Shown piece by piece: positions 1 to 64,000 of a stretch of 64,000 bases of DNA (position 1 is its first letter; each line of letters starts with the position of its first letter). The notes under the pieces were generated by a model. It was not told where the DNA came from. It did no database searches and saw only the letters and a list, made by a program, of their open reading frames with translations. Origin of the DNA: Gemmatimonadota bacterium (GTDB lineage: Bacteria > JAAXHH01); the NCBI GenBank assembly GCA_026705925.1, contig JAPOZT010000007.1:1-64000 (forward strand), read 5' to 3'. The translations under genes were made by a program, and so were the position numbers.

Positions 1-366
1 CTGCAGGCTTTCCATCCTGCGCACCAGGGCCGAAAACTGGCGGTCGCTTTCCGTGATGCGCGTGGTAAGGACCTGCAACTGGCTTTCGAGGGCGCCGACC
101 CGCTGCCCCATGTCCGCCCGCATGCGCAGCAACTCGTCCGTCTGGTAACGTACGAGGGCTTCCAGGCGCACGATGTGCACTTTCAGGGAGTCTATGTCCT
201 CCTGAAGTGCGACCTCCTCGCGCATGACCTGCATCTGGGCCCGCAGATGCGTCGTGTCGGTCTTCAGGTTGGTCAGGTCGGACTGGACGCCGCATGCGCC
301 GGAAACGACCAGGACGAAGATCGCCGGCAACAGGCGGAGTCCGCGGCTGTGGGATTTCAGGTTCAT
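1..366 (-). CDS. Coiled-coil envelope protein, YbgF/CpoB-like, 3' end outside window
   Basis: Starts with ATG at 366, overlapping the tolB stop by four bases (ATGA), so it is the next gene of the tol operon; the reading frame runs off the window edge. The visible 122 residues begin with a basic stretch, a hydrophobic segment and Cys25 preceded by VSGA, an imperfect lipobox, so the protein is either a lipoprotein or a secreted protein. The rest is rich in Leu, Glu, Gln and Arg in a heptad-like pattern, predicted coiled coil. In Proteobacteria tolB is followed by pal and then cpoB (ybgF), and CpoB has an N-terminal coiled coil before TPR repeats. I therefore favour CpoB-like, but Pal with a long coiled-coil linker cannot be excluded because the C-terminal domain is missing. 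Confidence 0.6.
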   Translation of the reverse strand, partial: MNLKSHSRGLRLLPAIFVLVVSGACGVQSDLTNLKTDTTHLRAQMQVMREEVALQEDIDSLKVHIVRLEALVRYQTDELLRMRADMGQRVGALESQLQVLTTRITESDRQFSALVRRMESLQ

Positions 367-1784
367 TCGGGTCTGGGTCCCCAACTGGGCTGCCGGTTGT
401 TGCCTTCCGTGATGACGGGTTGGACGTCGCCTCCGTTCCAGGACATCCGGTAGATCTGGTACGCTCCGCTGCGGGCGCGGTCGGAACTGAAGAGAATGTG
501 CAGTCCGTCCGGGGACCAGGTCGGGTTCACGTTGTCTCCTTCCGGCCCGCGGACACCCGTGAGTTTCACCAGGTTGCTGCCGTTGACGTCGCAGGTGTAG
601 ATATTGAAGACCCGCCGGGATCCTCCCCGCCTCCCCGTTGCCAGATCACCGCCCACGAAGGCGATGCGGTCGCCCCGGGGCGACCACGCCGGCGATCCGT
701 TGTAACCGCCCTCGAAGGTGATGCGATGGTCGTTCGAGCCATCTATATTGATAACGTACAGGTGCTTCTGTGTCAATCGGTCCGACATGTACACCACCTG
801 GTCGCCCCGCGGTGACCAGGACGGTGAAACGTTGATCCCGTATCCGGTGGCCAGCGGTACCAGCCGGCTCCCGTCCAGCGTGCTGATGTGAAGCCTGGAA
901 ACCCCTTCCGTGACCAGGCTCAGGATCAGGTGGCGGCCGGCCGGCGACCAGCGCGGCGAAAGCACCGTTCTCCCGCCGAAAGTTACCTTGCTGGTCTCCC
1001 CGCTCTGCAGGTCGAGGATATACAGTTCATGGGGGCCGTCCCGGTACGAGGTGTAGGCGATCCTGGTGCCGTCCGGCGACCAGTTCGGCGAGTATTTCCG
1101 TGCGCCGTCCCGGGTCAGCTGGCGGACGTTGAACCCGTCGTAATCCGATATGTACAGTTCCGGGGCGCCGCTGCGCTGGGAAATGAACACGACACGGGTC
1201 TGGGCGGTGCCCCGGTCCCCGGTCAGCTGGAACACGATGTCGTCGGCCATGAGATGCACGATTCGTCTCAGGGTCAGGTCGAAGGCGGCGTACCCCTTTT
1301 CCATGATCGTCCGCCGGGTGCCCAGGTCGGTGAGACGCACGGAGATCTCCACCCGGGACCCCGATACTTCGTACGTCCCCGACACCATGACCTGCACGGA
1401 CAACTTGCGCAGCAGCTCGAGGTCCACTTCGCCGGCGGCGTCCATGAACACGTAGGTGGTGTCGCCTGCGTCGCCCGTCAGCACCGGGGAGCCATCGTCC
1501 GCTCCGACCCGGGCCGGGATGGAAAGGTCCCGCACGGCGAACACGCCGGAGAAGGACAGGTCCCGCATGAGCACCTGGTTGACGGTGTCCTGCACGGCGG
1601 CGTCGAAGACCGCCCCATCCCTGGGGACAAAGGGCTTGAAGGCGATCGGTATGCGGGGGGAGACGCGGGCCTGCACGCTGAGATTGACCTCGTCCTGACC
1701 CGAAGCGGACTGTACGCCGAGCAGGGGCAGGACGCAGGCCGCCAGCAGGATCCTCAACGGCCAGGCACACAAGTGTTTTCTCAT
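363..1784 (-). CDS. tolB: Tol-Pal system beta-propeller protein TolB
   Basis: Periplasmic TolB, the propeller subunit that links the inner-membrane Tol complex with Pal during outer-membrane constriction. The frame is open to 1814, but ATG 1784 is preferred: it is preceded by GGAAAG about eight bases upstream and gives a clean signal peptide (basic MRKH start, hydrophobic core, SASGQ cleavage region). The protein is 473 residues, somewhat longer than E. coli TolB (430). The first 140 residues after the signal form the TolB N-terminal domain; from about residue 200 there are repeated PD40/WD40-like blades with motifs such as SPNWSPDGTRIAY, SPRWSPAGRHL and NPTWSPDGLHI. It sits downstream of exbB, exbD and tonB/tolA in the same direction, which matches the tol operon order. 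The assignment is secure. Confidence 0.93.
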   Translation of the reverse strand: MRKHLCAWPLRILLAACVLPLLGVQSASGQDEVNLSVQARVSPRIPIAFKPFVPRDGAVFDAAVQDTVNQVLMRDLSFSGVFAVRDLSIPARVGADDGSPVLTGDAGDTTYVFMDAAGEVDLELLRKLSVQVMVSGTYEVSGSRVEISVRLTDLGTRRTIMEKGYAAFDLTLRRIVHLMADDIVFQLTGDRGTAQTRVVFISQRSGAPELYISDYDGFNVRQLTRDGARKYSPNWSPDGTRIAYTSYRDGPHELYILDLQSGETSKVTFGGRTVLSPRWSPAGRHLILSLVTEGVSRLHISTLDGSRLVPLATGYGINVSPSWSPRGDQVVYMSDRLTQKHLYVINIDGSNDHRITFEGGYNGSPAWSPRGDRIAFVGGDLATGRRGGSRRVFNIYTCDVNGSNLVKLTGVRGPEGDNVNPTWSPDGLHILFSSDRARSGAYQIYRMSWNGGDVQPVITEGNNRQPSWGPRPE

Positions 1785-1852
1785 TTCAGGCTTTCCAAGC
1801 TGTAATGCGATCATGGTCCCGGGTCAGGGTACCGCGCGCGTTCGTTGCGGTT

Positions 1853-2476
1853 TCACAACGTGTACTGGAAGGCGAAGTGCACACCCAGGTAGGACTTCCT
1901 GTAGCCTTCCGGAAGCGGCGGCAGCGGATCGGCTGCGTTCAGCGCCCGTCGCGCCGCCAGGTCGAAGACCGCGTTGGAGGACGAACGCTCCATGACGACG
2001 CCGGTAATCCGGCCGGACCGTACCACGCGGAAATAGATGACCGTCTCGAGTCGGGTTACGCCGAGCATCCTGGGTACGTTGAAATGCTGCTGGATCTTCC
2101 GCTGCATCATGCCAAGGTAGTACGGGTACTCGAAGTTCCGCTCGTCCAGGCGGATCTCCGGGGAATCGGTCTCGAAGGTCTGCGGCGCTTCAGGTAGGGG
2201 GTCCGGTTCTTCGGAGACCAGGCGCGGCGTCCGTTCCAGCGCCAGGGCCGCCTCCTCCTGCGGCGCGGCGGCCTCCTTCTTCGAGACGACTTCGTAGGAC
2301 TCGTCGATCGGGGGAGGGCGTGGAACCGGCGGGCTTTCGTTCAGCGTCACGAGGTCGACCCGGTAGACCTGCTGGTCCAGCGAAGACGCCGGCGCGGACC
2401 ACCAGGTGTTCAATCCGATCAACCCGGCAATCACCGTGATATGCAGGAATCCGGAAGCCCAGATCATGCGTGCCAT
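1853..2476 (-). CDS. TonB/TolA-family energy transducer
   Basis: A 207-residue protein with one N-terminal membrane anchor (about residues 5-25), a Pro/Glu-rich periplasmic linker, and a C-terminal TonB-type domain. The linker has PPVPRPPPID followed by a charged stretch rich in Glu, which is typical of TonB/TolA spacers. The last 90 residues carry the fold signature of a TonB C-terminal domain, with a YYLGMMQRKIQQHF segment, VIYFRVVRSGRI and a final FQYTL. The start overlaps the exbD stop by one base (TAATG), so the two are translationally coupled. Because tolB follows, it probably acts as TolA in the Tol complex. It may also energise the two TonB-dependent receptors encoded nearby, since no separate TonB is seen in the window; that part is inference. 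Confidence 0.85.
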   Translation of the reverse strand: MARMIWASGFLHITVIAGLIGLNTWWSAPASSLDQQVYRVDLVTLNESPPVPRPPPIDESYEVVSKKEAAAPQEEAALALERTPRLVSEEPDPLPEAPQTFETDSPEIRLDERNFEYPYYLGMMQRKIQQHFNVPRMLGVTRLETVIYFRVVRSGRITGVVMERSSSNAVFDLAARRALNAADPLPPLPEGYRKSYLGVHFAFQYTL

Positions 2477-2895
2477 TATCGTGAAGGCCTCAGACTGGTC
2501 GCCAGGCCAATCTGCGTTACGCCGTGCTGCTTGAGTTTGTCCAGCACGCCGATGACGGCGCCGTAGGGTACCTCTTCGTCTCCGCGGATAAACACCGGCT
2601 TATCCTGCTGATCCTCGAAAATCTCCCCGAACACCCCGTCGAACTGGGCGATCGAGAGCAGCCGGTCTTCGAGGTAAAGCGATCCTTCGCTCGTTATCGT
2701 GATGACGAGGCCCTCACCGAGATCCGGCGCGGCCGCGCTCGCCCTGGGCAGATCCACCTGGACGCCACTCTGGATCATCGGCGTGGTAATCATGAAGATG
2801 ATCAGGAGCACGGTCATGACGTCGACCAGCGCCGTGACCCTGATTTCCGAGAGGACACGGGGCGAACCCGCGCTATTGAAATCAAAGGAATTCAT
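2476..2895 (-). CDS. ExbD/TolR family biopolymer transport protein
   Basis: A 139-residue ExbD/TolR protein: a short cytoplasmic N-terminus, one transmembrane helix at about residues 20-42 (VTALVDVMTVLLIIFMITTPM), and a periplasmic domain. The Asp in the LVDVMTVLLIIF segment is the family's conserved proton-conducting residue. The periplasmic part shows the usual pattern of a strand pair and a helix ending near LDKLKQHGVTQIGLAT. It overlaps the exbB stop by four bases (ATGA) and the next gene by one base. With ExbB/TolQ it forms the proton-driven motor of the Tol or Ton system. The context with tolB favours TolR. Confidence 0.92.
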   Translation of the reverse strand: MNSFDFNSAGSPRVLSEIRVTALVDVMTVLLIIFMITTPMIQSGVQVDLPRASAAAPDLGEGLVITITSEGSLYLEDRLLSIAQFDGVFGEIFEDQQDKPVFIRGDEEVPYGAVIGVLDKLKQHGVTQIGLATSLRPSR

Positions 2896-3638
2896 GGCCT
2901 ACCCGCGATGGTCCGCAGCTGGAGGATGTTCAGGACCGCGGTGGCCAGGTCCTCGAGTTCGAGGCCCAGCACCCGCGACCGCTGCACGAAGTAGTTATAT
3001 GCCACCATGGCCGGTATCGCCACGGCCAGGCCGGCGATCGTCGTAATCAGGGCTTCCGCGATCCCGGGCGCCACGACGACGATGTTGGTGGAACCCTGGG
3101 TACTGATGTCCAGAAAGGCGGTCATGACGCCCCACACCGTTCCGAACAGACCGAGAAACGGGCACACGCTACCGGCAGTGGCCAGCAGGGGAAGCCGTTG
3201 CTCGAACCGGGCCAGTTCCCGGTGGGCGGCCAGCCGCAGGTCGCGGTAGACGGATTCCACCAGGTCCTGGTCGACTACCATTGGCCGGCCCGTCAGATCC
3301 GCCTGGTCCGCCTGGTCCGCCTGGTCGGCGCTGCCGGCCGCACTGCCGGTCGGAAGCGGAAAGGCCGGCGCGTGCTTCTCGTATACCTCGCGATACACCG
3401 CGGCGGCGGGACTGTGCGGCCACCTCGAGGCGGCGGTATAAACCTGGTTGTAGTTGCGCTCCGACCGGAAGAACGCGAGGAATTCGCCCGACTGCGCCTG
3501 GGCCCGGCGGAAGTACCGCCAGCGCTCCGCCATGATCGCCCAGGAAACGATGGAGAATACCAACAGAACGGCTATGACGGTCTTGGCGACGGCGCCCGAA
3601 TCCAGAATCAGATCCAGAATACTGATTTCGGATGACAA
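2892..3638 (-). CDS. TolQ/ExbB proton channel family protein with a DQA repeat insert
   Basis: A 248-residue MotA/TolQ/ExbB family protein with three transmembrane helices (about 18-38, 150-175 and 195-220) and the family signature PFLGLFGTVWGVMTAF. It forms the inner-membrane motor with ExbD/TolR. The start is TTG at 3638; no ATG or GTG suits the frame, and an AGGA lies about 12 bases upstream, so the exact start is uncertain. A low-complexity insert reading SADQADQADQADL lies in the predicted cytoplasmic loop near residue 105, encoded by three copies of a 9-bp repeat at 3301-3327. Most TolQ proteins lack this. It heads the tol-like operon; a TTGACA box lies upstream at 3714-3719 but with only a poor -10. 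Confidence 0.9.
   Translation of the reverse strand: MSSEISILDLILDSGAVAKTVIAVLLVFSIVSWAIMAERWRYFRRAQAQSGEFLAFFRSERNYNQVYTAASRWPHSPAAAVYREVYEKHAPAFPLPTGSAAGSADQADQADQADLTGRPMVVDQDLVESVYRDLRLAAHRELARFEQRLPLLATAGSVCPFLGLFGTVWGVMTAFLDISTQGSTNIVVVAPGIAEALITTIAGLAVAIPAMVAYNYFVQRSRVLGLELEDLATAVLNILQLRTIAGRP
3301..3327 (-). repeat. 9-bp tandem repeat, 3 copies, coding for Ala-Asp-Gln
   Basis: Three copies of gcctggtcc (the last ending in g), in frame within the TolQ/ExbB gene. The same 9-mer occurs eight times in the sulfatase gene at 38742-38813, and a 7/9-identical version forms an intergenic array at 56842-56913. Confidence 0.9.
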
Positions 3639-3749
3639 TGTGCGTTCAAGTCCTTTCGACAGATCTCATGGTCCGTTACCCGCGGCTTGAAAGTTGGATC
3701 ACGGAAGCGTGCGTGTCAAGCACTACAGGACGCAGGATCCTGTCGATCC

Positions 3750-4724
3750 CTACCCCCATATCAGCGCAACTTCGACGGCCAGATCAGGATGGCCGTCGAT
3801 CAGTTCGAGGGCTTCGGCGGCGCGATGGGCGGGGAACACGTGGGTCAGCAGGGGACGCAGCCTGACGGCGCCGATGCCCACGAGTTTCAGTCCCCGGTCC
3901 ACCAGGTGGGGGGTTTCGAAAGGTTGTTCCCGGCCCATGATAAGCTGCAGGGATCGCTCCGACCATTCCCCCAAGTCGATGGATACGGAGTGGGCATCGG
4001 CTTTCAGGACGACGAGCTTGCCGCCCGGCCGCAGCACCGCCGCGCACTGGGCAAAGGACGTCTGGTTGCCGGCGCATTCGAGGCAGACGTCTACACCCTG
4101 GCCGCCGGTCCGGTCCATGACACGACGGTAAACGTCCTCCGTGGAGGCATTGATCAGGGTGTCCGCGCCGGTATCCGCCGCCCGCTGCAGGCGTTTCGCG
4201 TGAAGGTCCGACGTGATCACGGCCGCTGCGTCCGATATGGAGGCCACCTGCGTACCCAGCAACCCGGTGGTCCCCGCGCCGCTGACGAAAACGGTTCTGC
4301 CCTTCGCCCCTGCCCGTTCCATGCCCTTCAGTATCGTAGGCATCAGGCCGGCGATGGCGCCTTCTTCGTAACTGACGCCTTGCGGCAACTTTACGACCTG
4401 GTTCGCAGGCACGCTGCGGTATTCCGAAAAGCCGCCTTCGGCATGGCAGACAACGACCCGGTCGCCCCGACCGAGCGAGTCCATGTGCCGGCCAGGCGAA
4501 TCCACAAGCCGGCCAATGGACTCGATGACGCCCGTGAAACTCCGGCTGATGGCCCCGAGGGCGCCGTTGGCGGCCGATGAGGGACCGGCGCCGCCATCGG
4601 CGTTACCCCGGCGCGACAGCACGCATGCCCGGACCTTGACCAGTACGTCCTCGTCGTTGCAGGCCGGTACGGGCCCGCTGGATACCTCGGGATTGCCCTC
4701 CGCATCCAGCGTCAGTGTTTGCAT
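3750..4724 (-). CDS. Medium-chain dehydrogenase/reductase (zinc-type alcohol dehydrogenase-like)
   Basis: A 324-residue MDR-superfamily oxidoreductase. The N-terminal GroES-like half (residues about 20-130) includes GDRVVVCHAEGGFSEY and VVKLPQGVSYEEGA; the C-terminal Rossmann half has the nucleotide-binding motif SGAGTTGLLGTQ, then ITSDLHAKRL, and GGQGVDVCLECAG. The residues normally binding catalytic zinc (Cys near position 40, His-Glu near 65) are not evident, and the N-terminal half is short, so it may be a zinc-independent or divergent member. ATG 4724 has GAGG six bases upstream. It lies alone between the tol operon and a ferredoxin reductase gene on the same strand. The substrate cannot be told from the sequence. 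Confidence 0.8.
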   Translation of the reverse strand: MQTLTLDAEGNPEVSSGPVPACNDEDVLVKVRACVLSRRGNADGGAGPSSAANGALGAISRSFTGVIESIGRLVDSPGRHMDSLGRGDRVVVCHAEGGFSEYRSVPANQVVKLPQGVSYEEGAIAGLMPTILKGMERAGAKGRTVFVSGAGTTGLLGTQVASISDAAAVITSDLHAKRLQRAADTGADTLINASTEDVYRRVMDRTGGQGVDVCLECAGNQTSFAQCAAVLRPGGKLVVLKADAHSVSIDLGEWSERSLQLIMGREQPFETPHLVDRGLKLVGIGAVRLRPLLTHVFPAHRAAEALELIDGHPDLAVEVALIWG

Positions 4725-4785
4725 GGCGGCCTCTTCGCTTTAATGGATGCAACCCGCCTCCGGCCCAGGCGGACCGGACCGTGGA

Positions 4786-5718
4786 CTACCAGTATTCCTC
4801 GAAGTGAATGTTGCCCTTGTCCCTGCGATGATCCGCCTTGAATCCACGGGATTCGAGCAGCTCCACCATGCCGGTGGGCGAGGGGTACGACTTGTCGCCC
4901 TCCCTGGTATAGTTGGGCACGCCGATCATGTCGGGGTTTCCGCAGATGTACACGTGGGTTCTTTCAGGATCCAGCACGATACCGGTGTGCTCCTCCAGTT
5001 CCCCGGTCCTTACCAGATCCTGTATATACACCTTGCGGTTGAGGTTGTGGGCTTCCCGGGTGGTCAGCGTGATGTAATGGTAGTTCGGATGCAGGGGCGC
5101 AAGGCGCTCGTTGGTGGACTGGTAACCCAGGTCCCGGGCGTACCGCACGCAGACCACCGAAATGATCTCCGGCTCGTGGCCATTGCGCATCAGTTCGGCG
5201 ATCATGCAGTTGTGGGGCGCCTCGCCGGTGCCGGTCGCGGCGAAGATGACCTGATCGTCCGGACCGACGTGTTCCAGGGTGTAATGGCCGGTCACCTTCG
5301 GCCCCATCCAGAGCCGGTCGCCTTCCTTCAGCATCCACAACCTCGGCGTGAGGGAAGGGTCCTGGCCTTCTTCGCCGTCGCGGGCCACGAGCGTGATGTA
5401 GAACTCGTAGTAGTCCATGTCCGCCGGATCCATCAATTGGCGGGGATCGTCCTCATACATGGGAAAAGACATGGAGTAGGCGCGGCGGACGAGTTTCGTC
5501 TTGAGGTTCTCGTTGACGTCCTCGTTGTGTTCGGGATCGTTGGTGGGTTCCCAGTCGCCCAGGCCGAGTGTAGTGTATTGACCGGGCTTGTACGGCGGAA
5601 GTTCATCGTCCGGTTTCACCCGGATGATCCAGAGTTCGGGGTTCAGTTCATGGATTTCGGTCAGCGTGGCGTTATAGTGTTGCTCCCTTAAGGCCCTGAT
5701 CTCTTCTGATGTAAGCAT
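4786..5718 (-). CDS. Ferredoxin--NADP(+) reductase (FAD-dependent)
   Basis: A 310-residue plant-type ferredoxin/flavodoxin-NADP reductase that moves electrons between NADPH and ferredoxin. The FAD domain has PYKPGQYTTLGLG and the RRAYSMSFP motif (RxYS type, FAD binding); the NADP domain has VIFAATGTGEAPHNCMI, where GTGxAP contacts the pyrophosphate, and THVYICGNPDMI. The chain ends in EEYW, an aromatic C-terminus as in bacterial and plastid FNRs. It is longer than E. coli Fpr (248 residues) because of extra sequence before the RAYS motif and between the domains. The frame is open to 5760, but ATG 5718 has AGG at a spacing of five and gives the usual N-terminus. No ferredoxin gene is adjacent. 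Confidence 0.85.
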   Translation of the reverse strand: MLTSEEIRALREQHYNATLTEIHELNPELWIIRVKPDDELPPYKPGQYTTLGLGDWEPTNDPEHNEDVNENLKTKLVRRAYSMSFPMYEDDPRQLMDPADMDYYEFYITLVARDGEEGQDPSLTPRLWMLKEGDRLWMGPKVTGHYTLEHVGPDDQVIFAATGTGEAPHNCMIAELMRNGHEPEIISVVCVRYARDLGYQSTNERLAPLHPNYHYITLTTREAHNLNRKVYIQDLVRTGELEEHTGIVLDPERTHVYICGNPDMIGVPNYTREGDKSYPSPTGMVELLESRGFKADHRRDKGNIHFEEYW

Positions 5719-5803
5719 GTATACCTGCCGTATCTCCGCGTCCAGGCAAAGGTGAACCAACGAGGGATAAACCGGCCGGTCGGCCGGTAACTCGAGGAGC
5801 GCC

Positions 5804-8800
5804 TTAGAAATCGGCTCCGATCGTGAAGAAGAACTGGGTGTCGTTCAGCGCATTCCTCAGCCGGTACGAACGCGTGCCCGGGAACTCGGACTCAAGTCCC
5901 CGGGGTACGTTGTCCAGGTTTTCGTTGTTGTACCATTCAGGCCGCCTTCCCAGGTCGAATTGACGGGCGATATCGAACTTCAGGATCAGGAAGCCGATAC
6001 GCGAGCGCATACCGATGCCATACCCCACCGCGATCGGCCCGCCCGACAGCTCTTCCATCGTGCGCGGCCCCAGGCCGTTGTCCCGCACCAGGGTGCCGTC
6101 GACGAACTGACCCACGTTGGGATATCCGGCGTACTGGTTGGCCTGGGTTGAACTGGTGGTCTGGTTCCAGGCGGCGCCCGCGTCCACGAACAGCGAACCG
6201 CGGATTTGCTGGAAGGCCAGCGGCAGCGGCCAGCCAAGGGCGAGGACCTCGATCAGAGGAAACCGGAACTCGGCGTTGACCAGCGCGACCTTGCTCCCCC
6301 AGACGGACCAGTGGTCCGCCCCGCGGAAGTTGAAGGGACCGCCGAAAGGATACAGTTCCTGGTCCCGCCCGTCGCTGCTCAGTCCGTACAGGCGGAAGGC
6401 GAAGGCGTAACGCTGCAGGACGTTGTAGTAGACGCGGTAATCCGCGATGACCCGCGTGAACTGCAGTTCACCGAACGTCGGCGTCACTTCGACACGGCCG
6501 CGGGCGCCGGCGATCGGGCCGGTTGGTCCGTACAGCGTGTGATCCGTGACCAGGGCGGCGGTGGGCTGGATGAAGTTGACGCTTCCCAGGCTTCCGCGCC
6601 TGTTCCGCCGGATGCCGAAGTAATTGAAACTGATGTCCACCAGTTCACGGGAACGGTTGACGCCCTGGATCCCCAGTTCGAACCGGTTGAACTTGCTGAA
6701 AGGACGGCTCAGGTAGAACTGGACGCCGCGGTTGATCTGGGTCGTCACCTGGGAAATCCAGGGACTCTGGTAGGCGCGGAACAGGTCGTAACTGTACTGG
6801 AATGCCGCCACGCTCCAGTTGATGCGCCGCGTCAGATTGGTGTACTGAAGCAACAGGTTCGCGTCCGTCAGGGATCCGAAAACGTTGGCGCCGACAAGAA
6901 TCTTGTGGTTGTTCAGTATGTCGCTGAAGGAAAGGACGGAACTGCCCACGAGTCCCACGTGCGTGGAGTACCCGGCGTTCCCCCCCAGGTAGTCCAGCCC
7001 GAAACGGGGGGAGTATTTCCTCTTCTTGAACGTGCCGTCGGTCCAGGCGGTCGTATCCGGCAACTCACCCCCCGGACCGATACCTCCGGCTAAGGGACCG
7101 AAGGGGAACTGCGGTGTCTCCAGGAGGCCGGAACCCGACGACGCTTCAGGCATCTCCCCGGGCACGGCCGACTCCGCGGCGGACGTCGTGTCCGGCGGCG
7201 TGGTAAGCACAGTCTGGATCGTGGTCACCTTTTCCCGATCCGGGGTCCTGGTCGGTTGTTCCGTCTCGGACGCGGTGTCCGGCGAGGTGGACGGTGCGGC
7301 GTCCTCCGTCGCTACCGGCGAAGTTCCTTCCGCGACCTCGGTGGCCGATTCTTCCGAGGATCCCTCCGCGTCCCCGGTCGCCGTTCCTTCCGATGCCCCC
7401 TCCGCGTCTCCGGAGGCCGTTTCTTCCGAAGATCCCTCCATGTCCCCTGAGGTGAGGGGTTCATCCGGAGGTTCGGTTCTCAGTGGCGGCGCCAGTTGCT
7501 GTGCATCGGGCGACGCACCGGGCCTCGCCGCCTTTTCGTGGTCGTAGGGCTCCTTCATCAACGACACCGGGTCGCTGATGGAAAACAGGTCGAATCCCCC
7601 CCAGGACAGGGCGGAGAAGATCATGCGGTCCGACTTCTGCGCCCAGCTTATGGCGGGTCCTGCGGCCGTTACGTTGGTCACCCCGGTCAGTACGTTGGTA
7701 ATCTGGTAGGTCTCGCCGTTTTCCATGTCCCGGATGAAAATGTTCGACACGCCTGTGCGATTGGAAATGAACGCGATTTTGCTGCCGTCCGCCGACCACT
7801 GCGGCGAAATGCTCTTGCCGATCTGGTCCGGGATCTTCTCGACCTCGCCCGTGTCCAGATCATACAGCGCCAGTTGCTGGTATCCGAAGGTAAGCGTCCG
7901 GAAATTGGTCACGTCGCCCCGGTCCGTGGAAAAGGCGATCGTCTTGCCGTCCGGCGACCATACGGGGTCCCGGTCCGTGTACCGGTCCCGGGTGAGGGCC
8001 GTCAGGTTCCCGCCCGTGGCATCCACCACGTACAGGTCGGACTGCCCTCCCTGGAGACCGACGAAGACCAGCTTGGTGCCGTCCGGCGACCAGCTTGGCG
8101 ACGTGGCGCCGTCGAGATTGACCTTGATGCGCCGGATCACCTTTTTCCTTCTGACGTCCATGATATACAGGGCGTCCCGCGCACCGACCTTGGCCGGGAA
8201 GGCAATGTACTGCTCATCGGGCGACCAGGATATGGACGTGGAAAAGAACCGGAGGGACTCGAAATCGGCCGAGCGCTCGCCTTCGACCAGCTTGGAAATG
8301 ACCTCGCCGTTGATGGCGGAGGCCAGGTAGATATCGTTGTACAGGCTTTTGTTGGAAATAAAAACCAGCTTGTCGCCCCGCGGCGAAATCGCCGGGGCGA
8401 GGTGCAGACCCGCCCTTGATTCACGGACGTCGGTCAGCTGCCGGGCGAAGGCCTGCGGCTTTTCGTAGTCCTCGATCTGCGGCAGGTAGGTCTTGCGCAC
8501 GTGCTCGTTCCACTCGTCGGACAGCTTCTCGATGTCCTTGCCGATGGACGAGCGGAAGGCTTCGTTCACGTTTCGCATGCGGGCCGTCTTGCGGAGTATC
8601 TCGCCGATCTTCCGATCCCCGTACCGGTCGCCGATGTAGGCGAACAGCGCCTGGCCGAACCGGTAGACGCCGAAACTGTAGTCCATGGCGGGGATGGACG
8701 GCGGAAGATAGCCCTGCAGCGCCGCGTCGCGCAGCCACATGTGGGTATAGGCGTCGATGCGGCCCAGGGACAGGTATTCGGCCATGCCCTCCATGAACCA

Positions 8801-9307
8801 CAGCGGGGCGACGAAGGCCATGGGATTCAGGATGGAGACCCCCGGCCCCGCGCCGTAGATCACGTCACCCTGGAAGGCGTGAACGAGTTCGTGGGTGAGA
8901 ACGTGTTCCAGTTCCGCGTAGGAGCCCGTGAAGGGCAGCAGTATGCGGTTCTTGTTGAATTCCGTCACGCCGCCTGTGCCCTCGCTGATAAAGCCGGGCA
9001 GGACGTTGGTCTGCTGGAAGTCGGTATGGGAGGCGTAGAGGATGATCGGCACCTTGTCGCTGAACCGGTGCTGCAGGATACGGCTCAGGCGGTTGTACGA
9101 ACGCTCCGCCATCCTGGCGGCATCGTAGGCGGCCTCTTCCTCTCCCTGGTAGTAGTAGATTTCGAAGTGGGGCGTGGAGATGATTTCCCACTTGAAGTCG
9201 CGGTACTGGACCTTGTTCCGACCGAAGTATTCTCCCTGTGCGAACACGGCCGCAGGCGTGGCCACCAGGCACAGGATCGCCAGTATATACCGCAACCGAT
9301 GTGACAT
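5804..9307 (-). CDS. Peptidase MA-like / TolB-propeller / surface-antigen barrel fusion protein
   Basis: A 1167-residue secreted outer-membrane protein. Residues 1-23 are a signal peptide. Residues 25-320 are a gluzincin peptidase MA-like domain with THELVH (H139, E140, H143) and WFMEGMAEY, whose E173 fits the third zinc ligand. Residues about 335-640 form a PD40/TolB-type propeller (SPSWSPDGTKLVF, DPVWSPDGKTIAF, SPQWSADGSKIAF). A Ser/Glu/Thr-rich linker (about 650-760) holds degenerate repeats such as EGSSEETASGDAE. The last 380 residues are a beta-barrel ending in FTIGADF, resembling Omp85-type surface antigens. ATG 9307 has AAGGAG seven bases upstream and lies just below a strong promoter, which rules out the longer frame to 9460. 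The substrate is unknown; cell-surface proteolysis or protein quality control is a guess. Confidence 0.8.
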   Translation of the reverse strand: MSHRLRYILAILCLVATPAAVFAQGEYFGRNKVQYRDFKWEIISTPHFEIYYYQGEEEAAYDAARMAERSYNRLSRILQHRFSDKVPIILYASHTDFQQTNVLPGFISEGTGGVTEFNKNRILLPFTGSYAELEHVLTHELVHAFQGDVIYGAGPGVSILNPMAFVAPLWFMEGMAEYLSLGRIDAYTHMWLRDAALQGYLPPSIPAMDYSFGVYRFGQALFAYIGDRYGDRKIGEILRKTARMRNVNEAFRSSIGKDIEKLSDEWNEHVRKTYLPQIEDYEKPQAFARQLTDVRESRAGLHLAPAISPRGDKLVFISNKSLYNDIYLASAINGEVISKLVEGERSADFESLRFFSTSISWSPDEQYIAFPAKVGARDALYIMDVRRKKVIRRIKVNLDGATSPSWSPDGTKLVFVGLQGGQSDLYVVDATGGNLTALTRDRYTDRDPVWSPDGKTIAFSTDRGDVTNFRTLTFGYQQLALYDLDTGEVEKIPDQIGKSISPQWSADGSKIAFISNRTGVSNIFIRDMENGETYQITNVLTGVTNVTAAGPAISWAQKSDRMIFSALSWGGFDLFSISDPVSLMKEPYDHEKAARPGASPDAQQLAPPLRTEPPDEPLTSGDMEGSSEETASGDAEGASEGTATGDAEGSSEESATEVAEGTSPVATEDAAPSTSPDTASETEQPTRTPDREKVTTIQTVLTTPPDTTSAAESAVPGEMPEASSGSGLLETPQFPFGPLAGGIGPGGELPDTTAWTDGTFKKRKYSPRFGLDYLGGNAGYSTHVGLVGSSVLSFSDILNNHKILVGANVFGSLTDANLLLQYTNLTRRINWSVAAFQYSYDLFRAYQSPWISQVTTQINRGVQFYLSRPFSKFNRFELGIQGVNRSRELVDISFNYFGIRRNRRGSLGSVNFIQPTAALVTDHTLYGPTGPIAGARGRVEVTPTFGELQFTRVIADYRVYYNVLQRYAFAFRLYGLSSDGRDQELYPFGGPFNFRGADHWSVWGSKVALVNAEFRFPLIEVLALGWPLPLAFQQIRGSLFVDAGAAWNQTTSSTQANQYAGYPNVGQFVDGTLVRDNGLGPRTMEELSGGPIAVGYGIGMRSRIGFLILKFDIARQFDLGRRPEWYNNENLDNVPRGLESEFPGTRSYRLRNALNDTQFFFTIGADF

Positions 9308-9332
9308 TTTCCGACTCCTTGAGGATGGACAC

Positions 9333-9361
9333 ATCATACGGTCGGCCGCACTCCGTGTCAA
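9333..9361 (-). promoter_or_regulatory. Sigma70-like promoter of the peptidase/propeller/barrel gene
   Basis: On the minus strand: TTGACA (9361-9356), a 17-bp spacer and TATGAT (9338-9333). Transcription would start near 9325, only about 18 nt before ATG 9307, leaving just room for the AAGGAG ribosome site. Confidence 0.8.
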
Positions 9362-9556
9362 GCCAATATTGGACCGGGCCCCGCGGGCCGGCACGCCGGA
9401 CGGCACGCCGGACAGAGTCCGTTCCGAGCCCGTTACGCGCGCGTCCGTATTGGATTGCACGAATAACCCCGGATATAGTTCGATTTAATGGAAGCGGTTT
9501 CGTTATGCGCGCCGCGCGGAAACGCGAAAAGCGGCCGCCGGCGCAGGAAGGATCCG

Positions 9557-12331
9557 TCAGAACCGCACGGCCACGCCCGCGGACAGCAACCGGCCGATAT
9601 CCGGTGCGCCGACGAAGGCGCGGTACTTCGTGTTCAGCAGGTTGCTGGCTTCCACGCTGAAGGTGATCGCGGAAAACTGGTAGGCGGCGTTGGCGTCCAC
9701 CACGGCGTAAGCGTCGACGGGACCCGCATAGACGCCGTCCAGCATCGGAAAGGAGCCCCGGTAGCTGATCTTGCCGCCCAGGGTCAGCGGCATCCCGGAG
9801 GGGCGGTACGTAACGCCGCCGCTGAACTTGTGCTTCGGGGAATTCAAGGGGACGTCGCCGAGATTCTCCACGTTCTCGAACAGGTTCCGGTGTATATACG
9901 AGTAACTACCCGTAATGTGCCACGACCGGTTGGGGAACCAGGATAACCCCAGGTCGGCACCGTAGACCGTGACGTCGCCGAAATTCCGGTAGGTCAGGGC
10001 GACCGCCGTCGGGTCGGAGGCCTGTTCGGGCGTAACGGTACCGAAGGGAATCATCGCGGTGCCTTCCGCGATCTGGTCGACGTACCTGTCGACCTCGTCC
10101 GTGTAGTCGCCGTTCCCGTTGCCGCCGAAAGCGGCCGTATCGAGAAACCGGATCAGGGTGGCAAGCTGTGAATTCGCCGGGTCCGCCAGGTAGTCGGCGA
10201 TGCCCTGGCTCAAGGCGCTTCGCAGGGAACCTTCGTCGAGAAATACCGAGGGCGTGAAGATCCAGAGCGGCAGGGTGTAGTCGTTCATCTGCGTGCGGTA
10301 GAAATCGGCCGCGAGGACCAGCTTGTTCCGGACGATGCCCTTGTACCCGAACTCGAGGGTCTGCGAGATCGTCGGCCGGATCTTGTCGATGTCCTGGACC
10401 GCCGAGACGTCGTACGGATCGAATCCCTGCGTTTCGGGGTTGAGCAGTTGCAGGCTGTTCGTCAGGCCATGGAGTTGCTCGGGTATCACGCCGGTGAACT
10501 GGGCAGCCAGTTCGGGGGTGACCAGGCCGCCGCTGTCGTTACCCAGTTGCTGGATCAACTCCGCCACCACGAGTTCCCTGGCCGCACTCCACAGCAGGTT
10601 GTTGGCTTCCGGATCGTCGAGGCGCAGGTAGGTATCCCTGGAAAGCCCGGCCGTGATGGCGAAGGGCGTCCGGTACATGGGCCGGCCGCTCTCGTCACGG
10701 CGGAAAGTAAAGGGATTGCGCGCGCCGTACGACCGGATGTCGATGGAGTTGTCCGGACCCAGGCCCAGCCCGCCGAAAAAGTCGCCGAATTCGAACGCGT
10801 CGACAACCGCCCTGATGTCCAGCGACATCGTGGTCACCGTGGGCGTGTTGAACGCCCGGTTGTAGGTGACCCTGAACGTGTTCTCCGGACTGGGCTTCAT
10901 CACTACGGCCGCGCGCGGCGAGAATACCGGGTTATCCAGCCTGCTGTGCCGGTCGAGGCGGCCGGCGAGCATCAGGCTGACCTGGTCGGTGAACCGGGTC
11001 TCGCTCTGGAGGTAAACCCCGAATTCGTCGGTGTCGTCATCGTCCTCGTAGGCGCCGTGGATGGTCCCTTCGGTCCGCGGACGGGTAAGCAGCAGGTCCA
11101 CGCCGTAGATGAACTGCTGGCGGAGGCCGATATCCGAGGCGTTCTGCAGCTGCATCACGGTCAATGACGACTTGTCCACCACGCCGTCGCCGGTGCGCAG
11201 CAACTGGGTCTCCCCCGCGTCGCTTTTGTTGTAGAAGAACTGGCCGAACCATCCCCTGTACTGCATGCGGCCCTGGAGATAGCTGTACACCCAGTCCCTG
11301 CCCTGGGCCGAGCCCTGCCCCGTCATCTGGATGCTGGAGCTCTTGGAATAACCTGCCGAACCGATGAACGTCAGCTCTTCCGAAGGACGGACGTCGAGCC
11401 TGATTTCCCCGTACTGGCCGTCTATGTCGAGATTGCGCGGCACGACCTCGGCGGGATCGAAGTGCTCCCAGTCCCGGGCTTTCAGGTATTTCCCCGAAAT
11501 CTTGAGCCCGATCATGTCGTTTACGCTGCTGGCGTGGCGGAAGGACGCCTTCCGCAGGCCGCGTTCCCCTCCGGAGAGGGACACGAAGTTGCCTTCCGAT
11601 CCGAAGGGGGACCGGGATATGATGTGCATCACGCCGTTGGAGCTGTTGGGGCCGTAGAGCGCCGAACCGGGACCGCGGACGATCTCTATCCGTTCGATGT
11701 CCTCGCTGGTGATGGGAATGATGTGGAAGGAATTGATCCGCAGCGAAGGGATCCGCGCGATCCGGTTGTCCACCATCGTGAGGAGAAGGCCCGACAGCAC
11801 TTTGTTGAAACCGCGGATCACCGTACTGGCCTGCATGATGCCCGTCTTCGCGTGGTCCACGCCGCTCAGGTTCTTGATGTGTTCGTCGACGGACAGCGCC
11901 TGGGAGTCCCGGATGTCCTTCATCTCGACCACTTCGACAGACGCCGGGGCGTCCAGCGCTTTCTCCTGCTTGCGGGAAGCGGAAACCACGACCTCCTGGC
12001 CCACGAGCGCCGTCGCGGCCAGGATGAATTCCCGTTCCGTGCGCGCGTCGCGTTGAACCATGACCCCGGTCGCGGTTTCCGACACGTAACCCAGGAAAGT
12101 AACGGTGACCTCGTACTCCCCGGCGGGAAGTCCGTCTACGCGGTACATGCCCTGGCTGTCGCTCGTCGATCCCCGTAGCCCCTCGATCGCAGGGCTCTTG
12201 ACCACGACGTTGGCGCCGAAGAGCGACACCCCGCTCTCCGAAGCGATCCTGCCCGTCAGGATGCCCGTTTCCTGCGCCGCCGCCGGGACCGCCGTCATGA
12301 TGACGGCCAGGATAACGCCTGCCAGTCGCAT
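9557..12331 (-). CDS. TonB-dependent receptor with carboxypeptidase-regulatory-like N-terminal domain (copy 1)
   Basis: A 924-residue outer-membrane TonB-dependent receptor. Signal peptide residues 1-18 (ending AAAQE), then a CarboxypepD-reg-like domain (about 20-100, GILTGRIAS...YEVTVTFLGYVSETA), a plug domain (about 115-230, with VVVSASRKQEKALDAPASVEV and IEIVRGPGSALYGPNSSNGV) and a 22-strand barrel ending in the aromatic VAVRF recognised by the Bam machinery. ATG 12331 is used, not the longer frame to 12397, because it gives the signal peptide. It is a close paralogue of the next upstream gene (12501-15335), sharing the plug and many barrel segments. Such receptors import siderophores, vitamins or glycans; the ligand is not evident. 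A promoter between the paralogues could drive this gene separately. Confidence 0.92.
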   Translation of the reverse strand: MRLAGVILAVIMTAVPAAAQETGILTGRIASESGVSLFGANVVVKSPAIEGLRGSTSDSQGMYRVDGLPAGEYEVTVTFLGYVSETATGVMVQRDARTEREFILAATALVGQEVVVSASRKQEKALDAPASVEVVEMKDIRDSQALSVDEHIKNLSGVDHAKTGIMQASTVIRGFNKVLSGLLLTMVDNRIARIPSLRINSFHIIPITSEDIERIEIVRGPGSALYGPNSSNGVMHIISRSPFGSEGNFVSLSGGERGLRKASFRHASSVNDMIGLKISGKYLKARDWEHFDPAEVVPRNLDIDGQYGEIRLDVRPSEELTFIGSAGYSKSSSIQMTGQGSAQGRDWVYSYLQGRMQYRGWFGQFFYNKSDAGETQLLRTGDGVVDKSSLTVMQLQNASDIGLRQQFIYGVDLLLTRPRTEGTIHGAYEDDDDTDEFGVYLQSETRFTDQVSLMLAGRLDRHSRLDNPVFSPRAAVVMKPSPENTFRVTYNRAFNTPTVTTMSLDIRAVVDAFEFGDFFGGLGLGPDNSIDIRSYGARNPFTFRRDESGRPMYRTPFAITAGLSRDTYLRLDDPEANNLLWSAARELVVAELIQQLGNDSGGLVTPELAAQFTGVIPEQLHGLTNSLQLLNPETQGFDPYDVSAVQDIDKIRPTISQTLEFGYKGIVRNKLVLAADFYRTQMNDYTLPLWIFTPSVFLDEGSLRSALSQGIADYLADPANSQLATLIRFLDTAAFGGNGNGDYTDEVDRYVDQIAEGTAMIPFGTVTPEQASDPTAVALTYRNFGDVTVYGADLGLSWFPNRSWHITGSYSYIHRNLFENVENLGDVPLNSPKHKFSGGVTYRPSGMPLTLGGKISYRGSFPMLDGVYAGPVDAYAVVDANAAYQFSAITFSVEASNLLNTKYRAFVGAPDIGRLLSAGVAVRF

Positions 12332-12450
12332 CGGAACGGTTCCTTCCTGCCGGTAAGGGCCGTGGGTATTACAGACCCCGCGCCGATGCGGTTTCAACTT
12401 CCGTTTCGCGTCGGCGCGGCCTGTCTATACTTGTGTGCGTAATTACTTAT

Positions 12451-12478
12451 AGAATAAGAAAATACGCGGATTTGTCAA
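12451..12478 (-). promoter_or_regulatory. Sigma70-like promoter between the two TonB-dependent receptor genes
   Basis: Minus strand: a perfect TTGACA (12478-12473), a 16-bp spacer and TATTCT (12456-12451), in a markedly AT-rich patch between the paralogous genes. The leader to ATG 12331 would be about 110 nt. Confidence 0.65.
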
Positions 12479-12500
12479 GCGAATTATCGGCCGAATGCGG

Positions 12501-15335
12501 TCAGAAACGCACCGCGAGACCCGCCATGACCAGGCGCCCGATCATCGGCGCTCCGACGAAGGCCTGGTACTGCCTGTCGAGCAGATTGCTGGCCTCCACG
12601 CTGAACGTGACCTTTGAGAAATCATAGGAAGCGCTCACGTCCACGACGGTATGGGCGTCAACGTCGCCCACGTAGACGCCGTCGGCCATTTCGAATGCGC
12701 CGCGGTAACGCATGCGGGCGCCGAGATTGAGCGGCAGGCCGGACGGCTTCAGGCCGATCGCCAGGGACAGCTTGTGCTTTGGCGCGTTCAATGGAATGTC
12801 GTCGATGCCGTCCACTTTCTCGAACAAGTTCTCGTTGATGAAGGAATAGCTGCCCGACAGGTTCCAGGTATCGTTGGGATAATAGGAGAACCCGAGGTCC
12901 GTGCCGTAGTACGAAACTTCGCCGAAGTTGCGGTAGGTCAGCATCACGGCGTTGGGGTCGGAGGCTTCCTCCGGGGTCACCGTGCCGTAGGGAATCGCGG
13001 CCGCCGTGCTTACGAAGATCCGGGTCAGCTCGTCCACCGGCGACCTGTTCCCGTCGCCGCCCACGCCCGTGGCCGGATCATCGATCACCTCGAGCGCACT
13101 GGCCAGCTGCGCGTTTTCCGGCAGGGCCAGCTGCTGCGCGATACCGGCGCCCAGGGCCGAGGCCAGCGGACCCGGATCCAGGAACACGTTGGGCGTAACG
13201 ATGTGTATGGAACTGATGAAATCGTGAATCTTGTTCCGGTAGAAATCCGCGGTCAGCACGAGCTTGTTGCCGACGACGCCTTTATAACCCACTTCAAACG
13301 TCTCGGTGATGGACGGTCTCATCGGGTCGATGTCCCTGACCGATGCCGGATCGACGGGATTGAAGGCACCCGTCCCCGTGTCCAGTACGCCCAGTGCGTT
13401 CGTGAGTCCCGGCAGGGCGGACGGGATGACGCTCGGAAAAGCGGCGGCCAGCTGCGCCGCCTGCTGGGCCGCGAGCTGCGCGGCGTTCGGCGCCGGAAGG
13501 CCAAGTGAAATCAGGTATTGCGTGATGATGGGGACCGCCAGCCCCTGGAGCTGCGGCGTAAGCTGCGCCAGTACGGCCCCGCGGGCTACGCCCCAGAGGA
13601 GATTGGTACTCTCGAGATTGTTCATAGGCAGGTAATGATCCGCGGGCAGTCCCGCCACGGGGGCGAAGGGCGACCGGTACATGGGCAGTCCGTTGTCACC
13701 GCGCCGGAACGTGAACTGCGAGTTGACGCCCTGCGTGCGCATATCGATGGTGCGGTCCGGACCCAGGCCGAGGGCGCCAAAGTTACCGCCCAGGCCGAAG
13801 GGATCGGAAATCGCGATCAGATCGAGAAAGTAATGCACGGAACTGGGCGTGCCGAAGGCCCGGTTGTACGTCAGCCTGAGCGTGCTCTCGGGCGAAGGCT
13901 TGAAAACCAGGGCCGCCCGGGGCGAGAACACCGGGTCTTCGTTCTTGCTGTGTTCGTCCACCCGGCCGGCCAGCATCAGGCTGACCTGGTCGTTCAGGGT
14001 CGTTTCGCTTTGCAGGTACAACCCGTATTCGTCCAGGTTGTCTCGGTCTTCGAACTGACCGTGGGTCGTGTTCCCGGTGTTGGGCCGGGTCAGCAGCACG
14101 TCGGCGCCGTAGGTGAACTGCTGCCGGGCGCCCAGCGCGAGGTTGTGCTGAAGCTGCATCACGGTCAACCTGGAGGTGTCCACGATCGGCTGGGTGGTCC
14201 GGAGGAGCTTGGTATCGCCCGCGTCGTTCATGTTGAGAAAGATCTGCGCGAACCATCCCTTGTACTGCGAGCGGGCCTGGAAGAACCGGGTGGACCAATC
14301 GACGGCCTGGGCCGCGCCCTGTCCGGTCATCTGGACGGCCTTGATCCTTGAATACCCCGCCGACCCGATGATGGACAGGTCGTCGGTCGGACGCAGGTCG
14401 ATCCGGATTTCCCCGAGCAGGCGTTCGTTGTCGTTGTCCCGGGGAATGACTTCCAGGGCGTCTTCGTAGACCCACTCCCGGGCCTTCGAATATTCGCCGG
14501 AGACCTTGAACCCCATTTTGCCGTCGACGCTGCTGGCGTGCCGGAAGGTCGCCTTGCGCAGGCTGCGTTCGCCACCATACAGGGAAAACGCGTTGCCTTC
14601 CGATCCGATGGGCGAGCGGGTCACGATGTGCATCACCCCGTTGGCGCTGTTGGGGCCGTAGAGGGCGGACCCCGGACCGCGGACGACCTCGATGCGCTGT
14701 ATGTCCTCGCTCGTCAGGGGAATGGCATTGCCCATGTTGAGCCGGAGCGAGGCGATACGCGCGATCCGGTTGTCCACCATCTGCAGGAGGGACCCGGTGA
14801 AGGTGCGGTTGAATCCCCGGATCACGGTGGAGCTCTGGGAAACGCCGACCTTGGCCTGATCCACGCCACTCAAGTCTGTGATATAGTCGGTTACCGACAG
14901 GGCGGGCCGGTCCATGATCTCGTCCAGATCCACCACGGAAATGGAAGCCGGCGCGTCGAGCAGCTTCTCCTGCTTGCGCGACGCGGAAACCACGACCTGC
15001 TCGCCGATCAGCGTCGTCGCCGCCAGGCCGAGGTCCAGCGTGGTGGTTTGTCCGGCGCGGATCATCACGCCGGCCGTGGTAGCCGATGCGTAACCGAGGA
15101 AGGAAGCGGTCACTTCATAGACGCCGGGCGGCAGGCCGTCGATGCGGAACGCCCCCTCGCCGTCGCTCGTCGTACCCCGCACTCCTTCGATCGCGTCGCC
15201 TGCGACAGCGACATTGGCGCCGAACAGCGCCATGCCGTCATCAGAAGCGACTCTGCCGGCCAGGCTGCCGGTTTCCTGGGCCGTTGCCGGCCATACACTG
15301 AACAGCAAGAGCAGAACCACGCTCGTAATGCGCAT
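12501..15335 (-). CDS. TonB-dependent receptor with carboxypeptidase-regulatory-like N-terminal domain (copy 2)
   Basis: A 944-residue TonB-dependent receptor. ATG 15335 has GGGAGG about eight bases upstream. Signal peptide 1-19 (WPATAQE), then a CarboxypepD-reg-like domain, a plug with VVVSASRKQEKLLDAPASISV and IEVVRGPGSALYGPNSANGV, and a barrel ending in LAVRF. It is arranged in tandem with its paralogue at 9557-12331. The differences concentrate in barrel loops, for example an Ala/Gln-rich loop in the segment around 13440-13500, which suggests divergence in ligand choice after duplication. No transport ATPase, substrate-binding protein or SusD-like lipoprotein lies beside the pair, so they are not a classic SusCD locus. 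Confidence 0.92.
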   Translation of the reverse strand: MRITSVVLLLLFSVWPATAQETGSLAGRVASDDGMALFGANVAVAGDAIEGVRGTTSDGEGAFRIDGLPPGVYEVTASFLGYASATTAGVMIRAGQTTTLDLGLAATTLIGEQVVVSASRKQEKLLDAPASISVVDLDEIMDRPALSVTDYITDLSGVDQAKVGVSQSSTVIRGFNRTFTGSLLQMVDNRIARIASLRLNMGNAIPLTSEDIQRIEVVRGPGSALYGPNSANGVMHIVTRSPIGSEGNAFSLYGGERSLRKATFRHASSVDGKMGFKVSGEYSKAREWVYEDALEVIPRDNDNERLLGEIRIDLRPTDDLSIIGSAGYSRIKAVQMTGQGAAQAVDWSTRFFQARSQYKGWFAQIFLNMNDAGDTKLLRTTQPIVDTSRLTVMQLQHNLALGARQQFTYGADVLLTRPNTGNTTHGQFEDRDNLDEYGLYLQSETTLNDQVSLMLAGRVDEHSKNEDPVFSPRAALVFKPSPESTLRLTYNRAFGTPSSVHYFLDLIAISDPFGLGGNFGALGLGPDRTIDMRTQGVNSQFTFRRGDNGLPMYRSPFAPVAGLPADHYLPMNNLESTNLLWGVARGAVLAQLTPQLQGLAVPIITQYLISLGLPAPNAAQLAAQQAAQLAAAFPSVIPSALPGLTNALGVLDTGTGAFNPVDPASVRDIDPMRPSITETFEVGYKGVVGNKLVLTADFYRNKIHDFISSIHIVTPNVFLDPGPLASALGAGIAQQLALPENAQLASALEVIDDPATGVGGDGNRSPVDELTRIFVSTAAAIPYGTVTPEEASDPNAVMLTYRNFGEVSYYGTDLGFSYYPNDTWNLSGSYSFINENLFEKVDGIDDIPLNAPKHKLSLAIGLKPSGLPLNLGARMRYRGAFEMADGVYVGDVDAHTVVDVSASYDFSKVTFSVEASNLLDRQYQAFVGAPMIGRLVMAGLAVRF

Positions 15336-15401
15336 GATGATTACCTCCCCACGGTAGCTGGTGGTGATTGGAGGCCACTGGTACAGGCCCGTAAACTCAG
15401 A

Positions 15402-16715
15402 TCACTCCATGAAAACGTAACGTGCGATGAAGACGAGCGCCAGGACGTCGACGAGCGGATGCACGTCCGCGCCTCTGCCGCTCAGTCTCTTGATAACCGG
15501 ATAGGCGACGAAACCCACGGCCAGTCCGTCGGCGATGCTGAACGTCAGCGGGATCGAAATCAACGTCAGGAAAACGGGGACCGCTTCCGTCGCGTCGCTC
15601 CAGTCCACCCGTGCCGCCGCGGCCATCATCAGCACGCCCGTAACGATCAGGGCCGGCGCGGTGGCGAAAACCGGTATGGATTCGACCAGCGGGGCCACGA
15701 ACAACGTGCCGAGGAACAGGAAGGCGACGACCAGGCTGGCGAATCCCGTCCGCGCCCCGGAAGATATGCCGGTGGCGCTCTCGATGTAGGTGGTCACGGT
15801 CGATGAGCCCAGCACACTGCCGAAAACCGTCCCGACGGAGTCGGCCAGCAGCGCGCGGTTGGCCCGGGGCAGCCGACCCTGCCGGTCCAGGAAACCCGAT
15901 CGTTCCGAAAGACCGACCAGCGTGCCCATGGTATCGAACAGATCCACGAACAGGAAGGCGAAGACGAGATGGAGAATCATCGTGTCCAGGGTGTACGGCA
16001 GATGGACGATCGCCTCCCCGAAGAGGGTCGCGGGCCAGGCGGGCAGGCTGACCACGCCCTCGGGCCAGGGAACCACGCCCATGACCATGGCCAGGAAAGC
16101 GACCCCGGCGACACCCAGCAGGATCGCGCCGCGAATGCCCCGGGCGAGCATGACGCCGATGCCCGCCAGACCGACGAGCGTCAGCGCGAACGGCCAGGAA
16201 CGCACGTTCCCCAGGTCGACCAGGGTGACCGGATCGTCCACGATGATGCCGGCATTCCTGAGACCGATGAACGCGATGAACAGCCCGATACCGGCCGCCG
16301 TCGCCCGTTTGAGCGGTTCGGGTACCGCCGTGATGATGGCTTCCCTTACGCGCAGTACGGTCAACAACAGGAACAGAAGGCCCGACGCCAGCACCACGGC
16401 GAGCGCGATACGCCAGTCCACCCCCATGCCCAGCACGATGGTATAGGTGAAAAAGGCGTTGAGCCCCATGCCGGGCGCGAGGGCGAAGGGGTAGTTCGCC
16501 AGCAGCGCCATCAGAAGCGTGCCGATGGCGGCGGACGCGCACGTGGCGAACAGGAGTTCTCCGAACAAGTCCTGGCCGATCGCCTCCGACAACATGGCGG
16601 GGTTTACCGCCACGATGTAGGCCATCGTCATGAAGGTGGTCAGGCCGCCGGTGGCTTCGGTCCGCCAGTCCGTTTTGTGTTCGTCGAACCTGAAGAATGT
16701 CGCGATACGGTTCAT
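15402..16715 (-). CDS. NCS2-family purine (guanine/hypoxanthine/xanthine) permease
   Basis: A 437-residue polytopic membrane protein of the AzgA-like branch of the NCS2 nucleobase transporter family. The N-terminus FFRFDEHKTDWRTEATGGLTTF followed by MTMAYIVAVNPAML is characteristic of guanine/hypoxanthine permeases. Further family motifs are FALAPGMGLNAFFTY and FLFVDLFDTMGTLVGL, and NALL-type segments near the end. About 12-14 transmembrane helices are predicted. The frame is open to 16862, but ATG 16715 overlaps the tsaD stop by four bases (ATGA) and gives the family N-terminus. It is therefore co-transcribed with tsaD. It would import purine bases with protons across the inner membrane. Confidence 0.88.
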   Translation of the reverse strand: MNRIATFFRFDEHKTDWRTEATGGLTTFMTMAYIVAVNPAMLSEAIGQDLFGELLFATCASAAIGTLLMALLANYPFALAPGMGLNAFFTYTIVLGMGVDWRIALAVVLASGLLFLLLTVLRVREAIITAVPEPLKRATAAGIGLFIAFIGLRNAGIIVDDPVTLVDLGNVRSWPFALTLVGLAGIGVMLARGIRGAILLGVAGVAFLAMVMGVVPWPEGVVSLPAWPATLFGEAIVHLPYTLDTMILHLVFAFLFVDLFDTMGTLVGLSERSGFLDRQGRLPRANRALLADSVGTVFGSVLGSSTVTTYIESATGISSGARTGFASLVVAFLFLGTLFVAPLVESIPVFATAPALIVTGVLMMAAAARVDWSDATEAVPVFLTLISIPLTFSIADGLAVGFVAYPVIKRLSGRGADVHPLVDVLALVFIARYVFME

Positions 16716-17755
16716 GGCCGCGCTGTCCCGCCGTTCATCCCGGCGCCGTTCAGATCCGCAAGGCGCGCGCGGGGCTGGACGGAAAGCGAAAGTCCGTCCC
16801 GCTGCCCGTTGCGAAACCGGTAAGCGCCGGCCGCCGCGATCATGGCACCGTTGTCCGTGCACAGAATGGGCGGGGGATAGACCACCCTGAGCCCCGATTC
16901 GGCACCCCTTTCGGTCATCCGCTCACGCAGCCGGCTGTTGCATGCCACGCCGCCCGTAATCAGAATGGCGTCCACGCCGGCGGCCGCGGCGGCGGCCACG
17001 GACTTGTCGACCAGCACGTCTACGACGGCTTCCTGGAAGGATGCGGCGATGTGGGCGCGGTCGCGGTCGATCGCCGCTTCGGTCTGTCCGGACAGATACA
17101 TGCGTATGGCGTTCTTGAGTCCGCTGAAACTGAACTCGAAACCATCGGGATCGAGGTAGGTCCGGGGAAAGTCCAGGAACCCGGGATCTCCGTCCCGCGA
17201 CAACCGATCGATGACGGGACCGCCGGGATACCCGATCCTCATCAGCCTGGCGACCTTGTCGAAGGCCTCGCCGGCCGCGTCATCGCGCGTATTGCCCAGG
17301 ATGCGATACCGGCCCCAGTCCTCGACGAGCACCAGCTGCGTGTGTCCGCCGGATACGACGAGCGCGATGAAGGGCGGGGCGAGTTCCCCGTCTGCCAGGC
17401 GCCCCGCGAACACGTGGCCCTCGATGTGGTTCACGCCGACCAGGGGTTTGCCCATGGCCATCGCGATGGATTTGACCGTGGAAAGTCCGATCAGCAGGCA
17501 GCCTGCCAGTCCGGGTCCGTAGGTCACGGCGATGGCGTCCAGGCCGTCGGGCTCGCAGGAAGCCTGCTGCAGGGCAGATTCGATCGCGGGCAGCAGAAGG
17601 GCCAGGTGGGCCCGGGAGGCCAGTTCCGGCACGACGCCCCCGTATTCGACGTGTATGCCCTGCGAGGAGATTACATTGGACAGGACGGTCGTTTCATCGC
17701 GAACGACGGCGGCCGCGGTTTCATCACAGGAGGTATCGATTCCGAGGATGAGCAT
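16712..17755 (-). CDS. tsaD: tRNA N6-adenosine threonylcarbamoyltransferase TsaD
   Basis: A 347-residue TsaD (Kae1/Gcp/YgjD) protein, which transfers the threonylcarbamoyl group to A37 of ANN-decoding tRNAs. It begins MLILGIDTSCDETAAAVV, has the metal-binding NHIEGH motif (H110 and H114), GPGLAGCLLIGLSTVKS, VSGGHTQLVLVEDWG and the ITGGVACNSRLRERM motif of the ASKHA nucleotide fold. The length equals the usual bacterial one. ATG 17755 is the only sensible start, and a TTGACA/CATAAT promoter lies 40-70 bases upstream. It overlaps the downstream purine permease by four bases. TsaB and TsaE are not in the window. Confidence 0.96.
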   Translation of the reverse strand: MLILGIDTSCDETAAAVVRDETTVLSNVISSQGIHVEYGGVVPELASRAHLALLLPAIESALQQASCEPDGLDAIAVTYGPGLAGCLLIGLSTVKSIAMAMGKPLVGVNHIEGHVFAGRLADGELAPPFIALVVSGGHTQLVLVEDWGRYRILGNTRDDAAGEAFDKVARLMRIGYPGGPVIDRLSRDGDPGFLDFPRTYLDPDGFEFSFSGLKNAIRMYLSGQTEAAIDRDRAHIAASFQEAVVDVLVDKSVAAAAAAGVDAILITGGVACNSRLRERMTERGAESGLRVVYPPPILCTDNGAMIAAAGAYRFRNGQRDGLSLSVQPRARLADLNGAGMNGGTARP

Positions 17756-17792
17756 GGCCCCTCGATATGTTACTGCCGTGAATGGTTTACAA

Positions 17793-17822
17793 ATTATGGT
17801 ATCACGGCCGCGGCGTTGTCAA
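17793..17822 (-). promoter_or_regulatory. Sigma70-like promoter of tsaD
   Basis: Minus strand: TTGACA (17822-17817), an 18-bp spacer and CATAAT (17798-17793), placing the start of transcription about 30 nt before tsaD ATG 17755. Confidence 0.7.
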
Positions 17823-17852
17823 TGATTATACCGCGGAATGAGCGCACATGGG

Positions 17853-17900
17853 CACGGTGCGCCGCGGGACGACGGAGACGCATCGTCTCGCGGCACCGTG
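17853..17900 (-). terminator. Long imperfect hairpin downstream of the DUF4097-like gene
   Basis: Bases 17853-17860 pair with 17893-17900 (8 bp), a two-base bulge follows, then four GC pairs, a G-U and five more pairs (17868-17872 with 17883-17887) around a 10-nt loop. It lies between the end of the DUF4097-like gene and the tsaD promoter, so it could end transcription, but there is no U-tract. A 21-bp stretch at 17878-17898 recurs with two changes at 17937-17957. Confidence 0.45.
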
Positions 17901-18049
17901 ATGTACGGGCGGTGGCATGCCGCAGGACAGCAGACACGCATCGTATCGCGGGACCGGGAAAGGGAGCGGTACCGCGGGCAAGCCGCGCCCGGTCGAAGTA
18001 CCGGGAGCGGCGTGCAGAGGGGCCATGGAGGAGGGGGCTGTGAACCGGA

Positions 18050-18919
18050 CTACGGATCGCTGCTTCTCAACCGGAATCTGGTATGGTCGCCACGGAGATC
18101 GAGTAACGAACCGCCCCCGTTGATCGTGCCGGCGATGATGCCTTCGTCACGCCGTGACACCGGGGTCGATATCTCGAAATCGGAATCCAGGTCGCTTTGG
18201 TGACTGACATCGGAGTAGAGGTCGAGTGCCTGGTTGCGGGGAAGGTACAGTACTGTCTGGCCCCTGTGCGCGCGTATCCGCGTATCGCCGCTGAGATGCG
18301 TTGCTTCCATGTGCACGTCCGCGTGTCTCGCGTCCAGTTCGACAGCGCCATCCAACTCCGTCAGCCGAAGCGTGCCGTGATCCATGTCCAGGCGCGTCAG
18401 TCCCGTCCAGTCTGTTCCCGTAACCTCGCTGTAGTGCGCATTGATGCGAATCGCGCCTTCCACGTTCCGGATCCTCGTATCCGTATGGCGGACTTCCAAA
18501 TCCAGGTGGATTCGGCGCGGCATTCGAATCTCGTAGTGGACGTAGGGGACATGTCGGATACTAATGAACCATCGTTTGTAGCTGGGAATATCGTCATAGT
18601 CGGACCGGATCCGCAACGATCGTCCGGATCCCTCCACTTCGATTTTCAGCGCCGTTACGATCTCACGCGCGTAGTCGGGGTTGATTTCGAACGGTGACTC
18701 GATACGAGCGACGATTTCCACCTCGTTACGGTCCCATGACAACAGTTCGAGGCTGCCCCTGCCGGTTTCTATGTCCAGGTGGCCGCCCGGTTCGAATGCG
18801 ACCGTTTTCGTATAATGCCTGACCTCCGCGAATGCATCCCGGTTAAGTCCTGTCAGTTCGCCGGGAAGCAGGATGATTACGGCAGCAACGGCAAGGAATC
18901 TAAAAGCGAGCGAATTCAT
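18050..18919 (-). CDS. Secreted DUF4097-like beta-helix protein
   Basis: A 289-residue protein with an N-terminal hydrophobic segment (residues 6-22, signal peptide or anchor) and then repeated short strands in the pattern of DUF4097/DUF4098 proteins: GGHLDIETGRGSLELLSWDRNEVEIV, IHLDLEVRHTDTRIRNV, GLTRLDMDHGTLRLTEL, and near the end DLDSDFEI and INGGGSLLDLRGDHTRFRL, which match the family's typical C-terminal signature. Members form right-handed beta-solenoids and often follow stress-related sigma factors, but the biochemical role is unknown. ATG 18919 has GGAGGTG five bases upstream. It is a single-gene unit. Confidence 0.7.
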   Translation of the reverse strand: MNSLAFRFLAVAAVIILLPGELTGLNRDAFAEVRHYTKTVAFEPGGHLDIETGRGSLELLSWDRNEVEIVARIESPFEINPDYAREIVTALKIEVEGSGRSLRIRSDYDDIPSYKRWFISIRHVPYVHYEIRMPRRIHLDLEVRHTDTRIRNVEGAIRINAHYSEVTGTDWTGLTRLDMDHGTLRLTELDGAVELDARHADVHMEATHLSGDTRIRAHRGQTVLYLPRNQALDLYSDVSHQSDLDSDFEISTPVSRRDEGIIAGTINGGGSLLDLRGDHTRFRLRSSDP

Positions 18920-19133
18920 AAAGCACCTCCCATCCGGTAAGCTGATGGTTTGTTGCGATGAAACCCGGAACTAAGTACGCGAGGTCATCGCGCCCACCAC
19001 TTTAGACCCCGGATGGAGCGTGTATGTTACCGCAAAGGAAGGAACCGGAGCATACACCCGATTTGCCGGTCGAGGTACAGGGAGTGACGTGTGATCGGGC
19101 TGGGTGGCGGCATGCCGCGGCACGGTTCAAGTC

Positions 19134-19982
19134 TCAGCTCCGAACCAGGTTCCGCAGGACGAACCACACGTTCTCCTTGCGTTCCCTGAGCCTCCGGTAG
19201 AAGTAGGGCATCCACTCCGTTCCGAAGGGCACGTAGATCCGCATGCCGAAGCCCCTTGCGCGCATTTGCTTCTGGAACCCCGGACGCAGACCGTAGAGCA
19301 TCTGGAACTCGAATCCGTCCCGCGGGACCTCCAGTTGCTCGGCATACCGTATCACGCCTTCGATCAGGTAATCGTCGTGCGTCGCGAAAGCGGGATAGTG
19401 GCCGTCCCGCAGGAGCTGTTCCGCCATGGAAAGAAAGGCGCCGCGGATGTTGGGCATCCGCTGCAGGGCCAGGTCGGTGGGTTCCCGGTAGGACCCCTTG
19501 CACAACCGCACGCGGGCCCCAATCTTATTCAGCACGAAGATGTCGTGGGGGCTGCGCAGCAGCATGGCCTGGATCACCACGCCGGAGTTCCTGTGACGGT
19601 CGTACAGGTTGTAGAAGATATCCAGGGTCTGCTGCGTGTAGGGCGAGCCTTCCATGTCCAGCCGTACGAAGATGTCCCGTTCCTTCGCGGCTTCCAGGAT
19701 CCGGCCCAGGTTGTCTACGCAGTACGCCTCGTCTATATCCAGCCCCAGATGGGTGAGCTTGACGGAGATATTGGCCTGGAGTGCGCCTTCCTGGATCAGG
19801 TCCAGCATGACGAGGTACTGGCGGACGGCCTCGTCCGCCTCTTCCCGCTCGAGGGTCGCTTCCCCGAGCATGTTCAGGGTCACGTCGAGCCCGTCGTCGT
19901 TCAACGACCGGACGACGTTGACCGCGGCCTCGAGGGATTCCCCCGCGACGAATCTCCTGGCGAGAAAGAACAACCGGCTCAT
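19134..19982 (-). CDS. Proline dehydrogenase (monofunctional PutA/PutB type)
   Basis: A 282-residue FAD-dependent proline dehydrogenase, oxidising proline to P5C. The TIM-barrel shows the family motifs ISVKLTHLGLDID, VRLDMEGSPYT, RVRLCKGSYREP, AFATHDDYLI, FEFQMLYGLRP and VPFGTEWMPYFYRRLRER; the final Tyr-x-x-Arg-Arg segment binds the proline carboxylate. Compared with Thermus-type enzymes (about 307 residues) the first 25-30 residues are missing; an in-frame TAG lies 18 bases before ATG 19982, so no longer start is possible. P5C dehydrogenase, which normally completes the pathway, is not adjacent. Glu/glutamate-linked regulators are also absent nearby. Confidence 0.9.
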   Translation of the reverse strand: MSRLFFLARRFVAGESLEAAVNVVRSLNDDGLDVTLNMLGEATLEREEADEAVRQYLVMLDLIQEGALQANISVKLTHLGLDIDEAYCVDNLGRILEAAKERDIFVRLDMEGSPYTQQTLDIFYNLYDRHRNSGVVIQAMLLRSPHDIFVLNKIGARVRLCKGSYREPTDLALQRMPNIRGAFLSMAEQLLRDGHYPAFATHDDYLIEGVIRYAEQLEVPRDGFEFQMLYGLRPGFQKQMRARGFGMRIYVPFGTEWMPYFYRRLRERKENVWFVLRNLVRS

Positions 19983-20046
19983 ATCGGCTCCGGTACACTA
20001 TGCGGATCGGACGAACCAGGTGGAACAGGTGTACCTGGCGGACCGC

Positions 20047-21579
20047 TTATGCCGTGAAGGGATCGCGCCCGAATCCGGGGCGGCGCGCATAGGTCCACGC
20101 GACCCGGCTCACGTCCTCATTGGACATGCGCCAGTCCAGCAGTCTCATGCGCAGGTCCCGGACCGCGTCGGCATAGCGCGGTTCTTCGGCCACGTTACGA
20201 AGTTCGCCGGGATCCTTTTTCAGGTCGAAGAGCACGTCCGGCATGCCATTGAAATACCAGTACTTGAACCGGTCGTCCCTCACCATCCATCCCCGGCATT
20301 TCTCCGGCGGGATGCCGAGTTTCTTCGGCGTCCAGTAGAAACGGAAGTCCCAGTCCGCGAAGACCGCTCCGCGCCAGTCGGCCGGGCGTTCGCCCCGCAG
20401 GAGGGCAACGAGGGACCGACCCTGCAGGGCAGGCGGCATGCCCGGTCCGCCTAAACCACACACCTCCAGGCAGGTCGGAAGGACGTCCAGGGACTCGACG
20501 AACGCGTCCATCGTCTGCCCGCGCGTGGCGTCCGCGCAGGACCGGGGGTCGCGTACGATGAAGGGTACGTTGTATGCCTCGTCGTAGAAGAGTTCCTTCT
20601 CGAACATCCAGTGGTCGCCCACGTATTCACCGTGGTCGGACGTGAAGACGATGAGCGTGTCTTCCCAGAGACCCCGGTCCTTCATGAAACCGAACAGCCT
20701 GCCCAGGTGGTCGTCGATCTCCGTGATCAACCCGTAGTAGGTCGCCCTTCGCTGCCGCCATACCTCCTCGTCGTCGTAGGCCACGCCGCCCCGTTCGATC
20801 CGGAAGGGGACGTGGAATGGATGGGGACGCTCCAGTTCCTCCGGAGACCGGTTCGGCGCGGGGGAATCAGTCGGGTCGTACAGCGCGTTGTAAGGATAGG
20901 GCGCCACGATGGGCAGATGGGGCTTGAAGTAGGAGAGGTGCAGAAACCAGGGCGAATCCCCGGCGTCGTCCATGAAGGCCATGGCCCGGTCCGTCATGAA
21001 GGCGGTATCGCTGTCCTCCCGCCTGAATCGCGTGGGGTAGGCGGAATGATCCCGGTCGGGAGGTCCTTTCCGGTCGGCGCCCGTGGGCATTTCCACCGCG
21101 AAAGGATCGGCGATGACATCTTCGGCGTACCCCTTGCTCCTGAGATGGGCCAGCCAGCCCTCCCCCCTGGATTCGTTCAGCTCCCAGGTTTCCAGGCCGG
21201 CCAGGGCCGCGCGGCGGAACCCCTGCTCGGGCTGCGCCCCGGGGTCGCCGAAGGGATCGGGGGTGTAGTGCGTCTTGCCGCAGAGTGCCGCCCGGTAACC
21301 CGCTTCGCCGAAGAAATGGCCCATGGTCTTCTCGTCCGCGGGCAGGGGCACTTCGTTCCAGGGAGACCGGTTGGCGTGGGGATACCGGCCCGTGTAGAAG
21401 CACATGCGGCTGGGACCGCAGACCGCCGACTGCACATAGGCCCGCCGGAAGAGGACGCCTTCGGAAGCGAGATGGTCGAGGTGGGGCGTCCGGACCACGG
21501 GGTGGCCGACGCCGGACATGCAGTCCGCCCGCATCTGGTCGGTCATGATGAAGAGTACGTTCGGTCGACCGGCGGGCAT
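20047..21579 (-). CDS. Sulfatase (type I, formylglycine-dependent)
   Basis: A 510-residue alkaline-phosphatase-superfamily sulfatase. RPNVLFIMTDQMRADC gives the metal-binding Asp14, and AVCGPSRMCFYTGRYPH carries the canonical C-x-P-S-R signature, with Cys54 to be converted to formylglycine. Further motifs are GYRAALCGKTHY and TLIVFTSDHGEYVGDHWMFEK, which supply the second half of the calcium site. The start is ATG 21579, which places the catalytic core at the usual distance from the N-terminus; the frame continues to 21651 without need. No signal peptide is seen, so the enzyme is probably cytoplasmic. It lies 64 bp upstream of proline dehydrogenase and divergent from a DUF5916 barrel. The substrate (sulfated sugar, choline sulfate or another) is unknown. 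Confidence 0.9.
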   Translation of the reverse strand: MPAGRPNVLFIMTDQMRADCMSGVGHPVVRTPHLDHLASEGVLFRRAYVQSAVCGPSRMCFYTGRYPHANRSPWNEVPLPADEKTMGHFFGEAGYRAALCGKTHYTPDPFGDPGAQPEQGFRRAALAGLETWELNESRGEGWLAHLRSKGYAEDVIADPFAVEMPTGADRKGPPDRDHSAYPTRFRREDSDTAFMTDRAMAFMDDAGDSPWFLHLSYFKPHLPIVAPYPYNALYDPTDSPAPNRSPEELERPHPFHVPFRIERGGVAYDDEEVWRQRRATYYGLITEIDDHLGRLFGFMKDRGLWEDTLIVFTSDHGEYVGDHWMFEKELFYDEAYNVPFIVRDPRSCADATRGQTMDAFVESLDVLPTCLEVCGLGGPGMPPALQGRSLVALLRGERPADWRGAVFADWDFRFYWTPKKLGIPPEKCRGWMVRDDRFKYWYFNGMPDVLFDLKKDPGELRNVAEEPRYADAVRDLRMRLLDWRMSNEDVSRVAWTYARRPGFGRDPFTA

Positions 21580-21665
21580 GTGGAATCTCCGCGCGCTGCA
21601 GGGTGCGGCCGCGCGCAGCGGAGAAAGACCGCACGGCGCGACGGGCGGCAATGGTGCCGCTTGCA

Positions 21666-21689
21666 GGTTAATATGCAGCCGTATTAACC
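21666..21689. promoter_or_regulatory. Palindromic operator-like site in the divergent sulfatase/DUF5916 region
   Basis: Perfect 8-bp inverted repeat, ggttaata (21666-21673) and tattaacc (21682-21689), with an 8-bp spacer. It lies about 90 bp upstream of the sulfatase start in an intergenic stretch of some 440 bp (21580-22020) between divergent genes. It has the shape of a site for a dimeric repressor or activator. Nothing else convincing was seen in this stretch. Confidence 0.4.
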
Positions 21690-22020
21690 GATAGGCAAAA
21701 GCATATTATGTAAGGATACACGCGCGGGGGATGCACGCGTGTGCGCACGCCGTCGGCCGGGTAGCACGGACGAGCGCACGGGCACGGGCGCTCAACACGA
21801 ACCGGGGAGAAAAGCGAAGTGCATCCGCCCAGGGGAAAATCGGACAGGTTTTGTGAATGGGATGGTCCGAAGAAATGTAAGCAGTACGTCTCGCCGTTCC
21901 ATATTGCCGCGTGAGACCGGGGGCTCGAAAAAACGCAACCATTCAGGTCGTTTCCCTGTCTTAGATGCAGCACATGAATCGATGGTCGGCGAGGACCCAC
22001 TAAAGGCTGGAGGACATACC

Positions 22021-24729
22021 TTGTTTCTGAACAGACTGCATCGGTGGACGATCGTCCTGTCCGCCCTGATCATACTGGGACCCGTGGAATCCGAAGCACG
22101 CCAGCCGGCGCCGGAAAAGCGGGTGTACAATACCCGGCACATCACGTCGGTGGCCCCCGACATCGACGGCAGGGGCGATGATCCGGCGTGGGACGACGTG
22201 GAGTGGTCCGGCGACTTTACCCAGCTGGATCCGGACGACGGCGGGGAGCCTACGCAACAGACGGCCTTCAAGATCCTTTTCGACGATCACAACCTCTACG
22301 TACTGATCCGGGCCTTCGATACCGAACCGGACCAGATTACCCACCGCGTAACCCGGCGGGACGACTTTGACAACGACTGGGTGGAGATCCATTTCGACAG
22401 CTACCACGACAAGCGCACGGCTTTTTCTTTTACGCTGTCCTCCTCCGGCGGGCGGGGCGACGAGGCCATATCGAACGACGGCAACGACTGGGACTCCAGT
22501 TGGGACCCCGTATGGTACGGCGCGTCCACCATCGACGAAGAGGGATGGCTCGCCGAGATGCGCATACCCTTGAGCCAGTTGCGGTTCTCCGGCGAGGAGG
22601 GACAGGTATGGGGCCTGCAGGTACAGAGAAGGCTGTACCGCCGCGAGGAGCGTTCCGGCTGGCAGCACATCCAACGGAATTCGCCGGGGTGGGTCAGCCT
22701 GTTCGGTGAACTGCGCGGGCTCGAAGGGATCGAGTCTTCCAACAGGATCGAGATCCTGCCCTACGTCGTGGGCGACCTGAACCGGTTCCAGGCCGAAGCG
22801 CAGAACCCCTTCCGCGACGGCCAGCGCGCCGACGGGCGCATCGGACTGGACGGCAAGATCGGGCTCGCGGGAAACATCACCATGGACCTGGCCGTGAACC
22901 CCGACTTCGGCCAGGTCGAGGCGGACCCTTCGCGGGTCAACCTGTCGGCTTTCGAGCTGTTCTTCGAAGAGCGGCGGCCCCTCTTCGTCGAAGGGAAGAA
23001 CATCACCGAATTTCAGGTAGGCGGCGGCGGTCCCTTCTGGAACGACCGGCTGTTCTACTCGCGGCGTATCGGACGGGCTCCCCAGCGGAGCCCGGACCTC
23101 TCCGACGGCCAGACCATGGACAAGCCCCGGAATACACCCATACTCGCCGCCGCGAAGATCACCGGCAAGACACCGGGCGGCCTGTCCATCGGCATCGTGG
23201 ACGCGGTGACCGCGGAAACCGCCGCCCGGATTGACACCAAGGGCGCGCGTAGCGAGGAGTCGGTGGAACCGCTGACCAATTACCTGATCGCGCGCCTGCA
23301 GCAGGACTTCAACGACGGGGGCACGTCGCTGGGTACGATGCTCACGGCGACCAACCGGAACAACAACGATGATCACTTCGATTTCCTCAACAGGGCGGCC
23401 TACACGGGCGGGATCGATTTCCGCCACCAGTGGAGCGACCGCACTTACTGGCTCAACGCGAGCCTGTCGTTCAGCCACATCCGGGGCGAACCGGAAGCGA
23501 TTACCCGCGTGCAGCGCAATTCCGCGCGGTACTACCAGCGCCCGGACGCTTCCTACGTAACCCTCGACTCCACGCTGACCGCGATGAGCGGCCATGGCGG
23601 CAGCTTCGGCGTGGGCCGGTCGGGCAACAGCCCGTGGAACATAGGCATCGGCGGCACCTGGCGGTCGCCGGGCCTCGAACTGAACGACGTGGGATTCCTG
23701 CGCCAGGCCGACGTATTCATGCAGAACAGCTGGTTTGGTTACCGGTCGGAGAAACCGGGATGGATCTTCCGCGAGTACAACGTGTTCCTGAACCAGTGGC
23801 AGGGCTTAACCTTCGGCGGGGATCGGAAGTTCCTGGGCGGCAACGTCAACGGGGGCGGCCAGTTCAACAACTACTGGTGGGTGTGGTTCAACGTGAACTC
23901 GGAGATCGAGGGCCTTTCCACCACAGCGCTGCGCGGCGGGCCGGCCCTCAAATCACCGGGCAACGTGGAGTTCAACTTCGACGTCGACACCGATGGACGC
24001 AAGCCGCTCAGTTTCGGCGTCGGCGGCGGCCTCAACCGGCGCCGCGATGACGCGGGACACTCAAGCTGGGTATACCTGTCCATGCGGTACCGTCCGAGTA
24101 ACGCCATGAATATCCGCATCAACCCGTTTTTCGACACCGCCCGGAACGAATTGCAGTACGTGTCCAATGAAATGTTCGACGATGCCGGCCAGGCGGGCCC
24201 GGCGTTCCAGGCGGGCCCGGCCTCCCAGGCGGACCCGGCTGACCGCTACCTGCTGGGCCGCGTCGACCAGAAGACGCTGGGGATCGGTATCCGGCTGAAC
24301 TACAGCATCACCAACAACATGTCCATCCAGTACTATGGCCAGCCCTTCGTATCGGCCGGCCATTACGACCGGTTCAAGCGGATAACGGACCCGCGGGCGG
24401 ACCGGTACGCGGACCGCTTCGAACTGTTTTCGGACGGACAACTGGCCTACGACGATTCAGACGAAGCCTACCAGGTGGATGAGAATGTGGACGGACGGAC
24501 CGACTATTCCTTCGACGATCCCGACTTCAACTTCCTTCAGTTCCGATCGAACCTGGTATTGCGGTGGGAGTATACGCCGGGCTCGACGCTGTTCCTCGTG
24601 TGGCAGCAGCAGCGCAGCCGCTCGGGCGGCACGGGCGAGTTCGACGCGGGGCAGGACCTGAACAACCTGTTCGACACCTATCCCTCGAACATCTTCCTGC
24701 TGAAGTTCAACTACTGGTTCTCGCTCTAG
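22021..24729 (+). CDS. DUF5916 outer-membrane protein with N-terminal CBM9-like domain
   Basis: The frame is open from 21739, but the best start is TTG 22021: it has GGAGG at a spacing of seven and begins a signal peptide (hydrophobic core WTIVLSALIILG). The 902-residue product starts with a CBM9/DOMON-like domain (about residues 45-230; PDIDGRGDDPAWDDVEW, WVEIHFDSYHDKRTAFSF), followed by the DUF5916 barrel, with the characteristic NPDFGQVEADPSRVNLSAFE and FFEERRPLFVEGKNI. It ends in FNYWFSL, an aromatic barrel end. A Gln-Ala-Gly-Pro-rich insert of three six-residue repeats lies near residue 725 (24187-24240). The family is widespread in FCB-group bacteria; a role in glycan handling or secretion is suspected but unproven. 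ATG 21982 is an alternative start. Confidence 0.85.
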   Translation: MFLNRLHRWTIVLSALIILGPVESEARQPAPEKRVYNTRHITSVAPDIDGRGDDPAWDDVEWSGDFTQLDPDDGGEPTQQTAFKILFDDHNLYVLIRAFDTEPDQITHRVTRRDDFDNDWVEIHFDSYHDKRTAFSFTLSSSGGRGDEAISNDGNDWDSSWDPVWYGASTIDEEGWLAEMRIPLSQLRFSGEEGQVWGLQVQRRLYRREERSGWQHIQRNSPGWVSLFGELRGLEGIESSNRIEILPYVVGDLNRFQAEAQNPFRDGQRADGRIGLDGKIGLAGNITMDLAVNPDFGQVEADPSRVNLSAFELFFEERRPLFVEGKNITEFQVGGGGPFWNDRLFYSRRIGRAPQRSPDLSDGQTMDKPRNTPILAAAKITGKTPGGLSIGIVDAVTAETAARIDTKGARSEESVEPLTNYLIARLQQDFNDGGTSLGTMLTATNRNNNDDHFDFLNRAAYTGGIDFRHQWSDRTYWLNASLSFSHIRGEPEAITRVQRNSARYYQRPDASYVTLDSTLTAMSGHGGSFGVGRSGNSPWNIGIGGTWRSPGLELNDVGFLRQADVFMQNSWFGYRSEKPGWIFREYNVFLNQWQGLTFGGDRKFLGGNVNGGGQFNNYWWVWFNVNSEIEGLSTTALRGGPALKSPGNVEFNFDVDTDGRKPLSFGVGGGLNRRRDDAGHSSWVYLSMRYRPSNAMNIRINPFFDTARNELQYVSNEMFDDAGQAGPAFQAGPASQADPADRYLLGRVDQKTLGIGIRLNYSITNNMSIQYYGQPFVSAGHYDRFKRITDPRADRYADRFELFSDGQLAYDDSDEAYQVDENVDGRTDYSFDDPDFNFLQFRSNLVLRWEYTPGSTLFLVWQQQRSRSGGTGEFDAGQDLNNLFDTYPSNIFLLKFNYWFSL
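24187..24240 (+). repeat. 18-bp coding tandem repeat, 3 copies
   Basis: Three in-frame units encoding GQAGPA, FQAGPA and SQADPA inside the DUF5916 protein, differing at a few bases. It appears to be an expansion in a surface or periplasmic loop. Confidence 0.85.
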
Positions 24730-24777
24730 GGTCATCCAGCGGCACGGAAGGCGGGCAGCCTGGCAGGGCGGTGTGGA

Positions 24778-25764
24778 CTAGGCCGGGGCGGGCTGCCGCT
24801 TATTGACCACCTCCAGCATGGCCGTCATGTAGCCGATGGCGTAGGCGCGCCCCCGGTGATGCCAGTCGGTGTCGTCCACGAAACGGGGCACGTGGTCGGT
24901 GATCATGAACCCGGTGAACCCGACCTCCTTCAGGGTCCGCATGACCTCGTAGGGATCCGCGTTCCCCTCGTTGATGAAGCATTCGTTGAAACAGGGCACG
25001 TTCCCCTGCACGTCGCGGAAGTGGACGTAGATTATCCTGCCTGCGCCGCCGAAGTGCCGCACGGCCTTGATCACGTAGTCGTGACCCCCCATCTCCGACC
25101 AGCACCCCATGCAGAAATCCAGGCCGTGGTAAGGACTGTCGAAGGTGTCCATGGCCCGCTTGAAGCCCTCGAAACTGCTGAAGATCCGCGCCACGCCGCC
25201 CAGCATGGGGATGGGCGGGTCGTCGGGATGCAGGGCGAGCTTGACGTTGCTTTCCTCGGCGACCGGCAGGATCCTCGACATGTAGTATTCGTAATTCTCC
25301 CACATCTCGTCTGCCGTGAAGATCCGGCCGAAGGTGGGTTCCGCGTCCCGGTGGGCCTCGAAATCGAACCGGGTGGCCGTGGCCCCGCCGCGGAGCACGG
25401 CGGGATCGGGCGTACGCCATACGGAACTGGGGATCCAGTGGTACCCCAGGATGGGAATGCCGGCCTTCCCCATGTTGCGGATCGTGTACTTCATGTGCTC
25501 GATCTGCTCGTCGCGGCCCGGCAGCCCCAGCATGGCCTTGTCGTAGAAGGGGATGGGGACGTTCTCCAGGGCCATCAGGCGCAGTTCAGCGTTGTCGGCC
25601 CGCTTCTTCAGGTCGACCAGGTCTTCCAGTTCCCAGCGTTTCTCACCCGGCAGTTTCGGCGTGTTCATGAGGAAGTCGTCGGCGCCGAGCTGCTTGATGT
25701 AGGCCAGTTTCTCGTCGGTGAGTACGTTGAACTGTCCCAGACCGATGCGCATTTCAAGAGTCAT
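24778..25764 (-). CDS. Mannonate dehydratase-like TIM-barrel enzyme
   Basis: A 328-residue protein resembling UxuA, which dehydrates D-mannonate to 2-keto-3-deoxygluconate in hexuronate breakdown. Visible motifs: MRIGLGQFNVLTDEKLAYIKQLGADDF, GIPILGYHWIP, KLALHPDDPPIP, GLDFCMGCWSEMG and IIYVHFRDVQG, which hold the His, Cys and Asp metal ligands. It is shorter than E. coli UxuA (394) but near the shorter bacterial forms. A more general xylose-isomerase-like enzyme is the alternative. ATG 25764 has GAGG at a spacing of six and starts one base after the parC stop, so it is probably translated from the parE-parC mRNA. This is an unexpected partner for a topoisomerase; other sugar-acid enzymes are elsewhere in the window. 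Confidence 0.75.
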   Translation of the reverse strand: MTLEMRIGLGQFNVLTDEKLAYIKQLGADDFLMNTPKLPGEKRWELEDLVDLKKRADNAELRLMALENVPIPFYDKAMLGLPGRDEQIEHMKYTIRNMGKAGIPILGYHWIPSSVWRTPDPAVLRGGATATRFDFEAHRDAEPTFGRIFTADEMWENYEYYMSRILPVAEESNVKLALHPDDPPIPMLGGVARIFSSFEGFKRAMDTFDSPYHGLDFCMGCWSEMGGHDYVIKAVRHFGGAGRIIYVHFRDVQGNVPCFNECFINEGNADPYEVMRTLKEVGFTGFMITDHVPRFVDDTDWHHRGRAYAIGYMTAMLEVVNKRQPAPA

Positions 25765-25765
25765 G

Positions 25766-27712
25766 TCATTCCTCGTCTTGTCCGGGATCGGCCGGGGGAG
25801 CCGTGGGTTCCGCCTGCTCCGGCTTCCTGGTCAGCCTCACGCCCTTGAGCGCCTTAGGAGCCAGGCGGATGCCCTTGGCCCGGTTCCCCCGCACGGGAAA
25901 GAGCGAAAGGTCGAAGGCTTCCTCGAAGACCCGCATCCGCGGCGTGGGTTTGTAGGTGAGATTCGCCATGACGTCGGTATCCGTGGTCAGTTGAAGGATA
26001 CGGCAGCCCTCGGGCACGAGCTCGTATCCCCGGTTCAGAATGAACTTGTCCAGCTTGCAGCGTTTGACGTAGGGATGGCCCTTCCGGTCCCGATAGATCA
26101 TGGTGAAGACCAGGTCGGGATCGACGAACCCGCAGTACAGCATGCCCTTGTCCACGAAGAGCCGTTCGATCTCGTCGTGGAGCGCGTAGGCGCCGGTCTT
26201 GCGGATCACGAGGACCCGGTCATAGGGCGACACGTCGAAGAGGGTGTCCCCGCTGCCCAGTCCGTACCCCAGGTACCCGGTGCTCCGGTCGTACTTGAGC
26301 GCCAGGTTCCGCTGCGCCGCCTCCCGGGCATCGACCCGCTTGAAAGCGGTGATGGTCGTCCTGCGGGGAAAGGTCTCGCGGTACCGCCCGATGAGCCCTT
26401 CCAGCAGCGTGATCGCGTAGGCCGAAAGATGGCCCAGGTGATCCCTGATCTCCCGCAGCCGGTTGCGGATGGCCTTCATCTCCTCGTTGGCGCGGTTGAT
26501 GTCGTACAGGGAGATCCGCCGGATCGGCACCTTGAGCAGCGTATCGATATCCTCGGACGTCAGTTCTTTCACCTTTGATTCGAAGGGTTCGAACCCCGCC
26601 CGGATCGCCTCGTGGATCTTATCCTGTTCCCGGACTTCCTCGATGCGCTTGTAGATCCGTTCCTTGATGAAGAGCTGCTCCAGCGTTTTCGCGCGCAGCT
26701 TCGCGTGCAGCTGTTTCCGTTCGATCTTCAGTTCCGCTTCGAGGACCTCCAGGAGCCGCTGCGTGTTGTGCCTGAGCACGTCGGAAACGGGCAGTAAGCA
26801 GGGGTGGCCCGCCCGGATGACCAGCACGTTGGTGGAGATGGAGGACTCGCAGTCGGTGAAGGCGTAGAGGGCGTCCACGGTTTCCTCGGAATGGACGCCG
26901 CGGGCCAGGCGGATCTCGATTTCCACCTCGTCCGCCGTGAAATCGGAGATGCCGGCGATCTTCAGCTTGTTCTTCTTCGCCGCCGCCTCGATGGACGCGA
27001 TCAGGCTCTCGGTGGTCGAACCGAAGGGCAGTTGCCGAATGACGATGCGCTTGGGATCCTTCACGTCCAGCTGGGCGCGGATCATCACCTTGCCGTTGCC
27101 GTCATTGTATTCCGAGACGTCCACCAGGCCCCCCGTCGGAAAATCGGGCTGGATCTCGAAGGGTTCGTTCCGGAGGCAGGCGATCTGGGCCTCCATGAGT
27201 TCGATGAGGTTGTGCGGCAGGATCCGGGTCGCCATGCTCGAGGCGATGCCCTCGGCGCCCATGGCCAGGAGGACGGGGATCTTTGCCGGGAAGGCGACGG
27301 GCTCCCTGTTGCGGCCGTCATAGGAATCCACGTACTCGGTGATCTCCGGATCGTGCAGCACCTCCTTGGCCAGCGGCGTCAGGCGGCATTCGATGTACCG
27401 GGCCGCCGAGGCGGGGTCGCCGGTGAGGGTCGAGCCGAAATTGCCCTGCTTCTCGATGAACATGTCCTTGTTTGCGAGATTGACCAGCGAGCCGAAGATG
27501 GACTGGTCCCCGTGGGGATGGTACCGCATGGTCTGGCCCACCACGTTGGCGACCTTGTGGAACTTCCCGTCGTCCATCTCGAAGAGGGTATGCAGAATGC
27601 GGCGCTGCACGGGCTTGAGTCCGTCGTCGATCTCCGGAATCGCCCGGTCCTTGATGAAATAGGAAGCGTACTTCAGGTAGTAGTCTTCGAAGAGGGTATC
27701 GGCGTAGGCCAT
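25766..27712 (-). CDS. parC: DNA topoisomerase IV subunit A (ParC/GyrA-like)
   Basis: A 648-residue type IIA topoisomerase A subunit, the DNA-breaking half of topoisomerase IV. It opens with YYLKYASYFIKDRAIPEIDDGLKPVQRRIL; the catalytic Arg105-Tyr106 lies in AARYIECRL. The winged-helix motif RYHPHGDQSIFGSLV shows Gln70 and Gly74 where E. coli GyrA has Ser83 and Asp87. A coiled coil (about 340-450) and an abbreviated C-terminal domain follow, lacking the full gyrase pinwheel and GyrA box, and the last 30 residues are Pro/Glu-rich. The layout fits the Bacteroidetes-type ParC. It starts 6 bp after parE and ends 1 bp before the mannonate-dehydratase-like gene. Confidence 0.92.
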   Translation of the reverse strand: MAYADTLFEDYYLKYASYFIKDRAIPEIDDGLKPVQRRILHTLFEMDDGKFHKVANVVGQTMRYHPHGDQSIFGSLVNLANKDMFIEKQGNFGSTLTGDPASAARYIECRLTPLAKEVLHDPEITEYVDSYDGRNREPVAFPAKIPVLLAMGAEGIASSMATRILPHNLIELMEAQIACLRNEPFEIQPDFPTGGLVDVSEYNDGNGKVMIRAQLDVKDPKRIVIRQLPFGSTTESLIASIEAAAKKNKLKIAGISDFTADEVEIEIRLARGVHSEETVDALYAFTDCESSISTNVLVIRAGHPCLLPVSDVLRHNTQRLLEVLEAELKIERKQLHAKLRAKTLEQLFIKERIYKRIEEVREQDKIHEAIRAGFEPFESKVKELTSEDIDTLLKVPIRRISLYDINRANEEMKAIRNRLREIRDHLGHLSAYAITLLEGLIGRYRETFPRRTTITAFKRVDAREAAQRNLALKYDRSTGYLGYGLGSGDTLFDVSPYDRVLVIRKTGAYALHDEIERLFVDKGMLYCGFVDPDLVFTMIYRDRKGHPYVKRCKLDKFILNRGYELVPEGCRILQLTTDTDVMANLTYKPTPRMRVFEEAFDLSLFPVRGNRAKGIRLAPKALKGVRLTRKPEQAEPTAPPADPGQDEE

Positions 27713-27718
27713 GGGGTC

Positions 27719-29818
27719 CTATACTTCGTCCAGCAGGTTCTCCACGATGTAGTCCCTGCGCTCGGGCGTGTTCTTGCCCATGTAGAAGGTAAGGGTTTCC
27801 GGTATGCTGTGGATGGAACGGACATTGACCTTCACGAGCCGCATGTCGGCACCGATGAACTGGCCGAATTCGCCGGGCGAGATCTCGCCCAGCCCCTTGA
27901 ACCGGGTCACTTCCGCCCCGCGAATCCGGCCTAAGGCCGCGTTACGCTCCTTCTCGCTGTAGCAGTAGACGGTTTCCTTCGTGTTGCGCACCCGGAAGAG
28001 CGGCGTTTCGAGGATGTGGACGTGGCCCGCGAGCACCATTTCCTCGAAGTAGCTCAGGAAGAAGGTCATCAGGAGATTGCGGATATGGTAACCGTCGTAA
28101 TCTGCGTCGGTCGCGATGATCACCTTGTTGAACCGCAGGTTCGAAATCCCTTCCTCGATGCCGAGGGCCATCATGAGATTGTAGAGCTCCTCGTTCTTGT
28201 AGATGGCCGCCCGCGTGCGGGAGAAGACGTTCAGCGGCACGCCCTTCAGCCCGAAGATCGCCTGGGTCAGCGGGTCCCGCGCCGAGACCATCGAACCGGC
28301 GGCCGAAGGCCCCTCGGTGATGAAGATCGAAGAGTCCTCCCCAAACTTCGCGTGATCGTAGTGGTACTTGCAGTCCTTGAAATTGGGAATCTTGATGGCG
28401 ATGCGACGGGCTGCCTCGCGGGCTTCCTTCTTGACGGCGTTCAGTTCCTTCCGCAGACGCTCGTTCTGGGTGATCTTCTCCTGGATCTTCTGGGCGGACT
28501 CCTGGTTCTTGTGCAGGAAGTCCACCACGGCGCTGCGGATCTCCGAGACAAGCCAGCCCCGGATATCGGTATTGCCCAGTTTGTTCTTGGTCTGGGATTC
28601 GAAAATGGGTTCCTTCAGCTTGATGGCGATGGCGCCCGCGATGGACTCGCGGACGTCCACCCCGCCGTAGTTCTTCTTGAAGTACTCGTTGACGCCCTTG
28701 AGGATGCCCTCGCGGAACGCGCTCTGGTGGGACCCGCCGTCCGCGGTGTACTGGCCGTTCACGAAGGAAAAGAGCGTCTCGCCGTAGTTGGTGGTGTGCG
28801 TGAAGGAGAACTCGATGTACTGGCTCTTGTGGTACGAGGGCTCGTAGAGGACGTTGTCGCCCACCTCGGCCTTCAGGAAGTCCAGCAGGCCGTATTTGGA
28901 AACGAAGCGCTTCTTGTTGAAGACCAGGCGGAGGCCGCTGTTCAGGCAGGCGTAGTTCCACATTCGGCGTTCGACGTAGTCCGGCTGAAAGTCGTATTCC
29001 CCGAAGATCTCCTCGTCGGGCAGGAACTCGACATAGGTGCCGTCCGGCTCGTCCGCGGCGCCCTCGTTCTGGCTGCGCAGCTGCCCCCGCTCGTACACCG
29101 CTTCCGCATAGCGCCCGTCCCGGTAGGCCACGACACGGAAATCGACGGAAAGGGCGTTGACCGCCTTGGCGCCCACGCCGTTCAGTCCCACGCTGAACTG
29201 GAAGACCTCGTCGTTGTACTTGGCGCCCGTGTTGATGATCGAAGTGCACTCCACGACCTTGCCGAGGGGAATCCCGCGGCCGTAGTCGCGGACCCGGACC
29301 CGGTTGTCCTCGATGGTCACGTCGATCTGCCGGCCGTGGCCCATGATGAACTCGTCCACGGCGTTGTCGATCACTTCCTTGAGGAGGACGTAGATACCGT
29401 CTTCGGGATCGCTGCCGTTCCCGAGCCGGCCGATATACATGCCGGTTCGGAGCCGGATGTGTTCCAGCGACGAGAGGGTCTTGACCTTGCTTTCGTCGTA
29501 GACGGCGGCATCCGAGGCATCCGCGACGGCCGTGGCATCCGAGGCGGACGGAGATCCGTTGCCGTCGACGGACCGTGCGGCCGGAGGTCCGTTGCCTTCA
29601 TCCGGTCGCCCGTCTTTTTCCGATTCAACCGGCTTTCTGTTGGTCGAGGCGCCGCTGCCGCGCGAACCGCTGCCGTTTCCGGAATCGCCGTTCGGCCCTT
29701 CTTCCCGTGGCCCTTCCCCGTTCACGGACCGGCCGTTCGCCCCTTCTTCCCGAGGCGTGAGCAGGTCGAGCTGAGTGTTCTGGTCCTCTCCGTTTCTTGA
29801 ACCGTTCCGGGTCGCCAT
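27719..29818 (-). CDS. parE: DNA topoisomerase IV subunit B (ParE/GyrB-like) with a long N-terminal extension
   Basis: A 699-residue ATPase subunit of topoisomerase IV. GHKL motifs: EVIDNAVDEF, DYGRGIP and GLNGVGAKAVNAL. The transducer and TOPRIM domains follow, with FITEGPSAAGS (E502) and IIATDADYDGYHIRNLLM (the DxD metal site), and the chain ends in FYMGKNTPERRDYIVENLL as in Bacteroidetes-type ParE. In this family the TOPRIM motif is normally EGDSA; here Asp is Pro. The first 115 residues are a Gly/Asn/Ser/Glu-rich tail with no counterpart in usual ParE. ATG 29818 is chosen over TTG 29848. It heads a parE-parC unit under a strong promoter at 29956-29984. Confidence 0.92.
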   Translation of the reverse strand: MATRNGSRNGEDQNTQLDLLTPREEGANGRSVNGEGPREEGPNGDSGNGSGSRGSGASTNRKPVESEKDGRPDEGNGPPAARSVDGNGSPSASDATAVADASDAAVYDESKVKTLSSLEHIRLRTGMYIGRLGNGSDPEDGIYVLLKEVIDNAVDEFIMGHGRQIDVTIEDNRVRVRDYGRGIPLGKVVECTSIINTGAKYNDEVFQFSVGLNGVGAKAVNALSVDFRVVAYRDGRYAEAVYERGQLRSQNEGAADEPDGTYVEFLPDEEIFGEYDFQPDYVERRMWNYACLNSGLRLVFNKKRFVSKYGLLDFLKAEVGDNVLYEPSYHKSQYIEFSFTHTTNYGETLFSFVNGQYTADGGSHQSAFREGILKGVNEYFKKNYGGVDVRESIAGAIAIKLKEPIFESQTKNKLGNTDIRGWLVSEIRSAVVDFLHKNQESAQKIQEKITQNERLRKELNAVKKEAREAARRIAIKIPNFKDCKYHYDHAKFGEDSSIFITEGPSAAGSMVSARDPLTQAIFGLKGVPLNVFSRTRAAIYKNEELYNLMMALGIEEGISNLRFNKVIIATDADYDGYHIRNLLMTFFLSYFEEMVLAGHVHILETPLFRVRNTKETVYCYSEKERNAALGRIRGAEVTRFKGLGEISPGEFGQFIGADMRLVKVNVRSIHSIPETLTFYMGKNTPERRDYIVENLLDEV

Positions 29819-29955
29819 AGGTCCTGCCCCTGTCGCAATAAATCGCAAAAACTACGTGCGTGAGCCATCAACCATGCCGCGCGGGCGGCTAACCACTATG
29901 CCCACTTTGCCGCGCGGCCATTAGAACATGTCGTGTCAGGCCATGCAGTTAGCAC

Positions 29956-29984
29956 AATATATGGCCGTGTGCCGCGCGTGTCAA
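29956..29984 (-). promoter_or_regulatory. Sigma70-like promoter of parE-parC
   Basis: Minus strand: TTGACA (29984-29979), 17-bp spacer, TATATT (29961-29956), in an AT-rich patch. The leader is about 130 nt. A second TTGACA lies at about 30044-30049 without a good -10. Apart from these, the 397 bp between parE and the acyl-CoA dehydrogenase gene (29819-30215) hold no gene that I can support; 30110-30215 is GC-rich with imperfect short repeats. Confidence 0.8.
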
Positions 29985-30215
29985 TATACGCTATTTGACC
30001 GTATGCCAAACGTGCAAATATACGCTACGTCTGTTTGGTAATTTGTCAAGGAAAACCATGGCCGCGCGGGTACCATGGCGGGCACCGGCCCGTGAACGGA
30101 TCAGGGCGCGCGGGTACGGGCCTGTGATGGGATCGAGGCGCGGTGGACGGATGTCCCGGGACCCGGCGCCGGACGCCCCAGGGCCCGCCGTCGGACGCCC
30201 TGGGAACTGGTGCTG

Positions 30216-31379
30216 TCAGCCCTGGGACCTGCCGCCGTCGGACTTCAGGATGTTCCGCGAGATGACGATCTTCTGGGCTTCGGAGGTGCCTTCGTAGAGG
30301 GTGGTGATCCGCGCGTCGCGGTAGAAGCGTTCCACGTCAAAGTCTCGGATGTACCCGTAACCGCCGTGGATCTGAATGGCTTCGTTCGTGATCCGTATGG
30401 AGGCCTCGGACGCGTACAGCTTGGCCATGGACGACGCTGTGATGTAGTCCTGCCCGGCGTCCTTGAGCCACGCGGCCCGGTACGTCAACAGGCGGGCCGC
30501 CTCGAGTTCGGTCGCCATTTCCGCCAGCTTGAAGGCGATCGCTTGGAACTCGGCGATGGGCTTGCCGAACTGGGTCCGTTCCTTCGCGTACCGCACGGAA
30601 GCGTCGTAGGCCCCCTGCGCGATGCCCAGGGCCTGGGCCGCGATGCCGATGCGGCCGCCGTTCAGGATGGACAGCGCGATGTTCAGCCCCCGGCCTTCCT
30701 CGCCCAATAGATTGGTCTGCGGAACGCGGCAATTCTCGAATAAAAGCTCGCTGGTGTCCGAACCCCGGATACCGAGCTTCTGCTCCTGGCGGCCGACAGT
30801 GAAACCGGGGGTGCCTTTCTCCACGAGGACCATGCTGAGGCCGCGATGGCCCGTGCCGGGGTCGGTGGTCACCAGCACGAGGAGGTAGTCGGCGAATCCG
30901 CCGTTGGTCACGAAGTGCTTCTTGCCGTTGATGACGTATTCCGTGCCGTCCTTCAGCGCCGACGTCACCGTCGAGCCGACGTCCGTCCCGGCGCCGGGCT
31001 CGGTCAGCGCAAGACAGGCCTGCGCCTCGCCGCGTCCCAGGGGCGGCAGATACGCCTTCTTCTGGTCTTCGGTTCCGAAGGCGAAGACACCGTCGGCGAA
31101 AAGGGAGTTGTTCACCGAGACGCATACCCCGGTCGACGCGCATACCCGCGAGAACTCCTCCACGGCCAGCACGTAACTGAGCGTATCCAGGCCCGCGCCG
31201 CCGTACGTCTCGGGAACCATCATGGCCATGAAACCCATCTCGCCGAGTTCCCGGATCGTATCGTAATGCACGGCTTCGCGCTCGTCGATGTCCCGGGCGT
31301 GGGGCTTCAGTTTCTCCTCGGCGATCCGGCGGGCGGTGTCCCGCATCATGGCCTGGTCGCCGCTCAAGGCGAATTCCAT
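30216..31379 (-). CDS. Acyl-CoA dehydrogenase (short/medium chain type)
   Basis: A 387-residue FAD-linked acyl-CoA dehydrogenase, catalysing alpha-beta dehydrogenation of acyl-CoA esters. It has the N-terminal helical domain, ACLALTEPGAGTDVGS and KKHFVTNGGFAD (FAD binding), KLGIRGSDTSELLFENCRVP, RTQFGKPIAEFQA, and IHGGYGYIRDFDVERFYRDARI followed by TLYEGTSEAQ, where the Glu is the catalytic base of short-chain type enzymes. The length is typical. It ends a three-gene run with the M20 peptidase 14 bp upstream and the DRE-TIM aldolase. No electron-transfer flavoprotein genes are near. Confidence 0.93.
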   Translation of the reverse strand: MEFALSGDQAMMRDTARRIAEEKLKPHARDIDEREAVHYDTIRELGEMGFMAMMVPETYGGAGLDTLSYVLAVEEFSRVCASTGVCVSVNNSLFADGVFAFGTEDQKKAYLPPLGRGEAQACLALTEPGAGTDVGSTVTSALKDGTEYVINGKKHFVTNGGFADYLLVLVTTDPGTGHRGLSMVLVEKGTPGFTVGRQEQKLGIRGSDTSELLFENCRVPQTNLLGEEGRGLNIALSILNGGRIGIAAQALGIAQGAYDASVRYAKERTQFGKPIAEFQAIAFKLAEMATELEAARLLTYRAAWLKDAGQDYITASSMAKLYASEASIRITNEAIQIHGGYGYIRDFDVERFYRDARITTLYEGTSEAQKIVISRNILKSDGGRSQG

Positions 31380-31393
31380 CGGATCCTCCCTCT

Positions 31394-32668
31394 TCAGTTC
31401 ACGCCGAGCAACCGGGCCGTGGTGACGGCCATGACCTCGCAGCTCCGGACGAGATGCTCGATTTCGCAGTACTCATCGGGCTGATGGGCGAGATGGAGCA
31501 GTCCGGGGCCGTAGGCGATGCACTGCTTCACCCGTCCGGTGTTGTGGACGTGCTTGTGGTCGTAGGTACCGGGACTGGCCACGAATTCCGTAGGCGCGCC
31601 GTTCAGGTCCTCGATGGTGCGGGCGGCCGTACCGACCAGCTCGGCGTCCGGGTCGGTCTCGACCGGGTGAACGACCATCAGGTCGGTGAGCTCCGCTTTG
31701 AAATCGGGGTCCGCCGCGGCCAGCTTGGCGATCATGGCCTGGATTTCCTTTTTCACGTCGTCGAAGGATTCTTCTTTCAAATACCGCCGGTCGAAGATGG
31801 CGGAGCACCGGTCGGCCACGCAGGGCGAGCCCACGCTTCCGTCCGTCTGCCCGCCGGTTATGCCGTTCACGTTGATCGTGGCGCGGCGCGCTTCCGGCGG
31901 GTCCACGGGCATGTCCGTCCTGCGCGTGTGCAAGGCCGGCACAAGGTCAGACGCAACCAGGCTCAGGAAACGCTCCATCTGGCTGATGGCACTGACGCCC
32001 AGAAAGGGCATGCTGCCGTGTGCGGTCCGGCCGATGGTGTCGACCCGGAACCAGTAGACCCCGCGGTGGCCGAGGCAGATGCGCCCCGGTCCGAAGGGTT
32101 CCGGGATGATCACGTACGAGGTCCGTTCCGGAGAAATGAGCCCCTCGCGGGCAAGATGGTCCATGCCGGCGAACCCGCCGGTTTCCTCGTCCACCGTCGC
32201 ACTGAGCTCGAGACTGCCGCACAGCGAAACGCCCGCCTCCCGCACCGCGGCCGCCGCGAAGAGCGCCGCGGCGATGCCGCCCTTCATGTCGCACGCGCCA
32301 CGGCCGTATATCCTGCCGTCCTTCACCTCCCCGCCGAAGGGATCGACCGTCCAGTGCGCGCCCGGCGGAACCACGTCGGTGTGGCCATTGAAATGCAGCG
32401 TGGGCATCGGCGACCGGCCGGGAAGCCGGCCCACCACGTTGACCCGGGGGTGTTCCTCGGTATGGTCCGGATGATCGGCGGCGGTCACGTACCGGGTTTC
32501 GAAACCCAGCGCGTCCAACCGGTCGCCCACGAGCCGGGCGCAGTCCTGGTATCCGTCACCTGGCGGATTCACGGAGGGGATGCGGATCATCTCCCGCAAA
32601 AACCCGATCATGTCGTCGCGGAGGACGCGTACCTGATCCACGATGCGCTGTTCGAGCGGGGTTATCAT
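31394..32668 (-). CDS. M20-family amidohydrolase/peptidase (ArgE/DapE-like)
   Basis: A 424-residue zinc-dependent amidohydrolase of the M20 family. Ligands and catalytic residues visible: FNGHTDVVPPG (H96), GRGACDMKGGIAA (D127), ATVDEETGG (E161 catalytic, E162 zinc), E190 (IIPEPFG) and a C-terminal LLHLAHQPDEYC His. The dimerisation (lid) domain is the segment from about 205 to 320. The closest described functions are acetylornithine deacetylase and succinyl-diaminopimelate desuccinylase; the substrate cannot be decided. It stands between an aldolase (36 bp upstream) and an acyl-CoA dehydrogenase (14 bp downstream), suggesting a small catabolic operon rather than arginine or lysine synthesis. 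Confidence 0.88.
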   Translation of the reverse strand: MITPLEQRIVDQVRVLRDDMIGFLREMIRIPSVNPPGDGYQDCARLVGDRLDALGFETRYVTAADHPDHTEEHPRVNVVGRLPGRSPMPTLHFNGHTDVVPPGAHWTVDPFGGEVKDGRIYGRGACDMKGGIAAALFAAAAVREAGVSLCGSLELSATVDEETGGFAGMDHLAREGLISPERTSYVIIPEPFGPGRICLGHRGVYWFRVDTIGRTAHGSMPFLGVSAISQMERFLSLVASDLVPALHTRRTDMPVDPPEARRATINVNGITGGQTDGSVGSPCVADRCSAIFDRRYLKEESFDDVKKEIQAMIAKLAAADPDFKAELTDLMVVHPVETDPDAELVGTAARTIEDLNGAPTEFVASPGTYDHKHVHNTGRVKQCIAYGPGLLHLAHQPDEYCEIEHLVRSCEVMAVTTARLLGVN

Positions 32669-32704
32669 GGGCTTGCAGGGGGAGGCCGGGTTCCGGGCGC
32701 CGGG

Positions 32705-33700
32705 TCAGCCGGCGTCCTCCATCTCGTCGTAGAACCTGGCCATACTGCCCCGTTCCTTCGCCGCGTTGAACCGCATGCCCGACCGGGGATGCTGGTTCAT
32801 CAGGCCGGTAATCATATAGGGAATGTCGAATCCCCACATCAGTTCGGCCCGCATCGGCTCGACGTGGTACTGGATGCAGTCCAACAGGGGACGCAGGCGG
32901 AACTTCGGGTTGTGCAGGAATCCGACGATCAGTTCCATGGGGCAGTTGCCGGCGCCGCGGCCGAGGCCGGCGAGGCTGGCGTCCAGATAGTTCGCCCCGC
33001 GGATCAGCGCCTGTATCGTGTTGGCGAAGGCCAGTTGCTGGTTGTTGTGGGCGTGGATGCCCACTTCCTTGTCGGTGGCCTGCAGGGCGTTCAGGAACTT
33101 GTCCACGAGCGCTTCGATCTGTTCGCTGTACAAGGCGCCGAAGCTGTCCACCACGTAGATGGCGTCCACTGGAGATTCGACGAGCATGGAGAGCGCTTCG
33201 TCCATTTCGCTTTCCGGAACCGTCGACGCCGCCATGAGGTTCAACGTGGTTTCGTAGCCCTTCTCGTGGGCGTCCTGGATCATGTCCAGCGCCAGGGGAA
33301 TCTGGTGGATGTAGGTGGCGATGCGGATCATGTCCAGCACGCTGTCCGCCGCCGGCAGGATATCGGCCTTGTAGTCCGACTTCTCCGCGTCGGCCATGGC
33401 CGCCAGCTTGACGGCCGAGTCGTTGTCGCCCACGACGCCGCGGATGTCCTCTTCGGCGCAGAACTTCCAGGGCCCGTGTTCATCGGGGGAGAAGATCTGC
33501 CGCGAGTTGATGTACCCGATTTCCATGTAGTCGATCCCGCCGGCGACGCAGGCCTGGTAGACCGCCCTGACGGTATCCGCGTCGAAACGGTGGTCGTTCA
33601 TCAGGCCGCCGTCCCGAATAGTACAGTCGATGAGCTTGATCTCCGGCCGGTAGGTCAGCCACTTTCGCGTAGGTGCTTCGTTGAGTGCCGATTGGTCCAT
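32705..33700 (-). CDS. DRE-TIM (HMGL-like) aldolase
   Basis: A 331-residue member of the DRE-TIM metallolyase family, related to 4-hydroxy-2-oxovalerate aldolase and HMG-CoA lyase. The hallmark IKLIDCTIRDGGLMNDHRFD includes the catalytic Arg-Asp pair, MEIGYINSRQ follows, and EVGIHAHNNQQLAFANT provides the HxHN metal ligands; SLAGLGRGAGNCPMELIVGFL completes the barrel. ATG 33700 is preferred over the longer frame to 33916, whose extra residues are Arg/Pro-rich and unlike the family. It heads the aldolase / M20 / acyl-CoA dehydrogenase run. No acetaldehyde dehydrogenase (the usual partner of the oxovalerate aldolase) is present, so the exact substrate stays open. Confidence 0.85.
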   Translation of the reverse strand: MDQSALNEAPTRKWLTYRPEIKLIDCTIRDGGLMNDHRFDADTVRAVYQACVAGGIDYMEIGYINSRQIFSPDEHGPWKFCAEEDIRGVVGDNDSAVKLAAMADAEKSDYKADILPAADSVLDMIRIATYIHQIPLALDMIQDAHEKGYETTLNLMAASTVPESEMDEALSMLVESPVDAIYVVDSFGALYSEQIEALVDKFLNALQATDKEVGIHAHNNQQLAFANTIQALIRGANYLDASLAGLGRGAGNCPMELIVGFLHNPKFRLRPLLDCIQYHVEPMRAELMWGFDIPYMITGLMNQHPRSGMRFNAAKERGSMARFYDEMEDAG

Positions 33701-33972
33701 GGTCCTGTTCACTTTACTCCTGATTACCGGTGAATTCGCTTTATCCCATTGCAGCCGGGAAGCCCGGCGCAAAACCCGCGACAGAACATACACGACACCC
33801 CAAAGGGGGACAAGGTATTTCAGGGGACACGGCAGCGGTGGTACGCGGCGGCGTAGCGGGCCGGCGGTACACGGCGGCGACACGCGGTGGCGACACGCGG
33901 CGGCGCGGCCGGGCACGGCCGGACATCTCCAGGCATGCCCAGGCGAGACCAGGCGTGACCACCTTATTGCCC
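33701..33972. other. Intergenic, GC-rich region with short direct repeats
   Basis: The 408 bp between the divergent aldolase and methionine aminopeptidase genes hold no gene I can support. About 33870-33905 has a 12-13-bp repeat on a gcggyggcgacac theme, and about 33928-33960 has ccaggc every 10 bp three times. A promoter for the map gene follows at 33973. Confidence 0.6.
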
Positions 33973-34000
33973 TTGACTAATCCGCCTTCCCGCTTATCAT
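33973..34000 (+). promoter_or_regulatory. Sigma70-like promoter of map
   Basis: TTGACT (33973-33978), 16-bp spacer, TATCAT (33995-34000), about 110 bases before GTG 34109. Confidence 0.6.
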
Positions 34001-34108
34001 GCAAAGGGCGTTTTAAGGTCGCACCGATCAAGCGCGTGCCCGGACGCGCCAGGTATCTGATGATTGCGTGCCGGATTGTGTGTCGAATTTCGTGGGGCAA
34101 CGGCTGTG

Positions 34109-34906
34109 GGAATCATTCTCAAGACCGGAAAACAGATCGAGACCATCCGCCGCAGCGGCCAGGCCGCGACCGCGACGCTGCAGCGCATGGGAGAAGCCGT
34201 CAGACCGGGTATTGCGACCTCCGAACTGGACCGGATCGCCCGCAAGATGATCCGGGACTTCGGAGGCACCTCCTCCTTCCTCGGATACCGGCCCAGTTAC
34301 CATCCGCCCTTTCCCGCCACGATCTGCGCGTCCATCAACGACGAAATCGTGCACGGCATCCCCAGTCCGCGGCGCAAGGTCGAGGAGGGGGACATTCTCA
34401 GCCTGGATTTCGCCATGATCATCGACGGGTACCACGGCGATACGGCCTTCACCTTCCCCGTCGGCCGTGTTGCACCGGAGGCGCAGCGGCTTATGGACGT
34501 CACGCGGGCATCCGTATTCAAGGGGATCGAGGAAGCGAAGGCGGGAAACCGCATCGGCGACATCGGGCACGCGGTGCAGCTATACGCCGAATCTCACGGA
34601 TACTCGGTGGTGCGGGACCTGTGCGGTCACGGCATCGGGCGCAGTCTCTGGGAGGAGCCGCAGGTCCCCAATCACGGCAGGCCGCAGCGGGGCATCCGGC
34701 TCAAACCGGGCATGGTCATCGCCATCGAACCCATGGTGTGCGCGGGCGCGCACCGGATCCGGGTCCTTGACGACGAATGGACGACCTCCACCGCCGACGG
34801 ACGGCTGTCCGCCCATTTCGAGCACACGGTAGCGATCCTCTCCGACGGTCCCGAGATCCTGACGGAAAACACCGACCTCTGGGGTTCTAACGGTGTTTCG
34901 GGATGA
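34109..34906 (+). CDS. map: Methionine aminopeptidase, type I
   Basis: A 265-residue type I methionine aminopeptidase, removing the initiator Met from new proteins. The five metal ligands fall at D101 (LSLDFAMI), D112 (GYHGDTAF), H175 (DLCGHGIGRSL), E208 (IAIEPMV) and E239 (HFEHTVAI), with H83 in EIVHGIPSP as the catalytic His. Spacing between the two Asp ligands (11) matches E. coli. GTG 34109 is chosen: it has GGGG about eight bases upstream and the peptide then begins GIILKTGKQIETIRRSG, like other MetAPs; the frame extends to a TTG at 34064 without need. It stands alone on the plus strand. Confidence 0.93.
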   Translation, partial: GIILKTGKQIETIRRSGQAATATLQRMGEAVRPGIATSELDRIARKMIRDFGGTSSFLGYRPSYHPPFPATICASINDEIVHGIPSPRRKVEEGDILSLDFAMIIDGYHGDTAFTFPVGRVAPEAQRLMDVTRASVFKGIEEAKAGNRIGDIGHAVQLYAESHGYSVVRDLCGHGIGRSLWEEPQVPNHGRPQRGIRLKPGMVIAIEPMVCAGAHRIRVLDDEWTTSTADGRLSAHFEHTVAILSDGPEILTENTDLWGSNGVSG

Positions 34907-34970
34907 CGCGGTCCGCTGGGCCTGTCCACTCCGTCTGGTCCTTCTAACCGGACGTCCCGACTGAACAGGA

Positions 34971-37900
34971 TCACCGCAGGTCTTTCAACACCGCGTAACG
35001 CCGCGCTTCTTCTCTCGACCCGGCCAGGACCAGGTAAGCGGTTTCCTCGCTGACTCCGCGGGCGGGCACCTCGTGCTCCCGCATGTGCTTCAGGTGGCCC
35101 CCGGCGTCGCCCCAGCTGTCCATCCGGACTCCGCTCCCCGGCGCTACGAGCACGAAGGTACGCCCCGTGCGCGGGTTGGCGGCGGCGGCCCAGTGTCCGC
35201 CATCCTGTTCGACATACCACGGGCGACGCTTCCGTTCGCTGTCCGCCGAGAACAGGACGGTGTCGTCCATCTCGCCGTCGGGCTTCAGGAACAGATGCCA
35301 TCCGCCCCTTAAGCGCCGGTGCGCGTCGGTCTCGTTCACCAGCCTCCATACCAGTTTGATGACCATTCCGCCCCCCACGGTCAGGGTATCGAGTTCCAGG
35401 GTCAGGCCGCGGGACGCCTCTTTGGACAACGCCGCCCGTTGTCGCACGCCCGTCCACTCGAGGCCACGGGCGCGATAGGAGACGGGCTCCGCGGCGAACG
35501 TCTCGTTCTCGAGGGACTCCGTCCAGGACAGGCGGTCCAAAACGATCTCGGGTTGCAGCCCGCCATACCAGGGGTAGCTCCAGCCGAAGGCCCCGGGTTC
35601 GGGAAAGGCGGAAGCCAGGTGGTTGCATTCGCCGCCGGCATCCCGGATGGCGCTCACGGATCCGAGGAAGGTGGGCGCCACGTCGATCTCGAGCCGCTGG
35701 TTTCGAATGGTATACACCCTGTGGCCCCCGGATTCGACCTCGTCAGTTTCCACGGCCGATCCGTCCGTCAACCTGACGAGGGGCAGCTCGACCTCCGTGC
35801 CGCGCTCCCCGCTGTCCAGCACCATGCGGCCGGTGTAGACGCCGGGCGGCCGGGACGTGGAAAGCCGCACCGAACCCTCGAATGGTCGCCGCCAGTCGAT
35901 CTCGGAGAACGAAACCCACGGTGGGTCGCACCGCCAGCCGTCGGGCATGGCGAAGGAAACGGTCCCGCTGGCCTTCCGGGACTTCCACTGCGCAATCCGG
36001 AAACGGAGGTCGGTCTCGTCTCCGCTTACCACGGTTACGGGAGGATCGGTCGATGCCTCGAATGCCTCCAGGATCCGCGGGGCGGGTTCGCTTTCTCCGA
36101 CCGGTTCCCCCCGGACACGCCGCCACAGCCTGCGCACGCCTTGCCAGCCGCCGTCCCCGACGCGCAGTCTCAGGGCGCCGAAGGAGACGCGGGACTGGGG
36201 CGCGCAGTTCGTCTCCACGCTCACCGACTGGAATTCAAACCCGTTCCATTCGATCTCGTCCGGGCCGTCGGGCCACAGGACTCCCATCGTGCCATGAGGC
36301 ATTTCGAAGGCGCCCCACGTTTCCGCGTAGCTGTCGCCCGTCTTGAAATCGTGGTCGTCCGGCACGGGCCGCTCGCTGCAACGGGCCTTGAGGATCCCTT
36401 CCCGGAGAGGCAGCGCCAGCGTCGCCTGGTTCGGTCCCCCGTTCGTGACGAACTGGTAGAGACGGGTAGTGCGGGGATCGAAACCGGTATTCTCGAGCGT
36501 GTGCTCCACGGTGATGACCGGCCCGCCGTTCAACCGGATGATCCGGCTGAAGACGAGGCCGGGGGTCTTCCGGGGCGCATAGGTTGCCGTGAGGACCACC
36601 TCGTGCCCGTCCCCTTCGGCTTTCAGCTTGAATTCCGACTCGCTGTATTCACTGGGCCACTTCGGCGGAATGGGACGGCCGCCTTCCGTGCCCAGGTACC
36701 TCCCGGTGGCCCGGTCGCTGATCTTCAGCTGGCCGCCCTCAGCCTCCAGATTCGCCCGGAAGATCTCGTTCTCGAACCGTATCGCGCCGTCCTGGTGGTA
36801 CAGCATCCCGCCCGGCGCCAAAACGAAGACGGCGTGTTTCGCATCTGCCAGGTCGACCGGTTTGTCCTCCCGGTCCAGGCGGCCCGACAAGGTCAGTTCG
36901 AACACGCCCGGGCGGTCCGCCTCGAGGACGGTTTCGAATCCTCCGAATCCCCGGGCGGGCACCGCGACGGATCGTGCACTCCGGTCCACCGAGAGCCCTT
37001 CCGATGCCGTGACGCGGACCTGCGCTTCCACGTCTTCGGCCAACTGGCTGTGCAGTGTTACACGCACCCGCCGCGGTGCGCCGGGGGCCAGGGTGATCTC
37101 CCCGGGATCGATGGAAAAGGACATTTCGACCCGCGGCCGGATGCCGGTGGCGAGGTCGATGGGTACATCGTCCCAACGTATGCTGGTGCGCACCCGCGGC
37201 GCGGTTTTCTTCACATCCACGGATTCGGCTTTGGCCGACACGCTCACCGGTGCTTCCAGAGAGACCGTCTCGCCGGGCCCCAACGTCTTCCGGCAATGGT
37301 AGTCGATGGACAGGTCGCCCGTCTCATTCGCCGTCAACGCGACGGCAGCCGGCACGTCCTTCCGGTTCTCCAGTTTCCACCGAAGGACCGTCTGCCCGCC
37401 CCGCACCGGCTCGATGTCGTCCACCGTCGCCCAGGCGGACAACTCCGCCGTCTCCACCGCGGTCACGTACCGGGCTTCGCGGTCCACCCGGACCATCAGT
37501 TCCTCCAGGGTCCCGCCAGACCCGGCCGCGCCGTCAGAGGCCGGCGTCTCACCGGCCGTAAACCGGTAGGTGAATACCCGCAGCCCTTCCCAGGTTTCGT
37601 CGTCGGGCCGTTGGTCGATCCGCCGCTTCAGCGACGCGTACCAGTCGTGCCGGTCGAAGAAGTACCGCGTACAGGGCATCTCGAGGATGGCGGGCATGTA
37701 GTTGCGCATGATCGGCCAGCCCCCGGCGTCCCAGAAGAAACCCGTCCGCTTGTAGGGCGCCATCGCCTTCACGTTCCCCGACCAGGTATCGAGGTCGAGG
37801 TGGTACTTCTTGTCCTCGATGGCCATCTCCACCGAGCGGACGAGCAACCGACGGCCGATGCTCCTGCCCTGGAAGCGCGGTGAGACGTTCAACAGTGCGA

Positions 37901-38150
37901 GGTAGAGGGCTTCGCTGTCGTCTTTGTCGTATACCAGGGAACAGTACCCGCCGATCTTTTCCCCTTCGGCCCAGACTAAGACCGCGGTGTATTCCTCCTT
38001 TTCGTGCCAGTCCCGGATGTCCTGCGCCGTCGTAGGCACGCCGCTGTTCCAGGTGCCGGGCCATTCGCCGTCGCTTTCGTTCCACATCTCGGCGATCGCG
38101 GCGGCATCCCGCACGGGGTCGATCAACCGCAGATTGGCTTGTTCCGCCAT
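34971..38150 (-). CDS. GNAT acetyltransferase fused to a large beta-sandwich region
   Basis: A 1059-residue protein. Residues 1-165 are a GNAT domain: EKIGGYCSLVYD, the acetyl-CoA loop LNVSPRFQGRSIGRRLL (QxxGxG-like) and GNVKAMAPYKRTGFFWD. The remaining 850 residues are beta-rich and seem to hold two similar modules: an Ig-like stretch (PGEITLAPGAPRRVRVTL; later FEGSVRLSTSRPPGVYTG) followed by a region resembling a galactose-mutarotase-like supersandwich (FENEIFRANLEAEGGQLKI and IRLNGGPVITVEHTLEN; later QRLEIDVAPTFLGSVSAI and FGWSYPWYGGLQPEI). No signal peptide is seen. ATG 38150, with GGAG six bases upstream, is preferred over ATG 38156. Its neighbours are a sulfatase and a DUF4202 gene, so action on a modified sugar or glycan is possible; this is inference. 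Confidence 0.75.
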   Translation of the reverse strand: MAEQANLRLIDPVRDAAAIAEMWNESDGEWPGTWNSGVPTTAQDIRDWHEKEEYTAVLVWAEGEKIGGYCSLVYDKDDSEALYLALLNVSPRFQGRSIGRRLLVRSVEMAIEDKKYHLDLDTWSGNVKAMAPYKRTGFFWDAGGWPIMRNYMPAILEMPCTRYFFDRHDWYASLKRRIDQRPDDETWEGLRVFTYRFTAGETPASDGAAGSGGTLEELMVRVDREARYVTAVETAELSAWATVDDIEPVRGGQTVLRWKLENRKDVPAAVALTANETGDLSIDYHCRKTLGPGETVSLEAPVSVSAKAESVDVKKTAPRVRTSIRWDDVPIDLATGIRPRVEMSFSIDPGEITLAPGAPRRVRVTLHSQLAEDVEAQVRVTASEGLSVDRSARSVAVPARGFGGFETVLEADRPGVFELTLSGRLDREDKPVDLADAKHAVFVLAPGGMLYHQDGAIRFENEIFRANLEAEGGQLKISDRATGRYLGTEGGRPIPPKWPSEYSESEFKLKAEGDGHEVVLTATYAPRKTPGLVFSRIIRLNGGPVITVEHTLENTGFDPRTTRLYQFVTNGGPNQATLALPLREGILKARCSERPVPDDHDFKTGDSYAETWGAFEMPHGTMGVLWPDGPDEIEWNGFEFQSVSVETNCAPQSRVSFGALRLRVGDGGWQGVRRLWRRVRGEPVGESEPAPRILEAFEASTDPPVTVVSGDETDLRFRIAQWKSRKASGTVSFAMPDGWRCDPPWVSFSEIDWRRPFEGSVRLSTSRPPGVYTGRMVLDSGERGTEVELPLVRLTDGSAVETDEVESGGHRVYTIRNQRLEIDVAPTFLGSVSAIRDAGGECNHLASAFPEPGAFGWSYPWYGGLQPEIVLDRLSWTESLENETFAAEPVSYRARGLEWTGVRQRAALSKEASRGLTLELDTLTVGGGMVIKLVWRLVNETDAHRRLRGGWHLFLKPDGEMDDTVLFSADSERKRRPWYVEQDGGHWAAAANPRTGRTFVLVAPGSGVRMDSWGDAGGHLKHMREHEVPARGVSEETAYLVLAGSREEARRYAVLKDLR

Positions 38151-38202
38151 CGTCATCTCCTCATCATCTCCTTACCATCTTCTTACTATCTCAAGTCGTC
38201 CG

Positions 38203-38282
38203 GCCATGGTCCGGACTACCGCGTCGACCGGGCGGGGGAACCGCCATGGTCCGGGCTACCGCGTCGACCGGGCGGGGGAACC
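38203..38282 (-). repeat. Tandem duplication of a 40-bp unit at the 3' end of the sulfatase gene
   Basis: Two adjacent 40-bp copies (38203-38242 and 38243-38282) with one mismatch (a/g at 38215 versus 38255). The sulfatase stop (38216-38218) lies in the distal copy. Since 40 is not a multiple of three, the two copies are read in different frames. Confidence 0.9.
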
Positions 38283-39742
38283 GCCGTCTCGTAGGGGACC
38301 GCGCCGGAATCGTTTACTTCGTAATCGAATCGCTCCAGGTAATGGCCGGCGGGAAGCAGCGCGTCGCCCCGCAGGGCCATCTCCTGCTGTAACTGTCCGT
38401 CCAGTCGGGCTTCCAGGTCGGCATGTTCCTCCCGGCCGACCAGGTTGGACAGCTGGCAGGGATCCTCCCGGTTGTCGTACAGCAGCCAGGGCCCGTCGAG
38501 ATTGCGTACATAGGTGTGCCCGGCGGTCCGGATTCCCCGCCAGGGCTGGCCCCGGTATTCCGAGAATGGCGCGATGCTCATGATATAACCAGCTTCGTTG
38601 CCCGTAAAGGTCTCACCTCGAACCGCCGGAGCGTGGTCCCGGCCCTCGCAGGTATCGGGGACGGGGATGCCCGCCAGGCCTAGCAGTGTCGGCATGATGT
38701 CCACCACGTTGAAAGGGGTGTCGATACGAAGCCCCGCGTGCGCCTGGTCCGTCTGGTCCGCCTGGTCCGTCTGGTCCGCCTGGTCCGTCTGGTCCGCCTG
38801 GTCCGCCTGGTCCGGGCAACGCATAACGAAGGGAACGCGGATGGACTCGTCCCAGGGATGCTGCTTGCGCTGCCGGCCCTGCGATCCGAGCATGTCGCCG
38901 TGGTCCGAAGTATATACGAAAATCGTTTCGTCCATCAGTCCCAGTTCTTCGAGGACGCCGCCGAGCCGCGCCAACTGGTCGTCGAGGGCCGTGATGTGCG
39001 CATAGTAACCCGCCAGATCTGCCCGGGCAGGATCGGGACAGTTGGGACGCACCTCCACTTCCTCCGGCGGATACAGGTCGAGGTAGCGGGCAGGTACGGC
39101 ATCGTAGGGATTGTGCGGCGGCCCCCACGACAGCACCAGCGCAAAAGGCCGGTCGCTCGCCCGCTTCCGCTTCCGATCCTGGCTCCCGTCCCGACTCCGA
39201 TCCCCATTCCGGTCGCCGCCTCGGCCCCGACTCCGGTTGCGTATGTATTCGATGGCGAGGGTAGTCTGCGCCTCCGCGTCGTACCCGTTCCAGTACAGTG
39301 GCGCGTCCGAATCCCGGTAGTACAGGGAGTGCATGTAGTCGTGGGTGCAGTTGCCCACGGCCCAGAACTCGAACCCCTGCCTGCGGGGACCGGGCGGCGT
39401 GAATCCGCTCCGGGACGGACCGTCGAGATGCCATTTCCCGATGTAGGCCGTGTCGTAGCCCTCCGCGCGCAGGACCGTGCCCAGGGTCGGCCGGTCCGTT
39501 GGAAGCCGCTCATCGTTCATGAACATGCCGGTCGTCAATGGATACTGTCCGGTCAGAAGAGCCGCCCGCCAGGGCGTGCAGACCGGGATGTTGGAGACTG
39601 CCAGGTCAAAGACGACACCCTCGTCGGCCATGCGGTCCATGTACGGCGTCCGCACCTGGCGGCTGCCGCCGAAGCCGGTGCTGCACCATCGGTGCTGATC
39701 GCTGAACACGAATACGATGTTTTTGGCGTGGTGTCCGGACAT
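38216..39742 (-). CDS. Sulfatase with variant active-site motif and low-complexity inserts
   Basis: A 508-residue formylglycine-type sulfatase. KNIVFVFSDQHRW gives the first metal Asp; NIPVCTPWRAALLTG carries a C-T-P-W-R version of the C-x-P-S-R signature (Cys55); GKWHLDG and ETIFVYTSDHGDMLGSQG complete the site. Two inserts are unusual: residues 168-198, an Arg/Asp/Gly-rich stretch, and a DQA/DQT repeat of about 26 residues after FVMRC, encoded by eight 9-bp units. The last 15-20 residues (Gly/Ser/Pro/Arg) come from a tandem duplication. ATG 39742 has GGAG ten bases upstream. It lies between DUF4202 and the GNAT fusion, all minus strand, probably one operon. No maturation enzyme is encoded in the window. 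Confidence 0.88.
   Translation of the reverse strand: MSGHHAKNIVFVFSDQHRWCSTGFGGSRQVRTPYMDRMADEGVVFDLAVSNIPVCTPWRAALLTGQYPLTTGMFMNDERLPTDRPTLGTVLRAEGYDTAYIGKWHLDGPSRSGFTPPGPRRQGFEFWAVGNCTHDYMHSLYYRDSDAPLYWNGYDAEAQTTLAIEYIRNRSRGRGGDRNGDRSRDGSQDRKRKRASDRPFALVLSWGPPHNPYDAVPARYLDLYPPEEVEVRPNCPDPARADLAGYYAHITALDDQLARLGGVLEELGLMDETIFVYTSDHGDMLGSQGRQRKQHPWDESIRVPFVMRCPDQADQADQTDQADQTDQADQTDQAHAGLRIDTPFNVVDIMPTLLGLAGIPVPDTCEGRDHAPAVRGETFTGNEAGYIMSIAPFSEYRGQPWRGIRTAGHTYVRNLDGPWLLYDNREDPCQLSNLVGREEHADLEARLDGQLQQEMALRGDALLPAGHYLERFDYEVNDSGAVPYETAVPPPGRRGSPDHGGSPARSTR
38742..38813 (-). repeat. 9-bp tandem repeat, 8 copies, coding for DQA/DQT
   Basis: Eight 9-mers, alternating gcctggtcc and gtctggtcc for the first six units and then gcctggtcc twice, so an 18-bp higher-order unit exists. 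It encodes Asp-Gln-Ala / Asp-Gln-Thr in the sulfatase in the same codon phase as the ExbB array. Confidence 0.92.
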
Positions 39743-39786
39743 GGATCGCTGTCTCCGTATTACGCAGTTACGTTTCCAATCCGCCG

Positions 39787-40377
39787 TTACGTGCGCCGGA
39801 CCGCCCGGTCCAGCAACGACTTCAACGGGGGAGTAAAGCCGATCTCCCGCACCGCCTCCCGGCCCGCGGGCGACATCTTCTTCCAGGTCTTCGCCAGGAT
39901 TTCGACCAGTTTTTCGTCACTTTGCTTTTTCGCGAACGCGGGCAGATAGTGCCGGAGAAACACCAGACAGGCGACGTCCTCGAGGGTCTGTGCCTCGGGG
40001 TCGGACTTGAAGCGCTCCTTCCGGACGAGGGCCTGCACACGGTCTACGAGGGCGTCGTCATAACCGGCATCCCGCAGGATGGCACCCGCGGTCTGGGCGT
40101 GGTACCAGGCCAGTTCCGTGCGCCACTGCCGGTACCCGAGCCGGCCCACGGGAAAATCGCTGCGGGGTATCTTCCACCGCTGGATGTGCTGGCAGCGCAC
40201 GGCCAGCCGCAGTGCTTCCGACGCGCCAGGCGCCAGGTCTTCAAGGCAGGCCGACATCCGCAAGCCGTACAGAAGCGCTTTCGGCATCGATCGGCCGTCG
40301 ACTTCTTCGGATTCCGGATCGGCGCCGTTCGCGGCGTCGATGCGTTCCATGGCATCCGAAAATCGATCATGATCCAT
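39787..40377 (-). CDS. DUF4202 family protein
   Basis: A 196-residue protein matching the DUF4202 family as I recall it: HD-like helical fold with CQHIQRWKIPRSDFP, GYRQWRTELAWYHAQTA and a final QTLEDVACLVFLRHYLPAF. The conserved His residues in QHIQRW and AWYHA and the Glu-Asp in TLEDVACLVF are consistent with a metal-binding site, but the function is not known to me. ATG 40377 has no clear ribosome site. The gene starts 37 bp after a strong terminator, so it has its own promoter or is read from the operon by leakage. It lies 44 bp ahead of the second sulfatase. Confidence 0.7.
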   Translation of the reverse strand: MDHDRFSDAMERIDAANGADPESEEVDGRSMPKALLYGLRMSACLEDLAPGASEALRLAVRCQHIQRWKIPRSDFPVGRLGYRQWRTELAWYHAQTAGAILRDAGYDDALVDRVQALVRKERFKSDPEAQTLEDVACLVFLRHYLPAFAKKQSDEKLVEILAKTWKKMSPAGREAVREIGFTPPLKSLLDRAVRRT

Positions 40378-40413
40378 CAGTCAAGTCGCTTTCGCTTTTC
40401 AGTCGCTTTCACC

Positions 40414-40448
40414 AAAAAGCCGCCGGTTGATAATTCCGGCGGCTTTTT
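40414..40448. terminator. Bidirectional rho-independent terminator
   Basis: Perfect 13-bp stem, aaaaagccgccgg (40414-40426) and ccggcggcttttt (40436-40448), around a 9-nt AT-rich loop. Eight GC pairs with A and T tracts on both sides allow termination on both strands. On the minus strand it ends transcription of the HTH gene. Confidence 0.92.
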
Positions 40449-40480
40449 AGTAGTGGCATGAAGCGTTACGGGATCGTGCT

Positions 40481-40909
40481 TCAGGCGGACATGGCGAGCT
40501 GTTCGCTGTATTCCTGCGTCTCGAACGACCGCTCGGCCGGTTGGAAATCGATGCCATGCCGGTCGCACAGCTTGCGCAGCTTGTTCACAGCACCGCCGAT
40601 ATGCTTTCCGCCCCTGCAGATCCCGAACAGGTGCTGGCTCACGACCCTGCGGGAGATGCCCAGGATCTCCGCGGTCTCCTGCTGGGTCTTCTGGTAGATG
40701 AAATACAGCACCACGACCTCGCACTGTTTCTGGGTCAGATACTGGGAGAGGAAATCGTAGACCGCGTCGGCCAGTTCGTCCACACGGTCTTCGCGCTGGT
40801 ACCTGTGCACCCGATCCTCCCCCGTCTCGTACCAGATATTCGCTTCATTGGGATATTGCTCCAGGTCAACCTGGTCCAATCGGATTTCCCAGAATTCTGG
40901 ATTATACAT
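40481..40909 (-). CDS. Sigma-70 region 4-like helix-turn-helix protein
   Basis: A 142-residue putative DNA-binding protein. Residues about 59-110 match a sigma70 region 4/LuxR-like helix-turn-helix: LTQKQCEVVVLYFIYQKTQQETAEILGISRRVVSQHLFGI. The first 55 residues are acidic and aromatic; the tail (DFQPAERSFETQEYSEQL) is acidic. There is no sigma region 2, so it is not a complete ECF sigma factor; it could be a co-regulator or anti-sigma-like binding protein. ATG 40909 has an ordinary start region. It is flanked downstream by a perfect bidirectional terminator and upstream by a terminator-like hairpin and a pair of 21-bp repeats. No target gene is apparent. Confidence 0.6.
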   Translation of the reverse strand: MYNPEFWEIRLDQVDLEQYPNEANIWYETGEDRVHRYQREDRVDELADAVYDFLSQYLTQKQCEVVVLYFIYQKTQQETAEILGISRRVVSQHLFGICRGGKHIGGAVNKLRKLCDRHGIDFQPAERSFETQEYSEQLAMSA

Positions 40910-40946
40910 GAAGTGATTCTACCTCCGGTTCGAATCGTTAAAGGAC

Positions 40947-40978
40947 AAAAAAAACACCGCGTGACGTAGGTCTCGCGG
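40947..40978 (-). terminator. Terminator-like hairpin in the leader of the HTH gene
   Basis: On the minus strand, CCGCG (40978-40974) pairs with CGCGG (40961-40957) around a 12-nt loop, then TG and eight T bases (40954-40947). It lies 38 nt before ATG 40909, so RNA begun further upstream would meet a terminator before the gene: an attenuator-like arrangement, or the end of an upstream transcript. Confidence 0.45.
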
Positions 40979-41250
40979 CTCCGGAGGACGTGCGTCAGTT
41001 TCCCTGATCGGGTCCGGGACTCAGGGAATGTCCCAACAACACTCCGGAGACGAGAACGGCGTGCCTGCGTCAGAGACGAAGGTCTTCGGACGCGCGATGG
41101 ACCGCGCTGCAAGGAATCTTCCTGCCATTTTGATGCCTCCTTTGGTGGGATTCAACCCGGGGAGGACGGTCGAAACGAACTGCTGTGATCATCGAGCCGT
41201 CCATGGTTTCTGCGTGCTGTGTTCCCGCGGGTGCGACGACGGTATCTACA

Positions 41251-41292
41251 TATATACATTACGGATGCACTTATATACACTCCGGATGCACT
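41251..41292. repeat. Two tandem 21-bp direct repeats upstream of the HTH gene
   Basis: 41251-41271 and 41272-41292 are identical except at two positions (att/act and acgg/ccgg). Each has a tatata core and ggatgcac. They lie between pfkB (ends 41358) and the HTH start in an AT-rich, otherwise empty 448-bp region, and could bind a regulator. Confidence 0.55.
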
Positions 41293-41357
41293 TTTTCTTC
41301 GATTCAAAAGCAAAAAAACGAAAAAGGCGGGATCCGGTCCGAACCACAATCTTCTGA

Positions 41358-42356
41358 CTAACGCCGGAGACCCGATCCGGTTCCCTCGATCTGTGCTTCA
41401 AGGTCGTCCCGGGTGAACCAGTTAATCGGTCCGGGAATGGAACAGGAAAGCGCGGCGGCGGCGCTGCCGAACTGCAGGGCGGAACGGGTGCAGTCCTGCA
41501 GGCAGCCGAAGAGAAAACCCGACGCGAAGGCGCCCAGCGCTCCGTCGGTATCGACCGCGTTGATCTCCCCCGATCGCTCCTCGAAGGTCTCTCCCGACGG
41601 GGTAACCGCGACGGCGGACCCGTCCACTACGCCCTCGGCGGTCAAGTGGTGCTCCACGACCGCCGCGTGCTTCGCATCGAACCGGCTTCGCACCAGGCCG
41701 GCCGCCGCGTCCAAAAGGCCTTCGAAACCCCAGATCGTTTCCAAAGCCCGCCGGGTCGTCACGAGGATGCCTGCGGTTTCTACGAGACCGAGTACGACGC
41801 TGGCGACCGCGGCGTCGAGACGCTCCCCGTCCGGAACGTCCAACAGGATGCTGATCTGGTTGTCCGCGGCCCGGGCGGACTCGAGGGCGGATTCCAGTTT
41901 GCCTGCGTTCGCGGCGTCGAGCATGGGTGTCGTGAGGTCCAGGTGAAGGACGGCCGCGTCGCGGGCTGCAGCCCAGTCCTCCGCTGTGGGAGAGGCGGCA
42001 CGAAAGGCGGTACCGTCCATGTCGTACCAGTACCGGGACGACCGGGGCGCGCTGCCCGTCTCGGCGTAGCACAGCCCGGTGCGGCCTCCGGGCACGCGGA
42101 CCACGTGTCGGACGTCCACGCCATGCTCCCTGACCTTGTTGACGAGTTTCATGCCAAGGGGGGTGTCGCCCACGGCGGTAAGCCAGGCCGACCGCAGCCC
42201 GAGTCTTGCGAGTCCCACCGCCGCCTCCAGCGCGCCGCCGGACACGGCCGAGTCGAAGCCGCCGGCCTGCTCGAATCGCTCCCGCCCTCTCGGGGTAAGA
42301 CGCAGAAATCCTTCACCCCAGGTCACCACGTCATACTTTTTTCCATGTTTCCTCAT
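41358..42356 (-). CDS. PfkB-family carbohydrate kinase, variant catalytic motif
   Basis: A 332-residue ribokinase/PfkB-type protein. The start is VVTWGEGFLRLTP with SGGALEAAVGLARLGLRSAWLTAVGDTPLG (PfkB signature 1 region) and the second signature is AVDTDGALGAFASGFLFG (residues 268-284). In active members this reads DTxGAGDxF, with the catalytic Asp as the base; here residue 275 is Gly and the third position is Leu, so catalysis may be impaired. ATG 42356 lies within the third copy of a 17-bp repeat and is linked to recO by two tiny ORFs. Closest relatives include 2-keto-3-deoxygluconate kinases. It is the last gene of the eno-ftsB-recO-pfkB run. Confidence 0.85.
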   Translation of the reverse strand: MRKHGKKYDVVTWGEGFLRLTPRGRERFEQAGGFDSAVSGGALEAAVGLARLGLRSAWLTAVGDTPLGMKLVNKVREHGVDVRHVVRVPGGRTGLCYAETGSAPRSSRYWYDMDGTAFRAASPTAEDWAAARDAAVLHLDLTTPMLDAANAGKLESALESARAADNQISILLDVPDGERLDAAVASVVLGLVETAGILVTTRRALETIWGFEGLLDAAAGLVRSRFDAKHAAVVEHHLTAEGVVDGSAVAVTPSGETFEERSGEINAVDTDGALGAFASGFLFGCLQDCTRSALQFGSAAAALSCSIPGPINWFTRDDLEAQIEGTGSGLRR

Positions 42357-42373
42357 GGCTTGCGCTTCCTCAT
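42353..42373 (-). CDS. Mini-ORF 2 (MRKRKP) coupled to pfkB
   Basis: ATG AGG AAG CGC AAG CCA TGA, six codons. Its start overlaps the stop of mini-ORF 1 and its stop TGA overlaps the pfkB ATG (ATGA). It may serve only for re-initiation of translation; no evidence that the peptide matters. Confidence 0.35.
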   Translation of the reverse strand: MRKRKP

Positions 42374-42390
42374 GGCTTGCGTTTCCTCAT
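42370..42390 (-). CDS. Mini-ORF 1 (MRKRKP) coupled to recO
   Basis: ATG AGG AAA CGC AAG CCA TGA, six codons. Its ATG overlaps the recO TGA and its own stop overlaps the start of mini-ORF 2. It arises from the 17-bp triplication. Confidence 0.35.
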   Translation of the reverse strand: MRKRKP

Positions 42391-43172
42391 GGCTTGCGCT
42401 CTTGCCCGTCCTCCTCGATGGACTCCAGGAATTTCAGCGACTTAAGCTCCCGCCCGTCGTCCATCTGGTACAGATAGAAGGCGCGGATGGCGCGCTGGAT
42501 TTCCCGGCGCGACGTCCCGACGGGCTTCAGCCGGGGCAGATGCTCCAGCGGCATTTCGCGCACGCTGTTCAGCAACCGGGTGGTGCCCAGGGAGAGGTGC
42601 ATGGCCTCGCCGTCCTGCGCCTGGCAGCCCCGGCACAGGATCCCTCCCAGGGACGGACTGAACCGGACCGAGGTCTCCTTCGGACGCTTCCCGCAACCCA
42701 GGCAGGCGGCGAATTCCGGACCGGTGCCGTAGACATCGGCAAATTCGATCTGAAAGCGCCAGAACAGCATTTCGCACGCGTCCGCGGACAGCCGGTCGAT
42801 CGCTTCCAGCGTGCGTATGATCAGTCCGAAGAGTTGCTCGCCGGGTTCTTCGCCGAGAACGAGCCGGTTCACCAGTTCGCAGATGGCGCTGGCATAGCCC
42901 ACCTTCGTGAGGTCTTCCCCGATCCGCCTGAAGTACGGCCCAGCCTCGACTTTCGACAGATTCTGCAGTTCACGGTTCTCGCGATGATTGTACGATACGG
43001 TAATCACGCGCAGCGGCTGCAGCGAGGACGCCATCCTGCTCTTCGGGCGCCGCGCCCCGCGGGCCACGAGCTTCACCTTTCCGTACGCCCGCGCGTACAC
43101 CGTGACCAGGAGACTGGTATCCCCCAGCGGGATTCGGTTCAATACGATGGCTTCCGAGGATCGTATGGCCAT
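42387..43172 (-). CDS. recO: DNA repair protein RecO
   Basis: A 261-residue RecO, which helps load RecA onto SSB-coated DNA in the RecFOR pathway. The N-terminal OB-fold starts AIRSSEAIVLNRIPLGDTSLLVTVYARAYGKVKLVARGARRPKS, which is characteristic. The C-terminal helical domain has ELVNRLVLGEEP and the zinc-binding Cys pairs in FAACLGCGKRP and GGILCRGCQAQD. It is in the usual size range (about 240-260). It starts 33 bp after ftsB and ends in ERKP with a TGA overlapping an ATG, which begins a chain of couplings into pfkB. Confidence 0.93.
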   Translation of the reverse strand: MAIRSSEAIVLNRIPLGDTSLLVTVYARAYGKVKLVARGARRPKSRMASSLQPLRVITVSYNHRENRELQNLSKVEAGPYFRRIGEDLTKVGYASAICELVNRLVLGEEPGEQLFGLIIRTLEAIDRLSADACEMLFWRFQIEFADVYGTGPEFAACLGCGKRPKETSVRFSPSLGGILCRGCQAQDGEAMHLSLGTTRLLNSVREMPLEHLPRLKPVGTSRREIQRAIRAFYLYQMDDGRELKSLKFLESIEEDGQERKP

Positions 43173-43205
43173 GGGAGGCCCGGGGGTTGCCGGGAGGATG
43201 TGGTT

Positions 43206-46378
<3,173 letters not shown>

Positions 46379-46379
<1 letters not shown>

Positions 46380-48664
46380 CACGACAGTCCTTTCTGGCGT
46401 CTCAGGAACCACTCGGCGCTCAGGAAGAGCAGAATGGCCGCGAACAGGAAAGGCGCGTCCCGCAGGTCTCTTTCGCGGATCGCAGTCGCAGTATCCTCGA
46501 CAGGCTCGATCAGTTCCGTCAGCTGTCCCGCATCGGACAGCGGCAGGTACGTGCCGCCCGTGGACGCCGCGAGCCTTTCGAGTTCTTCCCGGCGAAGCCC
46601 CGCATTCGTGAATTCGGTGGCCGATGGTGCCACGGTGAACCCAGTCTGGTCGCGCAGCAAATCGCCATCCCCGGAGCGAACCGACACCTCCACCTTGTGC
46701 GTCCCGCCCAGTGCGGGCTGGAACTCGCCCCGGTACATTCCGTTCCTTCCCAGTGCCCGCTCAAGCCGCACGGCCTCCGTACGTCCGGCGGGACCCGTCA
46801 CGTCGGCCCACACTTCGGCGCCGTCCACGGGTTCGAATTCCTGGTCGAACAAGCGGCTTTCGATGACCACCGGCTCGTGTCCGCCGTAGTTCGTTTGGTC
46901 CGTGGCGACCGATACCCGCCCTGGGGCGTACAGGGAGATCCAGCGGATCATCTGGCGCCAGAACCGTTCGTGGGACTGGTCTTCCGACGGAAGATGCATC
47001 TGCCAGCGCCACGTGCTGAAACCGGTGAAGGCCATGGATCGCCCTCTTCCGTAACGCTGAACCGCCAGGACCACGTTCGACCCTTCCAGCGCGTCCGCCT
47101 TCGGGTCGATCGCCAGCACGGCGGCGCCGGGTTTCGCACCACCGATCCGGTTGTAACCGATCAGTTCCGGCAACTCGCTCCAGATCGCGCTGTTTTCCTC
47201 CGGGGTAGACCCGAAACGGAGGAGCGGATGGTCGATCCCTTCCGCGGCCGGTTCCAGGAAAAAGGCGTGATCGACGATACCCATGGCCCAGTCTTCGCCG
47301 GTGAGGCGAACCGGAAGCAGGTCCTCGATCGACGTTCCCGCGTACCCGCCTTCCCGGAAGGAACTCAGTCCGCCGATCATCAGGAAGCCGCCGCCCCGGT
47401 CACTCACGAAGGCCTCGGTGAGCCGCAGCTGCTCGGCCGTGAACCAGTCCGACTCGATATCCCCGAATATGACGGCGTCATAGGCAAACAGCTCCTCGCG
47501 GCTCCGTGGGTATCCCGCCGTCAGCTCCTGCTTCGGATCCCGGATGCCCTGGCGGTAGATCCTCCCGTCCGGCGAGATCCGGACGATCGAGACCAGATCG
47601 ATCCTGGGGTCTTCTTCCAGGGCCCTTCGTATGAACTTGAACTCCCTTCGGGGATATCCTTCCACGTAGAGAACCCGTCCGGTTTTCGACCGGTTGTCCA
47701 GCAGGAAGGCCTGCGCGTTGTTCTCCGCGATCGTCTCCGCGTTCTGCGGGGCGACTTCGGCCGAGTATTCGAGAATGCCCGGCGATTCCGGCGAGAGAAA
47801 CACCTGGACCCGCTGGATGTCGCCGTCCCCGCCCAACCGCACGGGCACCGTCTCGACCACGCGACCGCCTTCCCTTATGTTCAGGTCGACGGACCGGCCC
47901 GAATAACCCGAACTACGAAGGGTGACGACGAGGTCGGTGATGGTACCTTCCGTGACCCTGTCCGAGGCGGCTACCTTGAGAATCTCGACATCCCGGTCGA
48001 TCCGTTCCCGGCCGACGCCCACGGCATGGACCGGCGTGTCCTGCGATGCGAGGTACGCGGCCGCGTTGGCCAGCTTGTCCGTACCCGTGCCCGTATTGTC
48101 CGCGCCGTCGGTCACCAGCACCACGGCGGCCACGGGCAGGTCCCTGAATTCGCCGGCGGCCTGCGCGAGCGCGCCCGCCATGTCCGTCGCCGTGCCGGTG
48201 GCGTCCAGCTCCCCGATACCCGGTACCCGTTCGGTCCGATCCGAGAACCGGTAGGACCGCAGCCTGAACTGCGCGGCGAGTTCCCCGAGCAATCCATCCT
48301 CCCCGAACCGGCGCTTCACCGCTTCCACGCGCGAAAGGCCCTGCGTCGCATCCTGAATGCCCATGCTCCCGGAGTCGTCGAACAGCATCAGGAGGAAACC
48401 CCGGCGGGGCGAGACTTCGGACGCCACGATGACGGGTTCCATGAGACAGAACACGACCAGCAGCAGGGGCAGGATCTTCAACCCGGTGAGCAGGGATTTC
48501 ATCGGCGTGGAAGTTGCCACGGGCATGCGGCGGTAGAACAGGACGACGAGCCCGGCCACGGACAGGGCGAAGAGTACGATGACCCAGATAGGGATCGTGG
48601 TTCTGAATGAAAGGTGTTCAGACGCCCCGATCAGGCCGAGCGCGTATAGGACCGAATCAAACAC
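46379..48664 (-). CDS. VWA domain membrane protein (CoxE/BatA-like) with class I glutamine-amidotransferase-like fold
   Basis: A 761-residue protein. Two N-terminal membrane helices (IWVIVLFALSVAGLVVLFY and GLKILPLLLVVFCLM), a VWA domain with the MIDAS LFDDSGSMG, then AVVLVTDGADNTGTG, Ig-like strands, and a C-terminal GATase-like segment (FKFIRRALEEDPRI; YDAVIFGDIESDWFTAEQL; GGGFLMIGGLSSFREGGYAG), and a last membrane helix (FLFAAILLFLSAEWFL) before the end. The catalytic Cys of real amidotransferases is not evident. The frame is open to 48955; a GTG at 48664 is preferred because it precedes the first helix and lies below the promoter at 48760-48789, but it is not certain. It is coupled to the C13-like gene. 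Confidence 0.75.
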
Positions 48665-48759
48665 GGTATATACCAGGTGGGGGTTACCATCAAACGGGAA
48701 GCGACGGTCCGGCCGGGCCGGCCGCCGGGGAGCGCCGCCGATCCCGTATAGACATCGGT

Positions 48760-48789
48760 ATTGAAAAGGAAAACGGGCAGAACTGTCAA
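48760..48789 (-). promoter_or_regulatory. Putative promoter of the VWA gene
   Basis: Minus strand: a perfect TTGACA (48789-48784), 18-bp spacer, TTCAAT (48765-48760, four of six). About 90 bases before GTG 48664. It is divergent with the cytochrome promoter. Confidence 0.5.
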
Positions 48790-48871
48790 TACAAATAAGG
48801 CGTCGGGCGTGCCGGAGCGGGCTTTGCCTAAAATACCGTCTGACGCCGCGGAAAGACCGGCCTGAAAGCCC

Positions 48872-48900
48872 TTGACAGCGCGGGGGAGCGTACCTAAGTT
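48872..48900 (+). promoter_or_regulatory. Putative promoter of the cytochrome c gene
   Basis: TTGACA (48872-48877), 17-bp spacer, TAAGTT (48895-48900, weak -10). About 75 bases before ATG 48979. Apart from the two divergent promoters I see nothing else in 48665-48978. Confidence 0.5.
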
Positions 48901-48978
48901 GCCCGAACCGCCCGTGGCGCGGTGAAGCCCCGGCGACGCCCATCAAAGTCCGCAATGCCCACGACGAAAGGAGTCGCG

Positions 48979-49350
48979 ATGAAACGGATCATACCGGTGA
49001 TAGCCGCCTGCTTCGTGATGACGGTCCTGGTCGACGCAACCGTGGACGCCCAGCGCACCCCCCAGAACGTCCAGGTCCTGACGGATCTCTCTACCCGGGA
49101 TATACGCGAATACATGAAGTCGGTCAGCAGCGGCATCGGGGAGAAGTGCGACTACTGCCACAATCTGAAAGACTATGCCAGCGACGAAAAGGAAACGAAG
49201 CTGATCGGCCGCGAGTTCATCAGGCTCGTGGAGCAGGTCAACGAGCAGGTGACGGCCATCAACAGCAACGTCATGAAAAAGGAAGACCTGCAACTGGTTA
49301 CCTGCTACACCTGCCACGCCGGTGAACTCACCATCATTTCAGAAGAGTAG
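48979..49350 (+). CDS. Small diheme c-type cytochrome, reaction-centre cytochrome-like
   Basis: A 123-residue exported protein: signal peptide 1-24 (ending VDAQR), then two CxxCH heme sites, C57-D-Y-C60-H61 and C109-Y-T-C112-H113. The stretch LSTRDIREYMKSVSSGIGEKC before the first heme resembles the cytochrome subunit of photosynthetic reaction centres (CytoC_RC family), but only two hemes are present, and nothing else in the window is photosynthetic. This short form occurs in non-phototrophic bacteria. ATG 48979 has AAAGGAG five bases upstream. It probably acts in the periplasm in electron transfer. It precedes the DUF4412 gene by about 50 bp, possibly in one unit. Confidence 0.75.
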   Translation: MKRIIPVIAACFVMTVLVDATVDAQRTPQNVQVLTDLSTRDIREYMKSVSSGIGEKCDYCHNLKDYASDEKETKLIGREFIRLVEQVNEQVTAINSNVMKKEDLQLVTCYTCHAGELTIISEE

Positions 49351-49398
49351 GCATCCTTCGCTTTACGCACACCTCGAACCAGACGAGGTAAGTAAGAC

Positions 49399-50106
49399 GT
49401 GACCAGATACACGGCGATCACAGTGCTGCTGGGCCTCGTCCTGGCGCCCATTGCATCGGCATCGGCCCAACCGCAGGAAGGCGCCTTCGAAGGCAGCCTC
49501 GATTTCAGCGTGGCGTTCAGCGGCGGCAACATGCAGGAACGGGCCCAGGTCACCATGCTGGTGCCCGAGTCGTACACCCTCTACATCAAGGGCGGCCAGA
49601 CCAGGATCCTCATGCGGGGTGGCATGATCGGCCTGACGATGGGCGAAGTCGTGATCGACGGATCCACGGGCCGCGCATTTGTCATCAGCCACATGAACAG
49701 CAAGGCTTACGAGATCGTCGCGGACCCGAACCTGAAAGAACGGGCCGCGCCGGTCATCGTCGACGAGAACGAAACGACCGTCATCGCCGGCTACGAATGC
49801 AGGAAGTACAGAATCTCCCGGGCCAATCCTTCCGGCGCGATGACCCAGTTCATGTGGGTCACCGACGCGATTCAACTGGACCTGGCCGCTTCCCTCGGAA
49901 ACGCGTTGAAGAATACCATGCCCTTCTGGACCGAGGGCCTGTCCGGTTTCCCGCTGCGGATCACCACGTCCTTCCCCGAAACGGCCTTGTCCATGACCCT
50001 GACTGCGACCGAGGTGAAACCCCACGTCGTCGACCCGTCCATATTCGTCGTCCCGGCCGGTTACGCCATCGAGGCCATCAACCCGGGGCAGCTTTTCGGC
50101 AGATGA
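49399..50106 (+). CDS. DUF4412 family secreted protein
   Basis: A 235-residue protein with a signal peptide (residues 1-23, ASAQ) and a DUF4412-like domain: EGSLDFSVAF near the start, YIKGGQTRILMRGGMIG, MNSKAYEIV, ETTVIAGYECRKYRI and MWVTDAIQLDL. The family shows an antiparallel fold similar to LolA/LolB-type proteins; its function is not known. GTG 49399 has GAGG about ten bases upstream. It follows the cytochrome on the same strand. Confidence 0.72.
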   Translation: MTRYTAITVLLGLVLAPIASASAQPQEGAFEGSLDFSVAFSGGNMQERAQVTMLVPESYTLYIKGGQTRILMRGGMIGLTMGEVVIDGSTGRAFVISHMNSKAYEIVADPNLKERAAPVIVDENETTVIAGYECRKYRISRANPSGAMTQFMWVTDAIQLDLAASLGNALKNTMPFWTEGLSGFPLRITTSFPETALSMTLTATEVKPHVVDPSIFVVPAGYAIEAINPGQLFGR

Positions 50107-50231
50107 CGTGGGCCTTCCCGCTATTCGGCCGGTGACGCATGCCGCCCGTATTTCGGTAGTCGACGCGGCCACCCAACTACCTTGATTCTTCGACAAAACG
50201 TGAACGCGGCCGCCCGGCGCCGGGAATCGTC

Positions 50232-51371
50232 ATGAAAATCGCATCCGTCGAACAGTTCTTCCCCCGCCACCGGACCCGCCTCGTCCGGGTCACCACGGAC
50301 ACGGGCCTTGAAGGCTGGGGAGAGTCCACCCTCGAAGGGAAGCCCGAGAGCGTGGAAGGCGCGGTGCGTGAGCTGGCCGAATATCTCATCGGCAAGGACC
50401 CGCTGCGCATCGAGCATCACTGGCAGCACATGTACCGCTCGGCCTTCTTCCGCGGCGGCGCCATCCTCATGACCGCCCTGTCCGCCCTGGACCAGGCACT
50501 CTGGGACATCGCCGGCAAGCACTACGGCGTTCCCGTCTACAAGCTGCTCGGCGGCGCCGTACGGGACCGCATCCGCGTCTACGCCCACTGGGGCATCGGC
50601 AACCTGTCCGTGGAAACCCAGGCCGCGGCACGGAAACGGCTGGACATGCTGCAGGAAAGCGGTTACACGGCCTTCAAGACCGGCCCCGGCGGCAAGTGGC
50701 GGGGCCATGAGCCGCCGGCCGTCATCGACGAGTTCGTCGAATGCGCCTTTCTCATGCGGGAATGGGTGGGACCGGACGTGGAACTCGCCTTCGATTTCCA
50801 CGGGAAGATGACCCCCGCCCTGGCCATCGAGATCTGCCACGAGATCAAGGACATGCGGCCCATGTTCGTGGAGGAGCCGGTGCCGCAGGAGAACGTGGAC
50901 GCCCTCAAGCTCGTTTCGGACCACGTCACCTTCCCCATTGCCACGGGCGAGCGGTTGCTGAGCCGCTGGGAGTTCCGCCAGGTCTTCGAGAAACAGGCCG
51001 CGGCCTACATCCAGCCGGACGGATCCCACGCCGGCGGCATCACCGAACTGAAGAAGATTGCCAACATGGCCGAGGTCTACTACATCCACGTGCTGCCCCA
51101 CTGCGCCATCGGGCCCGTGGCCTTCACGTCCTGCATGCACGTGGACGCCGTGATCCCGAATTTCCTCGCCCAGGAACAAGTGGACTGGGCACTCGGCGGG
51201 GACATTTTGAAGGAAAACTGGAAGGTCGTCGACGGCCATATCGAACTGCCCGAAAAGCCCGGACTGGGCATCGAGATCGACGAGCAGGCCATCAGCGAAC
51301 GAGCGCCGTACCGGGAGGAACTGGGCGGCGAGCATTTCTACGACACAGACGGCAGCGTGGCGGACTGGTAA
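50232..51371 (+). CDS. Mandelate-racemase/enolase-superfamily dehydratase, galactonate dehydratase-like
   Basis: A 379-residue enolase-superfamily acid-sugar dehydratase. The metal ligands are D188 (AFDFHGK), E214 (FVEEPV) and E240 (ATGERL), and the general acid/base H290 lies in VLPHCAIGPVAF; QPDGSHAGGITEL is the GalD-type motif. This set corresponds to DgoD-type D-galactonate dehydratases, which give 2-keto-3-deoxygalactonate, but substrates in this family vary. It stands on the plus strand with the Sfp-like and RraA-like genes downstream. With the mannonate-dehydratase-like enzyme and the PfkB protein it indicates sugar-acid metabolism. Confidence 0.85.
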   Translation: MKIASVEQFFPRHRTRLVRVTTDTGLEGWGESTLEGKPESVEGAVRELAEYLIGKDPLRIEHHWQHMYRSAFFRGGAILMTALSALDQALWDIAGKHYGVPVYKLLGGAVRDRIRVYAHWGIGNLSVETQAAARKRLDMLQESGYTAFKTGPGGKWRGHEPPAVIDEFVECAFLMREWVGPDVELAFDFHGKMTPALAIEICHEIKDMRPMFVEEPVPQENVDALKLVSDHVTFPIATGERLLSRWEFRQVFEKQAAAYIQPDGSHAGGITELKKIANMAEVYYIHVLPHCAIGPVAFTSCMHVDAVIPNFLAQEQVDWALGGDILKENWKVVDGHIELPEKPGLGIEIDEQAISERAPYREELGGEHFYDTDGSVADW

Positions 51372-51459
51372 AGGGGGCGAACGCTCTGACCGCCATCCCG
51401 CTGGAGGAAATAAGGGGACGCAAAATTAAACCTGACAGTCGTAGGCGGAAAAATCGTCT

Positions 51460-52251
51460 ATGAACGGTGACGGCATCGGGTACACCAGGGCGTGGCAGGC
51501 GGCACCTGCCGAACCGTTCGGGGAACGGCAGCCCTCGGAAGGCGAGATACACGTCTGGCGGGCCGCCCTCGATCTGCCGAGTGACCGGGTCGGGGAACTG
51601 GAGCGTTTCCTGGCGGCCGACGAACTCGCGCGGGCGAAGCGGTTCCTCGTGCGCAGCGCGCGGGATCGATACACGGTTGCCCGGGCTGTCCTTCGCAACC
51701 TCCTTGCCCGTTACGTCTCCGCCGCGCCTGCCGACCTGCAATTCCACTATACCGAATACGGCAAACCCGAACTCGCCCATCCGGCGACATCGATCCGGTT
51801 CAACGTATCCCATTCCCACGGCCTGGCCGTTTACGCGATCACAGCGGGCGTGCCGGTGGGGATCGACGTGGAGTACCTGCGCCGCCGCGCGACCATGGAC
51901 CGGCTGAAGATCGCCCACCGAGTCTTTTCCGACCGGGAATACAACGAGTTGGCCTCCATGCCCCATTACCGGCGCGACGAGGCCTTCCTGGCCTGCTGGA
52001 CGCGGAAGGAGGCCTTCGTCAAGGCCATCGGCCAGGGCCTGTCCTGTCCCCTCGACCAGTTCGACGTATCCGTCGATCCAAACGATCCGCCCGAACTGCG
52101 GGCCACGCACTGGGACCCCTTGGAGACGGACCGCTGGTCCATGGCGTCCGTCGATCCCGGACCGGACTATATCGGAGCGCTGGCCGTGCCGGTCCGGAAC
52201 CTGAAAATCACCCGATGGCAATGGAACCACGACCAGGTCGACATAAACTGA
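51460..52251 (+). CDS. 4'-phosphopantetheinyl transferase, Sfp-type
   Basis: A 263-residue Sfp/HetI-like PPTase, which loads the phosphopantetheine arm onto carrier proteins. VGIDVEYL supplies the magnesium ligands D136 and E138, and FLACWTRKEAFVKAIGQGL carries the W-x-x-KE-A-x-x-K motif (W180, K183-E184, K188). FNVSHSHGLAVYAI is the conserved SHS-type motif. The length (263) is typical. No acyl carrier protein, PKS or NRPS genes are nearby, so it may serve carrier proteins encoded elsewhere. ATG 51460 has no strong ribosome site; other starts in the frame are not better. Confidence 0.9.
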   Translation: MNGDGIGYTRAWQAAPAEPFGERQPSEGEIHVWRAALDLPSDRVGELERFLAADELARAKRFLVRSARDRYTVARAVLRNLLARYVSAAPADLQFHYTEYGKPELAHPATSIRFNVSHSHGLAVYAITAGVPVGIDVEYLRRRATMDRLKIAHRVFSDREYNELASMPHYRRDEAFLACWTRKEAFVKAIGQGLSCPLDQFDVSVDPNDPPELRATHWDPLETDRWSMASVDPGPDYIGALAVPVRNLKITRWQWNHDQVDIN

Positions 52252-52366
52252 CCGAACCCGCGAGGTCCCGGCGGATCTCGCGACTTCCCGGCGGATGCTG
52301 CGAAGTCCCGAAGAAACCCGCGACGTCCCGTCAAGGCTGACCGGAACATGCCCGCGAGGAGCGCCC

Positions 52367-53251
52367 ATGACCGACAGATTCTGCCCGCTGAACCTGGCCC
52401 CGGAGGAACTCATCGAGTACACGCCGGACTGGGACGGCGAACGTTTCCCGGACGGACGTCCCAGGGTGCCGGACGGGATCATCGAGCGGATGAAGAACGT
52501 CTCCATCACCCAGGCCTGGGGCGTGATGCGCGGCGCGGGCTACGAACACCAGTACGAGGGCGGCTGGGCGCAGACCCATCCCGGCAAGACGCTCGCGGGC
52601 CGGGCGCTGACAGCCATGTACATGCCCCGGCGGCCGGCCATGCGCGCGGTCATGGAGGCGAAAGGCGCCGTCGCCGGCTGCATCGGCGACCAGATCTCCT
52701 GGCCCATCGACCTGCTCGTGCCCGGCGACGTCTACGTGGCGGACACCTACGGCAAGGTGGACGAGGGGCCCATCATCGGCGACAACCTGGCCACGGCCAT
52801 CTACGCCAATTCAGGCAACGGCGTGGTTTTCGACGGGTCGGTACGGGACCTCGAAGGCATCGAGGAACTGGAGAATTTCGCCTGCTTCGTCCGGGGCTGG
52901 CACCCCTCCTACGCCTCGCCCACGATCATGCTCCTGGGCGTCAACACCGCGGTGCGCATCGGTCAGGCCACGGTCATGCCCGGCGACGTGGTCCTGGGCA
53001 AGCGCGAAGGCGTCGCCTTCATCCCGCCCCACCTCGCGGAGACCGTGGTGAAGACCTCCGAACTCGTCCAGCTGAGGGATATGTTCGGCAAGCAGCGGCT
53101 GCGGGAGGGCAAATACACGCCCGGCCAGATCGACGACCGTTGGACGGATGGGATGGAGGCGGATTTCTCGGAATGGCTCGAGGGCCACATGGACGAACTG
53201 CCGGTCCCGAAGGCGGCCATCCAGGACCTGCTGAAGGAACGGACGTGGTGA
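52367..53251 (+). CDS. RraA-like (HMG/CHA aldolase-type) protein
   Basis: A 294-residue protein of the RraA/4-hydroxy-4-methyl-2-oxoglutarate aldolase family. Core motifs: SISTQAWGVMRG-type start region (ITQAWGVMR), IYANSGNGVVFDGSVRDLEGIEEL (the characteristic G-x-x-x-D-G-x-x-R-D motif that binds substrate and metal) and GDVVLGKREGVAFIP. The first 45 and last 55 residues extend the usual 160-residue core, making it one of the longer forms. ATG 52367 has AGGAG at a spacing of five; the longer frame to 52295 has none. Similar proteins in Latescibacterota-like genomes lie beside dehydratases, as here. Confidence 0.85.
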   Translation: MTDRFCPLNLAPEELIEYTPDWDGERFPDGRPRVPDGIIERMKNVSITQAWGVMRGAGYEHQYEGGWAQTHPGKTLAGRALTAMYMPRRPAMRAVMEAKGAVAGCIGDQISWPIDLLVPGDVYVADTYGKVDEGPIIGDNLATAIYANSGNGVVFDGSVRDLEGIEELENFACFVRGWHPSYASPTIMLLGVNTAVRIGQATVMPGDVVLGKREGVAFIPPHLAETVVKTSELVQLRDMFGKQRLREGKYTPGQIDDRWTDGMEADFSEWLEGHMDELPVPKAAIQDLLKERTW

Positions 53252-53281
53252 GGGAGAACGGACGTGGTGAGGTAGACCCCG

Positions 53282-53488
53282 TCAGGCACTCACTTTCGGC
53301 CTGCGCTCAAAAGCGAATTCCATGATGTTCGCGTTTTCTTCCGCGTGTTCGATGGTCATTGAGACGAGATTGCCCTCTTCATCAAGGTCCATGTAGACGT
53401 TCTCGGACATCTCCTGCGTCTCTACCGCGGCACTATCCAGGAATACGATGTGCAGCGTGTCCGTATCTTCAAAGTAGTTGATCTTCAT
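53282..53488 (-). CDS. DUF2283-like small protein, antitoxin candidate
   Basis: A 68-residue protein beginning KINYFEDTDTLHIVF with SENVYMDLDEEGNLVSMTIEHAEE, the signature of DUF2283 proteins. ATG 53488 (not 53545) gives the family N-terminus. Its start overlaps the upstream DUF4258-like gene by 20 bases. In many genomes DUF2283 and a DUF4258-like protein form a two-gene unit of toxin-antitoxin type; which is which is not established for this pair. Confidence 0.7.
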   Translation of the reverse strand: MKINYFEDTDTLHIVFLDSAAVETQEMSENVYMDLDEEGNLVSMTIEHAEENANIMEFAFERRPKVSA

Positions 53489-53729
53489 TTTGAACTCTTC
53501 GTGGAAAGTCTCGATCGAAGAAAGCGTTGTGAACCGTTTCTCCATCCTCCAGCAGAATCACGCGCAGAAACCTGTTTTCCTCTTCAAACCATGCCCACTT
53601 CCTGATCCTTCCATCGGCCTGAACTTGCTGCTTCACCGGCTGTGATATAGCTAGAAGGATCCATTTCACAGCGATATTCCGATGGTCCGGACGTTTTCTC
53701 ATATGTTCGAAAAATCGCGTGGTTTTCAT
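53469..53729 (-). CDS. DUF4258-like small protein, toxin candidate
   Basis: An 86-residue protein with the pattern MKTTRFFEHMRKRPDHRNI, QVQADGRIRKWAWFEEENRFLRVILLEDGETVHNAFFDR, similar to DUF4258-like proteins paired with DUF2283. ATG 53729 has GAGG five bases upstream. A TTGACA box lies at 53778-53783 on the minus strand, without a clear -10. Its stop overlaps the start of the DUF2283-like gene, so the two are translated together. Confidence 0.65.
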   Translation of the reverse strand: MKTTRFFEHMRKRPDHRNIAVKWILLAISQPVKQQVQADGRIRKWAWFEEENRFLRVILLEDGETVHNAFFDRDFPRRVQNEDQLL

Positions 53730-53878
53730 CCATTCCTCGGACCCACTTGGGGTTATCTTCTTTGCTTTCTGTGCATGATGTCAAGACGTTTCTATTGGAG
53801 TGTCTAAATAGAATAGTGTCCATTAATGTCGGTTTCCCGTACTTAAATTGCATCGATGTCCACACCGGGTAGCACTTT

Positions 53879-55132
53879 TTACCCGCCAAGCGCCCATCCC
53901 GCGGGTATCCCCATCACGCCATCGCACAGGTCTCGGATATGGGGATCATTGGACAGCACCAGCGCCTGGAGGACGGGTTTGTCCAGGATCTCATCCAAAC
54001 GACGCAGGTGGCGCGCGTCCGTGTTCGAAATCCTGTCTATGGACCTGATTACGATTGGCACATAGCCCCCTTCGGTTTCAATCAACAGGTCTACCCCCCG
54101 TCCATCGAACGTATGAAGATGGTAACAGTCTACCTGCAGTCGGCTGTTCTTTACTTGTTTAAAGATCTCCGCGATGATGGCGCCTTCGAATTCGGAACCC
54201 GTTGGCCGGGACCTGCGGTTGAGCAGTGCGCGCTGGATGCCTGGATCGAGGAAGTGTATTTTCGCTGCCTTGGAAAGGCGTTTGTTCCGATTTCTGAACC
54301 ATGGCTGTAACTGGACGACCTGGTAACTGATTTCGAGGTACGTAACGAAACGATTGATCGTCTTGTGCGTCACGCCAGCGAGACGGGCCAGTTCGCTGAT
54401 ATTCAGCAAACCGCCAGCCAAACCGCCTAATGCCCGCAACATGCGTACATAGGGTACCAGGTCTCGAAGGTTCACCAGATCTCGAAGGTCTCTTTGCAGA
54501 TACGTTCGCAGGTAGTCCTGCAGCCACCCGTACCGGTCCTCCCGGGACAGCGTAACATCGGAAACGACCGGCATGCCCCCGAAATCCAGGTAGTGATCCA
54601 GGCAATCAACCGCTCTGGCGTATCGGTCGCTTTGCTGGGGTATTCCTGATACCAGAATACCAGGATCCCCCGATACAAGGTACCGGACCAGGCGGGATTC
54701 CACGACCGGATCGTGCCAGGAATCGGTCATCATTTCCGGTATCGTGAGCGGATACAGTTCCATTATGGTGACGCGTCCAGCCAGGCTCTCCTGAATCTGC
54801 TCCATCAACAGGATCTGGCTGGATCCTAGCAGTATGGTACGGGCGTCGGTATACCGGTCGTACACCGCCTTGATGGATTCGACTATCGAAGGCGCCTTCT
54901 GGATTTCGTCCAGAATGACCCTGGGATAACGTTGATACCACTGCGCCGCTGAAAGCGCGGTATAGTCCGGGCGCACGATCGGGTCTTCGAGCGAGACGAA
55001 ATCGTATTCAGGAAACCCGGCCTGCACCAACGTGGTCTTACCGGTCTGACGAGCACCTGTCAATGCGATCAGTCGTCCCAGGCGGGTGTCCGCCTTCTGT
55101 TTCATCAAGGACAGCACTGCCCTGTCTTTCAT
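53879..55132 (-). CDS. AAA_14/DUF4143 ATPase (copy 1)
   Basis: A 417-residue protein. Walker A is GARQTGKTT (residues 26-34), Walker B VILDEIQKA, and a sensor-like LLGSSQILLMEQIQESLAGR follows, the AAA_14 pattern. The C-terminal 170 residues are DUF4143-like, including a winged-helix-like ARLAGVTHKTINRFVTYLEISYQV segment and ERG-type DLLIETEGGYVPIVIRSID. The family is common in prokaryotes and its physiological role is poorly known; some have proposed links to defence or toxin-antitoxin functions. It lies next to the DUF4258/DUF2283 pair. The promoter at 55169-55198 has a palindrome in its spacer, suggesting self- or co-regulation. It is paralogous to the gene at 61947-63116. Confidence 0.85.
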   Translation of the reverse strand: MKDRAVLSLMKQKADTRLGRLIALTGARQTGKTTLVQAGFPEYDFVSLEDPIVRPDYTALSAAQWYQRYPRVILDEIQKAPSIVESIKAVYDRYTDARTILLGSSQILLMEQIQESLAGRVTIMELYPLTIPEMMTDSWHDPVVESRLVRYLVSGDPGILVSGIPQQSDRYARAVDCLDHYLDFGGMPVVSDVTLSREDRYGWLQDYLRTYLQRDLRDLVNLRDLVPYVRMLRALGGLAGGLLNISELARLAGVTHKTINRFVTYLEISYQVVQLQPWFRNRNKRLSKAAKIHFLDPGIQRALLNRRSRPTGSEFEGAIIAEIFKQVKNSRLQVDCYHLHTFDGRGVDLLIETEGGYVPIVIRSIDRISNTDARHLRRLDEILDKPVLQALVLSNDPHIRDLCDGVMGIPAGWALGG

Positions 55133-55168
55133 GTCACGAACTCTTTTTGGCGTAATATTATGCTCTTT

Positions 55169-55198
55169 ATGATAAATAATACGCTATTATTATGACAA
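55169..55198 (-). promoter_or_regulatory. AT-rich promoter with palindrome in the spacer, AAA ATPase copy 1
   Basis: Minus strand: TTGTCA (55198-55193), 18-bp spacer, TATCAT (55174-55169). The spacer holds a perfect 7-bp inverted repeat (55175-55181 and 55185-55191) separated by cgc. A second imperfect palindrome (6 of 7 pairs) lies at 55150-55163. The rest of 55199-55440 shows nothing I can support. Confidence 0.6.
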
Positions 55199-55440
55199 AG
55201 CAAGCAAATTTTACGTTAGAATGACTCGCGAGGCGATCAGGAGCCGTCGGTGGGAGGGGTAATCAAGCGTGGGAAATGGTTGTGGGAATCGGGGGATGCG
55301 TGCCAGGGAGTTCCGTGGGGGAACGGCACCGTGTTTTCCTGGAAACGACGAGATCGGCCCTGACGATGATCGGTAATCAGTTATCCATCGTTGTCAACGA
55401 CGAGGCCGTCCGCGTTTTCAACCTGATCGTCGTCCACCAG

Positions 55441-56796
55441 CTACCCGTCCGCGAGCTTCCCGTCTTCCAGATTCCCGTCCGAAAGCTTCCCGTCTTCCAC
55501 CTGACCGTCCGTCAGTTTCTGGATCGATCCGGGAATGGCATCGACCGCTGGAACCTCCGGGAGTTCCCGCGTGATGGGGACGTTCAAGTCGGAGAAACGT
55601 TGGGCGGACGTGGCAACCCGGGTATCCCATGAACCGACGCTTCGATTGTACCGCTCGATCGCCTGCCGAAGCGAATTGCCCACGTTGACGTAGTGCCCGG
55701 CAAAAACGGCCAGCCGGTCGTACATCTCCTTGCCCAGGTCGCTGATCTGCCGGGCGGTCTCCGCGACGCGGATCTGCTGCCAGGACATCTCCACGGCCTT
55801 GAGCAGCGCCAGCAGGGCCGGCGGCGTAACGATAACCACGTTTTTCTCGAGAGCCCGTTCCGTCAGCCCGGGTTCCCGCTCGATAGCGGGTAGGAAGGCA
55901 AACTCGGGCAGGACCATCACCACCATGTCCGGCGTCGAGGCCAGGACGCTCCAGTACTCCTTTTTGGCCAGGGAGTCCACGTGGCTTTTTACCTGACTGA
56001 CGTGGCGGTCGAACGCGGCCGACCGGGTTTCGTCATCATCCGTCTCGAAGGCTTCCATGAGCGCCGTCAGCGATACCTTGGAATCGAGAATGACCGTCCG
56101 GTCCTGTGGCAGATGGACGATCACGTCGGTTCGAATCCGTTCCCCTTCGCTGTCGAAGCTGTCCTGCACCGTGAAATCGATGTCCTTCCGAAGGCCCGAA
56201 AGCTCGAGGACCCGTTCGAGCTGCGTCTCCCCCCACCGGCCGCGCACGTCGGGCCGCTTAAGCGCGTTGGAAAGCGTCTGGGCCTCAGTGGCGAGTTCCT
56301 TGTTGGTCTGCATGAGGTTCAGCATCTGGGTGCGGAATTCACCGGCGTTTTCGGCCCGCGCCTTGTCCAGCGACTCGATCTTCTCCGACAGGGGCTTGAC
56401 CAGTTTCTCGACGGCTTCCTGGCGCGCTTTGAGAGACTCCTCGGCGTTGGCCTTGAACGATTCCTGCTGCGACTTCAGGACTTCCGATGAAAGGGCCTTG
56501 AAAGTGTCCTTGAACCGCTTCTCCACCTCGTCCCGCTCACCGAGACGTTCCTCCGCATTGGAGAGTTTCTGAAGCAGTCCGGCCCGTTCGACTTCCAGCT
56601 TCCGGACTTCCTCCAGCGACTTCCCCGCTTCGGCCAGTTGCTCGCGCACCACGCCCAGTTCGGTCTCCATGGCCGCCTTCTCGCCGCTGAGCGCGTTGAT
56701 CCGGCTGCTGTTCTTAAAGCTCCATACCAGCACGCCGGCCGCCAGCGCCAGGCAGGCCAGGAGCGCGATGAGCAATATGATCGTCAGTGTGTCCAT
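55441..56796 (-). CDS. rmuC: RmuC family DNA recombination protein with acidic C-terminal repeats
   Basis: A 451-residue RmuC protein, a putative nuclease-like protein that limits inversions and recombination at repeats. N-terminal membrane helix (IILLIALLACLALAAGVLVWSF), a long coiled coil (about 30-165), then the RmuC core: KRPDVRGRWGETQLERVLELSG, RTDVIVHLPQDRTVILDSKVSLTAL, VMVLPEFAFLPAIEREP and VVIVTPPALLALLKAVEMSW. The last 20 residues repeat DG-x-LED/VEDG units. The frame goes on after the TAG with 19 more codons of similar acidic composition. ATG 56796 is chosen because it starts at the membrane helix; no strong ribosome site. It lies downstream of a 9-bp repeat array. Confidence 0.88.
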   Translation of the reverse strand: MDTLTIILLIALLACLALAAGVLVWSFKNSSRINALSGEKAAMETELGVVREQLAEAGKSLEEVRKLEVERAGLLQKLSNAEERLGERDEVEKRFKDTFKALSSEVLKSQQESFKANAEESLKARQEAVEKLVKPLSEKIESLDKARAENAGEFRTQMLNLMQTNKELATEAQTLSNALKRPDVRGRWGETQLERVLELSGLRKDIDFTVQDSFDSEGERIRTDVIVHLPQDRTVILDSKVSLTALMEAFETDDDETRSAAFDRHVSQVKSHVDSLAKKEYWSVLASTPDMVVMVLPEFAFLPAIEREPGLTERALEKNVVIVTPPALLALLKAVEMSWQQIRVAETARQISDLGKEMYDRLAVFAGHYVNVGNSLRQAIERYNRSVGSWDTRVATSAQRFSDLNVPITRELPEVPAVDAIPGSIQKLTDGQVEDGKLSDGNLEDGKLADG

Positions 56797-56841
56797 GTGA
56801 GATAATAAGACATGAAGCAAGTGCCGTAGTCAAGCAGTCAG

Positions 56842-56913
56842 CGTGGTCAGCATGGTCAGCATGGTCAGCATGGTCAGCATGGTCAGCATGGTCAGCATGG
56901 TCAGCACGGTCAG
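56842..56913 (-). repeat. 9-bp tandem array, 8 copies, intergenic upstream of rmuC
   Basis: Eight units of catggtcag (the first cgtggtcag, the last cacggtcag), between the stop of the alpha/beta hydrolase (11 bp away) and rmuC ATG (46 bp away). On the minus strand each unit holds an ATG: an open MLT-repeat frame ends shortly before rmuC. The unit matches the coding 9-mer of the ExbB and sulfatase genes at seven of nine bases. Confidence 0.93.
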
Positions 56914-56923
56914 CTCAGTCCGG

Positions 56924-57640
56924 CTACCGCTGGTCCGCCATCCATTCGGCCGAGACCCTGGCCAGTTCCTCCATGACGGGTTCGTCGGTGTTCCGCCGTT
57001 TCAGTACCTTGAATCCATGATCCGCCGTATCCACTAGGTGCAGCGTCGCGTTTTCCAGGCCGTCCACGACCGGCTGCAGCAGATCCAGGTCCGCCATCGA
57101 GTCCCGCTGGCCGGACAGGAACAGCATGGGCGCCTCGACCGCCTTCAGGTGTTCGGCGCGCTCCGTATTCTTCTTGCCCGCATGCAGGGGAAAGGCGAAG
57201 AACACGATGCCCCGCAGCCCTTCGATGGGTTCCCGGGCGCAGGCCGTCGAGACCATCCGGCCGCTCATGGAATGCCCGCCGGCGAAGACCGGCAGCCCGT
57301 CGGCGCTTTCCTTCGCCGTTTCGATGGCCGCCCGCACCGTGGCCAGACGCACCTTCTCGCCGTCCATCCCGCCGCCGCCCTTCTCGGAATAGGGATAGTT
57401 GAATCGAAAGGTGGCGACCCCCGCATCGTTCAGCGCGTCGCTAAGTTCCTCCATGAATCGATGGCGCATGTTCGTGCCCGATCCGTGTCCCAACACGAGC
57501 AGGGCATGTGCGGCGGCCGGGCCGCCGGTGCCACCTGTGCCGCCTGCGCCGTCCGTGCCTGCCGGCCTTGCCAGGATGGCCGATACCTCGCCATTCTCTT
57601 CAGTCGTTATGAACTTCAATGCTCTCGTATCGACGGACAT
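56924..57640 (-). CDS. Alpha/beta hydrolase, KANL3/Tex30-like
   Basis: A 238-residue alpha/beta hydrolase. The nucleophile is S124 in AGGHSMSGRM, the Asp is D180 (LSGQRDSM) and the His is H208 (DTADHGFK). The N-terminal LLVLGHGSGTNMRHRFMEEL is the oxyanion region. The arrangement fits the KANL3/Tex30-like group rather than dienelactone hydrolase. A Gly/Thr-rich loop near residues 28-42 (GTDGAGGTGGTGGP) is encoded by four 9-bp units at 57521-57556. ATG 57640 has CGGAGGG upstream. It precedes a 9-bp array and rmuC on the same strand. The substrate is unknown. Confidence 0.82.
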   Translation of the reverse strand: MSVDTRALKFITTEENGEVSAILARPAGTDGAGGTGGTGGPAAAHALLVLGHGSGTNMRHRFMEELSDALNDAGVATFRFNYPYSEKGGGGMDGEKVRLATVRAAIETAKESADGLPVFAGGHSMSGRMVSTACAREPIEGLRGIVFFAFPLHAGKKNTERAEHLKAVEAPMLFLSGQRDSMADLDLLQPVVDGLENATLHLVDTADHGFKVLKRRNTDEPVMEELARVSAEWMADQR

Positions 57641-57746
57641 TCAACCCTCCGGCATTCCTCGTTTGTTTACCCGCGGAATTCCTCATTTATCTCCCTGCGG
57701 ACTGTCCAAACAAGATGATCTTCTACTGCGTTGTGCTACTGCGTTT

Positions 57747-58244
57747 CTACTGCGCCGCGCGCTTCGGATAGTCATACCGCACTTCCTCACCCGGCACATC
57801 GCCCACGGCGGACCAGGTGTCCGCCTGGAATCGCAGGTGCAGCACGACGCAGGTGGGCATATTGAAGATCTCTCTCGGTCCGATGTGGTTCGCAAGATCC
57901 GTTAACCCGGGATTGTGCCCGAACAGCATCAGGCTGTCCACCGAATCATCCACGCTCCGGATCACCTGGAGCAGTTCGGAAACGCCCGCGTGAAAGAGGC
58001 GCTCCTCCACCGCGATGCGCTCGCGGGGGTACCCGAGCTTCCCGGCGACGCTCCGCGCCGTGGCCAGCGCCCGGACCGCGGAACTCGAGACGATCAGATC
58101 CGGTTCGCACCCGCTCCGTCCCAGCCGCTCCCCCATCTCCGGCGCGTCTCGCTTCCCGCGCTTGTTCAGCGGCCGGTCATGATCGCGGAGAGTGGGGTCT
58201 TTCCAGCTCGACTTGGCGTGCCGTACCAGGATGAGTTCCTTCAC
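57747..58244 (-). CDS. SixA-type phosphohistidine phosphatase
   Basis: A 165-residue histidine phosphatase superfamily protein. LVRHAKSSWKDP gives the catalytic H9 and arginine pocket, and LMLFGHNPGLTD the second His (H110). The short length (165 residues, without the C-terminal extension of larger phosphoglycerate-mutase-like enzymes) and the RHAKSSW signature indicate SixA, which in E. coli dephosphorylates the HPt domain of ArcB or the nitrogen PTS. No sensor kinase is adjacent. It lies 80 bp downstream of the nitrilase-family gene. Confidence 0.88.
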   Translation of the reverse strand: MKELILVRHAKSSWKDPTLRDHDRPLNKRGKRDAPEMGERLGRSGCEPDLIVSSSAVRALATARSVAGKLGYPRERIAVEERLFHAGVSELLQVIRSVDDSVDSLMLFGHNPGLTDLANHIGPREIFNMPTCVVLHLRFQADTWSAVGDVPGEEVRYDYPKRAAQ

Positions 58245-58323
58245 CTGGAAGCGCTCCCATGGATAGGTGGTTCGTACGGCAGCGGGGCGGACTTCTCAGG
58301 TCCGATTGGGCCAGCCTCTGCGC

Positions 58324-59187
58324 TCACGCCACCGAACGCCGGTCCGCTTTGGTCTTCGCGGGCAGGCTGAACGGGCGATCGTGGCGGAGACTCGGCACGC
58401 GGCCGCGCGCGCTGGCGACGCTGCCCAGGTCCACCGTTGCGACGATGACGCCCACGTCTTCGCCGCCGTCGGCCAGGACCTCGCCCCACGGGGAGATGAT
58501 GAGCGAATGACCGTACACCTCGCCGCCGCCCGGAATCGAACCCGCGGCGCAGGGGGCCACCACTATGGCGCTGTTCTCGATGGCCCGTGCGCGGTTCAGC
58601 ACGTGCCAGTGGGCCTGTCCCGTCGTTTTTGTGAACGCCGCCGGTACGGCGAGGATCTTGGCGCCGGCCTGCGCCAGCGTGCGGTAGAGCTGGGGAAAGC
58701 GCAGGTCGTAACAGGTGGTCATGCCGAGCCGGCCCCAGGGCGTGTCCGCCACCACGGCCGTTTCGCCGGGGGATACGACGTCCGATTCCCGGTACTGCTC
58801 GTCCCGGGAGAGGTCCACGTCGAAGAGGTGGATCTTGTCGTAGCGCGCGCGGATCTCCCCCTGGTCGTCCACCAGAAAACCCCGGTTGATGAGCCGGCCG
58901 TCGAGCCCGTCCACTGCCACGGAACCGATGAGCGTCCACACGCCGGCGTTCCGCGTGAAATCCCGCAGGGCCGCGACCACGGGATGGTCCGCCTCCGGCG
59001 CCGAGGGCGGACAGATCATGCCGTTGTCGGTTCTGAGACCGCCGCAGAACTCCGGCAGGCACACCAGATCGGCGCCTTTCGCCACCGCGTCGCCCGCCAG
59101 GCGGCCGGCGACCTCGATGGCCTCGTCGAAGGTTGCCGTGGCCGGCGTCTGCACACAACCGATACGTACTTCGTTGCTTGAACTCAT
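58324..59187 (-). CDS. Carbon-nitrogen hydrolase (nitrilase superfamily, omega-amidase-like)
   Basis: A 287-residue nitrilase-family amidohydrolase. The catalytic triad is E46 (LVCLPEFCGG), K118 (RYDKIHLFD) and C159 (GMTTCYDLRFPQLYR). The CYDLRFPQLYR motif and KIHLFDVD resemble the Nit2/omega-amidase and YafV-type branch, which removes amide from alpha-keto acids such as 2-oxoglutaramate; other amides are possible. The length is typical (about 270-290). It lies between the CehA-like protein and sixA, all on the minus strand. Confidence 0.9.
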   Translation of the reverse strand: MSSSNEVRIGCVQTPATATFDEAIEVAGRLAGDAVAKGADLVCLPEFCGGLRTDNGMICPPSAPEADHPVVAALRDFTRNAGVWTLIGSVAVDGLDGRLINRGFLVDDQGEIRARYDKIHLFDVDLSRDEQYRESDVVSPGETAVVADTPWGRLGMTTCYDLRFPQLYRTLAQAGAKILAVPAAFTKTTGQAHWHVLNRARAIENSAIVVAPCAAGSIPGGGEVYGHSLIISPWGEVLADGGEDVGVIVATVDLGSVASARGRVPSLRHDRPFSLPAKTKADRRSVA

Positions 59188-59303
59188 GGCTTGCTCTCCT
59201 GTGATTGCGTAATGCTGATCTGCGAGTCCTGACCTGCTAATGCGGCCAGGGCACTCATGTCATTCAGAATGCCCAGGCCGCTCCTGACGATCTCCCTACG
59301 CGG

Positions 59304-61793
59304 CTAATGTGGTATCCCCAGTTGATGCATCCTGCGGTGAATCGCCTCCCTCGCCTCGACAAAGGGCCGTTCCAGGTAGGCGAGATGGTCTTCCTCGCCG
59401 TGATGGTGCGTGGCCGTGCCGGGTTCGTGCCGCGCCGCGGTCCGACGGATATACTGCAGGTCGCCGTCGATGAGGGTGAGCATGTACTGGGCGGCGTCCC
59501 GGTCGAACATCCACCACTCGCCTCCGCAGGCGACGTAGACCGGCGAGGTGTGGGCGAAGATCCCCCGTCCCCAGCCGTCGTGATGGGGCACGCTGGTATA
59601 GTCCGGCCCCGCGCATCGCGCGGCCAGCCAGGTGTGTCCGTCCACCTTCACGTGCGCCTTCAGTTCCAGTCGGCGTGTGCCGCCCCGGTCCTCCGTGGAG
59701 GCCACGACGCGTCCGCCCTGGACGATTTCCAGCGTGTGGATCGGGAAGATGCTCTCCGACCACGCCTGGACCTCCACCGTCCCGGGACCCGAAACCTGCA
59801 CCGTGTCGCCCACCTGGTGCCCGTCCACGGAGAGGTGGATGATCGGACCGCCGCTGTGGAAGGTGCGTCCCTGCGAAACGGCGTTGCACCAGTTGTCGTA
59901 GGTGAAATCCTGGTCGGGCATGTAGGCGTAGGTGCGGTACAGGCCGACGGGCACGTCGCTGCTCATCTTGTCGGTTCCGCCCACGAGCGGCAACTTGTAC
60001 CCGCAGTTTAGATAGCGGTAATACTCGATGTGGTTGAAGGGCTGGTGGCGCAGCATCTCCACGCCGTCCACGCGGCCCGTGGCGATGAGCGCAGCGGGCT
60101 CGCCGTTCGGGTTCGGTAGATGGGGGATGATGACCGAGCCGCCCTGGGCGTGGCACTGGTCCGCCCAGTCGCTCATGGTGATCTCGAGGGTGCCGCCCAG
60201 TTCCGCCTCGCCCGGGCCGTCCGTGCACCAGGGCATCACCGGCTCCTTCAGGCCCCAGAGGATGAGGTGTCCCAGGAAGTGCTGCCGGTTCTCCTGGCCC
60301 ACGTAGACGATGTTGTTCCCGTCCTGCGAGACGCTCGGCCGGCCCGTGAAATCCTCCGTGTTCGTGAAGAGATTGCCCCACTGCGAAGGGAGCAGGTTCA
60401 CGATGTTCAGGTCCTCCCCCTGAGATTCCGTGTGGCTGCCCTGCGTGGAGAGGAAGTGGACGTGCGAATCTCCGCTGTACCAGCCTTGCGCGTTCATGTT
60501 CACCCAGCGCTTCAGGCGAAGGGTCAGTTCCTGCTGGCCCGGTTCGATCTTCACCCGGGTCCGCAGCGGCTCGTACTCGAACCCCCGCGCCACGTCCACG
60601 ATCACCTCGCCGCGGGGCAGCCATCCCTGGCACATGCCGTCGATGTAAGCATAGGTGATCTGTCCCAGCCGGAGGTCCCCGCCGATGTCGATATGCCAGG
60701 TGTCCAGGTTGGAATTGACCTGGTTGTGGTGGCCGTAGGGCTGGTAGGGGATGCCTTCGGGCGAGCGGAAATGGACGCGGCAGGGGACCGGCCTTCCCGT
60801 GTCGTCATCGAGGACGGTGACGTTTACCCAGTTCCGCCCCCGGTCCAGGAGCTCCACGCGCATGCGCGGCGTTTCGACCACGTTCTTCTGCTCGACGTCC
60901 CCCCATTTGACCTCGCCGACGGTTTCCTCGCCCTGCTTCACCGACAGCGTCGCGGACGGTATGGCCGCCACTTCGACGTAGGCCGGGCTCGACTTCGGGT
61001 TCTGCGTTTCGCCCCACCCGGCGAAATCGTCGTCGACGAAGTCATCGGCCGACGCTTCGGGCAGGGGATGGACGTAGGAGGCGATGCCCCGGTCCACGTC
61101 CACGCGCAGGTCGAAGGGCTTTTCGGCGTCGTCGGGATCGGTCAGCGTCAGGCGCGCCTCGCGTTTGCCCTGGCGGACGAAGGGATGCTCGTTGGCCTGC
61201 GAGACCGTCAGTCCGGCGATGATGAAAGGCGGACCGGCCGGAATGACCTCCAGCGATTCGATCTCGCGGTCGGGATGGGGGTTCCGCCAGGCCCACAGAA
61301 AGTATCCCCGGGAATAGTCGCCCGTGACTTCCGTCTGACGCTTGCCCGAGTCGCCCCAGTCGTCCCCCGCGTAACGCCGCATCTTCACCGGGCCCCGGTC
61401 CGGGAGGGCGATAAAAGGCTTGCCCCCCAGGGAGATATGGCCGATTTCAAAGCGTTCGCGGATGGGTACGCGGATCTCCTCGCCGCTCTCCTTGCCGCCC
61501 ACCAGCCGGAACACGTATTCCGCCACGGGGATCCCCAGCGGACCGCCCTCCATCAGGTCGGATTTCAGCAGGCGATGGGCCAGGATCAAGCCCGTGGCCC
61601 GGCTGTTGACGGGAATGGTCACGCCGCCGGTGGCCCCGTCGAACGCGATAAAACAGTTCGCGGGATCGTCGTGCACCCGGAAGGGCAGGCCGCGGCACAG
61701 TTGATCGCCGATGGGCGTGTTGGGCTTCTCCTCCAGGACGTCGAGTCCGGCGTTACACAGGGCGGACAGGTCGAGGGGCAGGTAGTCGGGCAT
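59304..61793 (-). CDS. CehA/McbA-like metallohydrolase (PHP-type)
   Basis: An 829-residue protein. The first 400 residues are beta-rich and resemble carboxypeptidase-regulatory-like or Ig-like modules (LTVSQANEHPF, VARGFEYEPLRTRVKIEPGQQELTLRLKR). From about residue 430 is a PHP-type domain as in CehA/McbA-type proteins: WYSGDSHVHFLSTQGSHTE, VIIPHLPNP, VDGVEMLRHQPFNHIEYYRYLNCGYKLPLVGGTDK, with His and Asp residues of the usual metal site. ATG 61793 has GAGG seven bases upstream; the longer frame to 61868 runs through the divergent promoter. No signal peptide was found. CehA is a carbaryl hydrolase; most members have unknown substrates. Confidence 0.75.
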   Translation of the reverse strand: MPDYLPLDLSALCNAGLDVLEEKPNTPIGDQLCRGLPFRVHDDPANCFIAFDGATGGVTIPVNSRATGLILAHRLLKSDLMEGGPLGIPVAEYVFRLVGGKESGEEIRVPIRERFEIGHISLGGKPFIALPDRGPVKMRRYAGDDWGDSGKRQTEVTGDYSRGYFLWAWRNPHPDREIESLEVIPAGPPFIIAGLTVSQANEHPFVRQGKREARLTLTDPDDAEKPFDLRVDVDRGIASYVHPLPEASADDFVDDDFAGWGETQNPKSSPAYVEVAAIPSATLSVKQGEETVGEVKWGDVEQKNVVETPRMRVELLDRGRNWVNVTVLDDDTGRPVPCRVHFRSPEGIPYQPYGHHNQVNSNLDTWHIDIGGDLRLGQITYAYIDGMCQGWLPRGEVIVDVARGFEYEPLRTRVKIEPGQQELTLRLKRWVNMNAQGWYSGDSHVHFLSTQGSHTESQGEDLNIVNLLPSQWGNLFTNTEDFTGRPSVSQDGNNIVYVGQENRQHFLGHLILWGLKEPVMPWCTDGPGEAELGGTLEITMSDWADQCHAQGGSVIIPHLPNPNGEPAALIATGRVDGVEMLRHQPFNHIEYYRYLNCGYKLPLVGGTDKMSSDVPVGLYRTYAYMPDQDFTYDNWCNAVSQGRTFHSGGPIIHLSVDGHQVGDTVQVSGPGTVEVQAWSESIFPIHTLEIVQGGRVVASTEDRGGTRRLELKAHVKVDGHTWLAARCAGPDYTSVPHHDGWGRGIFAHTSPVYVACGGEWWMFDRDAAQYMLTLIDGDLQYIRRTAARHEPGTATHHHGEEDHLAYLERPFVEAREAIHRRMHQLGIPH

Positions 61794-61854
61794 GTGGGCG
61801 CCTCTTTCCGAATGTAACTTGTGGTGATGCAAGCGGCGTTTTGAAGCGTGTTTT

Positions 61855-61904
61855 TGTACAAATTTCAAATTGAACTTGAAAATTGTACAGGATTCAAGTA
61901 TTAT
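61855..61904 (+). promoter_or_regulatory. Promoter with overlapping inverted repeat, AAA ATPase copy 2
   Basis: TTGAAA (61876-61881), 17-bp spacer, TATTAT (61899-61904). An inverted repeat of two 14-bp arms (61855-61868 and 61876-61889, 13 of 14 pairs, 7-bp spacer) overlaps the -35 box, a typical operator position. The start of transcription near 61911 rules out the longer frames and supports ATG 61947. Confidence 0.6.
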
Positions 61905-61946
61905 GATCTCATGCGGGTGTATTCAACAAGAACCGGGACCGTTGCC

Positions 61947-63116
61947 ATGATATCAAGACAAATCGCCGGCGAGCTTACAGCAACAGCGGCGGAATTCCCC
62001 GTAGTGACCATCATCGGGCCGCGGCAGGCGGGCAAGACCACGCTTGCAAGGATGCAATTCCCCGGGCACGCCTACGCAAACCTGGAAGCGCCCGATGCGC
62101 GCCAGCTTGCCATGAGCGATCCGTACGCTTTCTTCTCCCAGTTTCCGCCGCCGGTCATCGTCGACGAGATCCAGCGCGTACCCGAACTGCTGTCCGTCAT
62201 CCAGGTCCTTGCCGACAGCAGCCGGGAACGCGGGCAGTTCATTCTCACGGGCAGCCACCAGTTGCGCCTGCAGGAAGCGGTCTCCCAATCCCTGGCCGGC
62301 CGAACCGCCCTCCTGCGCCTGCTGCCCCTGTCGATTTCGGAACTCGAAACCGCCGGGATCCGCTGCACGCGGGACGAGTACATACACCAGGGATTCATGC
62401 CACGGTTGTACGACGAAAACGTCGATCCGACCCGGCTCTATCGCAGCTACTGTCAAACTTACATCGAGCGCGACATCAGGCAAATGATAAACATCCGAAG
62501 GCTGACGGATTTCGAAAACTTCATGCGCCTGTTGGCAGGCCGCGTCGGCCAGGTGTTGAACCTCCACGCGCTGGCCGGCGACCTGGGCGTGTCGAGCACC
62601 ACGCTGAAGGAATGGCTGTCGGTACTGGAAGCGTCGCACGCTGTCTTCAGGTTGAATCCCTATTTCGAAAATTTCGGCAAGCGCATCATCAAATCGCCGA
62701 AGGTCTATTTCACCGACGTCGGACTCGCGTCCTACCTGCTCGGTATCGAATCGCCCGCGCAGGCGTCGCGGGACCCGCTGATCGGCAATCTCTTCGAGAA
62801 TCTAGTCGTCATCGAAGCCCTGAAATCCAGACTCAACGCGGGGAAAGAACCCGAACTCTATTTCTACCGTGACAACCGGGGCGATGAGGTCGATCTGCTG
62901 TTCAGGCGGAACCGGCAGTTGATCCCCATTGAGATTAAATCGGCCATGACCTTCAATACGGAGTTCATGAAGGGAATCATGCGATTCCGAAAAATCGCGT
63001 CCAGCGCACGTAAGGGATACGTCGTCTACGCGGGCGACCTTACCCCGGACCTGCCCGATGCCCGGGTGCTTCGTTTTACGGAGGTGGATTCCGTTTTTAA
63101 GGACACCGAGACCTGA
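61947..63116 (+). CDS. AAA_14/DUF4143 ATPase (copy 2)
   Basis: A 389-residue protein of the AAA_14/DUF4143 type. Walker A GPRQAGKTT (24-32), Walker B PPVIVDEIQRVPELL, sensor FILTGSHQLRLQEAVSQSLAGR, then LLPLSISELE, the DUF4143 region YIERDIRQMINIRRLTDFENFMRLLAGRVGQVLN, a winged helix (ALAGDLGVSSTTLKEWLSVLEASHAVFRL) and YFYRDNRGDEVDLLFRRNRQLIPIEIKSA, which has the E-D/x-K-like pattern of a restriction-nuclease-fold. ATG 61947 is chosen because the promoter at 61876-61904 makes earlier starts impossible. It is a closer match to the family than copy 1. Its role is unknown. Confidence 0.9.
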   Translation: MISRQIAGELTATAAEFPVVTIIGPRQAGKTTLARMQFPGHAYANLEAPDARQLAMSDPYAFFSQFPPPVIVDEIQRVPELLSVIQVLADSSRERGQFILTGSHQLRLQEAVSQSLAGRTALLRLLPLSISELETAGIRCTRDEYIHQGFMPRLYDENVDPTRLYRSYCQTYIERDIRQMINIRRLTDFENFMRLLAGRVGQVLNLHALAGDLGVSSTTLKEWLSVLEASHAVFRLNPYFENFGKRIIKSPKVYFTDVGLASYLLGIESPAQASRDPLIGNLFENLVVIEALKSRLNAGKEPELYFYRDNRGDEVDLLFRRNRQLIPIEIKSAMTFNTEFMKGIMRFRKIASSARKGYVVYAGDLTPDLPDARVLRFTEVDSVFKDTET

Positions 63117-63162
63117 CTAAACTCGGGATCACACCCTTCCGATCACCACCTCCCATTGACCC

Positions 63163-63191
63163 TTGATAAAACGTTAAGGGGGTCTTATAAT
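63163..63191 (+). promoter_or_regulatory. Strong promoter and structured leader of the cupin gene
   Basis: TTGATA (63163-63168), 17-bp spacer, perfect TATAAT (63186-63191). The leader of about 155 nt to ATG 63354 holds a perfect 7-bp inverted repeat (agactat tg atagtct, 63248-63263) and two smaller hairpins (gttgt acga acaac; acat tcg atgt). A regulatory leader is possible; no known riboswitch was recognised. Confidence 0.6.
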
Positions 63192-63353
63192 ACACTTTTG
63201 TAAAGTCATTCGAATTATGGCTACGGTTTTCGACGGTCGGACCTCTAAGACTATTGATAGTCTGTATACCGCCGCATTCGTTGTACGAACAACCGCGACA
63301 TTCGATGTTCTGTTCGCTTATCGCAATGCCACGCAAATCCGAAAGGAACTCCG

Positions 63354-63710
63354 ATGGCCCACCACAAAGCCTTGATGAAGGGCGGCTTCCTCCTGCCCAC
63401 GTGCGAGAAGCACTTCCACGACCATGACGAGACCTGGCTGATCCTGAAAGGGAGCGGGACGGGATTCTGGATCGATCACGACGGAAACCGGGAGGATTTC
63501 GTCCTTGAAGCGGGCGACGTCTGGATGATCCCCGCGGGATTCGAACACGGTTGCGCCGGGACGAACAGCGAAGACTTCACGATCAGTGTCTTCGACGGGA
63601 CGAAGCCGCCCGGGTGCCACGATCACGCCCATTACTACATTGAAAAAGAAGGGTACATCCCCTCTTTTAAACTGGTCAAGACACCGACGGACCGGTACGG
63701 ATCGGCTTAG
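63354..63710 (+). CDS. Cupin-fold protein
   Basis: A 118-residue single-domain cupin. Motif 1 is KHFHDHDETWLILKG, with H20, H22 and E26, and motif 2 is GDVWMIPAGFEHG, with G54, P60, G62 and H65, so the metal site looks complete. Tail YIEKEGYIPSFKLVKTP. ATG 63354 has AAGGAA at a spacing of five. Single-domain cupins act as isomerases, epimerases, dioxygenases or regulators; this one cannot be specified. A strong promoter lies 160 bp upstream. Confidence 0.85.
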   Translation: MAHHKALMKGGFLLPTCEKHFHDHDETWLILKGSGTGFWIDHDGNREDFVLEAGDVWMIPAGFEHGCAGTNSEDFTISVFDGTKPPGCHDHAHYYIEKEGYIPSFKLVKTPTDRYGSA

Positions 63711-63822
63711 GTGGGCGATGCTGTCCGGGTGCGCTGCCGTCCTATAACGCAGGCTGCCGCCGCATAACACCCTTTTTTCCTTCAGCACACGTATTCAAGA
63801 AACATCGACAAGGAACGTCGAC

Positions 63823-64000
63823 ATGGATTTCAGGGACGACTGGGAGCGCGCCGAACACGACTACGTGCAGTGCCTGAACCGGCTCGAGGCCGCCAGGGCC
63901 GATCTCGATGCGGCGCGCAAGACGCTGCTGGATCTCACGCCGGAAGAGGGACGCAGCGGCAGGCTGCTCAACGTCCGCTACCGGAAAAACCGGGGCGCCG
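63823..64000 (+). CDS. Unrecognised protein, 3' end outside window
   Basis: ATG 63823 follows AAGGAAC about seven bases upstream. The visible 59 residues are MDFRDDWERAEHDYVQC-like, then an Ala/Leu/Asp/Arg-rich helix with heptad character and a basic end (VRYRKNRGA). I do not recognise the family. It could be a coiled-coil protein of regulatory or structural type. It lies 112 bp after the cupin stop; the segment 63768-63778 holds a T-tract (ccctttttt) that might end the cupin transcript. Confidence 0.5.
   Translation, partial: MDFRDDWERAEHDYVQCLNRLEAARADLDAARKTLLDLTPEEGRSGRLLNVRYRKNRGA

Follow-up and report, generated by a model that had tools for sequence, protein, structure and literature searches.

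The window, that is, the whole stretch of 64,000 nucleotides analysed here (contig JAPOZT010000007.1 of a Gemmatimonadota bacterium), carries on its minus strand an operon-like row of genes in which eno and a DivIC-like gene lie upstream of recO, and recO is followed by a pfkB-family sugar kinase gene (Table 1). The identity of recO was established with Pfam and NCBIfam (TIGR00613) matches above cut-off. For pfkB the assignment is that of Pfam, the NCBIfam kinase models scoring only below their cut-offs (the nearest, KDG kinase models, far below).

Table 1. Parts of the recO-pfkB junction, in positions of the window.
Feature	Position	Strand	Evidence
recO (upstream gene, 261 aa; TGA within ATGA#1)	42387..43172	-	RecO_N, RecO_C, TIGR00613
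17-bp tandem array, 3.1 copies	42349..42400	-	Tandem Repeats Finder score 97
ATGA#1 (TGA = recO stop)	42390-42387	-	sequence
mini-ORF 1 (MRKRKP + stop)	42370..42390	-	sequence, translation
ATGA#2	42373-42370	-	sequence
UGAGGA in mini-ORF 1 (SD-like, for mini-ORF 2, spacing 10 nt)	42366..42371	-	16S-tail duplex -5.6 kcal/mol
mini-ORF 2 (MRKRKP + stop)	42353..42373	-	sequence, translation
ATGA#3 (ATG = pfkB start)	42356-42353	-	sequence
pfkB-family sugar kinase (downstream gene, 332 aa; ATG within ATGA#3)	41358..42356	-	PF00294

The two genes do not overlap directly, the recO stop and the pfkB ATG being 30 nt apart, and the gap is spanned by two mini-ORFs. Mini-ORF 1 overlaps the recO stop and the start of mini-ORF 2, and mini-ORF 2 overlaps the stop of mini-ORF 1 and the start of pfkB, each of these three steps being a 4-nt stop-start overlap. 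Tandem Repeats Finder reports the array as head-to-tail copies with a period of 17 and 94% matches; a search for three equally spaced ATGA matches the window at 42353-42390, and the 3' end of recO reads GAG CGC AAG CC before the first ATGA. A preliminary description of this DNA had reported the tandem 17-bp unit, the two MRKRKP ORFs and the ATGA overlaps leading from recO to pfkB, all of which are confirmed by the sequence and its translation. In the window pfkB shares the frame of recO, with 10 sense codons after the recO TGA (42354-42389, minus strand), the one such case among the 12 species compared below; readthrough of this TGA would yield a RecO-PfkB fusion.

The same description placed an AGGA about 10 bases before each next start. 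This holds for mini-ORF 2 and for pfkB, since the hexamer UGAGGA is found at a spacing of 10 nt within mini-ORF 1 and again within mini-ORF 2, but not for mini-ORF 1, where pairing with the 16S tail is weak. In the window the predicted duplex is -5.6 kcal/mol before both mini-ORF 2 and pfkB, and -2.5 before mini-ORF 1 (the tail sequence used has exact matches in 4 of the 12 genomes, and the genome of the window is not one of these). The Shine-Dalgarno (SD) sequence of pfkB thus comes from a duplicated unit, and mini-ORF 2 has the layout of a coupled short leader ORF, with a stop overlapping the next start and the SD-like hexamer inside; the further copy of the hexamer in the next unit (42349-42354) consists of pfkB codons and has no SD role. 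Published coupled gene pairs differ in how far they need an SD-like motif before the second start. Predicted RNA structure from -15 to +5 of the pfkB start did not separate species with mini-ORFs from those without (mean unpaired probability 0.35-0.53 in five species vs 0.22-0.58 in seven). A consensus scan found no promoter near the junction that would serve pfkB alone, a case the preliminary description had raised against coupling, and this counts as weak evidence.

These signals bear on an alternative, namely that there is no relay: the SD in the last unit would bring ribosomes, whether fresh or returning, straight to the pfkB start, and the mini-ORFs would be incidental. In agreement with it, pfkB is preceded by a match of -5.2 to -8.3 kcal/mol in each of the 12 species, while that of mini-ORF 1 is only -2.5 in the window and in G008. 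In G005, G010 and G002, however, the match of the first mini-ORF reaches -6.3 to -6.6 kcal/mol.

RecO was found in 45 of the 59 genomes searched, including the window's own and all 11 relatives of the same genus, and in each of these 11 it remains adjacent to pfkB: the ORF after it, of 312 or 332 codons, has a beginning that resembles that of the window's pfkB. Four family- or order-level relatives (L013-L016) have a different ORF after recO, so the pair is, as far as seen, a feature of this genus, whose members are uncultured. The preliminary description had proposed comparing unit number in related genomes, and it does differ, ranging from zero to three mini-ORFs over 12 species; one genome was used per species, so this is variation between species. 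Seven relatives have none, their genes overlapping directly (G001, G003, G004, G006, G007, G009 and G011); three have one (MRKRRS in G005, MRKRKP in G008, MRERKP in G010); the window's species has two; and G002 has three (MRDRKP, MRDRKP, MRERRP). The distance from stop to ATG is accordingly -4 in six species, -1 in G007, +13 in three, +30 in the window and +47 in G002. All extra units are 17 bp long and differ from one another by up to several bases, and the mini-peptides vary from species to species.

An assembly error in the repeat might be suspected, given that the window comes from a draft assembly of 38 contigs. The preliminary description listed such an error among the ways in which it could be wrong, but the array is just about 52 bp long, and the same 17-bp array is present in the separate assemblies of 4 of the 11 relatives, at other copy numbers and with differing unit sequences, which makes this explanation extremely unlikely.

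The behaviour of the unit follows from simple arithmetic. Duplicating an ATGA overlap with a unit of length L gives a new ORF that stops within the following ATGA if L = 2 mod 3. Since 17 is 2 mod 3 and the unit has no other in-frame stop, every added copy creates one six-codon ORF with an ATGA on both sides and leaves both genes intact; the same arithmetic brings the window's pfkB back into the frame of recO. Whatever the copy number, the pfkB ATG is intact and its frame stays open (312 or 332 codons) in all species, so that the number of units does not throw pfkB out of frame and back as a phase-variable repeat would. The preliminary description had asked whether other copy numbers keep the ATGA register, and they do, in five of the five species with mini-ORFs. 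One should be careful with this result, as further 17-bp copies will keep the register without selection, and a register that is automatic is no evidence of selection.

The same point applies to the proposal that the array is a selected rheostat, in which unit number would set a low pfkB output by chained, lossy reinitiation. In its favour, the inner ATGA are all intact in the five species with mini-ORFs despite the divergence of the units. Yet the register is automatic, and among the eight intact extra units the difference between ATGA positions (0 of 4 variable) and spacer positions (5 of 13) is not significant as a sign of selection (Fisher P 0.26).

The history of the junction was traced with a protein tree and a 6.4-kb DNA tree, both rooted at the midpoint with no outgroup, in which the window's species groups with G001, G002, G005, G006, G008 and G010 in a poorly resolved clade of seven. 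The other five species lie outside this clade; all lack mini-ORFs and have a -4 or -1 overlap, and a direct short overlap is therefore probably the ancestral state. This agrees with the earlier proposal that an original short overlap was multiplied by the 17-bp unit. Either a single gain followed by loss (G006), decay (G001) and growth (the window and G002), or several gains, would fit the trees.

In the case of G001, 34 nt lie between the recO tail and the ATGA, and 21 of the 34 positions fit two known units, where each unit was the best of six and the comparison was made after the sequence had been seen. A fit this good arose in about 1 in 10,000 shuffles. Along the 20.8-kb locus it was reached on the coding strand only by the site itself and by the site slid one unit, and on the other strand by 4 of 20,749 placements. 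Both inner ATGA are gone, and recO is extended to 272 aa and overlaps pfkB directly. G001 thus probably carries two decayed 17-bp units. Taken with the series of zero to three mini-ORFs, the direct overlap in G001 indicates that the stop-start contact is what is conserved, and that mini-ORFs come and go. A short direct repeat 17 bp apart was also considered as the seed of the duplication, and it does not explain the unit length: among the five of seven zero-copy species searched, G006 has a 5-bp repeat at lag 17, tied with lag 25, and lag 17 was not the best in G003, G004, G009 and G011.

As a repeat, the array is not exceptional. In a survey of 358 kb of the same genome (the window and 16 further stretches), 97 arrays had a score of at least 50, and 21 of these at least 95. 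The period was divisible by three in 50 of the 53 coding arrays, a split that is approximate since the gene caller took a wrong opposite-strand ORF over recO and pfkB and the window array was counted as coding; the other 44 arrays, sorted by length mod 3 (2:1:0), gave 16:14:14, with no bias to relay lengths. Other arrays in the window include an 18-bp repeat of 4.1 copies at 38741-38814, forming a DQADQT-type insert in an ORF that is sulfatase-like by eye, an 18-bp array of 3.1 copies in the N-terminal part of the DivIC-like gene (43604-43658), and a 9-bp array of 8.7 copies at 56837-56914.

A scan of the 12 genomes for three equally spaced ATGA, with the reversed pattern as a control, gave the following matches and controls: 25 and 3 at 11 bp, 7 and 5 at 13 bp, 9 and 4 at 14 bp, 10 and 4 at 16 bp, 22 and 9 at 17 bp, 73 and 6 at 18 bp, 7 and 9 at 19 bp, 11 and 6 at 20 bp, and 6 and 4 at 23 bp. 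Period 18 suits coding sequence. The relay lengths of 14, 17, 20 and 23 bp together have 48 matches vs 23 controls, and 13, 16 and 19 bp have 24 vs 18, which is a modest lean to relay lengths in raw counts that include overlapping matches in one array and orthologous elements. This lean counts on the side of a rheostat, and the absence of a length bias among arrays outside coding sequence counts against it.

Chains of 11 bp were rejected as a second relay family. Ten of the 25 matches are one conserved intergenic element (L155, L157, L162, L163, L165, L166, L169, L172, L174 and L178), with three more similar, and it reads on the other strand as paired CGTCATA sites 11 bp apart, presumably akin to Pho boxes or other response-regulator boxes; the element precedes a PorV-like gene (by Pfam, on L163 only). 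Because these chains read as paired sites on the other strand, binding sites can be mistaken for ATGA chains, and one might ask whether the 17-bp unit is itself a protein-binding site, on either strand, with incidental ATGA content. We consider this very improbable, as the array spans two genes in an operon-like row, has zero to three extra copies, and starts and ends where the genes do.

Comparable repeats are found at other gene junctions of the genus. In G004 a 17-bp chain lies between OppD-like and OppF-like genes and encodes LTECGR (from CTG) and then MTECGK twice; another 17-bp chain precedes a Gfo/Idh/MocA oxidoreductase gene in G009. These independent chains are the further point in favour of a rheostat. 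Repeats without a relay also occur: G002 has one of 13 bp that separates recX from a LigT/2'-5' RNA ligase-like gene, and G001 one of 16 bp between gyrA/parC-like and uxuA-like genes. The oppD-oppF pair was found in 11 of the 12 genomes, and judged by eye its repeats in G000 (14 bp) and G007 (about 19 bp) have no relay, which speaks against a rheostat. The 13-, 16- and 17-bp cases mean that junction repeats arise at several lengths, relay forms included.

Some further observations were made at such sites. The oppD-oppF spacing ranges from +5 to +55 nt in 11 relatives (L189-L199), three of which have repeats of 14, 17 and about 19 bp. On the minus strand of L066/L074 in G004, a 17-bp array encodes MNDGAP, MNKDEP and MNKDEP, chained by ATGA; the ORF that comes next is just six codons long, and the chain does not lead directly into a large gene. 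In three relatives (L179, L181 and L183, coding strand 1501-1550), an eight-codon ORF (MKKGRRLL or MKKGIRLL) precedes the ribosomal protein L15 gene, and its stop overlaps the L15 start via ATGA.

Whether ribosomes would make use of the chain depends on how far coupling can reach, and the literature on this is divided. In PMC10666635, reinitiation in three E. coli pairs falls by 40-80% at +14 nt and is almost gone at +38 nt; one of the pairs still reinitiates at a distance of 15 nt, and reinitiation needs no more of the upstream gene than its final 15 nt. Other studies cited there saw coupling over 73 nt and over 150-850 nt. Should the steep dependence apply, recO and pfkB would be almost uncoupled by the 30-nt gap, and a hand-over via mini-ORFs with 4-nt overlaps would naturally be expected. 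A ribosome relay is therefore plausible in view of the published distances and of the 30 nt between the recO stop and the pfkB ATG. Given coupling over 73-850 nt in the other work that this paper names, the mini-ORFs may not be needed. Such scanning across longer gaps, together with the lack of mini-ORFs in 7 of the 12 species, would suit the direct start of pfkB described above; the E. coli losses and the -4 overlap at every step of the chain, which couples best, go against it. We regard a direct start as a serious candidate, if a rather unlikely one.

We favour, with some reserve, the view that this is a slippage-born repeat at a conserved coupled junction, whose coupling is passively kept by the register, and which is mainly neutral rather than a dedicated rheostat. 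A 17-bp repeat would have expanded over the recO-pfkB ATGA overlap via slippage or unequal exchange. Ribosomes ending recO would reinitiate at the overlapping ATG, translate the mini-ORFs and so reach pfkB, and others would use the SD in the last unit to begin at pfkB itself. The chain may thereby passively preserve coupling across an insertion of 13-47 nt, which by itself would be expected to weaken it, and the array itself would be mainly neutral or nearly so. The preliminary description had gone further and suggested a low and tunable pfkB output. A tuned low output does not follow from these data, since the register is automatic, 7 of the 12 species have no mini-ORFs, and one of these, G001, lacks them by probable decay; the even 16:14:14 distribution points the same way. 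A selected rheostat thus appears quite unlikely, and none of the observations points to it specifically. We are equally doubtful of the broader idea that the genus has a recurrent and evolvable kind of translational linker in ATGA repeats whose lengths suit a relay (14, 17 and perhaps 20 bp), in which chains of 5-7-codon ORFs would hand on terminating ribosomes and unit number would set the yield of the next gene.

The natural copy-number series makes the junction a good test object. If ribosomes pass along the chain, the species with zero to three mini-ORFs provide a natural series for measuring the yield per reinitiation step, and for testing whether chained overlaps bridge distances that would otherwise uncouple two genes. 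As long as the unit measures 2 mod 3, a repeat prone to slippage can add DNA between coupled genes and leave them coupled. If ribosomes do not use the chain, we recommend caution in interpreting such arrays: with a unit of this kind of length, every copy holds the register automatically, and function cannot be deduced from it.

Single coupled short ORFs and coupled gene pairs are known (PMC5574718, PMC10666635, PMC6728339 and PMC4833913); a tandem chain of coupled mini-ORFs was not found in searches of the open-licence PMC literature. The closest relatives are the ATGA or TGATG gene pairs for which PMC6728339 and PMC10666635 describe termination-reinitiation. Like these, recO and pfkB are neighbours on the same strand, with a 4- or 1-nt stop/start overlap in 7 of the 12 species. 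Unlike them, the genes in the window do not overlap, and three serial 4-nt overlaps and two duplicated mini-ORFs bridge the 30 nt. The iraD leader of E. coli, as described in PMC5574718, has one 27-aa ORF (ORF27) in the 5' leader, under CsrA control. There too the stop codon of a short ORF overlaps the start of the gene to which that ORF is coupled, whereas the window has a chain of six-codon repeats inside an operon, with no regulator known.

The array also resembles bacterial variable-number short tandem repeats in its head-to-tail units and in a copy number that varies among relatives, but here each new copy adds a mini-ORF with stop-start contacts, and both genes stay in frame. Bicistronic design cassettes place an SD inside a short leader ORF in a stop-start layout. 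The window chain shares with them a short leader ORF that bears the SD of the next start, and differs in being natural, tandem and fed by the upstream gene rather than by its own promoter.
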